This document shows, piece by piece, positions 1-64,000 of a stretch of DNA of 64,000 nt; position 1 is the first letter of the stretch, and every line of letters begins with the position of its first letter. The position numbers and the translations under genes were made by a program. The notes under the pieces are model-generated. The model did not search any database and had not been told where the DNA came from. It saw only the letters and a list, made by a program, of their open reading frames with translations. Location: assembly GCF_000194605.1 (NCBI RefSeq), contig NC_015321.1, positions 3,224,001-3,288,000 on the forward strand, in the 5' to 3' direction. Origin of the DNA: Fluviicola taffensis DSM 16823. Its GTDB lineage: Bacteria; Bacteroidota; Bacteroidia; Flavobacteriales_D; Crocinitomicaceae.

Positions 1-927
1 CGCATTACTTGTTGGGGGTAGATCATAACCTTTCCAACGAGGATCATCTGTTAATTCATCACTTGCCCGCCAGTCTTTTTGGTTAAACGGAGGATTCGCC
101 ATGATGAAATCGGCCTTCAAATCTGGGTGTTGGTCTTTGGCAAAGGTGTCGGCAGCAACAGCACCTAGGTTGGCCGAGATTCCACGAATAGCCAGGTTCA
201 TTTTTGCCAGTTTGTAAGTCGTGTTCGTGTATTCTTGTCCGTAAATGGAAATGTCTTTGGTGTTTCCATGATGGCTTTGAATAAATTTCATGGATTGTAC
301 GAACATACCACCAGAACCACAAGCCGGGTCATAGATCACTCCTTTGTAAGGTTCAATCATTTCAGCAATCAGGTTTACAATACTTTTTGGCGTATAGAAT
401 TCACCTTTTCCTTTTCCTTCTGCCAATGCGAATTTACTGAGGAAGTATTCGTACACACGCCCAACAATGTCTTGTTGTTTGTCTTTGAGCGTATCAATAT
501 TGTTGATGGTATCGAGTAGGGCAGCCAACTTGCTCACGTCCATGTTTAAGCGTGAGAAGTAGTTGTCGGGCAAAGCACCTTTTAATGACGCATTGTTTTT
601 TTCTACGGTATGGAGTGCGGTATCGATCTTTAAAGAGATGTCGTTTTGTTTTGCATTGGCAATGATGTAACTCCAACGGCTTTCTTCTGCCAAGAAGAAC
701 ACATTCTTCATGTTGTAGAATTCTGGCATCTCCAAGTATTTGTCTTTTCCTTCAGCAACCAATTCCTGACGGCGCTCTTCAAATTTATCGGAAGTAAACT
801 TCAAGAAGATAAGCGCAAGCACCACGTGTTTGTATTCAGAAGATTCTACCGTTCCACGTAGTTTATTAGCTGAATCCCAAAGGGTTTCTTCGATGGATTT
901 GGTGTTTTTTGCCGTTTGTTTTGCCAT
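1..927 (-). CDS. hsdM: Type I restriction-modification system methyltransferase subunit HsdM (N-terminal part, cut by window edge)
   Basis: The first 309 codons are visible; the rest lies left of base 1. Start is the ATG at 927-925. The N-terminal all-helical HsdM domain (about residues 5-150) is followed by the SAM-binding motif DPACGSGGMF (residues 200-209) and the catalytic NPPF motif (residues 278-281) of N6-adenine methyltransferases, so the visible part appears intact. In type I systems this subunit, with HsdS, methylates the recognition site and joins HsdR for restriction. No hsdS or hsdR lies to the right, so the partners would have to be further left. An adenine-methylating stand-alone or type IIG relative is possible, but the N-terminal domain favours HsdM. 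Confidence 0.93.
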   Translation of the reverse strand, partial: MAKQTAKNTKSIEETLWDSANKLRGTVESSEYKHVVLALIFLKFTSDKFEERRQELVAEGKDKYLEMPEFYNMKNVFFLAEESRWSYIIANAKQNDISLKIDTALHTVEKNNASLKGALPDNYFSRLNMDVSKLAALLDTINNIDTLKDKQQDIVGRVYEYFLSKFALAEGKGKGEFYTPKSIVNLIAEMIEPYKGVIYDPACGSGGMFVQSMKFIQSHHGNTKDISIYGQEYTNTTYKLAKMNLAIRGISANLGAVAADTFAKDQHPDLKADFIMANPPFNQKDWRASDELTDDPRWKGYDLPPTSNA

Positions 928-1412
928 TGTAATTTTGTTCTATTTTATGCCTTTATGCAAGTTTTGAAAGTAAGTGTCTTTTTCTTCGCAGATACACGTT
1001 TTGATTAATTTTTTTCAACAAATTTAGTTGGTGTTCCTGCTATTAGGATGGTTTTATTTATCTCGGAAAGGTGTTTTTTAAGAACTGTTTTTTGAAATAA
1101 TGGCATTACGGAGTTGTTTTGTTGTAAAGTTAAAAATTCAGTTTTCTTCCTTCTAGTTCTATTTGGAGTCTTTTCGCAGATTTACTAACAGTTAATGAAC
1201 ATAAAAGATCCTTCGTATTTCACCCGATTATAGAGCGACTTTTGTACTAATTCTTAACATTTAAAATGAATCCTATCTTTTCAATTCTCCAATCTAATGT
1301 TTTCCCTTTGATAATTCACTCATTGATAATTCATATTTCTTTTTCCTATCTTGTACACTATTCAATTCGTTTTTCTAAAGATTAAGAATAACAACGAAGC
1401 AGAATACCTAAA
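928..1412. other. Gene-free AT-rich spacer between divergent hsdM and the NYN gene
   Basis: No convincing coding frame on either strand in 485 bases. It should hold the divergent promoters. For the rightward gene a candidate is TTG at 1323-1325 and a near-consensus -7 box TATCTTGT at 1347-1354 (spacing 21). A 10-nt word TGATAATTCA occurs twice within 1313-1335. Nothing else recognisable. Confidence 0.6.
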
Positions 1413-2174
1413 ATGAATACAATGAACGAACAAAAAATGGCAGTCTTAATTGATGCCGATAATGTACCCTATTCCAGTATCAAAGAAATGTTGGAAGAAG
1501 TGGCTAAAACAGGAACTCCAACCATTAAACGAATTTATGCCGATTGGACAAAGCCCAATGCAAATGGATGGAAAGGCGTTCTTCTTGAAAATGCAATTAC
1601 TCCCATTCAACAATACAGCTATACCAGTGGAAAAAATTCGAGTGATAGTGCGCTAATCATCGATGCGATGGATATTTTGTATTCCCAACAAGTAGATGGT
1701 TTTTGCATTGTTTCATCCGATAGCGATTTCACACGTTTAGCTACTCGTTTACGCGAATCAGGTAAGAAAGTAATGGGAATTGGCGAGAAGAAAACACCGC
1801 TTCCTTTTATTACTGCGTGCGATAAATTTGTGTACATCGAAATTTTGAAGCCCAAACCAATTCCTTCTAAAACCGAAACCAAACAAAAGCTAAATAAGAA
1901 GGAAAAAGAACCGCTACCAATGAATAAAGTGGATGTGAGTTTGGTCAACTTACTGAAGAAAAGTGTGAGTGATTTAGCAGATGATACAGGCTGGACATTC
2001 TTGGGTGAATTGGGGAACTTTTTGCAGAAAAAACAACGCGATTTTGATCCTAGAAATTACGGGTTTCAAAAACTTTTACCACTCATCAAAAGCACCGACG
2101 AATTTGAAATCGATATCCGAGAAACAGCCAATAAAAACACGAAGCATATTTTTGTGAAATTGCGAAACGAATAA
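1413..2174 (+). CDS. NYN (PIN-like) ribonuclease-fold protein with C-terminal LOTUS/OST-HTH domain
   Basis: A 253-residue soluble protein. Residues about 8-150 form an NYN domain: the LIDADN strand gives D14 and D16, followed by SSDSAL with D78 and a SSDSDF motif with D103 and D105, the acidic cluster expected for metal-dependent RNA cleavage. A Lys-rich linker (about 152-170) joins a C-terminal OST-HTH/LOTUS domain (about 175-250), a likely RNA-binding module. This LabA/limkain-like architecture is common in bacteria but the cellular target is unknown. The second ATG (codon 4) is an equally good start. It is monocistronic; its stop codon lies in the left arm of a 50-bp perfect palindrome. 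Confidence 0.85.
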   Translation: MNTMNEQKMAVLIDADNVPYSSIKEMLEEVAKTGTPTIKRIYADWTKPNANGWKGVLLENAITPIQQYSYTSGKNSSDSALIIDAMDILYSQQVDGFCIVSSDSDFTRLATRLRESGKKVMGIGEKKTPLPFITACDKFVYIEILKPKPIPSKTETKQKLNKKEKEPLPMNKVDVSLVNLLKKSVSDLADDTGWTFLGELGNFLQKKQRDFDPRNYGFQKLLPLIKSTDEFEIDIRETANKNTKHIFVKLRNE

Positions 2175-2219
2175 AATGATGTACGGACAAGTCGCGACTT
2201 GTCCGTACATCATTTTATT
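2170..2219. repeat. 50-bp perfect palindrome at the 3' end of the NYN gene
   Basis: Bases 2170-2194 and 2195-2219 are exact reverse complements with no spacer; the centre reads GTCGCGAC and the inner part GGACAAGTCGCGACTTGTCC. The upstream stop codon (2172-2174) is inside the left arm. As RNA it would form a very long stem, so it could end or stabilise the transcript, but there is no long T tract. Its form (GTACGGAC...GTCCGTAC) resembles dispersed REP-like elements, and a similar palindrome overlaps the thiG stop codon at 10306-10360. Confidence 0.85.
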
Positions 2220-2248
2220 GTAACTTGCCTAAAATAAACCTACTAACT

Positions 2249-3670
2249 ATGAGATTCCTCTATCTTCTAAGTCTTCTCATTTTTTCCTGTAATGTTTCCG
2301 CTCAAAACGAAGTGAGTACGCTTTATTTTGGAACTACGCTTTTGGATTTTCGTCATCAGCCGCCATTAGTGCTTAGTAATCAGGCAAAAGAGTCGCTTGA
2401 ATGTGCTGCTTCTATTTGTGATCCGCAGGGAAATCTCCTGTTTTATAGTAACGGCGGAGTTTCTCCTACAGCTACACAGTACCAGGGCGGAGTTTTTTCT
2501 CCCAATCATTCGTATTTGCAAAACGGAAATTTCACTGATTCAGGTGGCTGTGTAAGCAGTTTTCAAGGCGCAATTGCACTACCTGATCCGGAAGGAATTA
2601 CTCCTACAAATCGTAAATATTATTTGTTTACCAAAGATTGTCTCGAAAGCACTTTCTCCGGAAATCAATACAATTCGGGATTAACCTATTCGATCATCGA
2701 TATGAATGCAAATAGCGGGCAAGGAGCAGTCATTTCAAGATACAACGTCTTGGTTCCATATCACATTATTTCCGGACATAAATCAAATTATGAACCTGTA
2801 ACGGCAGTTTTAGATTCCGATGGTGAGGCTAAAAAGTCGGGAGAAGCAGGTTATTGGTTGTTTTCTTACACGGATGATTCCTTGTATCACATTCACTTTG
2901 GAGTTGGTGGCTTTAATCAGTTTCAGAAATTAGTAGGCGGAGAAGGAGCATTGGTTGTGTCGCCCAATAGACGTTTTATGACTGTTGGAAATGCGCTGTA
3001 CGATCTAGATCCGGTATTGGGAACCGTTCAGTTTCGCGCAGCATTGGGGAGCAGTGTCCAAGCTGCCTTTTCGCCCGATGGAACGAAATTGTATCTTATT
3101 TCAGGAACGACACTCAAACAATATGATTTGGAACAGGCAAATGTGCTTGCTACCGTGCAGAATATTGCATCGGTAAATACAAATTCAAAAATCATACTCG
3201 CTCCTTCAAAACGGATTTTGATTTATCAAGAATCGGTTAGTTTTATTGATGGAGAAATTGTTTGTCCAAATAACTTAGGAGTTGCTTGCGGATTGGATCC
3301 TGCAAATATTTCACTTGGTGGAGGAATATCTCCTTCATCTGAAAAACCCAATATTCCTGCTCATTATTTGTATGGTACGACTACCAATTGTCATTTGGGA
3401 ATAGAGCAGGAGCAAGAGAATAGTTTCTCTGTATTCCCCAATCCTTCCAATGGAAATTTTGTGGTGCAGCTGAATGCTACTTCAACAAATAAATTGACAT
3501 TAAGTATTGTCGATTTAGCGGGAAGAATTGTTCGTACAGAACAAATTTCGGAGCTGTCTGAAAAGAATCAGATCGAAGTTCATGTATCTAATCTTCAAAA
3601 AGGGAATTATTTCTTGGTTCTTGATTCAGAAGAAGGTTTGCCAGTAACAAAGGTGTTTTTGATTGAATAG
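2249..3670 (+). CDS. Secreted protein with T9SS type A sorting domain, propeller-like body
   Basis: The ATG at 2249 is preferred over an upstream TTG in frame (2225) because it gives a clean signal peptide ending in SAQ (about residues 1-19). The body (about 20-380) carries repeated short strands such as LYLISGTTLKQYDLE, in the style of beta-propeller surface proteins, with no catalytic motif I recognise. The last ~80 residues, from SVFPNPSNGNFVVQL through LAGRIVRTE to the KVFLIE end, are a T9SS type A sorting domain, so the protein should cross the outer membrane and be surface-attached or released. Starts about 30 bases after the palindrome; probably its own transcription unit. Confidence 0.85.
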   Translation: MRFLYLLSLLIFSCNVSAQNEVSTLYFGTTLLDFRHQPPLVLSNQAKESLECAASICDPQGNLLFYSNGGVSPTATQYQGGVFSPNHSYLQNGNFTDSGGCVSSFQGAIALPDPEGITPTNRKYYLFTKDCLESTFSGNQYNSGLTYSIIDMNANSGQGAVISRYNVLVPYHIISGHKSNYEPVTAVLDSDGEAKKSGEAGYWLFSYTDDSLYHIHFGVGGFNQFQKLVGGEGALVVSPNRRFMTVGNALYDLDPVLGTVQFRAALGSSVQAAFSPDGTKLYLISGTTLKQYDLEQANVLATVQNIASVNTNSKIILAPSKRILIYQESVSFIDGEIVCPNNLGVACGLDPANISLGGGISPSSEKPNIPAHYLYGTTTNCHLGIEQEQENSFSVFPNPSNGNFVVQLNATSTNKLTLSIVDLAGRIVRTEQISELSEKNQIEVHVSNLQKGNYFLVLDSEEGLPVTKVFLIE

Positions 3671-4160
3671 AATCACTAGTGTCCGATAAACTAAATTTAA
3701 ATCATTAGAACAGTATTTAATACATGTGTTTAAATTGATTTTCTAAATCAGCGGCTTACTTTTCGTACAATTGATTTTGCTTTTTTTCTGAAAATCGTTA
3801 CTGCGGACAAAATCCCAATTACACTGCTGAGAAATTGAAATCTCGAAGCTAAAATCATCAACTATACTAAAATTGGTGTTTTGAAAGAAAAAGCCTTCCA
3901 TTTCTGTTACTGAACTAGGAAAGTGGTTTCCATTTGAGGTCCTGACCTCGCCTTTCCTAAGGTCAGTCAGAAAGGGAATGCTGCCTGAATGCCGTAATTG
4001 GGTTAAGGCGTTTTTGCTTACTACCTTAGCATTTGACTTTTTGTGAAAGTCATGCTTCGTCTTCATGAGCAGTGCTCATTCTTTCTGCCTTGGAAAAAAG
4101 TAAGAGAAGATTGTTGTAGTGATGCGGTTTTTATCAGTAAAAATGATTTAGAAGAGAATA
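3671..4160. other. Hairpin-rich spacer with a doubtful minus-strand small ORF
   Basis: Lies between two convergent genes. A 107-codon open frame runs on the minus strand (4066-3743), but it has no recognisable domain, its start sits on a palindrome, and its composition looks like translated structured DNA. Several inverted repeats cluster here: GAGGTC-N2-GACCTC (3936-3949), CTGACCT/AGGTCAG (3942-3948 and 3960-3966), TGACTTT-N5-AAAGTCA (4034-4052) and ATGAGCA-N1-TGCTCAT (4065-4079). The segment 3930-4080 also looks richer in G+C than its surroundings. It may be a repeat element, a structured RNA or a decayed gene; I cannot decide. Confidence 0.4.
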
Positions 4161-4191
4161 AAAAAATGGCGGAAAGAGTATTTCCGCCATT
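4161..4191 (-). terminator. Rho-independent terminator of the hydroxybutyryl-CoA dehydrogenase gene
   Basis: An 11-bp perfect stem (AATGGCGGAAA 4165-4175 with TTTCCGCCATT 4181-4191, loop GAGTA) is followed on the minus strand by a T tract (A run 4161-4166), 24 bases past the stop codon of the leftward gene. Confidence 0.9.
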
Positions 4192-4214
4192 CATATCATA
4201 ATCAAGATTTCGAT

Positions 4215-5108
4215 TTATTTTTTCGCAAAATTCGGAGCAACGATTAAATCCTTTGTTCCGTGATTCCACGAATAGAATCCTTCTCCTGTTTTTATTCCCT
4301 TTTTACCTGCAGTTACCATATTTACCAATAACGGACACGGTGCGTATTTCGGATTTCCGAAACCAGTGTGCAATACTTCCAAAATTGCCAAGCAAACATC
4401 CAATCCAATAAAATCAGCTAATTGCAAAGGCCCCATTGGATGAGCCATTCCCAATTTCATCACCGTATCGATTTCTTCCACTCCAGCAACTCCTTCATAC
4501 AAGGTATAGATTGCTTCGTTAATCATTGGCATCAAAATTCTGTTTGCTACAAATCCGGGGTAATCGTTTACTTCAACTGGAACTTTATTCAATTTCTTGG
4601 AAGTTTCCATGATCAAGTTTGTCACTTCATCTGTGGTAGAATATCCACGAATAATCTCTACCAATTTCATCACCGGAACTGGATTCATGAAGTGCATTCC
4701 AATTACTTTTTCTGGTCTATTTGTAACAGAAGCAATTTTTGTAATCGAAATAGAAGAAGTATTGGAAGCTAAAATTACATTTTCAGCAGTCAAAGTATCC
4801 AATTGCTTGAAAATGTTCAATTTCAAATCTACATTTTCAGTTGCAGCTTCAACTACTAATTCTACTCCTTTTACGCCTTCTTCCATGGAAGTAAAGGTGG
4901 TAATGTTCGCCAATGTTGCTGCTTTGTCTGCTTCCGTGATAGCTTCTTTCGCAACCTGACGATCCAAGTTTTTGGTAATTGTTGCGATTCCTTTATCCAA
5001 TGAAGCCTGTGCTACATCGATTAAGGATACTTTATATCCAAATTGTGCAAAAGTGTGGGCAATTCCATTTCCCATCGTTCCTGCTCCAATAACTGCTACG
5101 TTTTTCAT
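4215..5108 (-). CDS. 3-hydroxybutyryl-CoA / 3-hydroxyacyl-CoA dehydrogenase
   Basis: A 297-residue protein, the usual length for the short single-function family. It oxidises (S)-3-hydroxyacyl-CoA with NAD(P)+ to the 3-ketoacyl-CoA, in fatty-acid or butanoate metabolism in the cytosol. The N-terminal Rossmann fold carries GAGTMG (residues 8-13); the catalytic His is in GMHFMNPVPVMKLVEI (H139), with the partner Glu at the end of that motif and N189 in PGFVANR. The C-terminal 3HCDH domain covers about 187-283. It stands alone as a leftward unit with its own terminator; a short palindromic repeat (5133-5166) lies just upstream of the start. Confidence 0.95.
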   Translation of the reverse strand: MKNVAVIGAGTMGNGIAHTFAQFGYKVSLIDVAQASLDKGIATITKNLDRQVAKEAITEADKAATLANITTFTSMEEGVKGVELVVEAATENVDLKLNIFKQLDTLTAENVILASNTSSISITKIASVTNRPEKVIGMHFMNPVPVMKLVEIIRGYSTTDEVTNLIMETSKKLNKVPVEVNDYPGFVANRILMPMINEAIYTLYEGVAGVEEIDTVMKLGMAHPMGPLQLADFIGLDVCLAILEVLHTGFGNPKYAPCPLLVNMVTAGKKGIKTGEGFYSWNHGTKDLIVAPNFAKK

Positions 5109-5132
5109 GAAGTGAGTTCTTTGTTTTTCAAA

Positions 5133-5166
5133 TGCGACGCTTGGGCTTTAGCTTCAGCGGCGGCTC
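5133..5166 (-). repeat. Short interspersed palindromic element, GCTAARGC family, copy 1
   Basis: Read on the minus strand it has CGCTGAAGCTAAAGCCCAAG followed by CGTCG, matching copies at 5251-5281 and 54214-54250 (consensus CGCYGMAGCTAARGC-N2-AAGCG). The ends can form a small hairpin. It lies between the dehydrogenase start and the thiamin leader, in opposite orientation to copy 2. Confidence 0.6.
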
Positions 5167-5241
5167 AAAGATAATAAAAGAGTTATTGAATCTGATAGAC
5201 AATTTTAACGAATCATTTTTTCTTTTCTCGATTAACTCTTG

Positions 5242-5249
5242 TATCTTTG
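5242..5249 (+). promoter_or_regulatory. -7 promoter box of the thiamin operon
   Basis: TATCTTTG is an exact match to the Bacteroidetes -7 consensus TAnnTTTG, 34 bases before the riboswitch aptamer and about 160 before thiS. No clear TTG -33 element is visible at the usual distance. Confidence 0.7.
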
Positions 5250-5250
5250 T

Positions 5251-5281
5251 ACCATCGCTGAAGCTAAGGCACAAGCGATAC
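5251..5281 (+). repeat. Short interspersed palindromic element, GCTAARGC family, copy 2
   Basis: TCGCTGAAGCTAAGGCACAA followed by GCGA; the outer TCGCT/AGCGA bases can pair. It fills the space between the -7 box and the TPP aptamer, so it would be the very 5' end of the thiamin leader RNA. Confidence 0.6.
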
Positions 5282-5283
5282 CA

Positions 5284-5365
5284 AACTTTAGGGGTGACAG
5301 TCAGCCGACTGTCTGAGAAATACCCTTTGAACCTGATTTGGTTGGCACCAACGTAGGGAAAAGTT
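5284..5365 (+). promoter_or_regulatory. TPP (THI-element) riboswitch
   Basis: Contains the conserved aptamer blocks in order: GGGGTGAC, CTGAGA, AATACCCTTTGAACCTGAT and ACGTAGGGAA. The P1 helix can be drawn between AACTTT (5284-5289) and AAAGTT (about 5360-5365). It is the known thiamin-pyrophosphate-sensing RNA and stands directly upstream of a full thiamin operon. About 36-48 bases separate it from thiS; no strong terminator hairpin is obvious there, so control may act on translation. Confidence 0.96.
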
Positions 5366-5401
5366 CAGATGATCTCTTTTTGGTCATTCCTAAAGTAATT
5401 A

Positions 5402-5617
5402 ATGCGTAACGGAATGACAATAACAATCAATAACAAGGAAGTTGAAGTCGTAGCAAATAGAATGCTGCAACAAATCGTGTTTGACCAAATTGGCGAGAAC
5501 TCGAAAGGAATCGCTGTGGCTGTTAATGGACAGGTAATTCCGAAAGATTTGTGGGTAGAAAAGAATGTGAAAGAAAATGATGATATTTTAATAATTAAAG
5601 CAACACAGGGAGGGTGA
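5402..5617 (+). CDS. thiS: Sulfur carrier protein ThiS
   Basis: Small ubiquitin-like protein that carries sulfur as a C-terminal thiocarboxylate for thiazole synthesis. It ends in the diagnostic Gly-Gly (residues 70-71, ATQGG). The body has the ThiS pattern of VNGQVIPKDLW and DDILIIKATQGG. The ATG at 5414, giving MTITINNKEVEV, matches family length (67 residues) better than the ATG at 5402; both are in frame. It is adenylated by ThiF, encoded at the other end of the operon, and delivers sulfur to ThiG. A G-rich hairpin repeat follows at 5624-5656. Confidence 0.95.
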   Translation: MRNGMTITINNKEVEVVANRMLQQIVFDQIGENSKGIAVAVNGQVIPKDLWVEKNVKENDDILIIKATQGG

Positions 5618-5623
5618 TTCTTT

Positions 5624-5656
5624 GCTCCCCCTTTGGAGGGGGATTAAGGGGGAGGA
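5624..5656 (+). repeat. G-rich hairpin repeat, copy R1 (thiS/thiC junction)
   Basis: Stem TCCCCCT (5626-5632), loop TTGG, AGGGGGA (5637-5643), then a spacer TTAA and a trailing GGGGGAGG block. The plus strand carries four G runs (quadruplex-capable). Same family as the copies at 8125, 11486, 12294, 12337, 12801 and 12843. Confidence 0.85.
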
Positions 5657-5689
5657 AAAACGAAATTTAAAACAAGAAATTCAGTTTAA

Positions 5690-7539
<1,850 letters not shown>

Positions 7540-7540
<1 letters not shown>

Positions 7541-8163
7541 TGCTCATCGTCATTTCCGATAGCGATTTTAGACCGGATGAAGCAGTGATTGTGAATGAAT
7601 TGTTTCAAGCTGGTTTGGATTTGTTTCACATTCGAAAATATGGAGCAAGTGAAGAGGCGTTATTGAAATTAGTTGATTCGATTGATGCCAAAAATTACTC
7701 CAAGTTGGTTTTACATCATGACCATGAATGGGGCAAAAGTATCGGTTTAAATCGGTTTCATTATTCAGAAAAAGATCGAAAAACGTGGTACGAAGAGGAT
7801 TGGAAAGGAATGAATTCAGAATGTATTTATTCTACTTCTGTTCACAGTGTAGAAGAGTACAACGAGTTAGCGAATCATTTCTCTTACGCCTTCCTTAGTC
7901 CTGTTTTTGATAGTATTTCGAAATCGGATTACAAAGCAGTGAAATTTGATTTTTCAAAACGCCAGAATAAAGAAACAAAATTGATTGGTTTAGGAGGAAT
8001 TCAAGCCGATAATGTGAATCAAGCAATCCAAATGGGATTTGATGGAGCAGCATTATTAGGTGCAATTTGGAATAATCCCAATCCGATTAATGAATGGAAA
8101 TTGTGCAGGGACGTGATTTCCCAATTCCCCCTTCGGAGGGGGATAAAGGGGGAGGAAGTTTAA
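7540..8163 (+). CDS. ThiE/TenI-family protein, divergent (probable thiazole tautomerase-like)
   Basis: A 207-residue TIM-barrel of the thiamin phosphate synthase/TenI superfamily. It keeps GLDLFHIRKYGA near the N-terminus, LSPVFDSISKS in the phosphate/product loop and LIGLGGIQADNV plus GFDGAALLGAIW at the C-terminal phosphate site, but lacks the Asp-rich DGVHLG segment that the second ThiE in this operon (8935) has. With a canonical ThiE in the same operon, a TenI-type role (thiazole tautomerase) or accessory role is the better inference. The last ~12 codons run through a G-rich repeat (8125-8158), giving the tail FPLRRGIKGEEV, which is probably not part of the fold. Confidence 0.8.
8125..8158 (+). 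repeat. G-rich hairpin repeat, copy R2 (inside the 3' end of the TenI-like gene)
   Basis: TCCCCCT-TCGG-AGGGGGA (8126-8143) then TAA and GGGGGAGG. It lies within the coding frame of the preceding gene and supplies its last residues; thiD starts 29 bases after it. Confidence 0.85.
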
Positions 8164-8186
8164 GAGCGATTAATTTTAAAAAAACA

Positions 8187-8945
8187 ATGAAATACAAACA
8201 TCCCATAGTTTTGAGTATTGCTGGTTTCGACCCAACGGGTGGAGCTGGTGTGCTTTCGGATGCGAAAACATTTGAACAACACGGATGTTTGGGAATGGGT
8301 GTGTTAACAGGAAATACGATTCAAACAGAAATCGAATTTATTTCGGTCGATTGGTTTGAAAAACAAACAATCATCACTCAGTTGAATCCAATTTTAGCCA
8401 ATTACGATATTTCAGCAGTGAAAATTGGAATTGTGGAGAATCTAGACGTTTTATCCGATATTTTGTCGCTGGTAAAAATAGCATTTCCTTCGGCTTCAAT
8501 CGTGTGGGATCCTGTTTTAGCAGCTTCATCAGGATTCGTATTACATGATAGTTGGAATGATGAATCGTTGAAACGTATTTTAGCAATGATTGATTTAATA
8601 ACTCCAAACGTATTAGAAGTAAAGCGAATCACAGGGATTGAAGATGAAATTGAAGCAGCATTTCAATTGGCTAAATCCACTCATGTATTGCTGAAAGGCG
8701 GACACAGCTCCATGCGATTGGGTGTCGACTTGCTGTTTGGAGAAGGAGTTCCCAGAGAAATACCTGCGAGATTAGACCCGAAATTGTGTTTTCAAAAACA
8801 TGGATCCGGTTGTATTCTTTCAGCTGTAATTGCCTCTAATTTGGCTCTTGGAAAACCGCTTTTTGAAGCTTGTCAAGAGGCAAAATACTACATAGAAAAA
8901 AGACTTTCAAGTAACGAACATTTATTAGCTTACCATGTTGAGTAG
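8187..8945 (+). CDS. thiD: Hydroxymethylpyrimidine / phosphomethylpyrimidine kinase ThiD
   Basis: 252 residues from the ATG at 8187; the frame is open further upstream, but this start gives the family N-terminus (VLSIAGFDPTGGAGVLSDAKTF). Ribokinase fold: the substrate-binding GGAGVLSDAK is at about 15-24, and the ATP/anion-hole motif HGSGCILSAVIAS lies near 200-212, so the catalytic region is present. It phosphorylates HMP and HMP-P to HMP-PP for coupling to thiazole phosphate. It overlaps the next gene by 11 bases. It is on the short side of the usual ~260 residues. Confidence 0.94.
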   Translation: MKYKHPIVLSIAGFDPTGGAGVLSDAKTFEQHGCLGMGVLTGNTIQTEIEFISVDWFEKQTIITQLNPILANYDISAVKIGIVENLDVLSDILSLVKIAFPSASIVWDPVLAASSGFVLHDSWNDESLKRILAMIDLITPNVLEVKRITGIEDEIEAAFQLAKSTHVLLKGGHSSMRLGVDLLFGEGVPREIPARLDPKLCFQKHGSGCILSAVIASNLALGKPLFEACQEAKYYIEKRLSSNEHLLAYHVE

Positions 8946-9564
8946 AATCCATTATATATCTCACGGAGAAACCGTTGAAGAGCAGAAAAAGAACATTTTG
9001 GATGCTTTGGAAGCTGGGTGTAAAATGATACAGGTTCGTTTCAAAAATGGATCTAGAACACAGATTTTGGATGTAGCAAGACAGGTTCGCGTTTGGTGTA
9101 CATATGGAAATGCACTTTTAATCATCAATGATTCCATTGAAATTGCTAGAGAAGTAAATGCAGATGGTGTTCATTTGGGTTTAACGGATACTTCGGTGGC
9201 AGATGCTCGAAAATTATTGGGACCGACTAAAATTATTGGTGGTACGGCAAATACCTTGGAAGATGTTTTACAACGAATCAATGAAAAATGCGATTATGTA
9301 GGATTAGGCCCATTGCGATTTACATCCACAAAAGAGAAATTGAGTCCGCTTTTAGGCTTTGAAGGATATCAACGGGTAGCGAAAGAACTAGAAATGCTTG
9401 GATTATCCATTCCAATTTATGCCATTGGTGGAATTGTTCGAAACGATGTAGAGTTATTGAAAAAAATAGGAGTTTATGGAATCGCTGTTTCTGGGATGAT
9501 TTCCAATTCAGCAGATAAAATGACTTTAGTAAGTGAAATTGAACAAACATTGAGTTATGCTTAA
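8935..9564 (+). CDS. thiE: Thiamin phosphate synthase ThiE
   Basis: Couples HMP-PP with thiazole phosphate to make thiamin phosphate. At 209 residues it is the normal length. Visible signature segments are [11 protein letters not shown] (pyrophosphate side), [25 protein letters not shown] with the metal-binding Asp residues, [11 protein letters not shown], and IYAIGGIV near the C-terminus for the phosphate. This is the full-motif ThiE, in contrast to the divergent relative at 7540-8163. It overlaps thiD by 11 bases and thiG by 8, which argues for coupled translation. Confidence 0.95.
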
Positions 9565-10321
9565 AATAGGAGATAAAGAATTTATATCACGCTTGTTTTT
9601 AGGGACAGGGAAATTTGGTTCCTCGGAGAAAATGGAAGAAGCAATTTTGGCTTCTGGTTCTGAGTTGGTAACCGTGGCGTTGAAACGGGTTGATTTAGAA
9701 ACAGAAACAGACGATTTATTGGCTCACTTGAAACATCCAAGAATCAATTTATTGCCAAATACCTCGGGAGCGAGAAATGCCAAAGAAGCTGTTTTTGCAG
9801 CACAATTGGCAAGAGATGCCATGGAAACGAATTGGTTGAAATTGGAAATTCATCCAGATCCAAAGTATTTACTTCCAGATCCGATCGAAACCTTAAAAGC
9901 AACGGAAGAATTGGCCAAATTGGGTTTTATCGTTTTGCCATACATTCATGCGGATCCCGTTTTGTGTAAACGCTTGGAAGATGTTGGAACAGCAGCTGTA
10001 ATGCCTTTGGGAGCGCCTATTGGAACAAATAAAGGATTAAGAACGGTTGATTTTCTCGAAATAATCATCGAGCAAAGTCGCGTTCCTGTCATAGTAGATG
10101 CTGGAATTGGGGCTCCATCTCATGCCGCTTATGCGATGGAATTGGGTGCAGATGCCGTTTTAGTAAATACTGCAATTGCTGTGGCAAAGAATCCAGCACA
10201 AATGGCTTTGGCTTTTAAAATGGCTGTTGAATCGGGTAGAATGGCTTACGAAGCTGGCTTGGGAATGGTTTCGAGTTCAGCAAATGCTTCGAGTCCATTG
10301 ACAGGTTTTTTGAATATGTGA
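9557..10321 (+). CDS. thiG: Thiazole synthase ThiG
   Basis: Builds the thiazole phosphate ring from deoxyxylulose phosphate, dehydroglycine and sulfur from ThiS. The 254-residue TIM barrel shows RLFLGTGKF at the N-terminus, the Schiff-base lysine in [10 protein letters not shown] (K95), and [10 protein letters not shown] plus [16 protein letters not shown] for phosphate binding. Its last codons (TTT TTG AAT ATG TGA) form one arm of an imperfect palindrome that spans the junction with thiH. The partner enzyme here is ThiH (tyrosine lyase), not the glycine oxidase ThiO, so the route is the oxygen-independent one. Confidence 0.97.
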
Positions 10322-10360
10322 CAGGGACGCGATGCCTCGCGTACCCACATATTTCAAAAA
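10306..10360. repeat. Imperfect palindrome across the thiG stop codon
   Basis: TTTTTGAATATGTG (ending 10320) pairs with CACATATTTCAAAAA (10346-10360) with one extra A, and the inner GGGACGCGA pairs with TCGCGTACCC around TGCC. The stop codon of thiG lies in the stem. The core GGGACGCGA...TCGCG..CCC is like the palindrome at 2170-2219 in design, and the position between thiG and thiH suggests a role in setting relative expression, or just a tolerated insertion. Confidence 0.75.
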
Positions 10361-10377
10361 CAATATAAAATACAGAC

Positions 10378-11556
10378 ATGGATTTTAAATCACTTTTTCA
10401 AAACACCAATTGGGATGAAACCAAAGCATCCATCTACGCCAAAACAGCTGTGGATGTGGAGCGCGCTTTAAATGCTTCCAAAAGAAATTTAGAGGATTTT
10501 AAAGCATTGATTTCTCCTGCTGCAGCACCTTATTTGGAGCAAATGGCACAAATGAGTCACGAGCTCACTAAAAAACGATTTGGAAAGACCATTCAACTCT
10601 ATGCTCCCATGTATTTGAGCAATGAATGCAACAATATTTGTACTTACTGCGGATTTAGTTTCGACAATAAAATTCTTCGTAAAACATTGACTGATGAAGA
10701 GATTCTGCAAGAAGTAGCTTTTCTCAAGTCAAAAGGGTTTAACCATGTGTTATTGGTAACGGGTGAAGCGAATCGTACGGTTCATGTTCCTTACTTCAAG
10801 CATACCATGGATTTGATTCGTTCTCAATTTGCAAATATTTCCATAGAAGTTCAGCCTTTAGAAACGAATGAATATCAAGAATTGCATGAAGCTGGAGTAT
10901 ATTCTGTGTTGGTTTACCAAGAAACGTATCATCAAGAGGTTTACAAAGCTTATCACCCAAAAGGAAAGAAATCCAACTTTGAATACCGCTTGGATACTCC
11001 AGATCGTTGCGGAACAGCCGAAATTCATAAAATTGGATTAGGAGTTTTATTAGGCTTGGAAGATTGGAGGACAGATTCTTTCTACTGTGCATTGCATTTG
11101 GATTACTTGCAGAAAGCTTATTGGAAATCCAAGTATTCGATTTCATTTCCAAGAATGCGTCCAGCAGAAGGAATTATTGAGCCAAATGTGATTGTTGGCG
11201 ACAAAGAATTGGTGCAATTGATTTGTGCTTATCGCTTATTGAATGAAGACGTTGAATTATCGATTTCAACCAGAGAATCTGAGCATTTTAGAAACAATGT
11301 GATTCCATTAGGAGTTACTACAATGAGTGCAGAATCCAAAACAAATCCAGGAGGATATGTTGTTGAACCAGAATCTTTGGAGCAATTTGAAATCTCGGAT
11401 GAGCGTTCGGTGGAGGAAATCGCAGCTTTGATTCGTAAAAACGGATACGAAGCCGTTTGGAAAGACTGGGATAGGAGCTTCATTTCTTCCCCCTTTGGAG
11501 GGGGACAGAGGGGGAGGACTGATGATTTGATTGTTGAAAGGGATAATCATGTTTAA
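10378..11556 (+). CDS. thiH: 2-iminoacetate synthase (tyrosine lyase) ThiH
   Basis: Radical-SAM enzyme that splits tyrosine to dehydroglycine and p-cresol, feeding ThiG. The CX3CX2C cluster motif is CNNICTYC (C84, C88, C91), followed by a typical radical-SAM barrel with LLVTGEANR and the C-terminal BATS-like region (SISTRESEHFRNNVIPLG, TTMSAESKTNPGGY). The family body ends about at KDWD; the following ~25 residues come from a G-rich repeat (11486-11518) read in frame, so the tail SSPFGGGQRGR is probably an add-on. It overlaps thiF by 8 bases. Confidence 0.96.
   Translation: MDFKSLFQNTNWDETKASIYAKTAVDVERALNASKRNLEDFKALISPAAAPYLEQMAQMSHELTKKRFGKTIQLYAPMYLSNECNNICTYCGFSFDNKILRKTLTDEEILQEVAFLKSKGFNHVLLVTGEANRTVHVPYFKHTMDLIRSQFANISIEVQPLETNEYQELHEAGVYSVLVYQETYHQEVYKAYHPKGKKSNFEYRLDTPDRCGTAEIHKIGLGVLLGLEDWRTDSFYCALHLDYLQKAYWKSKYSISFPRMRPAEGIIEPNVIVGDKELVQLICAYRLLNEDVELSISTRESEHFRNNVIPLGVTTMSAESKTNPGGYVVEPESLEQFEISDERSVEEIAALIRKNGYEAVWKDWDRSFISSPFGGGQRGRTDDLIVERDNHV
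11486..11518 (+). repeat. G-rich hairpin repeat, copy R3 (inside the 3' end of thiH)
   Basis: Stem TCCCCCT/AGGGGGA with loop TTGG, spacer CAGA and trailing GGGGGAGG. It codes for the unusual C-terminal extension of ThiH. Confidence 0.85.
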
Positions 11557-12259
11557 TCCAAACGAAGCAAAACGCTATTCGAAGCAAACCATTCTCGATG
11601 AGGTGGGTTTACTTGGACAAGCAAAACTCAAAAATGCCCGAGTTGTAGTCATTGGTGCAGGTGGTTTGGGGTGCCCAATCATTCAATATTTGGCGAGTTG
11701 TGGAGTAGGAACAATTGGAATCGTAGATTTTGATGTCATTGAACATTCAAACCTACACCGACAAATTTTGTATACGCCCCAAGATGTTGGGAGAAAGAAA
11801 GCAGATGTAGCTAAGGTAAAAGCTTTGGCTCAAAATCCAGATACAGTAATTGAAATCTTTGATTCCGCTTTGAACACGGATAATGCGGAATTCATTCTCT
11901 CTCAATTTGATTTAGTAATTGATGGTTGTGACAATTTTCTGACGAGATATACCGTAAATGATGTTTGCGTAGAACTCAATAGGCCATTGATTTACGGCAG
12001 TATTCTAGGGTTTCAAGGTCAATTGGCCGTTTTCAATGTGAATGGAAGTAAAAATCTAAGAGATTTATTTCCAGAACCACCAAACGCAGAAGATGTTCCC
12101 AATTGCTCGGATAATGGCGTTTTGGGCGTTGTTCCAGGTGTGATTGGCACTTTGATGGCAAATGAGGCTTTGAAGTGTATTTTGGGTCTTGAAATCAATT
12201 TAAATACCTTTCATGTTTTCGATTTGTTGAGCTTGGAAATGACGAAGCTGAGGTATTAG
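11549..12259 (+). CDS. thiF: ThiS adenylyltransferase ThiF (HesA/MoeB/ThiF family)
   Basis: Activates the ThiS C-terminus with ATP before sulfur transfer. The ATG at 11549, overlapping thiH by 8 bases, is preferred to an upstream in-frame start since it yields the family N-terminus (EAKRYSKQTILDEVG). The nucleotide-binding loop is GAGGLG (residues 36-41), followed by VDFDVIEHSNLHRQ and the DGCDNFLTRY segment. NCSDNGVLGVVPGVIG holds the conserved Cys. The paired CXXC zinc motifs of E. coli-type ThiF are not evident. As the last gene of the operon next to thiS-thiH, ThiF is a safer call than MoeB. Confidence 0.9.
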   Translation: MFNPNEAKRYSKQTILDEVGLLGQAKLKNARVVVIGAGGLGCPIIQYLASCGVGTIGIVDFDVIEHSNLHRQILYTPQDVGRKKADVAKVKALAQNPDTVIEIFDSALNTDNAEFILSQFDLVIDGCDNFLTRYTVNDVCVELNRPLIYGSILGFQGQLAVFNVNGSKNLRDLFPEPPNAEDVPNCSDNGVLGVVPGVIGTLMANEALKCILGLEINLNTFHVFDLLSLEMTKLRY

Positions 12260-12293
12260 TCTTTGTTTCCACCCTTGAGAAGAATTGAATGTG

Positions 12294-12330
12294 CCACCTC
12301 CCTTAATCCCTCCTCAAGGAGGGAAACTAC
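12294..12330 (-). repeat. G-rich hairpin repeat, copy R4 (left flank of DUF559 gene, inverted)
   Basis: On the minus strand: TCCCTCCTTGAGGAGGGA, then TTAA and GGGAGGTGG. It forms an inverted pair with R5 (12337-12370), the pair spanning about 77 bases with matching CCACC/GGTGG ends. Confidence 0.8.
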
Positions 12331-12742
12331 AATCTGCTTCTCCCCTTGAGGGGAGATCGAGAGGGGTGGCTGATCGTAAAACATGTATAACATGTCTAAC
12401 CCGTTCAGAAACCACATCCAAGTTATTAATCACATCTCCTTCCGTAAATCGTATCAAAGTATAGCCTAACGAAATCAACTTATCTTCACGATATCTGTCA
12501 TATTCCCCTTTATTCAAATGAGAATTTCCATCGATTTCTATTATCAGTCCAATTTCTGGTGCGAAGAAGTCAACTATGAAATTATAAATGGATCGTTGTC
12601 TTAAAAACCTTTCTCCTGTTTGTTTTCTCGATAAAAGCCCTTTCCAAATATACTTTTCAGCCTTTGAAACGCTTTCGGTTCTTAGTTCTCGAGCAAACTC
12701 TTTTAGTCTAGGGTTGTAGTGATTGTGGTCAAATCTTTTCAT
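12314..12742 (-). CDS. DUF559 endonuclease-like protein
   Basis: 142-residue protein of the DUF559 family (Vsr/PD-(D/E)XK-like fold). The likely catalytic set is D58 in IYNFIVDFFAP, E69 and D71 in GLIIEIDGNSH with H75, plus an N-terminal Glu in SKAEKYIWKGL (E29); YTLIRFTEGDV closes the fold. The family body ends about residue 122; the tail SATPLDLPSRGEADCSFPP is read from the two repeat copies R5 and R4. The gene lies alone, bracketed on both sides by inverted pairs of the repeat family found in the upstream thi operon. Function is unknown; DNA cleavage at or near these repeats is an inference from gene context. Confidence 0.85.
   Translation of the reverse strand: MKRFDHNHYNPRLKEFARELRTESVSKAEKYIWKGLLSRKQTGERFLRQRSIYNFIVDFFAPEIGLIIEIDGNSHLNKGEYDRYREDKLISLGYTLIRFTEGDVINNLDVVSERVRHVIHVLRSATPLDLPSRGEADCSFPP
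12337..12370 (+). repeat. G-rich hairpin repeat, copy R5 (left flank of DUF559 gene, direct)
   Basis: TCTCCCCTTGAGGGGAGA stem-loop, spacer TCGAG, trailing AGGGGTGGC. It encodes (on the minus strand) the last ~15 residues of the DUF559 protein. Confidence 0.8.
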
Positions 12743-12800
12743 ACTTTAATTTAGACAAAAAAAAGTTTGAATTGCAAAAAAAGATGAGTGATTATTTCAC

Positions 12801-12832
12801 GACCCCACTCAATCTCCCCTCGAGGAGGGAGA
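12801..12832 (-). repeat. G-rich hairpin repeat, copy R6 (right flank of DUF559 gene, inverted)
   Basis: On the minus strand TCTCCCTCCTCGAGGGGAGA followed by TTGAG and TGGGGTC. Pairs with R7 in inverted orientation about 60 bases upstream of the DUF559 start. Confidence 0.8.
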
Positions 12833-12842
12833 CTAAATTAAT

Positions 12843-12872
12843 TTCCTCCCTTGAGGGATCGAGGAGGGTGTC
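12843..12872 (+). repeat. G-rich hairpin repeat, copy R7 (right flank of DUF559 gene, direct)
   Basis: TCCTCCCTTGAGGGA, then TCGAG and GAGGGTGTC; inverted partner of R6. Confidence 0.75.
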
Positions 12873-12896
12873 AGTAAAATAGGTATGTGGTGTTAC

Positions 12897-13364
12897 TTAC
12901 TTCTGATTCTTATAACTCTCCAACTGCAATCCTCTTAAGAAATTACGCAAAAATTGATCGCCACAAATGCGGTAATGCGCATGTTTTGGATCTCTAAAAA
13001 AAGCATTCAATTCAGGTTTTCCAATACGGATATCTGCTTTTTTTAATGTTTCAATGATATCATCATCTTTGAAGTTTAAGGCTATGCGCAATTTTCTGAA
13101 AATAATATTGTTAGTTAGTTTTTCTTCAGCGATAGGAATTTTACCATCTTGCAAACCTCTTCGTTCAACAATAAATCCGTTTAAAAGTGCAGCCAAAGGT
13201 TGATCTGGCATTTCTTTGAAGCCCTCATACTGCTCTTGTTTCATCCAAGCAAAAATATCCAAAGGAGAAACAATGAATTCAACCGATTTGAAAAGATTTC
13301 CAATTTTTTCTTCATCCCATTGGTAAATTTTGCGAAGCTTGTAAAAGATGTAATTGTTTTCCAT
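12897..13364 (-). CDS. DUF1456 (YehS-like) family protein
   Basis: 155 residues in two copies of an ~70-residue helical module typical of DUF1456/YehS: the first around NYIFYKLRKIYQWDEEKI...FAWMKQEQYEGF, the second around NNIIFRKLRIALNFKDDDII...FFRDPKHAHYRICGDQFLRNFLRGL. The conserved LNGFIVERRG linker is present. It is a soluble protein without known biochemical role. Its start (13364) lies 60 bases from the divergent, frameshifted peptidase-like gene. Confidence 0.9.
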   Translation of the reverse strand: MENNYIFYKLRKIYQWDEEKIGNLFKSVEFIVSPLDIFAWMKQEQYEGFKEMPDQPLAALLNGFIVERRGLQDGKIPIAEEKLTNNIIFRKLRIALNFKDDDIIETLKKADIRIGKPELNAFFRDPKHAHYRICGDQFLRNFLRGLQLESYKNQK

Positions 13365-13424
13365 GTAGCAAAGTTACCAAATTTAAAGTATCTTTCATTT
13401 ACCGAATTGAATCCGCTTGTAAGA

Positions 13425-13977
13425 ATGAAAGGAACTCTTCTAATTATCACCTGTATAGTCTCTTTTGTGAGTAATTCACAGCAAGTATTTGTTGATTATG
13501 TTGTTCAAATTCCTTCTGTTAATCAACAGGTTTTGGATACTGCAATAAGGTATGGGAAAAATATCTCACCAACTTATGAAAGCGCAGTCTGTACCGAATT
13601 TATTATCGGAGTACTCGGACATTTTATGGAGCTAACATCAGAGGATACGATTAATATTCGAATTGATCAACCAAGAGCAAATTTAAAGGAGGTTTATCAG
13701 CAGATTGAAAACGGATCACCTTATCCAAAAGGAGTTGTTCATGCGCTTGTTTCTAAAGGGAAAGGAACTGAAATTACGGATGTAAAATCAAGTTTTACCA
13801 GGCGATTTTGTACAGTTTTGGTACCGTAATTCCTGGGGACACTGTGGTATTGTCTCAAAAATGGATGTAGCGAACAAAGTCATGTGGCTGCATTCATCTT
13901 ATCCAAGCACAAATGGGTATGGGATTCAACCTTTCCCTATGCCAGATTATTGCCATTTTGTGCGATTAAAAGATTAA
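13425..13977 (+). pseudogene. Secreted cysteine-peptidase-like protein (NlpC/P60 or CHAP type), broken by a one-base frameshift
   Basis: The first frame starts at the ATG at 13425 with a signal peptide (MKGTLLIITCIVSF, cleavage near SNSQ) and runs to a stop at 13829. A second frame then carries on, QVLPGDFVQFWYRN, SWGHCGIVSKMD, down to DYCHFVRLKD and a stop at 13975-13977. Removing one A from the AAAA run at 13784-13787 joins both into a single ~183-residue protein. The candidate catalytic Cys (ESAVCTEFIIG) is in the first part and the His (WGHCGIV) in the second, so the break would inactivate it. Genuine mutation, ribosomal slippage and a base-calling error are all possible. Confidence 0.75.
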
Positions 13978-14035
13978 TCCTCCTAACTAATTGATTTTTA
14001 TTTGCTAATTAGAATCAACTTCATTGAATCCGATG

Positions 14036-14043
14036 TACTTTTG
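14036..14043 (+). promoter_or_regulatory. -7 promoter box for the lysozyme-like gene
   Basis: TACTTTTG fits TAnnTTTG, 19 bases before the GTG start. No clear -33 TTG at the right distance. Confidence 0.5.
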
Positions 14044-14062
14044 CACCAAATTCGAATAGAAA

Positions 14063-15190
14063 GTGAAACGATTCTTTAAAAGTAAATGGTTTAAAATACC
14101 ATTCTTCACCCTAACTTTTGCATTTGCTGCAATTGGTTTCTTTTTAACAGTTTCTTACGCTGCCATTCAATTTGGATGGACGAAAGAAGGTGGGATTGTT
14201 GATTCAAACAACCGCTACTTTCAAGAAATGCAGGATAAATACAATCAAGATTTCAAAGTTGATAGCGCAACTATGGTTCAAAAACGTTATGAAGCAATGG
14301 AGCGGATTATTGTGTTGAATGAATATTATCCAAAAAATGCAGAATACATTCTTTCTGTCCTTCAAAATGGAACAGATAGCTATGAAGTGATTCGGATGTT
14401 GGATGCGGTCGATTTACAGCTAAAGGATAATAAAACCTACCAAAAAGCGCTTTCCAAAATTAAGTTCAATTCCAAAAGAGTTAAAGAAATAAGTGCTTCA
14501 AGCGCTTTTGAGTGGATGAATATTGCAGAATGGAAGACTTTTAAAGAGGCAGTTGCCAAGGATAAAAAACTAATCGATTCTGTTGCTAAGCAGACAGGGG
14601 TTGAAGGAAGATTGATCGTTTCGTGTTTGGTGGGCGAGCAAATTCGCTTATTTAATTCTTCTCGTGAAGCGTATAAAAAATGGATTGGGCCGTTGAAAGT
14701 TCTTTCTGTGGAATCGCAATTTTCGTTTGGTGTTACTGGAATTAAGGAACACACTGCAAAAAATATTGAACATCATTTGAAAGATCCAAGTAGTATTTAT
14801 TATTTAGGTTCTCAGTATGAAGGTTTATTGGATTTTCAAGGGCAAGATACTGCAACGATTAATAAAGAGCGCATTGATCGATTAACGGACTTCCACAATC
14901 ATTACTATTCTTACATGTATGCAGCTTTGTTTTTAAAGCAAGTAAAAGTGCAATGGGAAAAAGCAGGTTATCCCATTGATAAACGGCCTGAAATTTTGGC
15001 TACATTGTTTAATGTAGGATATCCACAATCCAAACCAAAGTCGAATCCACGAGTGGGAGGTTCAACAATCAAAATTCATGAAACGCCTTATTCTTTTGGA
15101 GCAATTGCTTACCAGTTCTATTATTCTGGAGAGCTTTTTGAGTTGTTTCCTTTTGAAAAAAAGAAGTTTGATTGGAATGAGAGGGTGTAG
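14063..15190 (+). CDS. Membrane-anchored lysozyme-fold-like protein (possible transglycosylase)
   Basis: 375 residues, start GTG at 14063 (first codons give a basic KRFFKSKWFK stretch then one membrane helix at about 12-34). The rest should be periplasmic. The region VEGRLIVSCLVGEQIRLFN, with a Glu where lysozyme-fold enzymes have their catalytic one, then SFGVTGIKEHTAKNIEHHL, and later RPEILATLFNVGYPQSKPKSNP resemble goose-type lysozyme/DUF1402-like proteins that act on peptidoglycan. The enzymatic role is inferred from these motifs only. It overlaps the next gene by 14 bases, so they are co-translated. Confidence 0.6.
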   Translation: MKRFFKSKWFKIPFFTLTFAFAAIGFFLTVSYAAIQFGWTKEGGIVDSNNRYFQEMQDKYNQDFKVDSATMVQKRYEAMERIIVLNEYYPKNAEYILSVLQNGTDSYEVIRMLDAVDLQLKDNKTYQKALSKIKFNSKRVKEISASSAFEWMNIAEWKTFKEAVAKDKKLIDSVAKQTGVEGRLIVSCLVGEQIRLFNSSREAYKKWIGPLKVLSVESQFSFGVTGIKEHTAKNIEHHLKDPSSIYYLGSQYEGLLDFQGQDTATINKERIDRLTDFHNHYYSYMYAALFLKQVKVQWEKAGYPIDKRPEILATLFNVGYPQSKPKSNPRVGGSTIKIHETPYSFGAIAYQFYYSGELFELFPFEKKKFDWNERV

Positions 15191-16052
15191 TCTTGTAATC
15201 CTTTTGTTAATAACGGGTTTTACAACTAGCGTTTTTGGGCAAGATGCAACTGATACGCTCTATAAACGACCTAAAGACACCATGGATTTCGTGGTAACTT
15301 GGAAGAAAATCGGAAATGGGGTTCAGTTTTGCGAAACAGATGCTCCGTTGAAATCTACTATTGGAGATTCTAAGTTGACGATTTTAAAAATCGATCCGAA
15401 ACAAGTGGAATTTGATTTGTTTACCGCTTCTGCAATGGATAGTATTTCAAGACCTGTTAATTTTTGGGCAGATACCATGAATCTCAGTATCGTTTTCAAC
15501 GCAGGGATGTATGATTTGGCAAAACCACTCATTAGTCGTGGATTATTGAAAAGCGGAGATCACCACAATCAATTTTCCTATAAAGAAGGCTGGAATGTGA
15601 TGTTCGCAATGAATCCCTTAGATTCTGCAAATGCAAATAATGCTGTCGTTTATGATATGCAATGCATTCCATTCGACTCCATTCAACATAAATATCAGAG
15701 TTTCGCCCAAGGATTGCGGATGCTTGATTGTTCGGGGAATCCGATGAATTGGAAGAAAAATCAATCGTGCAGTATGCTCGTTTGTGCACATGATGATCAG
15801 GAAAATTTAATTGTTATTTTCAATCGCTCTCCATTTTCTCAGAATCAACTAATCGGGTTTATGAAGCAATTTCCAACTCCACTGCACAATGCTATTTATA
15901 TGGAAGGCGGACCAGAAACGAGTTTGTATATCAGTATTGGAGATTTTTGTTTGCAGAAGGTTGGAAGTTACGTTTCAGGGACTTATCCAAAAGATACCAA
16001 TGAAACTTTCTGGCGATTACCCAATGTAATAGGGATACGAGTAAAGAAATGA
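15177..16052 (+). CDS. Phosphodiester glycosidase (NAGPA/DUF2233) family protein, secreted
   Basis: 291 residues from the ATG at 15177, chosen because it gives a normal signal peptide (MRGCSLVILLLITGF...FGQ); the frame is open upstream inside the preceding gene. The NAGPA-type core is visible: FNAGMYD early, then a Gly-rich stretch, LVCAHDDQENLIVIF, and YMEGGPETSLYI at the C-terminal side, which bears the acidic residues. Family members hydrolyse N-acetylglucosamine phosphodiesters or related cell-wall links. Coupling with the lysozyme-like gene suggests cell-envelope turnover, which is inference. Confidence 0.82.
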   Translation: MRGCSLVILLLITGFTTSVFGQDATDTLYKRPKDTMDFVVTWKKIGNGVQFCETDAPLKSTIGDSKLTILKIDPKQVEFDLFTASAMDSISRPVNFWADTMNLSIVFNAGMYDLAKPLISRGLLKSGDHHNQFSYKEGWNVMFAMNPLDSANANNAVVYDMQCIPFDSIQHKYQSFAQGLRMLDCSGNPMNWKKNQSCSMLVCAHDDQENLIVIFNRSPFSQNQLIGFMKQFPTPLHNAIYMEGGPETSLYISIGDFCLQKVGSYVSGTYPKDTNETFWRLPNVIGIRVKK

Positions 16053-16074
16053 GCCTATAAAAAAGCGTAGCAAT

Positions 16075-16090
16075 TTAGTAAAATTACTAA
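16075..16090. terminator. Small inverted repeat between convergent genes
   Basis: TTAGTAA-AA-TTACTAA. Weak stem without a clear T tract; only possible terminator in the 67-base space between the two converging genes. Confidence 0.3.
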
Positions 16091-16119
16091 CAGCTAAACT
16101 GATGTGTTTCGGCCGTTTC

Positions 16120-18417
16120 TTATTTAATAACCGTCACAAAACCATGATACTTCGTATTCACGCCATTGTTATTTGTAACGACAAATACATACGTGTAAAC
16201 TCCATCAGGCACAAGGAATCCTTCTTTTGTTTTACCATCCCAACTTAAATCATCTTCGTGAAATTCTTTGATCAAATTCCCCCAGCGATTTACGATAAAT
16301 CCTTCATCTAGAAAACCTCCCATAATACTGATTGAGAAGAAATCATTGACGTTATCATTGTTCGGAGTAAATACATTTGGAATGAATACCGCGTAGTCTT
16401 CAATCGTACAATCTGTAAAAAGTATTTGAGCAGTGTGAGTTGTTGGACAACCATTTCCATCCAAAATATTCGTCACTATATTATCTGGTTGTAAATACCA
16501 TGTTCCTTGAAATTCAATGGAATCGCCAATACAAGTACTTAGGTTTTGAGAGGTTGGATTTACTGTAAAGATTGAAAGATTTAACGTGTGTGTACTATCA
16601 CATCCATTTTGATCGGTAGTAACAAATGGGTAAGAACCAGCGACAGTCAAGTTTTGACCATTGAACAGGTAGCTGTCTCCAGGGCAAATACTTTGAGCTT
16701 CATTTGTTGTTTGCGGAGTACATCCAGTTACAATAATTGTTTGACAATCTTGTGAAGCACATGCTCCTGCACCTACTGAATAACAAATTTGATACGTTCC
16801 AGCTCCAGCCGTTTGAGGATTGAATATTCCAGAATTGGAGATACATGTCCCGCAATTTGCTGTCCAAGTTCCGCCATTGCTTGCTGCTACAAATTGAACA
16901 GGAGCATCTGTTGTTGAGAAAGGTCCTGTTGTTTGGATTGTTGCATTTTGAATAGGTGTTCCAGCTGAAATAGTTCCTGATGCATTTCCTGTACATCCAT
17001 TTTGATCGGTAACAATTACAGAATAGGTTCCTGGACACTTATTTGAAATGTTAGCAAAAGTTCCATTATCAGACCAAAGGTATGCGTAAGGTCCAGTTCC
17101 TCCTGAAGCGCTTCCAGTCAAGCCACCGTCACAAGCTCCAGCACATGTTTCGTTTGCTGAAGTTACCGCAACATTGATTGGGCTTGTTCCATTTGAAACC
17201 GTTGTTTGAGCACTTCCTGTACAGCCGTTCTGATCTGTTACCTGAACAGTATAGGTTGCAGGACATAAATTGGAAATAGTTGCTGAAGAAGCACTATTCG
17301 ACCATAGAATCGTAAAAGGTGCTGTTCCTCCCGTGATAGTTGTAGACGCAGTTCCATTACATAAAGTCTGACAGGTTTCATTCGTTGAAGTTGCTTGAAC
17401 GGATAACGTACTTGCAGAATTTGTAACAGTAGCTTGAGCTGTCATAGAACAACCTCCAGCATCTGTTACAGTTACAGTATATGTTCCAGCGCACAATGTC
17501 GTAAGATTCGCAGTAGAAGCTCCATTTGACCATGAATAAGTGTAAGGAGTAGTTCCACCTGAAACGGTTGTACTTGCAGTTCCGCTACAGGTTGCTCCAC
17601 AACCTGTAGGTGTTGCACTTGTAGTAACTTGAATATTTGTTGTTATGCCACATTGCGGATTCATAGAACCAATCCATGCACTATTTGCAGTATTATTTGC
17701 AGCTCCTGGTGTTTCGTTTGTACCAACATTTCCAGATGTCCAGTTTGCTTGAGTTGCAGGGTTGTTGTTGGTGTTATTTGTCATAGAGAATACTTTGCTT
17801 CCAGCCGCTCCTGAGAAATAGATGATAGTATTTGTATTGTTTCCTCCCCAGCTTACTGAATGAGAGGGAGTTGTTGCTGTAATACTTGATCGTATTTGAA
17901 AAGAATCACCACCATTTGCCATTCCCAATTGTGACCAATTTCCACCTCCAATTGTCCAGCCTGCACTTGCAGGATAGGTTGCTACTGAATTCGTAGGACT
18001 TGTCGTTTGTCCTTCTAGTAAATTAGAGTTTACAGGGATAATCAAACGGCAGTTACCATCTGTCATACTTACATCATCTGTTGGAATAGCTGGATTACGT
18101 TCATTATCATTGTAAATAACAATCATTGTTCCTTGTGGAATACAACTCCAGAATGTACTGTTTGCAAAACGAATAGCTCCTGGTGCAATTCCATTTCCAC
18201 TTCCTGCGGCAAAGTATCCGTTATTATCGTCTAGAACGATGCCTCTTAGATCGATACATGGAGTAGGAGTTTGACAACTTGGTGTTCCAATAACCAATAA
18301 TTCAACGTATTCTTCAGTTCCGCTTCCTTGGGAAACTTCATTGATAATTAATTGTTGAGAATAAGATTGAAATGAAATAACTAAGATAAAACTAGCAATT
18401 ACGTGAAGAGAACGCAT
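16120..18417 (-). CDS. SprB-repeat surface protein with lamin-tail domain and T9SS type B sorting domain
   Basis: 765 residues. Signal peptide (about 1-20), then a lamin-tail-like domain (LIINEVSQGSGTEEYVELLV, about 22-240). Three tandem SprB repeats of ~60-75 residues follow (about 273-332, 347-407, 423-483), each with TYSWSNG-like and GTYTVTVTD...GC segments. Further Ig-like strands lead to the C-terminal gliding-motility-associated (CHU_C) domain: VFIPNVFTPNNDNVNDFF, NRWGNLI, DGKTKEG and PDGVYTYVFVV (about 680-765), a T9SS type B signal. Likely a cell-surface adhesin or gliding-related protein. A -7 box TATCTTTG lies at 18517-18510. Confidence 0.92.
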   Translation of the reverse strand: MRSLHVIASFILVISFQSYSQQLIINEVSQGSGTEEYVELLVIGTPSCQTPTPCIDLRGIVLDDNNGYFAAGSGNGIAPGAIRFANSTFWSCIPQGTMIVIYNDNERNPAIPTDDVSMTDGNCRLIIPVNSNLLEGQTTSPTNSVATYPASAGWTIGGGNWSQLGMANGGDSFQIRSSITATTPSHSVSWGGNNTNTIIYFSGAAGSKVFSMTNNTNNNPATQANWTSGNVGTNETPGAANNTANSAWIGSMNPQCGITTNIQVTTSATPTGCGATCSGTASTTVSGGTTPYTYSWSNGASTANLTTLCAGTYTVTVTDAGGCSMTAQATVTNSASTLSVQATSTNETCQTLCNGTASTTITGGTAPFTILWSNSASSATISNLCPATYTVQVTDQNGCTGSAQTTVSNGTSPINVAVTSANETCAGACDGGLTGSASGGTGPYAYLWSDNGTFANISNKCPGTYSVIVTDQNGCTGNASGTISAGTPIQNATIQTTGPFSTTDAPVQFVAASNGGTWTANCGTCISNSGIFNPQTAGAGTYQICYSVGAGACASQDCQTIIVTGCTPQTTNEAQSICPGDSYLFNGQNLTVAGSYPFVTTDQNGCDSTHTLNLSIFTVNPTSQNLSTCIGDSIEFQGTWYLQPDNIVTNILDGNGCPTTHTAQILFTDCTIEDYAVFIPNVFTPNNDNVNDFFSISIMGGFLDEGFIVNRWGNLIKEFHEDDLSWDGKTKEGFLVPDGVYTYVFVVTNNNGVNTKYHGFVTVIK

Positions 18418-18509
18418 TGTTTGAATGAAAAAAAACTCTAATTGAACTTGGTTTCAACAAAGAATCAACGGATCAGTGTATCAAGGATTACAAATTCAAT
18501 TTTTCAGGG

Positions 18510-18517
18510 CAAAGATA
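18510..18517 (-). promoter_or_regulatory. -7 promoter box of the SprB-repeat gene
   Basis: TATCTTTG on the minus strand, about 93 bases before the ATG at 18417. Exact TAnnTTTG match; -33 element unclear. Confidence 0.55.
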
Positions 18518-18572
18518 GAGCGAATTAGTTAATTTTTTGAGTAAGGAATGTTATTAAATGATTATGAATGGA

Positions 18573-18662
18573 TCTTAGGATTTTAAGATGTCAGGATTTT
18601 AGGACAGGGAATGAGGTAAATCAAGTCTTGATGTCTTAAAATCTTATTATCCTAAAATCTAA
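18573..18662. repeat. Intergenic octad array, AGGAT/AGGAC type, with inverted second half
   Basis: Degenerate words with period 8 (TTAGGATT, TTAAGATG, TCAGGATT, TTAGGACA) are followed after a short gap by their reverse-complement type (AAGTCTTG, ATGTCTTA, AAATCTTA, TTATCCTA). It can fold into one imperfect hairpin. Closest relative is the array at 37085-37160. It occupies the spacer upstream of the ECF sigma gene. Confidence 0.8.
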
Positions 18663-18711
18663 ATTAAACTTTTGGTATCATTACATCTCTTAAGATTGCT
18701 CGAAAACGGAT

Positions 18712-19215
18712 ATGACACTAGAACTACTGTATGAAAAATATGCCAAACAGGTTTTTAACCTCGCATTGCAGTATGTTCAAAATGTGAATGATGCAGAGGA
18801 AATTACGCAAGATGTTTTCTTGGCTGCTCACAACTCATTGGATAAATTTCGGAATGAATCAAGTCAGAGCACCTGGCTTTATCGGATTACAATCAATAAA
18901 TCATTGGATTTTCTAAAGGCAAAAAAACGAAAAAAACGGTTTTTCTGGTTTACCAATGAACTTTCCGAAAATGATTCCATTGAATTAAATCACCCAGGTG
19001 TTTTGATAGACAATAAAGAAGAAACCACATTTATTTTTTCATGCATCAATCAATTATCAGATAATCAAAAAACAGCATTGATTTTAAATAAAATTGAACA
19101 AATATCTATTCCCGAAATTGCTGAGATTATGAATCTCAATCCAAAAGCTGTTGAGTCATTGGTCCAAAGGGCAAAAGGAAATTTGGAGAAATTATTGAAA
19201 GAAAGAAGGAGTTAA
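18712..19215 (+). CDS. ECF-type RNA polymerase sigma factor
   Basis: 167 residues. Region 2 is seen in LLYEKYAKQVFNLALQY...DAEEITQDVFLAAHNSLDKF...STWLYRITINKSLDFLK (about 5-70), and region 4 in CINQLSDNQKTALILNKIEQISIPEIAEIMNLNPKAVESLVQRAKGNL (about 105-160), with no region 1 or 3: the extracytoplasmic-function group. It heads a tightly spaced run of six genes (6-base gap to the next, then overlaps) and presumably controls its own operon. The sequence before it is taken up by an octad repeat array. Confidence 0.95.
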   Translation: MTLELLYEKYAKQVFNLALQYVQNVNDAEEITQDVFLAAHNSLDKFRNESSQSTWLYRITINKSLDFLKAKKRKKRFFWFTNELSENDSIELNHPGVLIDNKEETTFIFSCINQLSDNQKTALILNKIEQISIPEIAEIMNLNPKAVESLVQRAKGNLEKLLKERRS

Positions 19216-19221
19216 GAAGAA

Positions 19222-19506
19222 ATGTCGTCTAATATGAAAACAACAAATGAAATGAATAACTTGGATGAAAAGCTGCGTCAGATTCAAAAGGTGGAACCCT
19301 CTCCTTTTTTATTTACGCGCATCCAAGCGAAATTGGAGGGAAAGCTTTCCTTGAGAGTATCTAGGAAAATGGCGTTGGCAAGTGTAATTGGTCTTTTTGC
19401 ATTGATTGCGATTAATAGTTGGATTTTAAATAAAGCCCAAAACAAACAATCAGATAATTTGCTCCAACAAATGAATTTAATCGAATCTCAACAAATCTAC
19501 AGATGA
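19222..19506 (+). CDS. Small single-pass membrane protein, probable anti-sigma factor
   Basis: 94 residues: a soluble N-terminal half (about 1-52), one membrane helix (ALASVIGLFALIAINSWIL, about 52-70) and a short outer tail. No zinc-binding anti-sigma motif (HX3CX2C) is present. Size, topology and place directly after an ECF sigma gene are like CnrY of the CnrYXH nickel/cobalt system, where a short membrane peptide holds the sigma factor. That function is inferred from context. An alternative start is the ATG at 19234. It overlaps the next gene by 4 bases. Confidence 0.75.
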   Translation: MSSNMKTTNEMNNLDEKLRQIQKVEPSPFLFTRIQAKLEGKLSLRVSRKMALASVIGLFALIAINSWILNKAQNKQSDNLLQQMNLIESQQIYR

Positions 19507-19949
19507 AAAAGGAGCGATTTTATCAATTGATCATACTTACGTTGATTTTAATTAACGGACTGCTTGTCTTTAGGATGTTTGGAGGAAAGGAAAGACATCC
19601 TCATCCGTTTGATGGACCTAGAAATCAAATTATAGAGCGGTTGCATTTTACTCCTGCTCAGGTCAAAAAATACGATCTGTTGATTCGAGAACACCAGAAG
19701 GGAATTCGTGGGGAAGAAGCTATTTTGATTCAAACCAAAAACGAATTGTATTCCAATCTGGATGGTCCATATAACGATTCAATCATTCTTCAAATAAACC
19801 AAATTCAACAAAATATAGAACAGATTCATTTGAAACACTTTAAGGATATTGAACAATTATGCACAAGTGATCAAAAAGTCTATTTCAAAGAATTACAGAA
19901 AGAAATCGCCCAATTATTTACCCGAAGAATGAAACCAAAAAGACCATGA
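19503..19949 (+). CDS. Spy/CpxP/CnrX-like periplasmic sensor protein
   Basis: 148 residues, anchored by one N-terminal helix (about 8-25). The rest is a four-helix hairpin rich in charged residues with the Spy-family pattern: LHFTPAQVKKYDLLIREHQ (an LTPXQ-type motif) and later KHFKDIEQLCTSDQKVYFKEL, its mirror. His residues at 32, 34, 48, 64, 109 and 112 could serve as metal ligands. In CnrX, a protein of similar size, this fold senses metal and releases the anti-sigma. Metal identity cannot be told from sequence; the copper-type genes downstream suggest copper. Overlaps both neighbours by 4 bases. Confidence 0.82.
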   Translation: MKKERFYQLIILTLILINGLLVFRMFGGKERHPHPFDGPRNQIIERLHFTPAQVKKYDLLIREHQKGIRGEEAILIQTKNELYSNLDGPYNDSIILQINQIQQNIEQIHLKHFKDIEQLCTSDQKVYFKELQKEIAQLFTRRMKPKRP

Positions 19950-20617
19950 GAATAGGACTTGTTATCGTTCTTTGGATAAGCAGTTTTAATCTGAATGCTC
20001 AGGTGAAAGTCGAATTTCAGTTGTGTTACAAAGAACAATTAGTTCATTTGAATGATACAATCATCAATCCGCTCACTCAGGATGAATGGGTGTTAAATAC
20101 TTTCAAATTCTATGTCTCTGATTTTGAAATTTTAAACGAAAAACAAGAATCTATTTCTTCCGATTTAACTCGTTTTCATTTAGTTGATTTCGAAAATACA
20201 CAAAGTACGAGTTGGAATTTGAAGGATAAACAAAATAATAGGGAGGTCATTCGGTTCGGATTTGGAATTGATAGCTTAACCAATGTTTCAGGAGCTTTTG
20301 GAGGCGGATTAGATCCTGTTAACGGGATGTATTGGACTTGGCAAAGCGGTTATATCAATTGTAAGATAGAAGGCTATTCGTCTAAATCCGGCGCTAAAGA
20401 TCATTCCTTTGAATACCATTTGGGAGGTTATTCTGGGAAACAAAATGCATTTCGAACTATTCTTCTTCCAGTTAAAACAGCTGATAGTTTAGTTGTTCAA
20501 TTGGATTTAGAACATTTTTTGAATAGTACCAACTTTCAAGAAGTACATCACATTATGTCTCCATCACAAAGCTCATTGAATTTTGTTGAGTTGTTAAGTA
20601 AGAGTTTTAAATTGTAA
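19946..20617 (+). CDS. MbnP family copper-binding periplasmic protein
   Basis: 223 residues with signal peptide (about 1-18, LNAQ). The MbnP hallmark DPVNGMYWTWQSGYI (about 123-137) is present, with Trp130 and Trp132; in characterised MbnP a Trp is oxidised to kynurenine by the di-haem partner MbnH and takes part in tight copper binding. FEYHLGGYSG (about 155-164) supplies a conserved His. The next gene, 2 bases on, encodes an MbnH-like di-haem protein, so the pair is complete. There is no methanobactin biosynthesis gene in the window, as is common for this family outside methanotrophs. Confidence 0.88.
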   Translation: MRIGLVIVLWISSFNLNAQVKVEFQLCYKEQLVHLNDTIINPLTQDEWVLNTFKFYVSDFEILNEKQESISSDLTRFHLVDFENTQSTSWNLKDKQNNREVIRFGFGIDSLTNVSGAFGGGLDPVNGMYWTWQSGYINCKIEGYSSKSGAKDHSFEYHLGGYSGKQNAFRTILLPVKTADSLVVQLDLEHFLNSTNFQEVHHIMSPSQSSLNFVELLSKSFKL

Positions 20618-20619
20618 AC

Positions 20620-21660
20620 ATGAAGAAGGTAGAATATGCTTGTTTACTTCTTTTTACTCTTATTATGAGTTCCTTTCTCTTTGTGAAGATTTTTGAGTTT
20701 CCAGCATCTTGGCCAAAACCTATTTATGATTTTAAAAAAAATCCGCTGGATGAATCGAAAATTGAATTGGGAAGAGCATTATTTTACGATCCGATTTTAT
20801 CTCTAGACAGCAGTATTTCCTGTGCGAGTTGTCATTCTTCTTATGTTGCCTTCACGCATGTGGATCACAAACTGAGTCATGGAATCTCTGATCGGATTGG
20901 AACGAGAAATACCCCTGCGTTGATGAATTTAGCTTGGCAAACAACCTTCATGTGGGACGGAGCAGTGAATCATTTGGATATGCAGGCGCTTGCTCCAATT
21001 AGTCATTCAGATGAAATGGGAAGTGACATTAAAGTGGTTGTGCAAAAACTTCAGCGAGTACCATTTTATCAGCATTTGTTTGAAAAAGCTTACGGAACGG
21101 ATAAAATTACTGGAGAGCGGGTCTTAAAATCACTTTCGCAGTTTATGTTGACGCTCGTCAGTTGCAATTCGAAATACGATAAAGTGAAGCGGAATGAAGC
21201 TGCTTTTTCAGATCAAGAGAACCGCGGTTACAGTTTATTCAAGCAACATTGTGCTGGTTGTCATTCAGAACCTCTTTTCACAAGCCATAAATTTGCGAAT
21301 AATGGGTTGACGATTGACACATCTTTGAATGATTTGGGAAGAATGAAGCAAACTGGAAGTTCATCAGATTCCTTGTGTTTTAAAATTCCAACTTTAAGAA
21401 ACGCAGAATACTCATTCCCATACATGCATGATGGGCGTTTCAAGAAACTTTCAGAAGTATTAAATCACTACGATTCAGGTATACAATCATCCAAAAGTTT
21501 AGCAAAAGAGCTTCAGAAAAGTTTCCATTTAACTTCTCAAAACAAAGTAGATTTGATTGCTTTTTTACTTACACTTTCTGATCGGGATTTTGTCATGAAT
21601 CAAAAAAGTGCCTATCCGAAAGAACTATTTTCTACCCGAGCGAAGGAATCGATTAAATAG
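20620..21660 (+). CDS. MbnH-like di-haem cytochrome c peroxidase family protein
   Basis: 346 residues; an N-terminal hydrophobic segment (about 6-25) acts as signal or anchor. Two haem-binding motifs, CASCH (68-72) and CAGCH (211-215), and the segments GTRNTPALMNLAW, FMWDGA, PFYMHDGRF-like FPYMHDGRF fit the CcpA/MauG/MbnH superfamily. Neighbourhood directly after mbnP favours MbnH (Trp oxidation of MbnP) over a general hydrogen-peroxide-removing peroxidase, though both remain possible. Haem attachment could use the CcsBA system encoded at 57957-61160. Confidence 0.9.
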   Translation: MKKVEYACLLLFTLIMSSFLFVKIFEFPASWPKPIYDFKKNPLDESKIELGRALFYDPILSLDSSISCASCHSSYVAFTHVDHKLSHGISDRIGTRNTPALMNLAWQTTFMWDGAVNHLDMQALAPISHSDEMGSDIKVVVQKLQRVPFYQHLFEKAYGTDKITGERVLKSLSQFMLTLVSCNSKYDKVKRNEAAFSDQENRGYSLFKQHCAGCHSEPLFTSHKFANNGLTIDTSLNDLGRMKQTGSSSDSLCFKIPTLRNAEYSFPYMHDGRFKKLSEVLNHYDSGIQSSKSLAKELQKSFHLTSQNKVDLIAFLLTLSDRDFVMNQKSAYPKELFSTRAKESIK

Positions 21661-21689
21661 GTCGTCTAACCAATCAAATGCTCTTAATT

Positions 21690-23039
21690 ATGAAACAGAT
21701 ATCTACAATTATTCTATTCTTCGTTTCCACAGGAATGGCTTTTTGCCAAGGACCAGCAATTACCTCTTGGTTACAAAACACCACTTTAATGGGAAGTCAT
21801 TACATCAGCGGAAATTCAACGGCTATTCAGGATAATATTCCAGTAAACACCCAATTGATTCAATATTCTACTTCATGGGTGTATGTCGCAACCAATGGAA
21901 TTCCTTCTTATCCTACAGGACCATTTTTGGATGGAAATCCTAGTCAGGCAACCGATCAAAATGCCATTTTTAAAATTCCATTGAACCCGACACAAAATAC
22001 AGGAACACTTACAGCTACTACAGGTGGAAATATTGGTGTTTTCATTAATGGAGTTGCGTTATTTGATTACCGAGATGGTGTTTCCTGGAAAAATTCCTCA
22101 GGTACAATTGCGGGTGGACCTGCAGGAGGAATGGGCGATGGCGTTTGGAACCGAGATGCGGTTGTTGGAGAACGAGGAGGTTTCGACTGCGCAAAAGGTC
22201 ATCCAGCAATGGGAAATTACCACCATCACCAAAGCCCAAGTGCATTTGATTTGGATTTACAAGTTATCTCAACGGTTTGTAATTTATATGACTCGGATGG
22301 TTTGTATGCTATTGATAGTACGCAGCATTCTCCATTGATTGGTTATGCGTATGATGGTTTTCCAATCTATGGAGCTTATGCACATAAAAATGCGAATGGA
22401 ACTGGTGGAATCGTACGTATGAAATCCTCTTTTTCTTTGAGAAATATCACCGTTAGAAATACGTATTACGATGGAAGTTCTGTTATAGCCGGACCAGCGG
22501 TTAATGCAACTTATCCTTTGGGATATTTCAGAGAAGATTATGAATTTATTGCTCCAGCAAGTGCCGATTATTTAGATATTCACAACGGTCGTTTTTGTAT
22601 CACTCCTGAATACCCAACTGGAATCTATTGTTATTTCGCTACTGTAGATGAAAATTGGAATTCGGCATATCCGTATGTGGTTGGTCCAACATTCTACGGG
22701 AATAAAGTGATGACGAAAGTTACATCAGTAGGAGAGACAACAACGACTTATACTCCAACGCCTGCAGGATTGACTCAAGCGGAGTTGGAAAGCCTCAACA
22801 TTGACCTATTCCCAAATCCAGCAACGGATTTAGTAGCAGTTCAAGTAAATGGACTGGTGAAAGAAAATTTAATAGTGGAATTGACAGATATGACAGGAAG
22901 AACAGTTTTAGAAAAAGTAATTCCTGCTGGAAGTACGATCGCCTTTTTTGATACACAAACACTTTATGCTGGAGATTACATCGTTCGAATAAAAACTTCA
23001 AGTAGCGCAATTACCAAGAGGTTGGTTATTTTGAAATAG
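21690..23039 (+). CDS. YHYH-domain secreted protein with T9SS type A sorting domain
   Basis: The ATG at 21690 gives a clean signal peptide (MKQISTIILFF...AFCQ); an ATG four codons earlier (21678) is possible. The YHYH domain shows GNYHHHQSPSAFDLD (His cluster at about 182-184 counted from 21678) and LIGYAYDGFPIYGAY. The C-terminal ~75 residues (IDLFPNPATDLVAVQV...LYAGDYIVRIKT) form a T9SS type A signal, so it is exported to the surface. YHYH proteins have no settled function; the His-rich motif and place after MbnP/MbnH suggest metal (copper) binding. It ends the operon before a bidirectional terminator. Confidence 0.88.
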   Translation: MKQISTIILFFVSTGMAFCQGPAITSWLQNTTLMGSHYISGNSTAIQDNIPVNTQLIQYSTSWVYVATNGIPSYPTGPFLDGNPSQATDQNAIFKIPLNPTQNTGTLTATTGGNIGVFINGVALFDYRDGVSWKNSSGTIAGGPAGGMGDGVWNRDAVVGERGGFDCAKGHPAMGNYHHHQSPSAFDLDLQVISTVCNLYDSDGLYAIDSTQHSPLIGYAYDGFPIYGAYAHKNANGTGGIVRMKSSFSLRNITVRNTYYDGSSVIAGPAVNATYPLGYFREDYEFIAPASADYLDIHNGRFCITPEYPTGIYCYFATVDENWNSAYPYVVGPTFYGNKVMTKVTSVGETTTTYTPTPAGLTQAELESLNIDLFPNPATDLVAVQVNGLVKENLIVELTDMTGRTVLEKVIPAGSTIAFFDTQTLYAGDYIVRIKTSSSAITKRLVILK

Positions 23040-23055
23040 ATTGGTTTTCAGTTTG

Positions 23056-23088
23056 AAAAAAACGCAGGCTAGTTGGTCTGCGTTTTTT
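23056..23088. terminator. Bidirectional terminator
   Basis: Stem AAAAAACGCAG (23057-23067) with CTGCGTTTTTT (23078-23088) around a 10-base loop, with A and T runs on both sides; it serves the YHYH gene and the convergent lipoprotein gene. Confidence 0.9.
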
Positions 23089-23497
23089 ATTCAGTTTTGC
23101 GGTAATAATCATCCTTTATAATACAGTAAGTTTTGCCTATAGGAATAGTATCATAACCACTGATAATGGTTGTTTCAGCTACGGTTGGCAATTGATTTAC
23201 TTTAAAGCGTTCACTGATAATTCCATGAGTAAGTTCTTGTCGCTTTGTATTATATCTCCATTTATGTGGATTTTCACCGTAATTATGGTCCTTTGAAAAA
23301 TTGCCATCTGAACCGTAAACCCATATAACTCCTCTACTTTTTTCATCCATGTCGATATACCAGCTTTCACCGTTTGTCTCTTCATGATACCAGCGACCAA
23401 TGAACTCTGGATGGGTTTTATGTACTGCTTTTCGATGGCAGGAGGTAGTGAAAATAGAAAGGAGCGTTATCAGAAAAGGATATGTAAAGTGATTCAT
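23087..23497 (-). CDS. Small lipoprotein of unknown function
   Basis: 136 residues with a lipoprotein signal (MNHFTYPFLITLLSIFTTSC, lipid-bearing Cys at 20). The remainder is a small beta-rich domain (HPEFIGRWYHEE..., ESWYIDMDE..., GVIWVYGSDGNF) that could be lipocalin-like; I do not recognise a family. A -7 box TAAGTTTG (minus strand 23524-23517) lies 20 bases before the start. Its stop overlaps the end of the shared terminator. Confidence 0.75.
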   Translation of the reverse strand: MNHFTYPFLITLLSIFTTSCHRKAVHKTHPEFIGRWYHEETNGESWYIDMDEKSRGVIWVYGSDGNFSKDHNYGENPHKWRYNTKRQELTHGIISERFKVNQLPTVAETTIISGYDTIPIGKTYCIIKDDYYRKTE

Positions 23498-23572
23498 TTG
23501 GTTATGATTGTGTTATCAAACTTAATTAAAATTTTTGATAAAATATAAATTGCTCATAATCAAATGATTGAC

Positions 23573-23600
23573 ATGTGATCTGTTCACATCTTTGTGAACA
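23573..23600. promoter_or_regulatory. Overlapping inverted repeats, possible operator
   Basis: ATGTGA-N5-TCACAT (23573-23589) overlaps TGTTCACA-N4-TGTGAACA (23581-23600), about 80-100 bases upstream of the lipoprotein start. The half-site TGTGA is like those of CRP/FNR-type regulators, but the spacing (5) differs from the usual 6. Confidence 0.4.
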
Positions 23601-23664
23601 CGAAAATTCCAGAATTCACAAATTTTAGTTCGTAATTAGATAGTAAGAATTTGGAAATTAAATA

Positions 23665-25482
23665 TTACCCAAGATTCACCTGAATCTTCACCAAATCCGA
23701 ATAAGCACCACTAGTTGCCATTAAATCCGCATGATTTCCACTTTCTACAATCTGGCCATGTTGTAGAACCAAAATTTTATCCGCATTGCGAATCGTACTC
23801 AATCGATGTGCAATGACAATACATGTTCTTCCATGCATCAATTTTTCCAATGCATCTTGAACCACGCGCTCTGATTCTGCATCCAAAGCTGATGTTGCTT
23901 CATCCAATATCAAAATAGTTGGATTCTTTAAAATGGCTCTTGCAATAGCAATGCGTTGTTTTTGTCCGCCTGAAAGTTGAATTCCGCGATCGCCAACTTG
24001 TGTTTTAAAACCATCAGGGAAACTCATGATAAACTCAAATGCATTGGCTTGTTTTGCAGCATTGATAACTTCGTCTTCACTTGCTTCCGGATTTCCAAAA
24101 GCAATATTTTCTAAGATATTACCTGCAAAAAGCAATACATCTTGTGGAACAATAGCAATGTGTTTTCTCAAGTATTTAATATCAATGGAATCAGCATTTG
24201 CATCTCCAAAATAAATCGCTCCTTGATTGACTTTGTAATAATTCAAAACCAAGGAAGAAATCGTTGTTTTTCCGCCTCCAGAAGTTCCTACTAAAGCTAA
24301 AGTTTCGTTTCTGTTTAAAGTAAACGAAATTCCTTTCAATACTTCTACTTCAGCTCTTTGCGGATAAGCGAATCGTACGTGTTCGAATCGAATGGAACCA
24401 TCTATTTCCGGAGTGTTTGTTCCTTTAAATAAGTCACTTTCACTCGTCTCATTGATAATATCCATCAATTTTTCTGTTCCACCAATTGTTTTTTGAATAC
24501 CTGAATAAAAATCAGGTAGCGAACCAATACTTGCCGCCATTAATAGAGTTACCATTAAAAAAGAGAACAAATCTCCATCACTCAATTCAGGATTTGGTCC
24601 CTGTGTCATTAACAAGCCTTGCCAAACGATAAAAACGATTGATCCAAACATGCAAAAAACCATGAACGAGATGAATAATCCTCTCCACAAACCACTTTTT
24701 ATATTGAGTCTACGGATTTTTTCAATGGAAGATTTAAACTTCTTCAACAAGTAGTTTTCATTTGTAAAAGCCTTGATATTTCCAATTCCAGTCAATGATT
24801 CTTCTGCAATGGCATTGGAAGTTGCTGTTTGATCTTGTGCTTCTTTGGATAAACGTTTAATGAATCGTCCGAAGAAAACAGCAACAATCATAATGACTGG
24901 AACTGTTGCGAGCATTATTAAGGATAACTTCCACGAAACGAAAGTTAAATAGGCAATTCCTCCTACAACCATTACAATCTGACGGAAGAATTCTGCCACA
25001 GTCGTACGAAGTGTTTCTTGAATTTGGGTAATATCTGCAGAAAGTCTGCTTGTTAATTCTCCAACGGTATTCTTGTTGAAGAAATCCATTGGAAGGTGAA
25101 GCATTTTTTGAAAAACATCGTATCTCAAATCGCGTAATGCCTTTTCAGTTACATTGGTAAATAATACCACTCTGAAATAACTGAAAATAGCTTGTCCGCC
25201 AAATAATACAAACAAGGCAACGGCGACAGTTGTAATGTTTGATAAATCGATTGCTTTAACTGCTTCAGCCATACTTGTCTGAGAACCGCTGCTCAATCCT
25301 AGGAGTTGTCCAAGTAAAATAGGGAAGATTAAACCAACAGAAGTAGATAGTACTAAGAAAATCCAACCAATGCCATATTCAAAGCGATAAGGCTTTAAAT
25401 AATGAAAAAGTTTGCGTGCTTTTTTATAGCTATCTTTCGTTAAATGAATCTTTTCTTTCTTCGCTTGCTTCGGTCGCAACAT
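23665..25482 (-). CDS. ABC exporter, fused permease and ATPase (MsbA-like)
   Basis: 605 residues: a six-helix transmembrane domain (about 30-325) and a nucleotide-binding domain (about 360-600). Walker A GTSGGGKTT, the Q-loop PQDVLLFAGNI, signature LSGGQKQR, Walker B ILILDEATSALD and the H-loop VIAHRLST are all intact. It works as a homodimer in the inner membrane. The family includes lipid A flippase MsbA and many multidrug/lipid exporters; no neighbour settles the substrate. A -7 box TACTTTTG is at 25511-25504 on the minus strand. Confidence 0.94.
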   Translation of the reverse strand: MLRPKQAKKEKIHLTKDSYKKARKLFHYLKPYRFEYGIGWIFLVLSTSVGLIFPILLGQLLGLSSGSQTSMAEAVKAIDLSNITTVAVALFVLFGGQAIFSYFRVVLFTNVTEKALRDLRYDVFQKMLHLPMDFFNKNTVGELTSRLSADITQIQETLRTTVAEFFRQIVMVVGGIAYLTFVSWKLSLIMLATVPVIMIVAVFFGRFIKRLSKEAQDQTATSNAIAEESLTGIGNIKAFTNENYLLKKFKSSIEKIRRLNIKSGLWRGLFISFMVFCMFGSIVFIVWQGLLMTQGPNPELSDGDLFSFLMVTLLMAASIGSLPDFYSGIQKTIGGTEKLMDIINETSESDLFKGTNTPEIDGSIRFEHVRFAYPQRAEVEVLKGISFTLNRNETLALVGTSGGGKTTISSLVLNYYKVNQGAIYFGDANADSIDIKYLRKHIAIVPQDVLLFAGNILENIAFGNPEASEDEVINAAKQANAFEFIMSFPDGFKTQVGDRGIQLSGGQKQRIAIARAILKNPTILILDEATSALDAESERVVQDALEKLMHGRTCIVIAHRLSTIRNADKILVLQHGQIVESGNHADLMATSGAYSDLVKIQVNLG

Positions 25483-25503
25483 CTTTTTTCTAGTTTTGTA
25501 TCA

Positions 25504-25511
25504 CAAAAGTA
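25504..25511 (-). promoter_or_regulatory. -7 promoter box of the ABC exporter gene
   Basis: TACTTTTG read leftward, 21 bases before the ATG at 25482. Confidence 0.55.
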
Positions 25512-25562
25512 ATCGGGGATTGATTGAAACGAACTTTTTTTTCGATTTATTTCGAAGAAAAC

Positions 25563-25592
25563 TTGAAAAATTAGAAAATCTACCTATCTTTG
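25563..25592 (+). promoter_or_regulatory. rpmH promoter
   Basis: TTG (25563-25565), a 19-base spacer and TATCTTTG (25585-25592): a full Bacteroidetes promoter, about 78 bases before rpmH. Confidence 0.85.
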
Positions 25593-25669
25593 CACCCCAT
25601 TCTGACAAATGTCTGACATTTCAAGAAATTAGGAACCAGAAATAAGAATATTCGAATAAAGCATAGATC

Positions 25670-25828
25670 ATGAAAAGAACGTTTCAACCGTCTGTAAGAA
25701 AGAGAAGAAATAAGCACGGATTCCGTAGCCGTATGGCAACTAAGAACGGACGTAAAGTATTAGCTGCACGTCGTAGTAAAGGTCGTAAAAAATTGACAGT
25801 CTCTGACGAAGGTTTCCACAAGCGTTAA
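25670..25828 (+). CDS. rpmH: 50S ribosomal protein L34
   Basis: 52 residues, [20 protein letters not shown] then a basic tail ending EGFHKR; full family length. L34 binds 23S rRNA in the large subunit. The gene has its own strong promoter and a terminator at 25860-25894. From 25716 on (residue 16 to the stop) the sequence recurs at 29369-29481 with only two base differences, so this gene is the intact member of a partial duplication that brackets the next gene. The usual bacterial neighbours rnpA and dnaA are not here. Confidence 0.98.
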
Positions 25829-25894
25829 TCGTTTGTAAAATCTTTATTCTAAGATATAGACCATCTTTTCGCATTGCGGAGAGGTGGTTTTTTT
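25716..25894 (+). repeat. Left copy of a long direct repeat (rpmH 3' part plus terminator)
   Basis: Bases 25716-25828 match 29369-29481 with 2 differences in 113 and no gap. The following ~67 bases, through the terminator, match 29482-29548 only loosely (roughly a dozen differences and one indel). The distance between copies is 3653 bases. Confidence 0.95.
25860..25894 (+). terminator. rpmH terminator
   Basis: ACCATCTTTTCGC (25860-25872) pairs completely, using G-U pairs, with GCGGAGAGGTGGT (25876-25888); a run of seven T follows. Confidence 0.9.
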
Positions 25895-25905
25895 GTTTGA
25901 TTAGG

Positions 25906-25938
25906 TTTGGAATTATCTGATTTTGTTTATTAGTTTTG
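25906..25938 (+). promoter_or_regulatory. Promoter of the large T9SS gene
   Basis: TTTG (25906-25909), 21-base spacer, TAGTTTTG (25931-25938), then 20 bases to the ATG at 25959. Confidence 0.7.
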
Positions 25939-25958
25939 ACAAACAATTCCTAATTACC

Positions 25959-28900
25959 ATGAAATACATACTCCTTTCTATAATTTTCCTGACAAATTTT
26001 TTCGTTGGACTGTCTCAGATATATGACCATACAATGGAAAGCAATACATGCCAGTTGAGTCCAATTTCAGCAAGAGGTCCTTTGAATTTTATTCCAAATG
26101 GACATTTTAACACTGGAAGTACATGTAGTAACGAGAGCACCTATTTTTATTCATATTTTAGTAACTGGAATTGGTCAGATAATTTTAGCTCAAATTTGAA
26201 ACCTCATGGAATACCATCGGTGAACATTTCTAATTTGTATTGGGATTACCCAATGTATTGGAAAAATGAATCATCTGTTTGGCAAGCAATGAATATAAGT
26301 AAAGGATATATGTATATTAATGTATACAAAAAGAATAATATCGGGGTTGCTTATAGGAGTTATATACTTATTGAGTTAACCAGACCTTTGGAAGTTGGTA
26401 AGCAATATAATTTTCAAGCAGACTTCAATACATATAATTCCACTTACCCCAACGTTGCACCAAACAATATCAATTTGCAATTGGATCGAATAGGATTTGC
26501 CTTGACAGATTCAATTCCAGACTATGTTAGTGGACAACCACTATTATTGACACCTTTTTACGAAACTCCAAGGGATTCTATTATTTCATTAGCTAACCAC
26601 AATGTAAATACAGATATTATTGGTAATGGACAGCGTTATTTAATTATCGGAAACTTTCATGAAAATGATTCAATAGCATTTAATACTATTCCTGCAAATA
26701 ATTCACATGCAACATATGCCTTTGATGATCTAAAATTGTATGACCCTAATTGCACATCCTATGGAAATGTTTATTTAAGTGAGAATGAAACCATAAGCTG
26801 TGGCGAATCTACAGTAAATATATCCGCACAACATGGGGTTCAACCGTATAAGTGGATTCTTAATGGAAATGAGTTGCCTTCCACCAGCCAAAATGTAACT
26901 TTTGATACACCAATGGATACTTCAATACTCGTAGTGCAAACTGGGGTAGGGAATTGTATTTCAAGAGATTCTATGAAAATAATACCGCGTTATTATAATT
27001 TTGATATGCCTTCGGATACTATATTGTATTGTAATAGGGATGTAGATTTGACTCCTACTTATAGTTCGGTTGGTGGAGCTTATTCGATTGGGAGTTTCAT
27101 TTGGCGCGAACAAAGTAATTTAGGTGTTGATCTTGGATATTCAAGCAATTTAACGATTTCTGATACTGGAACCTATATTCTTGAATACTTCCATAGTTAT
27201 AATTGCTTGGAATATGATACAATCCATATTGGCGCTAATGAAGAAATTTTGATGGATAGTCTTTCAGTCGAAATTGGTCCGGAGCATTGTATCAATATGC
27301 TTGATGGATATATTGAATATGATGTGTCTCAGTATCCAGGAAACATTCATTTTTATTGGGATTCCGGATTGTTGAATAGTTCTCAAATCACAGTGCAGGA
27401 TTCGTTGGATGCTGGACTTTATGAATATTATATTTTTGATGATTTCAATCGTTGTAGTTTAATTTCGAGTACAGTTCCTATATTATATGATAGTTGTTCA
27501 GTAATTTCTGGAAAAATCTATCTAGATACCAATTTCAATTGTAACATCGATATTTATGAGAATGGAATGAAGGATATCACCGTTTTTGCTCATCCTATAG
27601 GAAATTTTAGTGTTACGGATTCCTTGGGTAATTTCGAAATTCTTGTTCCTCCAGGTGTATATTCAATAGAACAAAATTTAAGTAATTCAATCGGTATTGG
27701 AGAGTTCTGTAATAATCCACCAATTTCAATCCTAAACTCAGGCTTGGTTTATGATTCGTTATTTATTGGAGATACGATTCATCAATTTCATCATAATCCG
27801 GGGCTCCAGAGTTTTGTAATAGGGAATGTTTTATTAAGTGAATCTTATTCGATTTCTAGTTTCAAAGTTGCGAATTTTGGAGACTCCATAGACAATATAA
27901 CAGTTGGATTGTATATCGATCATCCCGCTCTTTATTATGATACTCAGATTCCTGAATACATCGGGATGAATGGAGACACAGCAATGTATTTATTTATGAA
28001 TATGCAACCAATGTCTTCTGAAACTCGAGTAATGCATTTGCCGATTATTCCAAATGTTAATTATATAGGTGATCAGATTAATTCATATCTGTTTTGCAAA
28101 GGTGAATTTGGAGACATTGATACCTTAAACAATGATTTAATTCAACAGAACATTGTTTTTGCAGCTTATGATCCTAATATTAAGGTTGTTACGCCTATTG
28201 GTGAAGGAATAACGAATCGGACAGAAGTGAAAGAAAGAGAATTTATTTATACCGTTCATTTTCAGAATACTGGTAATGCAAGTGCTACAAATGTGACAAT
28301 AATTGATACACTTACTCATTTTTTAGATCTATCAACATTCCAGTTGATGAGTTCGTCTCATTATGTAAATCTTAGTTGTTTTAATAATGAACTAAAATTT
28401 GAATTTCCTAATATTTATTTGCCAGATTCAACCACAGATGAAGAAAACAGTAAGGGTTTTGTACAATATAAAATCTATGCTCAAACGGATGCTTATGTCG
28501 GTGATACGATTCGTAACATTGCCAATATTTTCTTTGATAATAATCCTCCGATAATTACACCACCTGCTATAAATATTTATTACAAACCTGCCGTAATTAT
28601 TGATACAACCGCTTCGATTTGTGAGGGATCTTCTTTCCTTTTTCATGGAAATTTTTATGATGTAACTGGTAATTTCGCAGATACCATATCTAGTTATGCT
28701 ATAGATACTGTTTATCAGACTTTTTTAACGGTACATCCAATACAGAATACTGAGTTATATTCAAATTTGTGCATAAATGATTCCATCGAATTCTTTGGGT
28801 CATACATTAAAACACCTGGCGATTATTCTCAAACAATAATGGGGCAATTTGGTTGTGATTCTATCATTATTTTGCATTTACAGAGTCATATTGTCGATAT

Positions 28901-29363
28901 AGCAGTTAGCTACTTATCTTCAGTTCAATTGAGCGCCAATTTGGGTAATGCAATTGATTATCAATGGATGGATTGTGAAGGTTTTCAATTAGTCCCAGGA
29001 GCAACTTATCAAAATTACGAACCTGTTAATAATGGAAGTTATGCTGTAATAATTAATGACGGTGTGTGTATGGATACCTCCAATTGCTATTCAATTAATT
29101 CTCTAGGATTGGACAATTTCTCAAATCTAGATTTAGATTATTACCCCAATCCAGTAAATGACATTTTAACAATTCATTTACCATCCAAAATTGATCAAAC
29201 CGAAGTAATTGTATTCGATGTGAATGGCAAAGAATTGACCAAACAAACATTCTTCGGGGAGGAAAAATTGAACGTAGCAATGGATTCATTATGCAGCGGT
29301 ATATATATTCTTAGAATTAAGAATAGCCAATTGGAACAGAACATTCGTGTAGAAAAAATGTAG
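25959..29363 (+). CDS. Large secreted protein with DUF11-like domain and T9SS type A sorting domain
   Basis: 1134 residues from the ATG at 25959 (an in-frame upstream start exists but this one gives the signal peptide [17 protein letters not shown]). An N-terminal carbohydrate-binding-like beta domain (about 40-260) is followed by Ig-like strands, a SdrD-like stretch ([15 protein letters not shown]), a DUF11/conserved-repeat domain ([20 protein letters not shown]...[13 protein letters not shown]) and a T9SS type A sorting domain ([16 protein letters not shown] to the end). Base use looks more AT-rich than its neighbours, with many ATA and AAT codons. It lies alone between two rpmH copies and ends 5 bases before the second, a layout that suggests insertion. 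Confidence 0.9.
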
Positions 29364-29368
29364 ATATA

Positions 29369-29481
29369 ACGGATTCCGTAGCCGCATGGCAACTAAGAAC
29401 GGACGTAAAGTATTAGCTGCACGTCGTAATAAAGGTCGTAAAAAATTGACAGTCTCTGACGAAGGTTTCCACAAGCGTTAA
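29369..29481 (+). pseudogene. 5'-truncated second copy of rpmH
   Basis: Codes in frame for the last 37 residues of L34 (from [13 protein letters not shown] to FHKR and stop) but lacks the first 15 codons, promoter and start. Two changes against the intact gene: one silent (CGT to CGC) and one Ser to Asn. It begins 5 bases after the stop of the large T9SS gene. Confidence 0.95.
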
Positions 29482-29513
29482 TCGCTCGTAAAATCTTTTA
29501 TTTAAGATATAAG

Positions 29514-29548
29514 CCATCTTTTCGCTTATACGGAGAGATGGTTTTTTT
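29514..29548 (+). terminator. Terminator of the large T9SS gene (duplicated rpmH terminator)
   Basis: CCATCTTTTCG (29514-29524) pairs with CGGAGAGATGG (29531-29541), followed by seven T. Compared with the rpmH terminator, the GGTGG to GATGG change keeps the stem, so it should still work. Confidence 0.85.
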
Positions 29549-29568
29549 ATTTTTACATATTTATCACT

Positions 29569-31404
29569 ATGACTCAAATCAGAATTCTCTTCTTCTTTTT
29601 GATAACAAGCTCATGTTTGTTTGGATCATTTCGCAAAGATTCTTTGCAGTTAGCAGCTTACTATCAAGATGCCTTGATTCATCCAGGTAGAAGTGTTGGA
29701 ATACTCAGTAAAGCAAAAAAACTCAGTCAATCAAAAGAACAAACTCTAGCATGGAAGGAAAGCTGTTCTTATTTAGAAGCAAGGTTTTTAGTTCAAACAG
29801 GACAATTTGAAGCTGCAGAAAAAGTTGCTAAATCAGGATTGAAATTGGTTGGCCCCAAAGAAAAGAATTGCGCTAAATTTTATAATCTCTTGGGTTCTAT
29901 TGTGGCTCTTAGGCAAGACTATGAGCAAGCAATACACTATTATAAGTTGTCTTTGGAATTATTGGAGCTTCATGGAGACAAACTGCAAGCTGCTTATATT
30001 AAGAATAACATTGCAAATACATTTTTTAGTCTCACAGATTATAAAAGTGCCTACAAGTATGCAAATGAGGCATTCACAGAAGCCAAAGAATTGAATGATA
30101 CGGTCTACAGACCTTCAATAGAAGCTATTTTGGCGGTGTCTGAGGTAAAAATGAAGAAATTGAAAAGTGCTAAATCACATGCATTTGAAAGTATTCGATT
30201 ATCCCAAAAATACCAACAACCACTTGGATTAATTATTGGCAATTATAGCTTGGGAGAATATTATCTCGAAATAAAGGAATACCAACAAGCGGAGCAATAC
30301 TATACTGTTTCTTTGAGTATAGCTTCCCAATTCAGACAGTCTAATTATATAATGCTCGCAAATATTGGACTTCTTACCGTTTACAATGCAACAGAAAATT
30401 ACAAACAAGCTCTTCAAGCTGGAGAAACAGCTTTAAGTATTGCAAAAGTATTGCACAATCAAAACACAGAATATTCTATTTATAAGAACTTGGCACTTTC
30501 ATATTCAAAAATTGGTCAGCATGAAAGAGCTTTTCAACTCATGAAAAGAGCTCATGAGATTTACAGAAAATCGACCTCAAGTGATAATCGAAAATCAATC
30601 AATGAGCTATTGATTAAATACGAAACAGAGAAGAAAGAAAAGGCCTTGGCTAAGAATGAATTGCAATTGGTGCAACGAAATCAATTAGTAGCTTGGCTAA
30701 CTCTTGTTCTAGTGGTGATCACATTTTTGATTATTGTCTTAATTCGTCGCCAAAAATCCAAATTAAAAGAGAAGGAACGAGAGCGGGAACTAGCTGTATA
30801 TAATGCTCTTGTGGAAGGAGAAGAATACGAGCGCAAACGTCTTTCGCACGAAATTCACGATGGCATTCAATCTGCTCTTGTAGGAATTCAGTTAAAACTG
30901 GAACAAGACACAAAGGGAATGAATTCTTTTCAGCCTGTTTTGGACCAATTGCGAACAGTACAAGAAGATGCCAGAAGAATGGCGCATAACCTGATGCCCA
31001 TTTCTATGTCAGAAAATGGATGGAATGGAGCATTGGAGTTGTTTTGTAAAGAAACGGCTACTCCATCGTGCCCCATTTTAATTTTTAATAATCTAAACAT
31101 CGAATTAAGTAAATCAAGTCCGGGAAAGGTGGTGTTTAGAATCCTTCAGGAATTGATTCAAAACGCTGTTAAACATGCCAAAGCAACTGAAATCAATGTA
31201 ACTGTTTTACAAGAGGGAAACTATTTGCTTTTTATGGTAGAAGATAATGGAATTGGCTTCGATAAGAACTTGACAAGAACGGGGCAGGGAATTCAATCAT
31301 TAGAAGAACGATTACAATCCATCCATTCTGCTCTTTTTATAGAGTCTTCTCTGGAAAAAGGTTCTATTTTTCGATTTACAATTCCGATTTCTGAATTTCT
31401 TTAA
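29569..31404 (+). CDS. TPR-containing sensor histidine kinase (HisKA_3 type)
   Basis: 611 residues. Signal peptide (about 1-20), tetratricopeptide repeats over about 70-340 (for example NLLGSIVALRQDYEQAIHYYKLSLELL), one membrane helix (about 372-391), a coiled linker, a HisKA_3 dimerisation domain with the phospho-acceptor His in LSHEIHDG (H430), and an HATPase domain with the N box ELIQNAVKHAKA and G box VEDNGIGF. The sensor part would be periplasmic. The next gene, 12 bases on, is a NarL/LuxR-type response regulator, its evident partner. Bacteroidetes hold many such pairs; signal unknown. Confidence 0.93.
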   Translation: MTQIRILFFFLITSSCLFGSFRKDSLQLAAYYQDALIHPGRSVGILSKAKKLSQSKEQTLAWKESCSYLEARFLVQTGQFEAAEKVAKSGLKLVGPKEKNCAKFYNLLGSIVALRQDYEQAIHYYKLSLELLELHGDKLQAAYIKNNIANTFFSLTDYKSAYKYANEAFTEAKELNDTVYRPSIEAILAVSEVKMKKLKSAKSHAFESIRLSQKYQQPLGLIIGNYSLGEYYLEIKEYQQAEQYYTVSLSIASQFRQSNYIMLANIGLLTVYNATENYKQALQAGETALSIAKVLHNQNTEYSIYKNLALSYSKIGQHERAFQLMKRAHEIYRKSTSSDNRKSINELLIKYETEKKEKALAKNELQLVQRNQLVAWLTLVLVVITFLIIVLIRRQKSKLKEKERERELAVYNALVEGEEYERKRLSHEIHDGIQSALVGIQLKLEQDTKGMNSFQPVLDQLRTVQEDARRMAHNLMPISMSENGWNGALELFCKETATPSCPILIFNNLNIELSKSSPGKVVFRILQELIQNAVKHAKATEINVTVLQEGNYLLFMVEDNGIGFDKNLTRTGQGIQSLEERLQSIHSALFIESSLEKGSIFRFTIPISEFL

Positions 31405-31416
31405 GTAAATTTCGGA

Positions 31417-32043
31417 ATGTCAAAAATAGGGATACTCATTGCCGATGACCACGACTTGATTTTACAAGGCTTAGCTAATTTGCTTGTCGAAGAAGAATGG
31501 ATTGCTCAAATTCACCAAGCGAGAACAAAAACAGATGTTCTTCGGATTTTGCAGCAGGAACAAATTCAAGTACTTATTCAAGATGTCAAATTTGGAGCTG
31601 ACGATGCAAGATCTTTTATTCCCGATATCAGAAATAAATACGCTGAACTGAAAATCATTGCCTTATCCAGTCTGGGCGATAGTGCGAGTATTCATTCCGT
31701 TATGAATGCCGGAGCAAATGGCTATGTGGTAAAATCCGAAAGTGGAAGTCAATTAGTCTCAGTAATCAAAAGCGTTCTTTCCGACGGTCAAGCATTAAGT
31801 GTAGAGAGTCAAAAAGTCCTTTTTAAAACACAAATTTCTCCTGATATTCAGCTCTCAATCCGCGAAAAGGAAGTGTTAAAAGCAATCCTGGAAGAATTGT
31901 CTACCAAAGAAATAGCAGCGCTGTTGTTCTTGTCGGAAAAGACAGTGGAACATTATAGGGCTACCTTATTCGTTAAATTTGATGTGAAAAACGTAACTGG
32001 CTTAGTGAAAAATGCCATTTTGTTAGGTTTCTGGCAGGATTAG
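31417..32043 (+). CDS. NarL/LuxR-family response regulator
   Basis: 208 residues. Receiver domain (about 4-122) with acidic pair D10/D11, phospho-acceptor D56 (LIQDVKFG), a Ser in ALSS and K110 region NGYVVKSESG. C-terminal LuxR-type helix-turn-helix (about 145-205): LSIREKEVLKAILEELSTKEIAALLFLSEKTVEHY. Partner of the kinase just upstream. Targets are unknown; the adjacent surface protein at 32125 is a candidate. The stop codon is part of a hairpin (32039-32056). Confidence 0.94.
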   Translation: MSKIGILIADDHDLILQGLANLLVEEEWIAQIHQARTKTDVLRILQQEQIQVLIQDVKFGADDARSFIPDIRNKYAELKIIALSSLGDSASIHSVMNAGANGYVVKSESGSQLVSVIKSVLSDGQALSVESQKVLFKTQISPDIQLSIREKEVLKAILEELSTKEIAALLFLSEKTVEHYRATLFVKFDVKNVTGLVKNAILLGFWQD

Positions 32044-32056
32044 GGTTTTCCCTAAT
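32039..32056 (+). terminator. Hairpin overlapping the response-regulator stop codon
   Basis: ATTAGGG-TTTT-CCCTAAT, then GCCTTTTTGG with a short T tract; possible terminator. Confidence 0.5.
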
Positions 32057-32124
32057 AGCCTTTTTGGTGATTTCCCTAAAGATAGCTTTTGAATAACTTC
32101 TCAATTTTGTAAGAAATTGAATGT

Positions 32125-33798
32125 ATGAAGAAAGTAATAGTCCTAGGCTTAATTTTGTTGGGAAATTTATCCAATATCAACGCACAAATTCTAATGACGG
32201 ATTTACGTCCAGGTCTTGATGGAAGTGAACCAGTTTTTGATAATGCTTTTCAGAGAAATAATGAACTCTATTTTATTGCAAATCCGGATGGAATTACCAG
32301 TCGCTTATACAAAACAGATGGAACTTCAGGGAATACGGTGGTTTTAGAAGGAGGAAGTAATATGTATGTAACGATGCTCCTTGGCTTTTTAGGGAACAAC
32401 CTTTTGTATGTTGCTGGTGATATTTACAATGGAGAATCGCTTGGAATCTACAAAACTAATGGAAGTATTGGTGCTGGTGAATTAGTTTTATCATTCAATC
32501 AACCAGGTAGTTTTTTGGTAACCTATCCAATGACCATTACGATGAACAATGTTCTTTACTTTTATGGAAGTGATGACGTGGCCGGTTTTGAGTTGTGGCG
32601 AACAGATGGAACAACTGCAGGCACTTACTTGGTTAAGGATATCAATCCTGGAACAGAGACTTCACTTTTGTTTTCTGTCACTAAACAGTACTTTGCAGAA
32701 TTAAACGGTTTTATTTATTTCGGTGCGGCAGATCCGGTCAATGGTGCAGAATTGTGGAAGTCGGATGGAACAGAAGCCGGAACGAACATGGTAGCAAATA
32801 TTGATACTTCCGAGGCAATAGTTGCGCAATATGGAAGTAATCCAGCTTACTTTTGCACCTACAATAATGCCGTTTATTTTTCAGCTCATCGTCCGGTGGA
32901 TGGAAGAGAGTTGTGGAAAACAGATGGCACGGAAGCAGGAACCGTATTGGTGAAAGACTTGGCTGCAGGTAGTGGTTCTCCGTCAAATATGATCGAATAC
33001 AACGGATTGCTTTATTTCACAGCGTTTTACCCAAACGAAAATTACACCTTGTACAAATCCAATGGAACGAACGCAGGAACAGTGGCTGTGAAACCTGCTG
33101 GTAGTGGCGGACCGGTTATTTCACCAGACGATCCGTTCGTAATTTTTAAAGGGAAACTCTTTTTTGCAGCGAATGATGGTCTTAATGGACAGGGATTTCC
33201 ATCCATTTGGTATTCCGATGGAACTGCAGCAGGAACTTCTTCATTGCCCGCTGCACCGGCACCATACACTTCACACCCTTTGAATCTGCTGGCAACAACG
33301 AATTATTTGTATTATACCGCAAACGTTGACGCTAATAATACGAATTATGGGGTTTACCGAACTACCGGATTGAACAATCAGAATGTTTTACTGACATCTG
33401 CCACATTTGATGCGAATGCTTTTCAACCGCTTCATTTGGTGAATAGCTGCTTGTTGGTGCGTGGTGATAATAACGGAGCAACCGGAGAAGAAATTTACAC
33501 GGTTTGCAATCAGAACACACAACCAGTAGGTTTGGAAGAAAGTTTCTTGGTTGATTTGACTGCTTTTCCAAATCCTGCTGCTGATCAGCTTACTATTGAG
33601 TCTTCAAGTGATTTGAATGAAGTGAATGATTTGAAGTTACAATCTTTATCTGGAAAATCAGTGAATTTAGAATATGCAGTTTCAAATGATGGAACAATAC
33701 TTATTACTGGACTTTCCGAGTTTAATTCAGGAGTATATTTTCTCACAATCACAACCAAAAACGGAGCAAATAGACAGTTGAAATTAATGATAGAATAA
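32125..33798 (+). CDS. Secreted protein with ELWxxDGTxxGT repeats and T9SS type A sorting domain
   Basis: 557 residues; signal peptide ending NINAQ (about 1-21). At least six ~50-60-residue repeats carry the pattern ELWKTDGTEAGT-x-LVKD (full forms near 155, 208, 258; weaker ones LYKTDGTSGNT, LYKSNGTNAGT, IWYSDGTAAGT), which should build a beta-propeller. The last ~75 residues (LTAFPNPAADQLTIES to the end) are a T9SS type A signal. Such proteins are abundant in Bacteroidetes; ligand unknown. Follows the two-component system by 81 bases and ends at a strong terminator. Confidence 0.9.
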   Translation: MKKVIVLGLILLGNLSNINAQILMTDLRPGLDGSEPVFDNAFQRNNELYFIANPDGITSRLYKTDGTSGNTVVLEGGSNMYVTMLLGFLGNNLLYVAGDIYNGESLGIYKTNGSIGAGELVLSFNQPGSFLVTYPMTITMNNVLYFYGSDDVAGFELWRTDGTTAGTYLVKDINPGTETSLLFSVTKQYFAELNGFIYFGAADPVNGAELWKSDGTEAGTNMVANIDTSEAIVAQYGSNPAYFCTYNNAVYFSAHRPVDGRELWKTDGTEAGTVLVKDLAAGSGSPSNMIEYNGLLYFTAFYPNENYTLYKSNGTNAGTVAVKPAGSGGPVISPDDPFVIFKGKLFFAANDGLNGQGFPSIWYSDGTAAGTSSLPAAPAPYTSHPLNLLATTNYLYYTANVDANNTNYGVYRTTGLNNQNVLLTSATFDANAFQPLHLVNSCLLVRGDNNGATGEEIYTVCNQNTQPVGLEESFLVDLTAFPNPAADQLTIESSSDLNEVNDLKLQSLSGKSVNLEYAVSNDGTILITGLSEFNSGVYFLTITTKNGANRQLKLMIE

Positions 33799-33820
33799 TT
33801 TCCGCTCCTCTATTAGGAAG

Positions 33821-33848
33821 AAAATGGTCGGCGATATCCGACCATTTT
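33821..33848 (+). terminator. Rho-independent terminator
   Basis: AAAATGGTCGG / CCGACCATTTT with loop CGATAT and T-rich 3' side, 23 bases after the stop of the upstream gene. Confidence 0.9.
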
Positions 33849-33881
33849 TAGCTGAATTAAAAATTTTAACTAAGGATTTAT

Positions 33882-35246
33882 ATGAAGAAAACAATGGTAT
33901 TGATTGGTTTGTTCTGTTCTACAATGGTATTCGGTCAGGAAACACTGCTGGAAAGACAAGCTGCTAAAACAAAAGAAAAAATCAAGCAGCGAGCAGAAAA
34001 CAGAGTGGAACAAGGAATTGATAAAACACTCGACAAAACCGAAGAAGAAATCGAAAACGGGATCAAGGACGGGAAGAAGCAAAAAAAAGAAAAGGATTCA
34101 CAATCGGAGACACCCGTTTCTTCTGAAGGGAAATCAGAAACGAATCGGGAGGGAGGAGCAGCTTCGAATACGAAACCCACATCCAAAAGCGCTGACAATC
34201 CGGAGTTCAAAGTCTATTCGAAGTTCGATTTTGTTTCTGGTGAGAAGGTATTGGGCTATGATGACTTTACTGGAGTTCCGGTGGGCGATTTTCCGCTCGA
34301 ATGGAATACCAACAGCTCCGCCGAAGTTGTCAGGATAGATCAAAACGAGCAGCGCTGGCTGATGCTCACAGCAGATGGTTATTTGCAACCTGATTTTATT
34401 TCCAATATGCCTGAAAATTTCACCATTGAATTCGATGTTCTGACAAGGTATAAGAGTTCCAATATTCTGGCTTACGGTTTCGATATTTACAGTTCCGATA
34501 ATCCCAATAGAGATTTGTCAGAAAAGTACCTGACACAGGGAAGTTTCCAGTTTACCTGGTCTGGTTGCCTTGAAAATGCAGGGTATGTCATTTATGAAGG
34601 TGGAGAAGAAATGACTAAAAATGAGGGATTGATCGTTCCGCCATTAAAGTGCCCTGATGACGGGAATATGCCCGCAAAAGTCCATTTTTCTATTTGGAGA
34701 CAAAAAACACGTTTGCGCGTTTATGCAGATGGCTTGAAGATCATCGACCTTCCTAGAGCGTTTAGTCCGACGCGAAAGTACAACGCGTTTAAAATCGGAT
34801 CGCATTATATGAATTTTGCTACTGCGGATGATAAGGATCTGTTTCTAATTTCTAACGTAAGATATGCGGAAGGAGGACAGGATACCCGAAGTAAACTGAT
34901 TACAGAAGGAAAATTGGTGACAAAAGGAATTTTGTTTGCATCTAATTCGGATCAGCTAAAGCCGGAATCTTATGGAGTGTTGAAAGAGATTGCAACTGCG
35001 CTAAGCGAAAATCCTGCAGTGCGTGTGAAAATAGTAGGACATACAGATTCTGACGGGGAAGAGTCTTTCAATGCAGAATTGTCAAAAAAACGTGCACTAG
35101 CGGTAAAGCAAGCCCTGATCAGTGAATTTAAAATCGAAGCCTCCAGGATGGAAACAGACGGGAAAGGAGAGAACGAACCAACAGATTCCAATGCAACATC
35201 GGTTGGAAAAGCCAATAACCGCCGAGTGGAATTTCTGAAATTGTAA
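33882..35246 (+). CDS. OmpA-family outer-membrane/periplasmic protein with charged N-terminal coil
   Basis: 454 residues: signal peptide (about 1-19), a highly charged Lys/Glu helix (about 22-75), a Ser/Thr-rich linker, a beta-sandwich middle domain (about 105-325, reminiscent of a laminin-G/LamG-like fold: NFTIEFDVLTRYKSSN) and a C-terminal OmpA peptidoglycan-binding domain (about 335-454) with ILFASNSDQLKPES, IVGHTDSDG and ANNRRVEF. The OmpA part should hold the peptidoglycan; the other parts have unknown partners. This domain order recurs in Bacteroidetes. Confidence 0.9.
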   Translation: MKKTMVLIGLFCSTMVFGQETLLERQAAKTKEKIKQRAENRVEQGIDKTLDKTEEEIENGIKDGKKQKKEKDSQSETPVSSEGKSETNREGGAASNTKPTSKSADNPEFKVYSKFDFVSGEKVLGYDDFTGVPVGDFPLEWNTNSSAEVVRIDQNEQRWLMLTADGYLQPDFISNMPENFTIEFDVLTRYKSSNILAYGFDIYSSDNPNRDLSEKYLTQGSFQFTWSGCLENAGYVIYEGGEEMTKNEGLIVPPLKCPDDGNMPAKVHFSIWRQKTRLRVYADGLKIIDLPRAFSPTRKYNAFKIGSHYMNFATADDKDLFLISNVRYAEGGQDTRSKLITEGKLVTKGILFASNSDQLKPESYGVLKEIATALSENPAVRVKIVGHTDSDGEESFNAELSKKRALAVKQALISEFKIEASRMETDGKGENEPTDSNATSVGKANNRRVEFLKL

Positions 35247-35427
35247 GATTTCCCCACAAACCAATAACAATCTAAAAAGTATAACCACTCACAGTTTTAT
35301 TAAAAACAGCGAGGCATTCAATCTAGGATGTCTCGTTTCAATTTCAGACCGTTTCAAGAATTTTTAAAACTGATTTTTTTTCTACTTATTTTTAGAAGGA
35401 ATTACCCTAAGTTTGTTTAAAAAAAAG

Positions 35428-36453
35428 ATGAATTCGGATTTTGTTGATTTTCGCTCGGATACAGTAACTAAACCTTCCAAAGAAATGCTCGAAGCAATGT
35501 TTCAAGCTTCGGTTGGAGATGATGTGTATGGAGAAGATCCAACTGTCAACGAATTGCAAGATTATGTGGCCCAACTTTTTGGGATGGAAGCAGCGCTGTT
35601 TTGTGCTAGTGGAACCCAAACGAATCAAATAGCGATTAATATTCATGTGAAACCAGGTGGTGAAGTTATTTGCCACGAGGAAAGTCATGTCTACAAATAC
35701 GAAGGTGGTGGAATTGCTAAAAATTCGGGAGCTTCTGTTAGACTTTTACAAGGAAATAGAGGAAGATTAAAGGCTTCGGAAATTGAAAAATGGATAATGC
35801 CTGATGATATTCATTTTCCAGTGACACAATTGATTTCCCTTGAAGATACTGCGAATAGAGGTGGAGGAGCTGTTTATGACTTTAAAGAAATACAGGCAAT
35901 TGCTCAATTAGCAAAGTCCAAAAATATTCCTCTTCATTTAGATGGCGCGCGTATTTTCAATGCTTTAGCTGTAAATGGAATAGATATCAAACAATATGCT
36001 TCTCAATTTGATTCTATTTCCATTTGTCTTTCCAAAGGACTCGGAGCGCCGGTGGGTTCCTTGCTACTTGGAACAAAAGACTTCATCCATCAAGCTAGAA
36101 GAGTTCGAAAAGTAATGGGCGGAGGAATGCGTCAAGCTGGTTTCTTAGCTGCAGCAGGTTTATATGCTTTGAAAAATAATGTGATTCGTTTATCAGAAGA
36201 TCATTCGAAAGCGAAGCAGCTGGAAGATACTTGTTTAAAATGTAGTTGGATTGAGAGTACTTTAGGAGTCGAAACAAATATATTAGTTGTAATTTTGAAA
36301 GAAGAATCAAAACGGGATTTTTACATACAAAAATTAGCAGAAGTTGGAGTAAAGGTTTCCGCATTTGGACCAGGAATGATTCGTTTTGTAACACATTTGG
36401 ATCTTTCACAAGAACAACTAGATTTTACCATTGAGCAACTAAAAAAACTATGA
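35428..36453 (+). CDS. ltaE: Low-specificity L-threonine aldolase
   Basis: 341 residues from the ATG at 35428 (an in-frame TTG at 35413 is less likely). PLP enzyme that splits threonine or allo-threonine to glycine and acetaldehyde. The N-terminal DFRSDTVTKPSKEML and GDDVYGEDPTVNELQ are family signatures; the PLP lysine lies in SICLSKGLGAPVGS; HLDGARIFNA binds the cofactor. The gene overlaps the downstream lipoprotein gene by 4 bases. Confidence 0.95.
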   Translation: MNSDFVDFRSDTVTKPSKEMLEAMFQASVGDDVYGEDPTVNELQDYVAQLFGMEAALFCASGTQTNQIAINIHVKPGGEVICHEESHVYKYEGGGIAKNSGASVRLLQGNRGRLKASEIEKWIMPDDIHFPVTQLISLEDTANRGGGAVYDFKEIQAIAQLAKSKNIPLHLDGARIFNALAVNGIDIKQYASQFDSISICLSKGLGAPVGSLLLGTKDFIHQARRVRKVMGGGMRQAGFLAAAGLYALKNNVIRLSEDHSKAKQLEDTCLKCSWIESTLGVETNILVVILKEESKRDFYIQKLAEVGVKVSAFGPGMIRFVTHLDLSQEQLDFTIEQLKKL

Positions 36454-37088
36454 GATTATTAGTCACTTCATTTTGTATAATTGCCTCCGTTGTTATTATT
36501 GCTTCTTGTTCTGAAACGCCAACTGAGACAGTCAGTTTGGATGATATTTCCCATACTTCAGATAAGTTCAACGATGTTGATGATAAAAAAGAAGAGGTGA
36601 AAACCCAAGATGATAAACCTAAGACGGCTTTCTTCTTAGTGGCATTCGATTCGATTTATAAAGATGCTTCGTGGCACAAACTAGATAGTTTATTGTTCCC
36701 AGATCGTTTCGGACCTTCGAAATTAGAAAAGTGGTATTTATTGGGTAATAAGGATAGTATTGTTGCGCTTCATTATGAATTTAAAGATAGTTTAAGAACC
36801 AAAAACGCCTTTTTCAATTGGATAGATTGTTACGGACCAAAATGTTTATCTTATCAAGTTGGATCTCAATTCAAAAAACAAAATAGAAACTCCTTGTTTT
36901 TAGTTGGAGCGAATCATTTGATTTACATAGAATCAAAATACCCCATTCCATCCGATAAGTTACTTCCGATTCTCAATGAAAAGGAAAAAGATCAAAATTG
37001 GATCTATATGCTCGAAATTCCAGGAAAAAAGAAAACCCGTTGGTCTGTAATTAAAGAAGGTGAATTAATAGAATTAACAGGACACTAG
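36450..37088 (+). CDS. Lipoprotein of unknown function
   Basis: 212 residues with a lipoprotein signal (IIASVVIIASC, Cys about 20), an acidic linker (about 21-52) and a globular C-terminal domain (KTAFFLVAFDSIYKDASWHKLDSLLFPDRF, FFNWIDCYGPKCLSY). I do not recognise a family. Start overlaps threonine aldolase by 4 bases, so they share a transcript, but no functional link is evident. Confidence 0.75.
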   Translation: MRLLVTSFCIIASVVIIASCSETPTETVSLDDISHTSDKFNDVDDKKEEVKTQDDKPKTAFFLVAFDSIYKDASWHKLDSLLFPDRFGPSKLEKWYLLGNKDSIVALHYEFKDSLRTKNAFFNWIDCYGPKCLSYQVGSQFKKQNRNSLFLVGANHLIYIESKYPIPSDKLLPILNEKEKDQNWIYMLEIPGKKKTRWSVIKEGELIELTGH

Positions 37089-37160
37089 GATATTAAGATA
37101 TCAGGACTATAGGACTAAAATCCAAGTCTTAATGTCCTAAAATCGTAACGTCCTAATATC
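37085..37160. repeat. Intergenic octad array, AGGAT/AGGAC type, with inverted second half
   Basis: Period-8 words (CTAGGATA, TTAAGATA, TCAGGACT, ATAGGACT) then the opposite type (AAGTCTTA, ATGTCCTA, AAATCGTA, ACGTCCTA). Same family as 18573-18662. It begins inside the stop codon area of the lipoprotein gene and ends 10 bases before the next ATG. Confidence 0.8.
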
Positions 37161-37169
37161 AATAAAGAA

Positions 37170-37499
37170 ATGAAAGTAGTAAACAGAGGATACATTTACG
37201 TAGAGCCAAAACAAGCATTTTGTGATTGGGCGAAAGAACACGATGCAGATTTTGACTTTGACGAATCGGACGATTTGGAAGGGGATTTGTACTTGATTGA
37301 AGAAGATTTTTTCGAATACGAACCGTTGATTGAGTCACATTTTAAAAAGATTTTCAAAAATGAATGTATGGCTGTTGTTGATTCTGAAGATGAATTTCCG
37401 AAACCAACACTTGATATGTTCTTAGATTGGTTCGTTGTTAAAGTAGGCTCTAGTGTCTTTGATACGCAAAAAACCGATTTGGACAGCGAAAAGCTTTAA
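37170..37499 (+). CDS. Small acidic conserved-type protein of unknown function
   Basis: 109 residues, strongly acidic (HDADFDFDESDDLEGDLYLIEEDFFEYE) without signal peptide or membrane helix. Aromatic and acidic pattern with FLDWFVVKVGSSVFD near the end. I do not recognise it. Coding character is supported by a clean ATG, consistent codon use and its own place between a repeat array and the TonB receptor gene. Confidence 0.7.
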   Translation: MKVVNRGYIYVEPKQAFCDWAKEHDADFDFDESDDLEGDLYLIEEDFFEYEPLIESHFKKIFKNECMAVVDSEDEFPKPTLDMFLDWFVVKVGSSVFDTQKTDLDSEKL

Positions 37500-37591
37500 G
37501 TTTCATTTGACCGATTATAGTTTACAATTCACCGATTTTAATGTGAATCATTTATTTTTTCCATCTAATTTCGTCACGTAATTGTTTTATT

Positions 37592-39736
37592 ATGAAGTGT
37601 CTACTAATACTTATTTGTTTTGTTCCGCTTTTTTTGAAGGCGCAAACAACCATTGAGGGAGTCGTTTTAAATCAAAGTGGTAAGCCAGTTTTTATGGCAA
37701 CTATTTTTGTGAAAGGAACAACAGATGGTGCGCAAACTGATGAGAAAGGTGCTTTCAAATTAACAACTAAATCAACGGGAAAGCAACTGCTAGTTGTTAA
37801 AGGTGACGAGATAGCAGAACAATCAATCGAGGTTAATCTTACTGGAAAACCGATTGTTCAAACTATAAAAGTTCAACAATCCAGAGCAATCGAAGAAGTG
37901 GTTATTTCAGCTGGAACGATGTCTGCATCAAATGACCGTTCAGTGGCAATTTTAGATCCTTTGGATATTGTAACTACTGCTGGAGGACAAGGTGATATTG
38001 CTGGTGCAATCCAAACCCTTCCTGGTGTTCAGAGAAACGGTGGCGACCAAACTGGATTAATGGTTCGTGGTGGAGATGTGAGTGAAACTTCATTCATCAT
38101 TGATGGTTTAATTGCTCAGAATGCATTTGGAAGTTCTGTTCCTGGTGTGGGACAACGAACACGTTTTAGCCCCTTTCAGTTTAAAGGAACCGCTTTTAGT
38201 ACGGGTGGTTATACCGCTCGTTATGGTCAAGCTTTATCTTCGGTGTTAGATTTGTCAACATTGGATTTACCTGATCAAACAAATATCAATATTGGTGCAA
38301 GTTTTGGTGGAATTAATTTTGGTGGCTCAAAATTGATGGAAAATAGTGCTGTTGAGTTTACAGGGAATTATTCAAATCTGACGCCTTTCTTATGGCTCTC
38401 AAAAGCAAACATAAAATTTTACGAAGCTCCACAAGGATTTGGTTTTTCAGGACGTTATGTAGCAAAGACTTCCACCAGAGGAATGTTTAAAATGACTTTC
38501 AATCAGACGTATAATAGTTCTGGGCTAGAGATTCCTAATCCAGCAGTTGCAGGAACTAACATGCGTTTCGGATTGAAGAATCAAAATACTTATGTTAATA
38601 CCACATTTAAGAACTTTATTTCGGATAAATGGATGTACTATGTTGGTTTTTCATTGAGTAATAATGATGATGACATTAACTGGGACAGTATTGTTTCTAC
38701 TAGAAATGACAAGCGAGTTCAAGGAAGAGCTGAATTGGTTTATTCTCCAGGAAACAGATTTAAAATGGTTATTGGGAGTGAATTACAGCATTTTCAGTAC
38801 CGACAATTATACGATACATTGACTGGTCAATTTGCTGAAATGCTTAGTGCAGGTTATGTCGAAGCAGATATTATTCCTTTTCGAAATTTTGCAATTAAAC
38901 CTGGAGTTCGTGTAGAGTATTCAAAACTAATTGCAAAAGGAAACATCTCCCCACGTTTGGCAATGGCTATCAAGACAAGTAAAACAAGTCAAATTTCACT
39001 TGCTTCAGGGTATTTTTATCAGTTAGCTTCTCCAAATTATCTGATGCAAGGATATCGGCCTAATTTTCAAGAAGCAATGCATTTAATGGCTAATTATCAG
39101 ATTATTGCCAAAAGTCGAATTTTTCGATTGGAAGGATATTACAAATCTTATAGCCAATTGATTCGAGAAAATGGAGTTACTTACAATCCCAATGCTTTCA
39201 GATTTAATTATGGAATGGTTGATAACAGCGGTTCTGGATATGCTCAAGGAATAGATGTCTTTTGGAGAGATAAGAAGTCCATCAAAAATTTTGATTATTG
39301 GATTTCATACAGTTATATCGATACCAAAAGATTGTATCAAAATTATATCAGTAAAGTGACTCCGGATTACGTGTCTGATCACAATCTAAATGTAGTAATG
39401 AAATACTTTTCGACAAAATTGCAAACGAGTTTTTCAATGACATACAGCTATGCAAGTGGAAGACCTTATTACAACCCTTCGAATAGTCAATTTTTGAGAG
39501 ATCATTCACCTGATTATCATAATTTAGCCTTCACAGCAGCATATTTAACAACTATTAAAAAGTTCTTTACTGTCTTTTACATAAGTTTGGATAATATAAC
39601 CAATCAACACAATGTATTGGGTTATAATTATAGTTATGACGGGAGTCAGAGATATGAGATAAAGCCACCTTTTTATTTCAATATATTCTTCGGCTTCAAT
39701 ATGTCATTGAAAGAGTTTAACAAGGATGAAATATAA
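37592..39736 (+). CDS. TonB-dependent outer-membrane receptor with carboxypeptidase-like N-terminal domain
   Basis: 714 residues: signal peptide (about 1-17), carboxypeptidase-regulatory-like beta domain (TTIEGVVLNQSGKPVFMATIFVKGTTDGAQTDEKGAF; about 20-95), plug (GDIAGAIQTLPGVQRNGGDQTGLMVRGGDVSETSFIIDG; about 120-220) and a 22-strand barrel to the end, with the family's closing aromatic residue region (PPFYFNIFFGFNMSL). It is shorter than SusC-type receptors and has no SusD neighbour, so iron-, cofactor- or small-molecule uptake is as likely as glycan uptake. The gene 9 bases downstream may be co-transcribed. Confidence 0.92.
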   Translation: MKCLLILICFVPLFLKAQTTIEGVVLNQSGKPVFMATIFVKGTTDGAQTDEKGAFKLTTKSTGKQLLVVKGDEIAEQSIEVNLTGKPIVQTIKVQQSRAIEEVVISAGTMSASNDRSVAILDPLDIVTTAGGQGDIAGAIQTLPGVQRNGGDQTGLMVRGGDVSETSFIIDGLIAQNAFGSSVPGVGQRTRFSPFQFKGTAFSTGGYTARYGQALSSVLDLSTLDLPDQTNINIGASFGGINFGGSKLMENSAVEFTGNYSNLTPFLWLSKANIKFYEAPQGFGFSGRYVAKTSTRGMFKMTFNQTYNSSGLEIPNPAVAGTNMRFGLKNQNTYVNTTFKNFISDKWMYYVGFSLSNNDDDINWDSIVSTRNDKRVQGRAELVYSPGNRFKMVIGSELQHFQYRQLYDTLTGQFAEMLSAGYVEADIIPFRNFAIKPGVRVEYSKLIAKGNISPRLAMAIKTSKTSQISLASGYFYQLASPNYLMQGYRPNFQEAMHLMANYQIIAKSRIFRLEGYYKSYSQLIRENGVTYNPNAFRFNYGMVDNSGSGYAQGIDVFWRDKKSIKNFDYWISYSYIDTKRLYQNYISKVTPDYVSDHNLNVVMKYFSTKLQTSFSMTYSYASGRPYYNPSNSQFLRDHSPDYHNLAFTAAYLTTIKKFFTVFYISLDNITNQHNVLGYNYSYDGSQRYEIKPPFYFNIFFGFNMSLKEFNKDEI

Positions 39737-39745
39737 TTACCGATT

Positions 39746-40396
39746 ATGAAACATGTATTATTAATCGTGGTTTTAGCATTTACACTACAAGCAAATGCTC
39801 AAGAAGATGTGATGAAGGTATTGGTTCCCGTTTGTGCCAATTTAGATTCGTTGCATTCAACAGAAGACTGGAAACCAAAATCGGATGAATTTGCCAGTTT
39901 GAAAGAGAAGTATCCAGATAGTTGGATGCCTGCTTATTATTATGCGTATTCGTGTATTCAATTGTCTTATTTTGAGCCAGCATTAGCTATCAAAGATGCG
40001 CTTATTGATAATGCGGAAGAACAACTAGCAAAAATCGAAGGAAAATGTCCTTTGGCGGATGAAGTGCTAATCATGAAGGCATTGATTGCAAATGCACGAA
40101 TTGGTGCTGATCCTGAAAATCGTTGGCAGAAATATGGGAAAATTTTTGATGATAATCTAAAAGCGGCTAAAGCTATAAACGAGAATAATCCCCACATTTA
40201 TTTATTAAAAGGGATTTCCACATTTTACACACCAAAAATGTTTGGAGGAGGAGCTAAAAATGCGAAAACGTACTTTGAAAAAGCAAAAACAAAATACGAT
40301 TTAATCACAAATACAGATGTGGATAAACCTTATTGGTGGGGAAGAAGCACATGCTTCTATTTCTTTGGTGAGATTGAGAAAGAATTGGGGAAATAA
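39746..40396 (+). CDS. Periplasmic TPR-like protein of unknown function
   Basis: 216 residues; signal peptide (MKHVLLIVVLAFTLQANAQ). Helical repeats with TPR-like spacing (WMPAYYYAYSCIQLSYF, KAAKAINENNPHIYLLKGI, KTYFEKAKTKYDLI). It follows the TonB receptor by 9 bases, so the two probably form a unit, and it might assist the receptor in the periplasm (inference). Confidence 0.75.
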   Translation: MKHVLLIVVLAFTLQANAQEDVMKVLVPVCANLDSLHSTEDWKPKSDEFASLKEKYPDSWMPAYYYAYSCIQLSYFEPALAIKDALIDNAEEQLAKIEGKCPLADEVLIMKALIANARIGADPENRWQKYGKIFDDNLKAAKAINENNPHIYLLKGISTFYTPKMFGGGAKNAKTYFEKAKTKYDLITNTDVDKPYWWGRSTCFYFFGEIEKELGK

Positions 40397-40403
40397 ATAA
40401 GTC

Positions 40404-40445
40404 AAAATAGGTAGAGCTGTGATTAATCGCAACACTACCTATTTT
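40404..40445. terminator. Bidirectional terminator between convergent genes
   Basis: AAAATAGGTAG (40404-40414) with CTACCTATTTT (40435-40445); the loop itself has a small inverted repeat. Confidence 0.8.
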
Positions 40446-40897
40446 TATTCTTTTTCTATTAAATTCGAATTGTAGTATTGAGGATCATCACTTACATCTT
40501 TTTGGATCCAATCAGGTAAAGAATATTCTTCAGTTTCACTTTCCAGCTCAATTTCAGCAATAATTAATCCTTCCAGTTTTCCATGGAAAACATCGATTTC
40601 CCATTTCTTTTCGCCTATAATTATATCATAACGTTCCTTTTCAAGTACCTTGGAGCAAAAATCTGTCAATAAGTGTTTGGCATCGCTAAAGGGAATTTCA
40701 TACTCAAACTCATCTCTCGAAATTCCAACGGTTTTTCCTTTAATGGTTAAATATCCCTTTTCTCCTTTTGTTCGAACTCGAACCGTTTTCCCATCGATAT
40801 TTGAAATATATCCTTGTTCTATTTTTTTCGATTGCAGGTATTTAATAACATGCAAGATTTCATCGGTTACCAAATATTTTCGTTCTATTTCTTTCAT
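40445..40897 (-). CDS. CYTH-domain protein (triphosphate tunnel metalloenzyme)
   Basis: 150 residues. The N-terminal ExExK motif is EIERK (E3-K7); conserved charged strands continue in KTVRVRTKGEKGYLTIKGK, RDEFEYEIP, EKERYDIII, WEIDVFHGKLEGLIIAEIELESE, the usual tunnel-lining series. Family members hydrolyse inorganic triphosphate or similar organic triphosphates; adenylate-cyclase activity is rare. The region just upstream of the ATG is a heptad repeat array. Confidence 0.9.
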   Translation of the reverse strand: MKEIERKYLVTDEILHVIKYLQSKKIEQGYISNIDGKTVRVRTKGEKGYLTIKGKTVGISRDEFEYEIPFSDAKHLLTDFCSKVLEKERYDIIIGEKKWEIDVFHGKLEGLIIAEIELESETEEYSLPDWIQKDVSDDPQYYNSNLIEKE

Positions 40898-40910
40898 TTT
40901 TATAGACTAT

Positions 40911-40975
40911 AAGATTATAGACCAAAGACCATAGTTTATGAAGTCTTTCGTCTCCAGTCTTTTGTCTTGAATCTA
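40911..40975. repeat. Intergenic heptad array, AGAC/GTCT type, with inverted second half
   Basis: Words AGACTAT, AGACCAA, AGACCAT precede AGTCTTT, CGTCTCC, AGTCTTT, TGTCTTG, AATCTAT at period 7. It begins about 8 bases upstream of the CYTH start codon (ATG 40897-40895), where CATTTTTATAGACT is identical to the sequence before gatB. Confidence 0.85.
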
Positions 40976-41035
40976 TAGTGTACTAATTTACAATACATTT
41001 TGGAAAAAGCTTGCCAAATCACCTTAAATTGACGG

Positions 41036-41051
41036 ATAGACATGTGTCTAT
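41036..41051. promoter_or_regulatory. Inverted repeat, possible operator
   Basis: ATAGACA-TG-TGTCTAT, 90 bases before the deacetylase gene. Confidence 0.35.
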
Positions 41052-41107
41052 TTGCTCAGTAGTGACAAGGGATTCCTCGGAAGTTTTTTATCATTTATCG
41101 GAAATGC

Positions 41108-41136
41108 TTTGTCTATTCTCAATTTGCCTATCTTCG
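41108..41136 (+). promoter_or_regulatory. Promoter of the deacetylase operon, probably leaderless
   Basis: TTTG (41108-41111), 17-base spacer, TATCTTCG (41129-41136, one base off consensus). Only four bases separate the box from the ATG at 41141, so transcription would begin at or next to the start codon. Confidence 0.55.
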
Positions 41137-41140
41137 CAAG

Positions 41141-42133
41141 ATGCAGGTAATTCTGACTTTTGATTACGAATTGTTCTTCGGAACAAACACTGGAAGCGTT
41201 CAAAAATGCATGATTGAGCCGACAAATCGTCTATTGGACATCGCAGAAAAATTTCGTGTTCCGATGATTTTCTTTGTAGATGTTGGTTTTTTAATACAGT
41301 TAAATGAGAATGTAGAGAAATTCGAAAATTTGAAGCAGGATTGGAATCAAATTATGACTCAATTTGAGCGCATGGCACGGTTAAATTGTGAAATTCAATT
41401 ACATATCCATCCTCATTGGGAGAAATCATACTATGATGGTGAAAAATGGATTGTAAATGTGAATGAGGCGTATAAGCTGTCGGATTTTTCAAATGAAGAT
41501 GCTGTGGAAATTGTTAGAAAATACCACTGGTTTTTAAGTGAAATTGCACAGAATACAATCACAGTATATCGTGCTGGAGGTTGGTGTATTCAACCGTTTA
41601 GTCAAATTGAAAGCATTTTTAAAGAATTGGGAATTCGCATCGATTCAACTGTTTTTCCTGGTGGAAAGTTCGAATCCGAACACTATCACTTTGATTTCAA
41701 GCAAGTAAAGTCCTTTGGAAATCCTTACCGCTTTCAATCAGATGTTACGAAGCCGGAGCCAAACGGTTATTTCTTAGAAGTTCCAATTGCTTCTTGGGAA
41801 TTTTCGCCCTTGTTTTATTGGCGATTATATATTTTAGGTAGATTGAATCCAACCGATCATAAAATGATAGGAGATGGGACATTCTTGGCTCAGCCAGGAA
41901 GGAAGAAATCAGTACTATTGAATAAAACATGGAATCATGTTAGTTCGGATGGATATTATGCTTCCTTGTTAAAAAAACAGGCTCGATTCTATAAAAGCAA
42001 ACAAGTGGAAACCTTTGTGGTAATTGGACATCCAAAAGGAATGACTCATTTTTCTTTAAAATGTTTGAATTCGTTTGTTGCAGATACAAAATCATCGTAC
42101 CAATTCGTTAATTATTCCGCATGCAGTTTGTAA
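41141..42133 (+). CDS. Polysaccharide deacetylase-like protein (NodB-like fold)
   Basis: 330 residues, cytosolic (no signal). LTFDYELFFG (acidic motif, D8), PMIFFVDVGFL, IQLHIHPHW (the metal-binding His pair) and YRAGGWCIQPFS fit the divergent polysaccharide-deacetylase group found in exopolysaccharide clusters. IDSTVFPGG and VIGHPKGM near the end match further NodB motifs. It overlaps the next gene by 13 bases. With the following FemAB-like, SDR and CapD-type genes it suggests surface polysaccharide synthesis; substrate unknown. Confidence 0.82.
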   Translation: MQVILTFDYELFFGTNTGSVQKCMIEPTNRLLDIAEKFRVPMIFFVDVGFLIQLNENVEKFENLKQDWNQIMTQFERMARLNCEIQLHIHPHWEKSYYDGEKWIVNVNEAYKLSDFSNEDAVEIVRKYHWFLSEIAQNTITVYRAGGWCIQPFSQIESIFKELGIRIDSTVFPGGKFESEHYHFDFKQVKSFGNPYRFQSDVTKPEPNGYFLEVPIASWEFSPLFYWRLYILGRLNPTDHKMIGDGTFLAQPGRKKSVLLNKTWNHVSSDGYYASLLKKQARFYKSKQVETFVVIGHPKGMTHFSLKCLNSFVADTKSSYQFVNYSACSL

Positions 42134-42993
42134 AAGCAGATACAAAAGAAGTAAAACAGAATTGGGATGAGCTGGTATCATCACAAAAGGGTTCTATTTT
42201 TTCGGAATCAAATTATTTAGATGCAACTGCTCAACAATGGTTTATCCTGTATTCCGATGATTTCAAATCGGGAATGGCTTGTCCATTTGTTGTTAAAGGG
42301 GGAATTAAAATTTTAGTAACTCCTTTTTTCAATCGATTCATGGAGTGGATTGGAAATTCAGTTTCGGAACAAGAAATCATTTCAGCGCTAAAAAGTAAAT
42401 TTCCAGTAGCCGATCTTCAAGTTGGAAGAGGATTTAGTTTGAATCAGCGCATATATCAAAAATTGGAAACAGGGAATTTGAATCTGAACCAACAAGCGAA
42501 ACGATCTTTGAATAAATCGAAGGGATTTCAAATAGACAGAAAAACAAATATTCCCAAAATGATTCAATTGTTGAATCAAGAATTGGCGCACAAAATTCAT
42601 GGAATAAATCCTGAAACACTTTCTATTTTAGAAGTTTTGGTGAAAAAATACAGCGAATCTAAATTGAGGCAGTTTAATTTAATGCAAGAAAACAAGTGGT
42701 TGGGAGCAATTTGGATTCTTGAAACAGATTCTTCAATCCTTTATTTAAAAGGAACCACGACTGATGAAGCAAAAAAAATGGGCGGAATGTATCGATTGAT
42801 TCATACAGGAATCGAATATGCGCATGAACAAGGTAAAATATTCGATTTTGGAGGTTCAAATGCGGAGTCTGTTCGAAGATTTAATTTGAATTTTGGCGCA
42901 GAAGATGTTGTATATTCGCAATTGAGCTGGAATAATGGCCCATTTTGGTGGAAGACGATAAAAATGATACGAGATAAATGGACAAAAAAGTAA
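42121..42993 (+). CDS. FemAB/GNAT-like acyltransferase (BioF2-like)
   Basis: 290 residues. The C-terminal half has an Acetyltransf_6/FemAB-like pattern: WLGAIWILETDSSILYLKGTTTDEAKKMGGMYRLIHTGIEYAHEQGKIFDFGGSN. Such proteins transfer amino acids or acyl groups to cell-wall or polysaccharide precursors, and in other phyla accompany a polysaccharide deacetylase in exopolysaccharide loci. Overlaps the genes on both sides (13 and 16 bases). Substrate cannot be told. Confidence 0.75.
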   Translation: MQFVKADTKEVKQNWDELVSSQKGSIFSESNYLDATAQQWFILYSDDFKSGMACPFVVKGGIKILVTPFFNRFMEWIGNSVSEQEIISALKSKFPVADLQVGRGFSLNQRIYQKLETGNLNLNQQAKRSLNKSKGFQIDRKTNIPKMIQLLNQELAHKIHGINPETLSILEVLVKKYSESKLRQFNLMQENKWLGAIWILETDSSILYLKGTTTDEAKKMGGMYRLIHTGIEYAHEQGKIFDFGGSNAESVRRFNLNFGAEDVVYSQLSWNNGPFWWKTIKMIRDKWTKK

Positions 42994-43688
42994 TTCTGAT
43001 TACGGGAGCAACTGGGGGATTAGGATCGGCAATGGTGAAGTATTTTGAAAAGCAAGATGTCAAATTGGCTTTGCATACTTTTCAACAAGATCCGTTTGAC
43101 GTAAGGTGTGAACACGCTTGGTTTAAAGCTGATTTGAGAGATCAAAATCAAGTTAAAAACTTAATTGCAAGTATTTTAGCAAATTTCGGAAGAGTAGATG
43201 TATTAATCAATAATGCAGGGATTTCAAAAAATGGAATGAGTTGGAAACTTTCTTCCGCAGACTTTAATGAGGTAATTTCAGTCAATCTAACTGCCCCTTT
43301 TTTGTTGTCTCAAGGGTTTATTCCAAGTATGCGCGAACATAATTTTGGACGAATCATCAATATATCTTCTGTTGTTGCTCAAACAGGAGTTCCTGGAACA
43401 GTCGCTTATGCTGCAAGTAAAGCCGGAATATTGGGAATGACTAAAACAATTGCGAAAGAATTGGCAAGTTTTTCAATCACTTGTAACGCGTTAGCACTTG
43501 GGTATTTTGATCAAGGAATGATTACAGAAGTTTCACCAGAAATGCAGGAACAAATTATCAATCAGATTCCTAAAAGAAAGTTGGGAGGAGTTGAAACGAT
43601 ATTAAATACGATTGATTGGTTGCTGAAAGATGAATCTGACTATGTGACTGGTCAAACGATTTCTTTGAATGGAGGTTTGTATACCTAG
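42978..43688 (+). CDS. Short-chain dehydrogenase/reductase (FabG-like)
   Basis: 236 residues: NAD(P)-binding TGATGGLG (about 9-16), NNAG (about 73-76), catalytic Ser in INISSVV, and YAASK (Tyr-X3-Lys). The C-terminal YVTGQTISLNGGLYT is like 3-oxoacyl-ACP reductases (FabG). In this cluster it may reduce a polysaccharide or lipid-linked precursor rather than act in fatty-acid synthesis. Overlaps the FemAB-like gene by 16 bases. Confidence 0.88.
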   Translation: MDKKVILITGATGGLGSAMVKYFEKQDVKLALHTFQQDPFDVRCEHAWFKADLRDQNQVKNLIASILANFGRVDVLINNAGISKNGMSWKLSSADFNEVISVNLTAPFLLSQGFIPSMREHNFGRIINISSVVAQTGVPGTVAYAASKAGILGMTKTIAKELASFSITCNALALGYFDQGMITEVSPEMQEQIINQIPKRKLGGVETILNTIDWLLKDESDYVTGQTISLNGGLYT

Positions 43689-43736
43689 TTAATTCACTTA
43701 AATTTGTATTGAAAAAAATAATGAATCACTCAATCT

Positions 43737-45611
43737 ATGTTTCCTAAGAAGAATATTCCGCGTTGGATCATCATATTAATCGATTTATTTATTTCGGCTG
43801 TTTCTTTATTGATTGCTTATTTGATTCGTTTTGATATCAAGGCAAATGCTTCTAAATGGAAATCAGAACTTGAGATTGTTGAATACTCAATCATTGTTTT
43901 CTTCTTAGTCAGACTTATTGTCTTTTTATCTTTCGGAATTCAAAAAGGAATTGTTCGACATACTTCCACTTCTGATTTTAAACGACTTTTTTTAGCAACG
44001 ACAACCTCTTCATTTATTTTTATCTTATTGGGTTTTGTTCGGTTTTATTGGTTCGATCACTATTACCTTTTCCCTATATCTATTTTAATTATTGAATATG
44101 TTTTTTGCTTTTTCTTCCTTTCTGTTTCTCGATTTGTAGTCAAGCTTTTATACATGGAATCTGTAAAATCAACAACTGAACAGCAATTTGTTTTAATCTA
44201 TGGCGCTGGAATTTCAGGATTAATCGCCAAAAGAATGATTGAAAAAGATGTACGCATTCATTTGAAAGTTTTTGGCTTTATAGATGATAACAAACGAATT
44301 TCAGGAAATAGGATAGAGGGCGTAGAGGTTTTTCATACTTCCAAATTGGACGAAATTTTACTAAAGAATAAGATTCATCAGGTGATTATTGCTATTCAGA
44401 ACCTAGAGCCTGAAAGAAGAAATTGGATCATTGAAACTGGACTGAATGCAGGTGTAGAAGTAAAAAAAGTACCGAGTCCGAAAAGTTGGATTAACGGATC
44501 TTTTACTTCCAAGCAAATTTCGCAAGTAAATATCGAAGATTTATTGGGAAGAACACCGATTATTCTCAATCAAGATAAACTGGCTGAATCGCTTGAAAAT
44601 CAAGTCGTATTGATTACGGGCGCAGCTGGTTCGATTGGATCGGGAATTGTGCGACAAGTACTTGAATTTAAACCTAAATTGGTTGTCTTATTAGATCAAG
44701 CGGAATCAGCATTGTATGATTTGGAGTTTGAGTTAAAACAATTGAAAGGCATTTCTCCGTTTGAAGTGGTTGTTGGAGATATTTGCAACGAAGAACGCAT
44801 GAATTGCTTGTTTGAAACCTTCAAACCTTCATGGGTTTTCCATGCGGCTGCATATAAACATGTTCCGATGATGGAGCTAAATCCTTCTGAAGCAGTTCGA
44901 AATAATGTGAAAGGAACCAAAATTTTGGTCGATTTATCGAATTCGAAACAGGTGCATAAATTTGTAATGATTTCGACTGATAAAGCCGTAAATCCTACAA
45001 ATGTAATGGGAGCAAGTAAGCGTATTGCTGAAATTATTGCCCAAGCAGCAAATAAAGGTCAAACACAATTTATCACCACACGATTTGGAAATGTACTTGG
45101 TTCAAACGGATCAGTTATTCCATTGTTTAAAAGACAAATCGAACAAGGCGGACCAATAACGGTAACTGATGAACGAATTACCCGCTATTTCATGACTATT
45201 CCAGAAGCTTGTCAGCTTGTTTTGGAAGCTGGAGTGATGGGCAGTGGCGGTGAAATTTTCGTTTTTGACATGGGGAAATCAGTTCGCATAGTTGATTTAG
45301 CAAAAAAAATGATTCTATTATCTGGATTAGAACTTGGGAAGGATATTGAGATTAGGTATTCTGGACTTCGACCAGGTGAAAAGCTTTATGAAGAATTATT
45401 GAATGATGAGGAGAATGTTCAAGAAACACATCATCCGAAAATATTGATTGCTACCGAGCGTGGTTTAGACGATCAGATTATGACTGAAATTCATCTGTTG
45501 CTAGATGCAATTGGAGAAAAAGATAATCTGACTCTTGTGAAGCAGATGAAAGTGATTGTACCAGAATTTCTCTCAAACAATTCGGAGTACAGTGTTTTAG
45601 ATAAAAAATAA
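43737..45611 (+). CDS. CapD/WbpM/PglF-type membrane NDP-sugar epimerase or 4,6-dehydratase
   Basis: 624 residues: four membrane helices (about 10-125), a first Rossmann-like domain (VLIYGAGISGLIAK; about 145-260) and the catalytic SDR domain from about 285 with ITGAAGSIGSG. The active-site segment is ISTDKAVNPTNVMGASKRIAE, where the usual YxxxK Tyr is replaced by Met with TDK ahead, as in the long dehydratases of this family. It makes a 4-keto-6-deoxy sugar nucleotide for capsule, O-antigen or glycan. First gene after a 48-base gap, 3 bases before the thioesterase. Confidence 0.92.
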   Translation: MFPKKNIPRWIIILIDLFISAVSLLIAYLIRFDIKANASKWKSELEIVEYSIIVFFLVRLIVFLSFGIQKGIVRHTSTSDFKRLFLATTTSSFIFILLGFVRFYWFDHYYLFPISILIIEYVFCFFFLSVSRFVVKLLYMESVKSTTEQQFVLIYGAGISGLIAKRMIEKDVRIHLKVFGFIDDNKRISGNRIEGVEVFHTSKLDEILLKNKIHQVIIAIQNLEPERRNWIIETGLNAGVEVKKVPSPKSWINGSFTSKQISQVNIEDLLGRTPIILNQDKLAESLENQVVLITGAAGSIGSGIVRQVLEFKPKLVVLLDQAESALYDLEFELKQLKGISPFEVVVGDICNEERMNCLFETFKPSWVFHAAAYKHVPMMELNPSEAVRNNVKGTKILVDLSNSKQVHKFVMISTDKAVNPTNVMGASKRIAEIIAQAANKGQTQFITTRFGNVLGSNGSVIPLFKRQIEQGGPITVTDERITRYFMTIPEACQLVLEAGVMGSGGEIFVFDMGKSVRIVDLAKKMILLSGLELGKDIEIRYSGLRPGEKLYEELLNDEENVQETHHPKILIATERGLDDQIMTEIHLLLDAIGEKDNLTLVKQMKVIVPEFLSNNSEYSVLDKK

Positions 45612-45614
45612 GTC

Positions 45615-46022
45615 ATGTTAGATTCGTACAAACTACAAGTCCGTTTTTCTGATTGCGATATGATGCAGCACGTGAATAATGCGGTTTATCTCAACTATTT
45701 CGAGGAAGCTCGGATTCACTATTTTCGCCAAATGCTAGGTGTGGAATGGGATTGGAAAAAAACAGGAGTAATCCTCCGAAAAAATGAATTGGAATATTTG
45801 AAACCAGTTTTTTTGCATGAGCCTGTAGAAATTTTTGTTTATTTAAAGCACATTGGCGAGAAAAGCTTTACTTTATCCTATGAAGTGAAGGTTTTGAATG
45901 AAGTAAAAACAACAGGTAGCTCTGTTTTGGTGTGCTACGATAGTGTGAATAAAATCTCCATTCCAATTCCTAAAAGAATGAAAGATGCTTTAGGGAAACT
46001 TTCTCTGAAGTTGGAACAATAA
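45615..46022 (+). CDS. Hotdog-fold acyl-CoA thioesterase (YbgC/4HBT family)
   Basis: 135 residues; the hotdog signature is YKLQVRFSDCDMMQHVNNAVYLNYFEEARIHYF, with the active-site Asp in SDCD and HVNN. Cleaves acyl-CoA or 4-hydroxybenzoyl-CoA type thioesters. It follows the CapD-type gene by 3 bases, though the link to that pathway is not clear. A heptad repeat array follows. Confidence 0.9.
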   Translation: MLDSYKLQVRFSDCDMMQHVNNAVYLNYFEEARIHYFRQMLGVEWDWKKTGVILRKNELEYLKPVFLHEPVEIFVYLKHIGEKSFTLSYEVKVLNEVKTTGSSVLVCYDSVNKISIPIPKRMKDALGKLSLKLEQ

Positions 46023-46035
46023 TTGATTATTAACA

Positions 46036-46105
46036 AGACGATAGACTCAAGACAGAAGACATAAGACTTGTCTCTGGTCTTTAGTCTCTAGTCTTTAGTC
46101 TAAAA
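46036..46105. repeat. Intergenic heptad array, AGAC/GTCT type, with inverted second half
   Basis: Five AGACNNN heptads (AGACGAT, AGACTCA, AGACAGA, AGACATA, AGACTTG) run straight into five TCTNNNN heptads (TCTCTGG, TCTTTAG, TCTCTAG, TCTTTAG, TCTAAAA), with exact period 7. The end abuts the ATG at 46109. Confidence 0.9.
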
Positions 46106-46108
46106 TAT

Positions 46109-47452
46109 ATGAAATTTCTAGTAGCTATTTTTTGCTTGTTTTCGTTGGCAGCTTCAGCTCAACCCAATTTTGGAATTGCGAGAAAGGATTCACTTCCATG
46201 TTATCAAAAATCAATTGATCGATCAAAAGCCCGATATACGGAATGGGAATGTGGTAAAATTGCTGGAGTAGTTGATTGTAACCAGAAATTGGAAATGGGT
46301 TCTGATGGAAAGCGCGTGGTTACGAGTTCTCAAAAGATGCCTTATTCAGGTATGTGTGAAACATGTCACATGAATGGAATTCTAGAACGTAGAGTAACTT
46401 TTGTTGATGGATTTGCAAATGGAGTAGATACAACGTATTACAAGTCAGGATGTATCATGGTGATTCGTTCTCATGTACAAGGTGTTGAAGATGGGAAATG
46501 GACATATTACAACGATTCGACTCAAATTCCAGCTTGGCAAAAAACGTATGTTTTGGGTCAATTTGAAGGGCCTCAATTAACTTATAATTCCAAAGGAGAT
46601 ACTGCAAAATTAGAGAACTTTTCTGCAGGAGTATTAAACGGATTAAAGGTCACTTACGATTCAAAAGGAGGGAAAGTGAGCCAGATGACTTATGTAAAAG
46701 GAGTTTTAAATGGTCCGTTTTTATTGTACAATAGAAAAGGCGAAATTATTGAAGAGTTGACCTACAAAGAAGGTAAAAAACACGGTGTTTTTCATTATTA
46801 CTACGATGATGGAAAATTGTTGCGTACTGAAAACTGGGACATGGACTCAAGAAATGGTGAGTTTAAAACACTCTATCACGATGGGAAAGTCCAAACGGTA
46901 GAAAATTACAAGAAGGTGACACCGAAGTCTACTCAATACATGACAGCAGATTTGTATTCATGTCCTTCAAAAGAAGTCGCTACGGCACTTGGTCAGATGT
47001 TTTATGATAAAAAAACGAAGGCTCAAGTAATGGATAGTTTAAATAAAACATCTACAATTATTGCTACTGCTGTTAGGGGCGAATCTGTAGATGATAATCC
47101 TATTTTGAAAGGGAAGAAGTTTGGAAAAGGCGTAAATCAGCCATTTAAATATGAAAAAAGCTATTACATCGTTATTGTAAGTGAACTAAATATTCTTGCA
47201 AAAAAGGAATTGAGAGAAGGAATGTTTGAAGAATACTTCCCAGATGGAAAAGTGAAAAGTCGTGCGATATACAAGAAAGATGTGTTGGTTGAAGAGCATG
47301 TTTTTGATGAACAAGGAAGAGAAATAAGAACTTTCGGAGGAAATTCAACTCCAGGAAAAGAAGACGATGCAATGCCTACTACAAAGAAGAAGAAAGAGAA
47401 AAAGAAAAAAGAACCGAAACCTGAAGAAACAAAACCGAAGGAGGGAGAATGA
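46109..47452 (+). CDS. Secreted YwqK/MORN-repeat protein with Lys-rich tail
   Basis: 447 residues, signal peptide (about 1-17). Many ~24-residue MORN-variant repeats of the form YNSKGDTAKLENFSAGVLNG and GEIIEELTYKEGKKHGVFHYY, built of paired strands (about 75-285 and 365-400). The last 25 residues are almost only Lys, Glu and Pro. Databases label such proteins YwqK-type antitoxins, but the family mostly holds repeat proteins at the envelope and no toxin gene is next to it. Function unknown. Confidence 0.82.
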   Translation: MKFLVAIFCLFSLAASAQPNFGIARKDSLPCYQKSIDRSKARYTEWECGKIAGVVDCNQKLEMGSDGKRVVTSSQKMPYSGMCETCHMNGILERRVTFVDGFANGVDTTYYKSGCIMVIRSHVQGVEDGKWTYYNDSTQIPAWQKTYVLGQFEGPQLTYNSKGDTAKLENFSAGVLNGLKVTYDSKGGKVSQMTYVKGVLNGPFLLYNRKGEIIEELTYKEGKKHGVFHYYYDDGKLLRTENWDMDSRNGEFKTLYHDGKVQTVENYKKVTPKSTQYMTADLYSCPSKEVATALGQMFYDKKTKAQVMDSLNKTSTIIATAVRGESVDDNPILKGKKFGKGVNQPFKYEKSYYIVIVSELNILAKKELREGMFEEYFPDGKVKSRAIYKKDVLVEEHVFDEQGREIRTFGGNSTPGKEDDAMPTTKKKKEKKKKEPKPEETKPKEGE

Positions 47453-47453
47453 T

Positions 47454-47600
47454 TAGAATTACGAATTACGAATTACGAATTACGAATTACGAATTACGAA
47501 TTACGAATGATTGAACTATTAAACCCTTTGAACTTTTTGAATATTTTTTAATTAGGAATTAGGAATTAGGAATTAGGAATTAGGAATTAGGAATTAGGAA
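47454..47600. repeat. Two tandem heptanucleotide arrays (AATTACG x7 and AATTAGG x7) around a TTGAA-type middle
   Basis: AATTACG is repeated exactly seven times (47457-47505) and AATTAGG seven times (47550-47598). The bases between them contain TTGAACT, TTTGAACT and TTTTGAAT words like those at 62884-62979. The right array provides the stop codon of lpxH (TAA at 47596-47594 on the minus strand). Exact short repeats of this kind are expected to change copy number. Confidence 0.97.
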
Positions 47601-48364
47601 TTCCATTCCAACAATTTTGTCTCAAACCCATCAAATACCGCATAGGTATTGTAATTAATCCATTCACCTAAATTGATGTAAACAGCTCGCTCATTAATCT
47701 GAATCGTCATGGGAAGATGACGGTGACCAAAAATGTAATAATCTTGTGGTGCTTTCAGTTCTTCTTCTTTGCAATATTGAACCAGCCATTCATTTTCTTC
47801 GCCTAAAAATGTACTATCAGAATCACCTGTTGCAATTCTACTTTTTCGCGAAAAATAATTGGCAAGACCAATTCCAAAGTTAGGATGAAGGCGTGCAAAC
47901 ATCCATTGAGACCATCTTGCTGCAAAAACCTTCTTTATAAACTTGTATCCACAATCTCCAGGGCCTAAACCATCTCCATGTCCAATAATGATTTTTTTGT
48001 CGTTAAATACCCTTGAAATGGGCTCACGAAAGATTTTCACACCTAGTTCCTTTTCGAAATAGTCAAACATCCACATATCGTGGTTGCCTGTAAAGAAATA
48101 AACTGGAATTCCCGAATCAACTAATTGGGCAATTTTTCCCTGAATACGCACAAAACCTTTTGGGATCGCATGCTTGTATTCAAACCAGAAATCGAAGATA
48201 TCGCCAACAAGATAGATTTCAAATGCATCTTGCTCAATGTAATTCAACCAATCAATGATTCGTTTCTCACGTTCCAAGCTTGTTTTTCCAACTGGAACTC
48301 CCAAATGGAAGTCCGAGGCAAAATAAATTTTCTTTCCTGTTGGAATTTCCATCTTAGAATCCAA
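47594..48364 (-). CDS. lpxH: UDP-2,3-diacylglucosamine diphosphatase LpxH
   Basis: 256 residues; the calcineurin-type phosphoesterase motifs are in order: ASDFHLG, GDIFDFWFEY, GNHDMW, GHGDGLGP and FGHRHLP. It releases UMP from UDP-2,3-diacylglucosamine to give lipid X in lipid A synthesis at the inner membrane. It overlaps the upstream TlpA gene by 11 bases. Its stop codon falls in a heptad repeat, so repeat changes could alter the last residues. Confidence 0.94.
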   Translation of the reverse strand: MDSKMEIPTGKKIYFASDFHLGVPVGKTSLEREKRIIDWLNYIEQDAFEIYLVGDIFDFWFEYKHAIPKGFVRIQGKIAQLVDSGIPVYFFTGNHDMWMFDYFEKELGVKIFREPISRVFNDKKIIIGHGDGLGPGDCGYKFIKKVFAARWSQWMFARLHPNFGIGLANYFSRKSRIATGDSDSTFLGEENEWLVQYCKEEELKAPQDYYIFGHRHLPMTIQINERAVYINLGEWINYNTYAVFDGFETKLLEWNS

Positions 48365-49460
48365 AGATGGTTTTAAGAGCTTGTTCTAATTCAACACCTC
48401 TTAATTTTGTGTCAATGACATTTCCATTTTTATCAATCAAAACGGTAAATGGAATAGAAGAAACTTGATACGCTTTAGCCACTTCATTCGACCAATATTT
48501 TAAATCAGAAACATGGTTTGGCCAAATCAATCCGTCTTTTTCAATGGCAGCAAGCCAAGGAGCCTTGTCTTTATCCAGAGAAACACTCATTACTGTAAAT
48601 CCAGCGTCTTTGTATTTTTTGTACAAAGCAACCACATTTGGGTTTTCTTTTCTACAAGGTCCACACCATGAAGCCCAAAAATCAAGTAAAACAACTTTTC
48701 CTTTTAAATCAGACAATGATATTGGTTTTCCATTGACATCATTTTGAGTGAAATCGGGTGCTGGTTTTCCAGAAGCTAAAAAGTTTTGTTTGTCTTTTTG
48801 CGCTTTCAATTGCTCTAAGCTTGTTTTTGCATTTTGAACACTTGGCGAAGTCGGAAAAGAAGTTAGTAATTGACCAACAACAGCTTCATAAATACTTAAT
48901 TCTTTATCTGGATCTAAGGTTGCAACAACAGGTAAAAGTGCTGCTGAATTGGCATTTTCAGCGATAAATTTTTGACGATATGAAGTGAACTTGAAATATT
49001 CCGCTTGGTAATACTTGTTGATGGCGTCTTGGTTTTCAGGAGTCGTTTTCATGGCGTTCATTGCAGAATCTTTCTTCTGATTGAAATACTGCATTTGACC
49101 AACAAACTGGTTTAAAGCGACACTTTCATCTGAACCTGTAATGGTATGAAATGCATTGATATTATTTCCATCAGCATTGATTCTAAGTGAAGAACCTTCC
49201 TTTAGAATAATATTGATATGTTGTTGCCCCAACCGCAATACATAATAATCAGAGACAGGAACTGTACCTTTTAAAGTGTAATTTCCTTTCTTGTCCAATT
49301 TCCCTTTCACATAATCCACATAATGCGATCCGTAGAATTGAGAAATTTTAATGCTGTCTCCATTTGTGTTGAAGATGTTTCCACTCACTTCGACATTTGC
49401 AGGGTTTTGCCCGAAAGCAATACTTGATAATAGTGTTAAAAAAAGAATGAGTTGTTTCAT
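48354..49460 (-). CDS. TlpA-type thioredoxin with DUF4369 domain, periplasmic
   Basis: 368 residues from the ATG at 49460 (signal peptide MKQLILFLTLLSSIAFGQ; an upstream ATG at 49472 is possible). N-terminal DUF4369 (about 22-125), a helical middle, and a C-terminal thioredoxin domain (about 230-368) with the redox site WASWCGPCRKENP. It should reduce or isomerise periplasmic disulfides, for instance in cytochrome c maturation. A paralogue with the same architecture lies at 49592-50767. Confidence 0.92.
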   Translation of the reverse strand: MKQLILFLTLLSSIAFGQNPANVEVSGNIFNTNGDSIKISQFYGSHYVDYVKGKLDKKGNYTLKGTVPVSDYYVLRLGQQHINIILKEGSSLRINADGNNINAFHTITGSDESVALNQFVGQMQYFNQKKDSAMNAMKTTPENQDAINKYYQAEYFKFTSYRQKFIAENANSAALLPVVATLDPDKELSIYEAVVGQLLTSFPTSPSVQNAKTSLEQLKAQKDKQNFLASGKPAPDFTQNDVNGKPISLSDLKGKVVLLDFWASWCGPCRKENPNVVALYKKYKDAGFTVMSVSLDKDKAPWLAAIEKDGLIWPNHVSDLKYWSNEVAKAYQVSSIPFTVLIDKNGNVIDTKLRGVELEQALKTIFGF

Positions 49461-49591
49461 AATTATGTTCATTTTAACTTGTTATTGTATCTGTTTCCAA
49501 AGCTGCAATAAGGTTTTGTTTATTGAAAGCGATTTTTGTTTTATGACTGCACTAAAACTAGTCTGTCATGAATCAAAAGCTTCGCTTTCTT

Positions 49592-50767
49592 TTATTTTTT
49601 TGCTAGTTGTTCTATCAATTTTTGTTCCAAAGCTGGGCCTCTTAATCCAACTCCAACAATATTACCTTCTCTATTCAATAAAACGGTATGAGGAATTCCT
49701 TGAATCCCGTAAGCTTGAACAAGTGGAGTTTGCCATCCCATTAAGTCAGAAACATGATTTGACCAAAACAAACCATCTTTATCGATAGCAGATTTCCATG
49801 CCGCTGGATCTTGATCTAAAGAAACAGAATAGATTTCAAAACCTTGTCCGCGATACTTTTTGTAGAGGCGAACTACATTTGGATTTTCTTTTCTACAAGG
49901 TGCGCACCAAGAAGCCCAAAAATCAATCAATACTACTTTTCCTTTTAAATTGGATAAGCGCAATTCTGATCCAGTTGGATTTTTAAGTGCAATTTCAGGA
50001 GCAGTCACTGTACCTGAGCTGTATTGAATATAACTTTGGTATTGAGCGTCAATTGCTGCTACTTGCTGTGCTAAAAGACCTGTCATTGGGGATTCAGGAT
50101 AATTGCGTTGAAAAGCCGTTTCTACTTTTCTCAAAGCATCTAAATTTTTCGGATCCCAATCTGCAAAACCACTTTCTGGTGAAGGCATAATTAAGTTTAC
50201 CAAAATCAGATTTACGGGATTTTTCGGATCTTTATTGATTTGAGTCTTCGAGAAGTTGACAATCGGTTTTTTCAATTGAGCAAACATTGCTAATTGCTTG
50301 GTTTGATCTTTAATAGTTGGCATAATCTCCATTTGCTTTTTCGCAAAATCGCTGAAAAGTGCCATGTATTTAGTCAAAGGTTTTGCCCATTGCGTTCCAG
50401 AAAAAACAGGTTCAATGGCAAAATTGTCTTTTGTAGCCTGCAATCCAATTTGGTCATTGATATCTATCGGAATAACAACAGCATTTTTTCCACTTTCACC
50501 CAAAGACAAGGAATAAATTCCCATTCCCGGAATATTCCCATCCAATTCAAAGTTTCCTGATCCATCGGTCATTGTTTCTGCAACATCAATAACTCCTTCT
50601 TGAGATTGAGCTTGAATTTTTAGTTTTTCATTTGCAGCTCCTTTTATTTGACCTTCGATGTGAAAGTTGTTGACTAATCCAGTTTCCTCGTTGATATTAT
50701 CATCTCCACAAGCTGAAACAAGGAATAATCCTGAAAAAAGAGCAATTAAAAAGGGATATCGAATCAT
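49592..50767 (-). CDS. TlpA-type thioredoxin lipoprotein with DUF4369 domain
   Basis: 391 residues; lipoprotein signal FSGLFLVSAC (Cys about 20). DUF4369 (about 35-130), helical middle, thioredoxin domain (about 255-391) with WASWCAPCRKENP. Alike in layout to the neighbour at 48354 but lipid-anchored and with CAPC instead of CGPC; a likely tandem duplication. It overlaps gatB by one base. Confidence 0.93.
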   Translation of the reverse strand: MIRYPFLIALFSGLFLVSACGDDNINEETGLVNNFHIEGQIKGAANEKLKIQAQSQEGVIDVAETMTDGSGNFELDGNIPGMGIYSLSLGESGKNAVVIPIDINDQIGLQATKDNFAIEPVFSGTQWAKPLTKYMALFSDFAKKQMEIMPTIKDQTKQLAMFAQLKKPIVNFSKTQINKDPKNPVNLILVNLIMPSPESGFADWDPKNLDALRKVETAFQRNYPESPMTGLLAQQVAAIDAQYQSYIQYSSGTVTAPEIALKNPTGSELRLSNLKGKVVLIDFWASWCAPCRKENPNVVRLYKKYRGQGFEIYSVSLDQDPAAWKSAIDKDGLFWSNHVSDLMGWQTPLVQAYGIQGIPHTVLLNREGNIVGVGLRGPALEQKLIEQLAKK

Positions 50768-52227
50768 TAATTTTTTTGAATTAATTCGCGCAATAGCGCA
50801 TTTGTAGTTTTTGGATCAGCCTTTCCTCCAGAAGCTTTCATGATTTGTCCCATGAAAAATCCAGTTAATTGATTTTCTCCAGCTTTAAAACGAGAAAACT
50901 CGCTCGGATGTTGCTCGAAAACGCTCAAAATAACTTCTTTTAACGAATCAGTATTGGATTCCTGAATGATATTTAATGAGATAGCCAACTCTTCTAAGTT
51001 CGAATCTGGTTTTTCAATCAATGCAGGGAATAGCTTTTGAGCAGCTGCAGAATTGGAAACTTTTCCACTTTCAATTAAGTTGATAATTCCAGCAATTTGT
51101 TTTGCTGAAATTGGCAAATCTTCTATTTCTAAACCATTTTGATTGAGGTAAGATTTGACTTCGCCCATGATCCAGTTTGCCGCCGATTTGTAGTTTTTTG
51201 TGTTTGAAATAACTTCTTCAAAGAACAAGGCAATGGATTTAGAGTCGGTCAAAATTCCCGCATCATAATCAGAAAGCTTTAAATCTTGCGTATATTTCGC
51301 ATGCAATTCTCTTGGAAGAGCTGGCATTTTCGATTTTACCTGATTCACATATATTGCATCTACAACAATTGGTTGTAAATCAGGCTCAGGAAAGTAGCGG
51401 TAATCATTTGCAGCTTCTTTGCTACGCATAGAAATTGTAATTCCCTTCAATGCATCAAAACTGCGTGTTTCTTGTGAAATGGTTTCTCCTTTTTCAACTG
51501 CAGCAATCTGACGATCAACCTCAAATTCAATCGCACGTTGTACATTACGAATAGAATTCATGTTTTTTACTTCGACCTTCGTACCGAATTCTGGTGCGCC
51601 TTTCAATCGAACAGATACATTGGCGTCACAGCGTAAAGAACCTTCTTCCATGTTTCCATCACAAATATCCAAGTAACGAACCAAACGGCGAACTTCCGTC
51701 AAATAGCTATAAGCTTCTTGACTAGAGCGAATCTCAGGTTCTGAAACGATTTCCAAAAGGGGAGTTCCAGCGCGATTCAAATCTACCAAAGTATCGTACA
51801 AATCAACATCGTGAATTGATTTTCCAGCATCTTCTTCCATGTGAATGCGTGTTAAACCAATTGTTTTTTCTTGATTGTCCTCTGTTTTGATTACAATTGA
51901 TCCTCCTGTACAAATTGGAGTAGTGTCTTGCGTAATCTGATATCCTTTCGGAAGATCGGGGTAGAAATAATTTTTCCGAGCAAAATGCTGGTGCTCCGCA
52001 ATCGTACAACCCAAAGCCAAACCTAGCTTTACTGCATATTCGATTGTTTTTTTGTTCATCACAGGCAATGTTCCTGGATGTCCCAAAGTAATCACACTCA
52101 CATTCGTATTTGGCGCAGCGCCATATTCATTAATATCCGAAGAATATGCTTTGGTTTTGGTCAGCAACTGAGCGTGAACCTCTAATCCAATAACAACTTC
52201 GTATTTATCTCTTATTTCTGTATCCAT
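50767..52227 (-). CDS. gatB: Aspartyl/glutamyl-tRNA amidotransferase subunit B
   Basis: 486 residues, normal length. The kinase-like domain starts YEVVIGLEVHAQLLTKTKAYS and includes ARKNYFYPDLPKGYQITQ and EEGSLRCDANVSVR; the tRNA-binding GatB/YqeY tail covers about 330-480 (MGEVKSYLN..., FFMGQIMKASGGKADPK). With GatA and GatC it converts Glu-tRNA(Gln) or Asp-tRNA(Asn) to the amide. A heptad repeat array starts 4-5 bases upstream of the ATG. Confidence 0.97.
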   Translation of the reverse strand: MDTEIRDKYEVVIGLEVHAQLLTKTKAYSSDINEYGAAPNTNVSVITLGHPGTLPVMNKKTIEYAVKLGLALGCTIAEHQHFARKNYFYPDLPKGYQITQDTTPICTGGSIVIKTEDNQEKTIGLTRIHMEEDAGKSIHDVDLYDTLVDLNRAGTPLLEIVSEPEIRSSQEAYSYLTEVRRLVRYLDICDGNMEEGSLRCDANVSVRLKGAPEFGTKVEVKNMNSIRNVQRAIEFEVDRQIAAVEKGETISQETRSFDALKGITISMRSKEAANDYRYFPEPDLQPIVVDAIYVNQVKSKMPALPRELHAKYTQDLKLSDYDAGILTDSKSIALFFEEVISNTKNYKSAANWIMGEVKSYLNQNGLEIEDLPISAKQIAGIINLIESGKVSNSAAAQKLFPALIEKPDSNLEELAISLNIIQESNTDSLKEVILSVFEQHPSEFSRFKAGENQLTGFFMGQIMKASGGKADPKTTNALLRELIQKN

Positions 52228-52230
52228 TTT

Positions 52231-52313
52231 TATAGACTTGAGACATTAGACTTGAGACATTAGACAAAGAACCCATCAAGTCTTTTGTCTAGCGTCTACA
52301 GTCTTAAATCTTT
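52231..52313. repeat. Intergenic heptad array, AGAC/GTCT type, with inverted second half
   Basis: AGACTTG, AGACATT, AGACTTG, AGACATT, AGACAAA, a short gap, then AGTCTTT, TGTCTAG, CGTCTAC, AGTCTTA, AATCTTT. Period 7. It fills the whole space between the gatB start and the stop of the purine phosphorylase gene. Confidence 0.9.
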
Positions 52314-53128
52314 TATATTTTTGAAATCAACTCACGCATAATCAAGGTCATTTTAGGCTCTTGTCTGCTTGCTACATCAATAACATCTTGTAAACTTACT
52401 TTTTGAATTTTCCCTGGAACTCCTAAATCTGTAATGATTGAGATTGCGAAACACGGGATTTCCATATGACGTGCAACGATTACTTCAGGAATAGTCGACA
52501 TTCCAACGGCATCTGCTCCAATTGCACGAACATATCCGTATTCAGCGGGAGTTTCCAATGTAGGACCAGTCAATGCAGCGTAAGTTCCAACGGAAACTTT
52601 GATGTTGTTATCTGTAGCAATTTTTTTAGCTACTTCAATCATAGAATGATCATAAGGCTCACTCATATCTGGGAAACGAGGGCCTAATTCATCAATGTTT
52701 TTACCAATCAAAGGATGTGCTGGGAACAAATTGATGTGGTCATTCAAAATCATAATTTCACCTACTTCGAAATCTGGATTTACACCTCCAGAAGCATTAC
52801 TTACAAACAAACGCTCAATTCCTAGTAATTTCATCACACGAACTGGGAAAGTAACTTGTTGCATGTTATACCCTTCGTAGAAATGGAAACGTCCTTGCAT
52901 AGCAACAACTTGTTTTCCACCTAGATTTCCAAAAATCAATTTTCCAGAATGACTTTCTACTGTTGAAATGGGAAAGTGAGGAATCTGATCGTAAGGAATC
53001 TCGTCAATTACTTCAATTTCTTTTACCAATCCGCCCAATCCAGTTCCTAGGATAATTCCAATGCTTGGTTTAATTTGCGTTTTGCTGTTGATATACTCAG
53101 CAGCTTGTTTCATTTGCTCTAACAACAT
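52313..53128 (-). CDS. Purine-nucleoside phosphorylase (class II type)
   Basis: 271 residues. Cleaves purine (deoxy)nucleosides with phosphate in salvage. Signature segments: IGIILGTGLGGLVKEI, STVESHSGKLIFG, MQGRFHFYEGYNMQQVTFPVRVM, NASGGVNPDF, GTYAALTGPTLETPAEYGY, IGADAVGMSTIPEVIVARH, which are those of trimeric guanosine/inosine-preferring enzymes. The start overlaps lpxK by 32 bases. Confidence 0.96.
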   Translation of the reverse strand: MLLEQMKQAAEYINSKTQIKPSIGIILGTGLGGLVKEIEVIDEIPYDQIPHFPISTVESHSGKLIFGNLGGKQVVAMQGRFHFYEGYNMQQVTFPVRVMKLLGIERLFVSNASGGVNPDFEVGEIMILNDHINLFPAHPLIGKNIDELGPRFPDMSEPYDHSMIEVAKKIATDNNIKVSVGTYAALTGPTLETPAEYGYVRAIGADAVGMSTIPEVIVARHMEIPCFAISIITDLGVPGKIQKVSLQDVIDVASRQEPKMTLIMRELISKI

Positions 53129-54137
53129 AATTTTTCAGTAAATCTTTAAAATGTGCTTCTCTATCTATTTTCAGTGATATGTTTTGTACGAAAAATGGGA
53201 TTCCGCTTTGCAAAATTTGATCTTTCCACTCTGCAAAACGAACGGCATCTTTTTCTGTCGTAACTACCACACATCGTTGGTTTGCAAAAGTAGCAACTTT
53301 TTGCTGAATTTGCTGAATATCGAGATGAGTAAAAGCGTGATGATCGGGAAATTTGAGTGATTCAACTTTGTGGTTTTCAGCTAAAAAACGATATAGTGGT
53401 TCAGGTTGGGCAATTCCAGTGACCAAAAGAATTTGATCGACAGGTTCCCAAATTTCTCCAAACAAGCCAGTTAAGTCACCATAAATCACTTCACTAAAGA
53501 AAATAAACTCTTTTGCTAGTGGAATTTTTTGGTAAAAATTCGTTTTGAAATTTTCAGAGAGATTGGAAGGACATTTTGTAACAACTACAATATCTGATCG
53601 CTTCATTCCAGCTCTTGGTTCTCTCAAATTCCCTGCTGGAAAAACGAAATCGCTAAAAATAGGTCGGTCGTAAGTCATTAACAAGATATTTAATCCCGAT
53701 TTTACAGCTCTGTGTTGAAACGCATCATCGAGTAAAATCAATGAATTTGAGGTGTTTTCTCGAATCCAGTCTACTCCAATTTGTCGTTTTTCGGAAACTA
53801 CCACTGGAATTTGTTGATTAAAATTGGTCCAATACATCATCGGTTCATCGCCCAATTCACTCGCTGTACTTGTTGCATTTGCAATGAATAATCCCTGTGT
53901 TTTTCTACCATAACCTCTAGAAAGAATAACCGTTTTTTTTTCTTCGAATAATTTAGCGATATACGCTGTGAGTGGCGATTTTCCAGTGCCTCCAACTGTA
54001 ATGTTTCCAATGCAGATAGAAGCTCCAGGGATTTGCTTGGATTTAAAAATTCCGATGTTGTAAAACCAATTCCGCAAACTCACAACTAGCCCGTAAAGCC
54101 AAGAGAAAGGAATAAGAAGCAAGCGGAATTTTTCCAT
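53097..54137 (-). CDS. lpxK: Tetraacyldisaccharide 4'-kinase LpxK
   Basis: 346 residues from the ATG at 54137; the frame is open to 54188, but this start gives the family N-terminus MEKFRLLLIPFSWLYGLVVSLRN with its membrane helix. The P-loop GNITVGGTGKSP (about 48-59), LSRGYGRKTQG, DDAFQHR and the Lys/Asp segment VVTTEKDAVRF are present. It phosphorylates the lipid A disaccharide at the inner membrane. A -7-like box TATCTTTA is only five bases upstream of the ATG. Confidence 0.94.
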   Translation of the reverse strand: MEKFRLLLIPFSWLYGLVVSLRNWFYNIGIFKSKQIPGASICIGNITVGGTGKSPLTAYIAKLFEEKKTVILSRGYGRKTQGLFIANATSTASELGDEPMMYWTNFNQQIPVVVSEKRQIGVDWIRENTSNSLILLDDAFQHRAVKSGLNILLMTYDRPIFSDFVFPAGNLREPRAGMKRSDIVVVTKCPSNLSENFKTNFYQKIPLAKEFIFFSEVIYGDLTGLFGEIWEPVDQILLVTGIAQPEPLYRFLAENHKVESLKFPDHHAFTHLDIQQIQQKVATFANQRCVVVTTEKDAVRFAEWKDQILQSGIPFFVQNISLKIDREAHFKDLLKNYVVRANETSC

Positions 54138-54142
54138 GAGGG

Positions 54143-54150
54143 TAAAGATA
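54143..54150 (-). promoter_or_regulatory. -7-like box of lpxK, close to start
   Basis: TATCTTTA on the minus strand, one base off TAnnTTTG, five bases before the ATG; would yield a leaderless message. Confidence 0.4.
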
Positions 54151-54213
54151 ATAGAATTCGAAGAAGCTAAAACTTGAAGTAAGCTCACATTATAAACTAT
54201 ATAACCTTTCGTG

Positions 54214-54250
54214 TTCCTGCGCCAACGCCGCAGCTAAGGCGTAAGCGTTC
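54214..54250 (+). repeat. Short interspersed palindromic element, GCTAARGC family, copy 3
   Basis: CCAACGCCGCAGCTAAGGCG followed by TAAGCGTTCC; the ends AACGC and GCGTT can pair. Related to the two copies around the thiamin leader. It lies in the divergent space between lpxK and the glycosyltransferase. Confidence 0.6.
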
Positions 54251-54282
54251 CGTGCAGTTACGTGGGGGGAAATAAAAAAACA

Positions 54283-54290
54283 TAAATTTG
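54283..54290 (+). promoter_or_regulatory. -7 promoter box of the glycosyltransferase gene, probably leaderless
   Basis: TAAATTTG, exact consensus, four bases before the ATG at 54295. Confidence 0.5.
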
Positions 54291-54294
54291 CTCA

Positions 54295-55278
54295 ATGGCT
54301 CTGATTTCGATTCTTACTCCGTACCGCAATGCTGAAAAGTACATCCGGGAAACTGCTTTGTCTATTTTAGCGCAAACGCACACCGATTGGGAGTGGATTT
54401 TGGTGAATGATCACAGCATTGAGAACGAACTGGAAGCAATTGCTGATTTGTTAAATGATCCAAGAATCAAATTACTTGAAAATAGCGGAAAAGGAATTGT
54501 GGATGCGCTTTGTACAGCTTTTGAGCATTCCAGTGGAGAATACATTACCCGCATGGATGCCGATGATGTGATGCCTGATTTCAAACTAGCCGAATTTGCG
54601 AAATTCTTTGAGAATGGAAAATCACAAATAGTAACTGGAAAAGTGACCTACTTTTCACAAACTGAATCCATTTCTTCGGGTTACTTGGCCTATGAAAAGT
54701 GGTTGAATGAGCGGATTGATAATCAAGATTTTTTGGCGCATATTTATCGTGAATGTTCAGTTGCCTCTGCAAATTGGATGATGCGTAAATCTGATTTGGA
54801 AAACTGTGGAGGTTTCGATGGACTTCGATATCCAGAGGATTACGATTTATTATTCCGGTGGTATGAAGCGGGTTATTCGATTAAAGGATTGGATTTAGTA
54901 ACTCATTTGTGGCGCGATCACGATTTGCGAACTTCCAAAACAAGTGAAAATTATCAGCAAAAGGCATTTTTTTCTCTGAAAGTTAATCGCTTTATTGAGT
55001 TGGATTGGGATCCAGATCTCCAATTGATTGTCAACGGGACAGGGCAGAAGGGACGTTTAACGGCGAAAATTCTACTTGAAAAGAACGTTTCGTTTGTTTG
55101 GGTTTCTCATGAAGCTGAAAAATTTACGAGGGGTGTTTTTGGACATCCGATTGTTGGGCTAAATGGTCTTTCAAATTGCTATCAGGCACAAATTTTAAAT
55201 ACGACCTTGCTTCCAGAACTCGAATTAAAAGCATTCTATGGAAAAGTAATTTCTAAAATCTATTTTTATCAGTTGTAA
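54295..55278 (+). CDS. Family 2 glycosyltransferase
   Basis: 327 residues, no signal peptide. GT-A fold: ISILTPYRNAEKYIRETALSILAQTHTDWEWILVNDHS (nucleotide side), YITRMDADDV with the DXD-type metal motif (about 84-92), and YPEDYDLLFRWYEAGYS carrying the catalytic-base ED. The C-terminal ~90 residues are less typical. Transfers a sugar to an unknown acceptor at the cytosolic face; divergent to lpxK, but no clear pathway link. Confidence 0.9.
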   Translation: MALISILTPYRNAEKYIRETALSILAQTHTDWEWILVNDHSIENELEAIADLLNDPRIKLLENSGKGIVDALCTAFEHSSGEYITRMDADDVMPDFKLAEFAKFFENGKSQIVTGKVTYFSQTESISSGYLAYEKWLNERIDNQDFLAHIYRECSVASANWMMRKSDLENCGGFDGLRYPEDYDLLFRWYEAGYSIKGLDLVTHLWRDHDLRTSKTSENYQQKAFFSLKVNRFIELDWDPDLQLIVNGTGQKGRLTAKILLEKNVSFVWVSHEAEKFTRGVFGHPIVGLNGLSNCYQAQILNTTLLPELELKAFYGKVISKIYFYQL

Positions 55279-55293
55279 AATTCTATTTCCATG

Positions 55294-55704
55294 CTAGAAT
55301 CCCAGAAAAAAGATCTGGAAGAAACTCTTGTCTGATAATTGGATTGCTGGAATACTCAAACTGTGCAGAAAAACAGTAGTTGATCTGGTCAAAATCATTA
55401 CAATAATAAGGAGTGTCAAGGTCTGAAAGTAGTAAGATTTTTTTCTCTTTTGATGTTTGACGATTGGTTTGAACTGATTAAAATGAAAGCTTCGTGATTT
55501 GATGAGTTGAAACAAATAAATCAGAGTCGCTAATAAGAGCACATAAACAGGAATGCAAATGAAGTTTCTTGCAAAAGACCAGAGTTCTATTTGAGGCAAT
55601 AATTTTAACAGGTAGTTTAGTTCGTTAAATAGATTGGTATTTGTGAATGCTAGAATAACCCAAAGTAGTGCGAGGGTGATAACTGACAATTGTTTTTTGT
55701 TCAT
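55294..55704 (-). CDS. Small membrane protein of unknown function
   Basis: 136 residues with about three membrane helices (about 8-26, 48-68, 92-112) and a basic loop (KHQKRKKSYY). I do not recognise the family. It converges on the glycosyltransferase gene with 15 bases between stops and no clear terminator. Confidence 0.65.
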   Translation of the reverse strand: MNKKQLSVITLALLWVILAFTNTNLFNELNYLLKLLPQIELWSFARNFICIPVYVLLLATLIYLFQLIKSRSFHFNQFKPIVKHQKRKKSYYFQTLTLLIIVMILTRSTTVFLHSLSIPAIQLSDKSFFQIFFLGF

Positions 55705-55843
55705 CTTTTAGTACTTCTAATCAATATATTTTTTACCCAGATTTTAGGAGGATTTGAATTAGTCCTTTTTGATTGTTTCGGTTACGTCATCTTAATGTTT
55801 GCCTTAACCAGATCTTTCTCCTCGATAGACTCACACTTTTTCT

Positions 55844-55851
55844 TATTTTTG
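55844..55851 (+). promoter_or_regulatory. -7 promoter box of the Nif3 gene
   Basis: TATTTTTG, 21 bases before the ATG at 55873. Confidence 0.5.
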
Positions 55852-55872
55852 ATATTCAAAAGTAACTAGAAT

Positions 55873-56967
55873 ATGCAAGTTAAAGAGCTCGTTTCGTTTT
55901 TAAATCAAATAGCACCGTTTACCTATCAAGAATCCTATGACAATTCGGGATTGTTGGTTGGTGATTCAACTGCTGAAATCACAGGAGTGGTAGTTGCCTT
56001 GGATTGCATTGAATCAGTCATTGATGAAGCAATTTTGCATGGAGCGAATGTGGTTTTGACGCATCATCCCATCATTTTCAGGGGATTGAAACGAATTACA
56101 GGAGCAAATTATGTGGAAAGAACGGTTTTAAAAGCCATCAAAAACGAGATCAATTTAATTGCTATTCATACGAATTTGGACAATGTTCATTTTGGAGTGA
56201 ATCACATCATTTCAGATAAATTGGGATTGACGAATGTAAAGATCTTAAATCCGAAAGCTGCTACCAATTATAAACTCGCTGTTTTTGCTCCCGAAACACA
56301 TGCGAATTTAATCAGAGAATCCATGGCGAAAGCGGGTGCAGGCTACATTGGATCGTATGATTCGTGTAGTTTTACATCAAGTGGAGAAGGCCGATTCAGA
56401 CCAGATTCGGATGCGGTTCCTTTTATTGGAAAAGCTGGAGAATTGGAAGTGGTGAAAGAAGTAAAAATCGAAGTCATTGTTTCCGAACATGCTGTTTCAG
56501 CGGTGTTGGAAGCAATGAAAGTTACGCATCCGTATGAAGAGATAGCTCATGATATAATCGGATTGACAAATACCAATGAATATATTGGAAGCGGAATGAT
56601 TGGCCAGTTAGATCAAGAGATGGAAGTGATGGAATTTCTGAATTTTGTGAAAAAGACTTTTCATTGCGGAAGTATTCGCTATACAAATCCAACCAAGTCG
56701 ATGGTGAAGACCATTGCTGTTTGCGGAGGGGCTGGAAGTTTTCTGTTGAAAGATGCCATTCGCGCAAAAGCAGACGTTTTTATTACGGGAGATTTTAAAT
56801 ACCACGAATTTTTTGATGCTGAAAACCACTTAATGATTGCTGATATTGGACATTTTGAGTCGGAACAATATACTTCTGAATGGTTAGTAGCGCAATTGAA
56901 TAAAAAATTTACTACCTTTGCGGTTCGTTTAACGAGTGTAAATACGAATCCGATAAATTATCTCTAA
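55873..56967 (+). CDS. Nif3-like dinuclear metal centre protein
   Basis: 364 residues, the longer form with an inserted PII-like domain (about 130-235). Metal-binding segments: VVLTHHPIIFRGLKRI (two His), AIHTNLDNVHFGVN, and at the C-terminus ADIGHFESEQYTSEW. Conserved widely as a hexameric toroid, possibly GTP cyclohydrolase-related or a hydrolase; function is not settled. Three bases before the zinc-ribbon gene, so co-transcribed; that pairing is frequent in Bacteroidetes. Confidence 0.93.
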   Translation: MQVKELVSFLNQIAPFTYQESYDNSGLLVGDSTAEITGVVVALDCIESVIDEAILHGANVVLTHHPIIFRGLKRITGANYVERTVLKAIKNEINLIAIHTNLDNVHFGVNHIISDKLGLTNVKILNPKAATNYKLAVFAPETHANLIRESMAKAGAGYIGSYDSCSFTSSGEGRFRPDSDAVPFIGKAGELEVVKEVKIEVIVSEHAVSAVLEAMKVTHPYEEIAHDIIGLTNTNEYIGSGMIGQLDQEMEVMEFLNFVKKTFHCGSIRYTNPTKSMVKTIAVCGGAGSFLLKDAIRAKADVFITGDFKYHEFFDAENHLMIADIGHFESEQYTSEWLVAQLNKKFTTFAVRLTSVNTNPINYL

Positions 56968-56970
56968 AGT

Positions 56971-57723
56971 ATGGCTGCAAAAGCAAGTACAAAAGAAACA
57001 ACAGTTGCTGAAAAGTTGGACGCATTGTATGCGTTGCAAAAGATTGATTCTCAAATCGATAAAATTAGAACCGTACGTGGTGAATTGCCTTTGGAGGTGC
57101 AAGATTTGGAGGACGAGATCGAAGGGTTAGAGACTAGAATCAAGAACCTACAGGAAGAAGCGAAAGAAATGGATACTGAAGTTGCAGATCGTAAGATGGC
57201 AATGAAAGATGCTGACGCTGCTATTTTGAAGTTCAAGGATCAACAAAATAATGTACGTAACAATCGTGAATTCGAATCGTTGGCAAAAGAAATCGAATAC
57301 CAAGAGTTGGAGATTAAATTGCACGATAAACGTATGAAAGAAACTAAAATCAAGATTACTTCTAAAAAAGAAGTGCTTGACGAAGCGAAAGAGCGTTTGG
57401 AAATGCGTAAAGGCGATTTGAAAGTGAAACAAGATGAGTTGAACGAAATCGTTGGTGAAACACAAAAAGAAGAAGAAGGATTGATCGCTCAGTCTGAGAA
57501 AGCAAAATCATTGATAGATTCTCGTTTAATTGCAGCTTACTCTCGTTTGCGTGAGAATGCGAAAAACGGATTAGCTGTTGTTGGTGTTGACCGTGATTCT
57601 TGTGGAGGATGTTTTAATAAAATTCCACCACAACGTCAATTAGATATTGATACACGTAGAAAAGTAATTGTTTGCGAACATTGCGGAAGAATTTTAGTTC
57701 CTTCAGAAGTAATTGAGGAATAA
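56971..57723 (+). CDS. Coiled-coil protein with C-terminal C4 zinc ribbon
   Basis: 250 residues. A long antiparallel coiled coil (about 10-185, dense Glu/Lys heptads) leads to a zinc ribbon CGGCFNKIPPQRQLD...VIVCEHCGRIL (about 210-240), the zf-RING_7/CT398 family. Role not settled; nucleic-acid or protein tethering has been proposed for relatives. Its operon partner is the Nif3 gene. A strong terminator follows. Confidence 0.92.
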   Translation: MAAKASTKETTVAEKLDALYALQKIDSQIDKIRTVRGELPLEVQDLEDEIEGLETRIKNLQEEAKEMDTEVADRKMAMKDADAAILKFKDQQNNVRNNREFESLAKEIEYQELEIKLHDKRMKETKIKITSKKEVLDEAKERLEMRKGDLKVKQDELNEIVGETQKEEEGLIAQSEKAKSLIDSRLIAAYSRLRENAKNGLAVVGVDRDSCGGCFNKIPPQRQLDIDTRRKVIVCEHCGRILVPSEVIEE

Positions 57724-57741
57724 ATAAACACAATATTTGTT

Positions 57742-57770
57742 AAAAAAGGGACGGTTTTCGTCCCTTTTTT
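57742..57770 (+). terminator. Rho-independent terminator
   Basis: AAAAAAGGGACG / CGTCCCTTTTTT, loop GTTTT, 18 bases after the zinc-ribbon gene. Confidence 0.95.
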
Positions 57771-57850
57771 GGTTTTTACAATTAGCCTGAAATAGCCTGA
57801 TATAATTGTTTTAGAACAGATTAATTCCTGCAATAAAGATCCTCAAAGCA

Positions 57851-57886
57851 TCATTCGTAATTCGCAATTAGGTATTCGTAATTCAC
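57851..57886. repeat. Short heptad array, ATTCGTA type
   Basis: ATTCGTA, ATTCGCA, ATTAGGT, ATTCGTA, ATTCACT at period 7: five degenerate units of the words found as perfect arrays at 47454-47600 (ATTCGTA is the reverse complement of TACGAAT). Just upstream of the ccsBA promoter. Confidence 0.8.
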
Positions 57887-57893
57887 TTGTTAT

Positions 57894-57928
57894 TTTGAGC
57901 TGAAAACCCAAACGAATCCGTATTTTTG
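57894..57928 (+). promoter_or_regulatory. Promoter of the ccsBA operon
   Basis: TTTG (57894-57897), 23-base spacer, TATTTTTG (57921-57928), then 28 bases to the ATG. Confidence 0.6.
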
Positions 57929-57956
57929 CACCAGAAAATTATCAATCCGTTTTCAC

Positions 57957-60900
57957 ATGGAAAAACTAGCAAAAGGACTTTTCTCGATGAGAGCAATGGC
58001 AATGGGATTATTCATCTTCCTAACTGCAATTGCAATAGCAACATTCATTGAGTCGTACGAAACTACTCAAGCAGCCAAGCTTTGGGTTTACAATGCTAAA
58101 TGGTTTGAATTGCTATTAGCTTTCTTGAGTGTGAATTTAATTGCGAATATTTTCCGCTACCAAATGTGGAGACGAGAGAAAATTGCTGTGCTACTTTTCC
58201 ATATTTCGTTTATCGTTATTATTCTTGGAGCATGGATTACACGTTATGTAAGTTATGAAGGAATGATGATGATTCGGGAAGGTGAATCATCGAATGTTGT
58301 TTATACATCAGATCCGTATTTATGGGTGAATGTGAATGACGGGAAGAAGTATCAACTGACAGACCATGTAAAAACTTTTTTGGCTGAATCTTATCCATTT
58401 AATTCTGCAAACTTAGATATCGAATTTCCAGGTCATAAAAACCAGGTTACGATGGAATACGTTGATTTTAAATCGAAGCAGATTGATACCATTAAAATTG
58501 ATTCAAAATACAAAACAAGTGCTTTGGATATTGTGACCGACGGAATGAAATCCAATTATGTCATCAATGATGAAATTTTCTCCGTAAATGGTTTAAATAT
58601 TGCTTTTTCAGAGCAATTGGTAAATGGAGTGAATGTTTACCGTAAGAATGACACTTTGCGGTTAAGACCAAATATGCCTTTGCAATACATTCCGATGAAG
58701 GAAATGCAAAAAGCGCGTCAAAGTGGAATTGCTCCACCAGATTCTGTTTTTGTGAAAGTTGCCCCAGGAGAAGAAGTTGTTTTTGCAACGACTACTTTGT
58801 ATCAAATTGCTGGACAACAATTCGTGTTTAAGCAAGAGATTCCGAATGTTGGAAAGATATTAATGCCATCTGGAAAAAGAGATGTTGGTTCAGATTATTT
58901 AACCGTAAAAATTACAGATGGTTCCAAATCAAAGATTGTTCGCTTGCGAGGAGGTGAGAAAATGATCGGAGAGCCTGTTTTCTTCGAGTTTAATGGATTG
59001 AATTACCGAATGGAATACGGGATGAGACGAATCAAAATTCCATTCTATATGAAATGCAACGACTTTATGTTGGATCGTTATCCAGGTTCAGATATGCCTT
59101 CCTCATATTCAAGTGATTTACAGGTTTTAGATACTGCAAACAATGAATTTGGTACAAAGCACGTATTCATGAATCATGTATTGGATTATGGTGGTTATCG
59201 TTTCTTCCAATCTTCTTATGATGCAGATGAAAAAGGAACAATTTTGAGTGTAAATCACGATTTTTGGGGAACGAACGTAACGTATTTAGGATATTTAATG
59301 ATGTTTATAGGAATGATTTTTAGTTTGTTTGCTCCAAGTTCCCGTTTTAGAGAGCTTTTATCCAATTTAAAAACTTCCAATGCTAAAAAGGCATTAAGTG
59401 TTCTATTTGCATTAAGTTCTGTATTTTCATTTGCTCAGGAATCACATGATCACGACCATAGCCATCATACCCATGAGCATTCACAAGAACAACCGATTAC
59501 CGAATTTAAAAACCCAGTAGTTTATTTTATCTCAGAGGATCAAAGTGATGAATTGGCAAGTTTATTAGTTCAAGATAATAGAGGTCGGATTATTCCAATA
59601 CATACACTATCTGATCAGCTTTTGCGAAAATTGTACAGAGCAAATAAATATCAAGACAGAAATGCTGTTCAAACGATTATAAGCATGCACATGTATCCAG
59701 ATTATTGGATGAATGAAAAAGTGATCTTGGTTCCAGCAGCTTTATTTGAACAATACAATTTGACCCAGTATGTTTCCTTTAGAGAATTGACGGACGAAAC
59801 TGGTAATTTCAAGTGGATTGATGATTACAATGTGGCTTTGCAAAAACCAGAATCACAGCAATCGGAGACTCAGAAGAAGCTTATTAAACTAGGAGAGAAG
59901 TATCAAGTGTTTGCAGGTGTTATTAATTGGAATTTCATGAAGATTATTCCATTAAAAGGAGATTCAGGAAACCGTTGGTTTATGCCTTTTAATCAGGAAT
60001 TGATGCAAAAAGATAGCCTTACGAGTCGTTTAGCTTTGAGCTATATTAGTTCTTTGAATGATGCTGCAAAATCGAATAATAATTTTAAGAAATCTGCCAA
60101 CTTATTGAATGATTTGAAGCAGCAGCAACGGAAATTAGCTCCAGTATCAATTCTTCCAACTGAGTCTCATGTTAAAATGGAAGTGTTGTACAATAAAATG
60201 CAAATTTTCAAGAATTGTGAGTATTCTTATTTGTTAATCGGTTTGATTTTAATGATTGTATTTTTTATTCGAGTATTGTTCAATCCTTCGGATAAATCAG
60301 AAAAGCGTTATATGACTATTCGTAAAGTGCTTGTTTTCTTTTTAGTTATTATTTTCTTGTATCATGGCGCTGGTTTAGGTATGAGATGGTACATTTCTGG
60401 TCATGCACCTTGGAGTGATGGATATGAGGCGGTTGTTTTTATTGCTTGGATCACCATGCTTGCAGGATTGATTTTCTCTCGTGCAAATGCGGGAATATTG
60501 GCTGGATCTGCCTTACTTGCAGCATTCATGATATTCGTTACTGAAATGAATTTATTGGATCCAGAAATTACAAACCTTCAACCTGTATTGAAAAGTTATT
60601 GGTTGATGATTCACGTAGCAATTATTACGAGCAGTTATGGTTTCTTAGGATTGGCTTGTATTTTGGGAATATTTAATATGATCTTGTATATTTTCCGAAG
60701 CCCATCCAATGGAGGCAGCGTTACCAAAAATATCAATGAATTAACCTACGTTTCTGAAATGACTATGACAGTTGGTTTATTTATGTTGACAATAGGAACA
60801 TTCCTTGGAGGGATTTGGGCCAACGAATCTTGGGGAAGATATTGGGGCTGGGATCCGAAAGAAACGTGGGCTTTGGTTTCCGTTTTGGTTTATTCAATCG

Positions 60901-61160
60901 TTTTGCATTTTAGATTTATTCCTGGCTTAAAAGGGAAGTTTGCTTTCAACGTAGCAAGTATGTGGGGTTACGCGGCCATTTTGTTTACGTTCTTCGGGGT
61001 GAATTTTATCTTGGTGGGTTTACATTCTTACGCAAATGGAGATGGTTCTGTGAATTTGCCTGGATACGTTTGGATAATGATAGCTGGATTCTTAGTTGTT
61101 ACAATTATTGCTGGAATTCGAAATAAGCAGTATCTTAAAGCTCAAAGAGAATTACTATGA
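57957..61160 (+). CDS. ccsBA: Fused cytochrome c synthase CcsB-CcsA (system II haem lyase)
   Basis: 1067 residues. The N-terminal ResB/CcsB part (helices at about 15-35, 55-75, 80-100 and about 440-460 around a large periplasmic domain) is followed by a region that looks like a buried signal peptide (LSVLFALSSVFSFAQ, about 480-495), a His-rich stretch (ESHDHDHSHHTHEHSQ) and a second periplasmic segment. The CcsA part (about 765-1060) holds the tryptophan-rich haem motif WGRYWGWDPKETWAL and conserved periplasmic His residues. It exports haem and attaches it to CXXCH motifs, which the MbnH-like protein here would need. Overlaps gpx by 4 bases. Confidence 0.95.
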   Translation: MEKLAKGLFSMRAMAMGLFIFLTAIAIATFIESYETTQAAKLWVYNAKWFELLLAFLSVNLIANIFRYQMWRREKIAVLLFHISFIVIILGAWITRYVSYEGMMMIREGESSNVVYTSDPYLWVNVNDGKKYQLTDHVKTFLAESYPFNSANLDIEFPGHKNQVTMEYVDFKSKQIDTIKIDSKYKTSALDIVTDGMKSNYVINDEIFSVNGLNIAFSEQLVNGVNVYRKNDTLRLRPNMPLQYIPMKEMQKARQSGIAPPDSVFVKVAPGEEVVFATTTLYQIAGQQFVFKQEIPNVGKILMPSGKRDVGSDYLTVKITDGSKSKIVRLRGGEKMIGEPVFFEFNGLNYRMEYGMRRIKIPFYMKCNDFMLDRYPGSDMPSSYSSDLQVLDTANNEFGTKHVFMNHVLDYGGYRFFQSSYDADEKGTILSVNHDFWGTNVTYLGYLMMFIGMIFSLFAPSSRFRELLSNLKTSNAKKALSVLFALSSVFSFAQESHDHDHSHHTHEHSQEQPITEFKNPVVYFISEDQSDELASLLVQDNRGRIIPIHTLSDQLLRKLYRANKYQDRNAVQTIISMHMYPDYWMNEKVILVPAALFEQYNLTQYVSFRELTDETGNFKWIDDYNVALQKPESQQSETQKKLIKLGEKYQVFAGVINWNFMKIIPLKGDSGNRWFMPFNQELMQKDSLTSRLALSYISSLNDAAKSNNNFKKSANLLNDLKQQQRKLAPVSILPTESHVKMEVLYNKMQIFKNCEYSYLLIGLILMIVFFIRVLFNPSDKSEKRYMTIRKVLVFFLVIIFLYHGAGLGMRWYISGHAPWSDGYEAVVFIAWITMLAGLIFSRANAGILAGSALLAAFMIFVTEMNLLDPEITNLQPVLKSYWLMIHVAIITSSYGFLGLACILGIFNMILYIFRSPSNGGSVTKNINELTYVSEMTMTVGLFMLTIGTFLGGIWANESWGRYWGWDPKETWALVSVLVYSIVLHFRFIPGLKGKFAFNVASMWGYAAILFTFFGVNFILVGLHSYANGDGSVNLPGYVWIMIAGFLVVTIIAGIRNKQYLKAQRELL

Positions 61161-61621
61161 TATTGTATGATTTTTCCCTGAATCAGTTGAATGGAAATCC
61201 AATTGATTGGAATGACTTTCAAGGAAAGAAAGTTCTTTTGGTAAATGTTGCTTCGCAATGTGGTTTAACTCCTCAGTATACACAATTACAAGAGTTACAA
61301 GAAGAGTTTGGTGGAAATGACTTCGCGGTATTGGGAGTTCCTTGTAATGATTTTGCAGGACAAGAGCCTGGAACTTCTGAGGAAATCGCTGTATTTTGTT
61401 CTACAAATTATGGTGTGAGTTTTCCACTTTCTGAAAAAGTACATACGGTTGGAGAAGAGATTCACCCGATTTATAAATGGTTGAAAGATGAAACTGGGGC
61501 AGATGTGACTTGGAATTTTCAGAAGTTTTTGATTGATGAGGAAGGAAAAGTGACTGGTTTTTATTCTCCACAAACGGAACCTGCTGATTCGCACATTTTA
61601 GACTGGATCAAGAAATCATGA
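61157..61621 (+). CDS. Glutathione-peroxidase-family thiol peroxidase
   Basis: 154 residues. Active-site Cys is in NVASQCGLTPQYTQLQ (C35); the companion motifs GVPCNDFAGQEPG and WNFQKFLI (Trp/Asn of the catalytic tetrad) are intact. Bacterial members usually use thioredoxin rather than glutathione; with bshB1 next door, a bacillithiol-linked redox role is conceivable. Overlaps ccsBA and bshB1 by 4 bases each, so the three are one operon. Confidence 0.95.
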   Translation: MILYDFSLNQLNGNPIDWNDFQGKKVLLVNVASQCGLTPQYTQLQELQEEFGGNDFAVLGVPCNDFAGQEPGTSEEIAVFCSTNYGVSFPLSEKVHTVGEEIHPIYKWLKDETGADVTWNFQKFLIDEEGKVTGFYSPQTEPADSHILDWIKKS

Positions 61622-62337
61622 GCCAAATTGATATTCTAGCAATTGGAGCGCATCCGGATGATGTGGAGCTTTCAGCAGCAGGAACTTTGTTGAAACATCG
61701 TTCAATGGGTTTTACCACAGGAATCATTGATTTGACTCAGGGTGAATTAGGTTCTCGAGGTACGAAGGAAACACGTTACGAAGAGGCTCAGGCTGCTTCT
61801 GAAATTTTAGGTCTAACGGATCGCGTAAATTTGAAAATGGCAGATGGTTTTTTTGAACATTCGGAAGAGAACCTAAGATTGATTATTGAGCAAATTCGGA
61901 GGTTTAAACCACAAATTGTTTTATTGAATGCAGTTTCAGATCGTCATCCTGATCATGGAAAAGGAAGTAAGTTGGCTTCTGAAGCTTGCTTTTTAGCTGG
62001 ATTGCGGAGAATAGAAACAAGCTGGGGTGGAGTTGCGCAAGAAGCACATCGACCAAAATTCGTGTATCACTACATTCAAGACCGCTACCTCAAACCAGAT
62101 TTTGCAATTGATGTAACGGAGTTCGTAGAACAAAAATTTGACTCTATCAAAGCATACAAAACCCAGTTTTGGGATCCAAGTTCTTCTGAGCCTAAAACAC
62201 CCATTTCTGGAGAAGAATTTTTTGAATTCTTGCGCGGTAGAATGGCCGAATTTGGACGTAGCATTGGTGTTCGCTACGCTGAAGGATATACAGTTGAACG
62301 ATTAATTGGAGTAGATTCCTTATTGGATCTTCGCTAA
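61618..62337 (+). CDS. bshB1: Bacillithiol biosynthesis deacetylase BshB1
   Basis: 239 residues of the LmbE/PIG-L family. Zinc motif AHPDDVE (H12, D14, D15), then DLTQGELGSRGTKETRYEEA, typical for BshB1, and SDRHPDHG near the middle with the third zinc His. It removes the acetyl group from GlcNAc-malate, the second step of bacillithiol synthesis. bshA and bshC are not in the window. The 3' end overlaps the convergent FMN reductase gene by 18 bases. Confidence 0.95.
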   Translation: MSQIDILAIGAHPDDVELSAAGTLLKHRSMGFTTGIIDLTQGELGSRGTKETRYEEAQAASEILGLTDRVNLKMADGFFEHSEENLRLIIEQIRRFKPQIVLLNAVSDRHPDHGKGSKLASEACFLAGLRRIETSWGGVAQEAHRPKFVYHYIQDRYLKPDFAIDVTEFVEQKFDSIKAYKTQFWDPSSSEPKTPISGEEFFEFLRGRMAEFGRSIGVRYAEGYTVERLIGVDSLLDLR

Positions 62338-62853
62338 GGTTTCTTTTACGTTTTCAATCAAATCGTTGAATTCTTTTGCCAATTCTTTATTGATAATGCC
62401 ATCCTTGAAGTTGTCTCCAAAGCTTGGCAAGCTGAAATGACCTAGAATATTTGCTGTGTGGCGTGGAAAACGATTCAATGCAGCTTCTAGTGAGAATTTT
62501 GCACCCAATTTTCCAGGAGAAGTAGAAATCAACAACATTGGTTTTTCGTGAAAGACACTGTTATTTAATCTAGAACACCAATCTAAGGTGTTTTTGAAAG
62601 CCGCGGAATAACTTCCGTTGTGTTCTGTCATTGAGATTACTAGGAAGTCTGAATGTTCGATAATTTCATGAAGTTCGTGAGCTTCGTCAGGGAAACCATC
62701 TTCTTTTTCCTTGTCAACAGAAAATACTGGCATTTCGAAGTCATTTAAATCAATCATATTGACGTCACCTTCAAATTGGTGAGCGGCAAAGTGTGCAAAT
62801 TGCTGATTGATAGAAGATTTACTGGTACTTGCTCCGAATGCTAATATTTTCAT
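62320..62853 (-). CDS. NAD(P)H-dependent FMN reductase family protein
   Basis: 177 residues, flavodoxin-like fold: N-terminal KILAFGASTSKSSINQQFAHFAA phosphate loop for FMN, LVISMTEHNGSYSAAFKNTLDW (the family's PEYN-like motif, here TEHNGS) and LISTSPGKLGAKFSLEAALN. Reduces FMN, quinones or azo compounds with NAD(P)H. Start ATG at 62853. It converges on bshB1 with an 18-base overlap of coding ends. Confidence 0.9.
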   Translation of the reverse strand: MKILAFGASTSKSSINQQFAHFAAHQFEGDVNMIDLNDFEMPVFSVDKEKEDGFPDEAHELHEIIEHSDFLVISMTEHNGSYSAAFKNTLDWCSRLNNSVFHEKPMLLISTSPGKLGAKFSLEAALNRFPRHTANILGHFSLPSFGDNFKDGIINKELAKEFNDLIENVKETLAKIQ

Positions 62854-62883
62854 AGGTTTTGTTTTTTACGAAGGTAAGCATAT

Positions 62884-62979
62884 TGAAAGGTTCAAACAAG
62901 TTCAAAAAGTTTAAAAGTTCAATTGGTTTGATTCCGATAACTATCGGAACTTTGAACGTTTTGTTTGAACCATTTGAAC
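62884..62979. repeat. Intergenic inverted array of TTCAA/TTGAA words with central hairpin
   Basis: GTTCAA-type words at spacings of 8-10 bases on the left (62890-62920), a perfect stem TTCCGATA-AC-TATCGGAA (62932-62949) in the centre, and TTTGAAC-type words on the right (62951-62979). Resembles the other direct-then-inverted arrays but is less regular. Confidence 0.75.
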
Positions 62980-62980
62980 G

Positions 62981-63016
62981 AAAAAAGGGTTGTCAGCATC
63001 GGCTGACAACCCTTTT
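62981..63016 (-). terminator. Rho-independent terminator of the T9SS gene at the right edge
   Basis: 15-bp perfect stem AAAAGGGTTGTCAGC (62983-62997) / GCTGACAACCCTTTT (63002-63016), loop ATCG; T tract on the minus strand. Confidence 0.95.
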
Positions 63017-63051
63017 CTTTGCTATAAAACTAAACTAACAGAGAAAACTCG

Positions 63052-64000
63052 TTACTTAACAACACTCAATTTTACTGTTTTAACTGTATTACCTGATCTT
63101 ACAACCGCGTAATACAATCCTTGAGCAAATGTTGCAGCATTGATTGTGAATTCATGTGTTCCAACTTCAGCATACTTTGTAGCTACAGTTTGGATAATTT
63201 GTCCATTTGAGTTCATGACAACTACTTCAATTTCGTCGTTTTGAGCTACATCAACAAATAAGCTTGCATCACCGTTTGTTGGGTTAGGATATAAAGACAT
63301 TCCAACGATATCCGAAACCTCTTCGATACCTAATCCTGTACTCATTCCTGTGAAATCTGCACCTGATAAAAGTGGAGAACTTCCAGCTGGACGGTAGTCA
63401 GGAGTCAAATAGTTGTATGGTGTTGTCAAAATTCCTGCTGTAGAAGCAATTGAATCATTCATTCCAGCAGCAAACCAAGCTGTGATACCAAATGTACTAG
63501 TTGCACCTTTCTCAGTTACTTTCCCTGGAGTATTTCCAGCAACGATATTGTTTTTGAAAATGATCAAACCGCCAGTAGCATTCGCCTCACAAGCAGTTCC
63601 ATCAATATGAATTCCAGTCATAAAGTCCATAAAAATAGAGTTACGGATATCTAACTGAGAATTACGACGGATACGAGCACCACGACGGAATTTAGGATCG
63701 ATTGTATTTGAAGTACTTCCTCTGAATGGCCCGATTGCAGTTACATTCGAGAAAATAGCACTTGTAAAAGGTGAGTTTGTACTACCTGAAGCGTCATTAT
63801 CTGATTCGAAACCTTCGGAAGTAGAAGAAGATGATTGGTCAGCGATATCTGGATCACGAACGATTAATGCAAATTGTACTTTTCCGTTGAAACCGTTGTC
63901 AGTATCAAAGTCATCATCCAATCCTCTGTAAGAGATAAGGTGTTTACAGTTTACACTTCCACCAAACCATTCGAATGAATCGTCATTCGAGAAAGAAACT
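63052..64000 (-). CDS. Secreted protein with T9SS type A sorting domain (C-terminal part, cut by window edge)
   Basis: Reads leftward; the frame stays open past the in-frame ATG at 63921 to the window edge (SNDDSFEWFGGSVNCKHLISY precedes it), so the true start is right of base 64000. About 316 residues are visible. The DDDFDTDNGFNGKVQFALIV and GFESDNDASGS segments and following strands are like right-handed beta-helix surface proteins of Bacteroidetes. The last ~75 residues (GMSLYPNPTNGDASLFVDV to the KLSVVK end) are a T9SS type A signal. Confidence 0.9.
   Translation of the reverse strand, partial: VSFSNDDSFEWFGGSVNCKHLISYRGLDDDFDTDNGFNGKVQFALIVRDPDIADQSSSSTSEGFESDNDASGSTNSPFTSAIFSNVTAIGPFRGSTSNTIDPKFRRGARIRRNSQLDIRNSIFMDFMTGIHIDGTACEANATGGLIIFKNNIVAGNTPGKVTEKGATSTFGITAWFAAGMNDSIASTAGILTTPYNYLTPDYRPAGSSPLLSGADFTGMSTGLGIEEVSDIVGMSLYPNPTNGDASLFVDVAQNDEIEVVVMNSNGQIIQTVATKYAEVGTHEFTINAATFAQGLYYAVVRSGNTVKTVKLSVVK

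Follow-up and report, generated by a model that had tools for sequence, protein, structure and literature searches.

The closest described counterparts of the arrangement reported here are the REP/REPIN-RAYT systems (REPtrons), in which a small Y1 (HUH) transposase gene lies between inverted hairpin repeats with a GTAG foot, and the intrastrand triplex motifs (TM) of bacterial chromosomes. According to the available text of Holder 2015 (PMC4666352), the triplex motif occurs in over 260 genomes and the biophysical work was done on the E. coli form, TMECO; in strain MG1655 the motifs were seen without a link to mobile elements or gene classes, and the data do not support a stable triplex in vivo. 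The PIT motifs of Hoyne, as cited there, are also intrastrand triplex motifs. The word endonuclease is absent from the main text of Holder 2015. The CGTC-tagged REPs, a further family, are dispersed palindromic repeats, mostly in inverted dimers, for which no transposase was found according to the available part of Di Nocera 2013 (PMC3733652). Our literature search, conducted mostly without subscription journals and including CCCTCACCC combined with "palindromic", returned no report of a link between DUF559 and a repeat.

Here we describe a family of hairpin repeats found beside genes for DUF559 proteins. The DUF559 unit is probably a small REPtron-like mobile element with a Vsr-like nuclease in place of the RAYT. 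The tail mirror rule at DUF559 repeats and the in-frame DUF559 insertions in long open reading frames are new here.

The DUF559 locus of Fluviicola taffensis

The window, by which we mean the whole 64,000-nucleotide stretch of the F. taffensis DSM 16823 chromosome that was analysed, carries the following features.

5625 to 5655, plus strand: solo repeat, subfamily a, near thi genes
8125 to 8155, plus strand: solo repeat, subfamily a, near thi genes
11487 to 11517, plus strand: solo repeat, subfamily a, inside the 3' end of a radical-SAM/BATS (ThiH-like) ORF
12297 to 12324, minus strand: repeat, subfamily c (TCCCTCCTTGAGGAGGGATTAAGGGAGG), outer left copy, tail outward
12314 to 12742, minus strand: DUF559 gene, 142 aa, PF04480 match, Vsr-like PD-(D/E)XK nuclease by fold
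12339 to 12369, plus strand: repeat, subfamily d (TCTCCCCTTGAGGGGAGATCGAGAGGGGTGG), inner left copy, tail towards the DUF559 gene
12803 to 12827, minus strand: degenerate repeat, inner right copy, tail towards the DUF559 gene (model search E 0.6)
12843 to 12870, plus strand: degenerate repeat, outer right copy, tail outward (model search E 0.006)

An earlier, sequence-only reading of this DNA had placed four repeat copies around a DUF559 gene, as an inverted pair on either side, and all four are indeed there. The left pair is well kept (E 2.8e-8 and 4.9e-8 in a model search of the organism's own genome); the right pair is present but degenerate, its inner copy having been missed by the first hairpin-plus-tail scan. 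The same reading held that the repeats write the protein's C-terminus, and the last codons (12314-12370) do come from the left repeats. The three solo copies that it placed in the thi region are confirmed too, but they are of subfamily a (CCCCCTTTGGAGGGGG), a different type from the copies around the DUF559 gene. A TPP riboswitch (Rfam RF00059) lies at 5280-5376, ahead of the thi genes; Rfam found nothing else between 5000 and 14000, and PADLOC and NCBIfam gave weak or below-cut-off matches.

The gene itself, flanked by a ThiF gene on one side and a DUF1456 gene on the other, was correctly named: PF04480 matches at E 7.5e-24 (84.1 bits against a cut-off of 20.6), the domain spanning 12386-12706. 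The closest named relatives of its product come from Fluviicola. The acidic residues named in that reading, D58, E69 and D71, are invariant in 54 aligned relatives. An AlphaFold model (mean pLDDT 83.6) matches NGO0050 (3hrl, E 5e-7), the homing endonuclease I-Bth0305I (3r3p, 1.5e-4) and, more weakly than these two, Vsr (1vsr, 0.045). By Pfam, predicted fold and acidic residues, then, the protein is a putative Vsr-like nuclease.

The genome, a single contig of 4,633,577 bp, holds one other PF04480 match, a gene between single inverted copies of subfamily a. Searching the genome with the repeat model yielded 26 matches at E up to 1, two of them partial and overlapping, and six of the 26 sit at the two DUF559 genes, a placement in 4.63 Mb that is not due to chance. 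A third inverted pair, of identical subfamily-a repeats (G000:C1:1813105-1813584, equivalent to L011:3107-3584; G000 is this genome), brackets a 99-aa ORF that is not DUF559; its product has a hydrophobic N-terminus and no NCBIfam match.

A comparison of 14 Fluviicola genomes revealed no precise empty site for the window locus. The thiF gene lies near the DUF1456 gene in 6 of the 14. In G030 the matched ends of the interval between them are about 50 bp apart, in G000 and G088 DUF559 lies between the matched ends, and in G129, G104 and G010 another ORF is seen there by eye, so that the point of excision is unreadable at this locus.

Repeats around DUF559 genes in the host family

The host-family set comprised 62 loci: the two of F. 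taffensis and 60 stand-alone DUF559 loci fetched with up to 8 kb on each side, taken from the top of the PF04480 list after long-ORF, weak and fragment matches and one contig-edge match had been left out. With the hairpin-plus-tail scan, 139 copies were located no more than 300 bp from the genes (3.79/kb) and 5 copies at 4-8 kb (0.01/kb), in line with the enrichment that had been predicted. A repeat lies within 600 bp in 52 of the 62 loci, on both sides in 37, and within that distance 10 loci have none. Controls run with the same scans matter here because the hairpin scan was designed on copies seen at DUF559. None of 30 Y1-transposase loci of the host family (10 retrieved by search and 20 picked from its list) has the repeat, in keeping with the earlier claim that the bracketed gene is something other than a RAYT, and 30 GIY-YIG loci of the same family likewise gave 0/30, which rejects GIY-YIG genes as carriers of this repeat.

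The two flanks of each gene were also compared with each other, the control being the same geometry slid along the locus; 61 loci were scored, one being too short, and some had as few as 5 to 10 controls. The inverted flank match beat every control in 43 of the 61, and 32 of the 61 had direct flank matches scoring 40 or more. The association of the repeat with DUF559 is thus well supported.

The orientation of the copies follows a pattern. At stand-alone genes the nearest copies aim their tails at the gene (36/43 upstream, 41/46 downstream), and on sides with two or more copies the outermost tail points away (13/16 and 18/23). Two layouts are commonest, each at 9 loci: a single inward copy on either side, and one upstream copy with a pair on the downstream side. 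In 7 of the 62 loci both sides have at least two copies within 350 bp, and this is the layout of the window locus once its degenerate copy is counted.

Repeat type and protein similarity had been expected to vary together, and they do across 52 loci (Mantel r 0.324, reached in 0 of 2000 permutations), a correlation that includes any effect of shared species history. Where one genome holds a pair of DUF559 genes, the two share no repeat type in 4 of 8 pairs.

Repeat numbers across genomes

A covariance model of the repeat was run on 150 host-family genomes, at most 49 candidates being scored in each, so that the per-genome counts are lower bounds. Of the 56 genomes with a stand-alone DUF559, 55 contain repeats (median 14.5); of the 94 others, 43 do (median 0). 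The difference has a Fisher p of about 1e-12 when kinship is ignored. Ten of the 66 genomes with DUF559 were here counted as not stand-alone, having a long frame or a weak match only; counting every DUF559 match, repeats occur in 62/66 versus 36/84 genomes. The predicted rise of repeat number with DUF559 presence is therefore borne out. The sequence-only reading would also have been contradicted by equal numbers in strains without the gene; numbers there are lower, yet the 43 genomes just mentioned still hold repeats. Among genomes without any DUF559 match, 15 hold at least 10 copies, including one (G080, 100% complete) with 40; several of the other 14 are incomplete. Such genomes could be explained if the gene had been lost and its repeats had survived.

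Spread over other bacteria

Beyond the family, a phylum-wide set of 40 stand-alone loci, drawn from at least about 150 matches listed, had a strict mirror hairpin (defined below) within 600 bp in 25 loci. It was absent within this distance from the other 15, of which 9 show direct repeats in the flanks with scores above 100. At seven DUF559 genes (L198, L212, L261, L263, L285, L288 and L289) the direct flank repeats are very long (scores 163-442), and in six of the seven the strict scan finds no mirror hairpin. All 11 non-Bacteroidota loci among the 80 relatives kept were used, and 7 of them, including members of the Deltaproteobacteria and Planctomycetota, have mirror hairpins within 600 bp. 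So do 8 of 11 plasmid records (Cyanobacteria, Alphaproteobacteria, Deinococcus, Photobacterium), the 11 having been fetched from 29 matches for taxonomic spread, together with one E. coli record; on the plasmids the background is raised, the density being 2.9/kb within 300 bp and still 0.36/kb at 1-2 kb.

In E. coli the DUF559 gene ycjD lies between sapF and fabI, and three records have a TMECO-like motif some 170 bp downstream of it; this is the evidence of one locus in one species. Two strains without ycjD at this place lack the motif in the stretch fetched. Strains L337 and L338 have efflux-transporter genes next to sapF in place of ycjD. Coverage of the stretch made up of the end of sapF, ycjD and the start of fabI reaches 80% or more in 3333 of 5426 E. 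coli genomes.

These distributions bear on an alternative to the mobile-element reading, namely that the repeats spread by replication slippage or through an unrecognised trans-acting enzyme, with DUF559 carried along by recombining copies. In its favour, many genomes that lack a stand-alone DUF559 do contain repeats, and the long direct flank repeats of 32 of the 61 scored loci could be used by homologous recombination. It leaves unexplained, however, why DUF559 genes and not Y1 or GIY-YIG genes have the repeat, why the same link is found in other phyla, and why repeat type follows protein similarity, and we consider it unlikely.

The tail mirror rule

Each repeat consists of a pyrimidine arm, a loop, a purine arm, a short loop and a tail mirroring the purine arm. 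A tail follows each hairpin, with G opposite G and A or T opposite A; read from the alignment, the tail mirrors the 3' arm in this manner in the five main subfamilies. For a count of this regularity, a scan that left the order of the tail letters free was used and informative distinct hairpins were scored. Exact 7/7 mirror matches were found in 46 of 59 hairpins of the host family, 44 of 57 of the phylum-wide set and 36 of 56 in 33 loci beyond these, from other phyla, plasmids and distant Bacteroidota. Tails read in direct order instead gave 9, 11 and 12 exact matches in these three sets; tails swapped between hairpins gave means of 12.9, 8.9 and 7.2 (maxima 21, 17 and 14), and permuted arms means of 9.2, 6.9 and 8.7. 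When T opposite A is disallowed, mirror matches fall to 38, 17 and 9, against 4, 10 and 6 in direct order, and because of this drop the rule rests, outside the family, on the T-A-T triad. When the strict scan is run in direct order, it too picks up copies near 48 of the 62 loci, because runs of G fit both orders.

By this sequence rule the repeats are purine intrastrand-triplex motifs: they have a purine third strand, reverse-Hoogsteen triads and a stem of 6 or more, the agreement being weaker without T opposite A. They are candidates for folding into a DNA triple helix. DNA folding, by a method that cannot model triplexes, yields the hairpins with z-scores from -0.35 to -3.33; in the best fold of a subfamily-a copy the 5' arm pairs with the tail and not with the middle arm.

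DUF559 units in frame within other proteins

Long ORFs with a DUF559 domain were intended as a negative control. All 15 fetched loci with a frame over 600 aa were used, a set that leaves out 27 of at least 39 phylum-wide entries listed with an open frame of 400 aa or more. As a control the set failed: a mirror hairpin lies within 600 bp in 12 of the 15 and is absent at that distance from 3, while among stand-alone loci of the phylum-wide list the figure is 12 of 18. Inspected by eye, most of the long frames run from host protein through a repeat-like peptide, DUF559 and a second repeat-like peptide back to host protein. Ten of the 15 were passed through Pfam, two of these being also aligned to solved structures, and the remaining five (L226, L227, L229, L232 and L239) were judged by eye. 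The Pfam hosts are LeuRS (3), MetH (2), HsdR (2), HsdM (1), a SpoIIE-type protein (1) and a GATase_5 protein with DUF559 at its end (1).

The two alignments to solved structures place 160 extra residues between residues 236 and 240 of LeuRS (L228) and 170 between residues 754 and 765 of MetH (L235). DUF559 sits between domains in the case of HsdR and of the SpoIIE-type protein, and in HsdM no continuation of the host domain was seen after it, so that in these hosts it may be an ordinary fusion. The HsdR protein of L248 has GIY-YIG as well as DUF559 between HSDR_N and the helicase, at ORF residues 251-317. Cases in the same host protein may represent one inherited insertion. The presence of DUF559 inside several unrelated hosts nevertheless points to past movement, which we consider likely, although the insertions leave undecided which enzyme moved it; lying with its repeats in frame within unrelated proteins, the unit therefore looks like a mobile element.

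At in-frame units, most of the nearest copies point away from DUF559 (upstream 7/10, downstream 8/11), as do most of the outermost copies (9/10 and 9/11). The orientations at stand-alone and in-frame units do not yet fit a single fixed boundary of the element, though both are compatible with an outer pair that faces outward. These orientations, and the strict mirror counts outside the family, suit the mobile-element reading less well.

The in-frame cases are also where a second alternative must be weighed, in which DUF559 would be a Vsr-like repair or quality-control nuclease cutting triplex or hairpin obstacles, the repeats its regulatory targets and the domains within proteins ordinary fusions. 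The fold similarity to Vsr speaks for it, as does the DUF559 protein VsrA of Caulobacter, which the available text of PMC12907096 presents as a predicted mismatch-repair endonuclease, required for a DNA-damage response in cells lacking a methyltransferase; these data fit an active nuclease and a repair role alike. A block of 160-170 residues interrupting LeuRS and MetH, with mirror hairpins nearby, is less well explained by fusion, and we regard this alternative as distinctly improbable. That the repeats are ordinary REPs of a Y1 transposase, with DUF559 incidental, is very improbable and largely refuted: F. taffensis does have four PF01797 matches and repeats are commoner in genomes with PF01797 (71/97 versus 27/53), but the 30 Y1 loci lack the repeat, all 12 genomes with a stand-alone DUF559 and no PF01797 hit hold repeats, and GTAG is near the 5' foot of only 1 of 156 host-family copies (and inside 1 of 156).

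A candidate mobile element

Returning to the mobile-element reading, the element would consist of a Vsr-like DUF559 nuclease gene between hairpin-plus-tail repeats. The DUF559 protein, as the putative mobility enzyme, might recognise the triplex structure in single-stranded DNA, for example on the lagging strand, and nick it; the nick would let the gene-bearing unit, or a solo pair of repeats, be copied elsewhere. Solo copies and pairs would then be non-autonomous, MITE-like derivatives. Triplex formation, recognition, cleavage and the route of copying are all presumed here; the earlier reading had likewise put it forward as a conjecture that DUF559 may drive or control the repeats.

The broader proposal would be a new class of autonomous bacterial mobile element present in several phyla, with intrastrand-triplex hairpin ends, DUF559 as mobility enzyme, MITE-like solo repeats that include the TMECO-like ones of E. 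coli, and in-frame insertion of whole units; towards this fuller statement we lean only narrowly. If it is true, a non-transposase enzyme family joins the makers of REP-like repeats, a role for DUF559 is suggested, and the DUF559 domains within housekeeping enzymes are explained. A dedicated nuclease would also make the spread of such repeats testable, in laboratory E. coli too by way of ycjD, if the arrangement of the three other E. coli records holds there.

Comparison with known systems

The CGTC-tagged REPs of Di Nocera resemble the DUF559 repeats in being dispersed and palindromic, but tag and stem differ. A CGTC, TGTC or CCTC tag and a stem starting with AT would define that family; the letters of one of these tags are found near the foot of 17 of 156 copies, and the stems are rich in C and T and do not start with AT, so the assignment was rejected. 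The Fluviicola TGTC-type motif occurs at 1 of 61 DUF559 loci, and CGTC patterns gave two weak matches in 22. Several stand-alone GIY-YIG genes (L340-L369) have direct flank repeats of their own, of other kinds, with scores up to 258. Those of two of the 30 loci, both from the window's genus (L345 and L348, the latter in F. taffensis at G000:C1:409066), have a TGTC tag and resemble CGTC REPs; at 2/30, TGTC-tagged repeats are not a general property of GIY-YIG genes.

I-Bth0305I and Vsr share the fold of the DUF559 model, but the DUF559 gene, unlike theirs, is bracketed by repeats.

With TM and TMECO the repeats share the hairpin with a purine third strand, the G-G-C, A-A-T and T-A-T triads and the occurrence of inverted pairs, and beside ycjD in E. 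coli the second loop of the motif is TTA, as it is in TMECO type A according to the available text of Holder 2015. The motifs described here flank DUF559, whereas Holder saw no link to mobile elements in MG1655; triplex folding in vitro was investigated for TMECO, while the DUF559 repeats are known as sequences.

The REP/REPIN-RAYT systems provide the closest likeness. In both, a small gene is bracketed by inverted hairpin repeats, inverted pairs occur, solo copies are dispersed through the genome in greater number where the gene is present, and repeat type goes with the protein. In a REPtron the gene is a Y1 HUH transposase; here its product is a PD-(D/E)XK-type DUF559 protein matching PF04480. 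The DUF559 repeats lack a GTAG foot, their tail mirrors the arm as a purine strand, and some DUF559 units lie in frame inside proteins. The DUF559 unit thus works like a REPtron, yet, having neither the Y1 transposase nor the GTAG foot, it stands outside the definition of one that was applied here.
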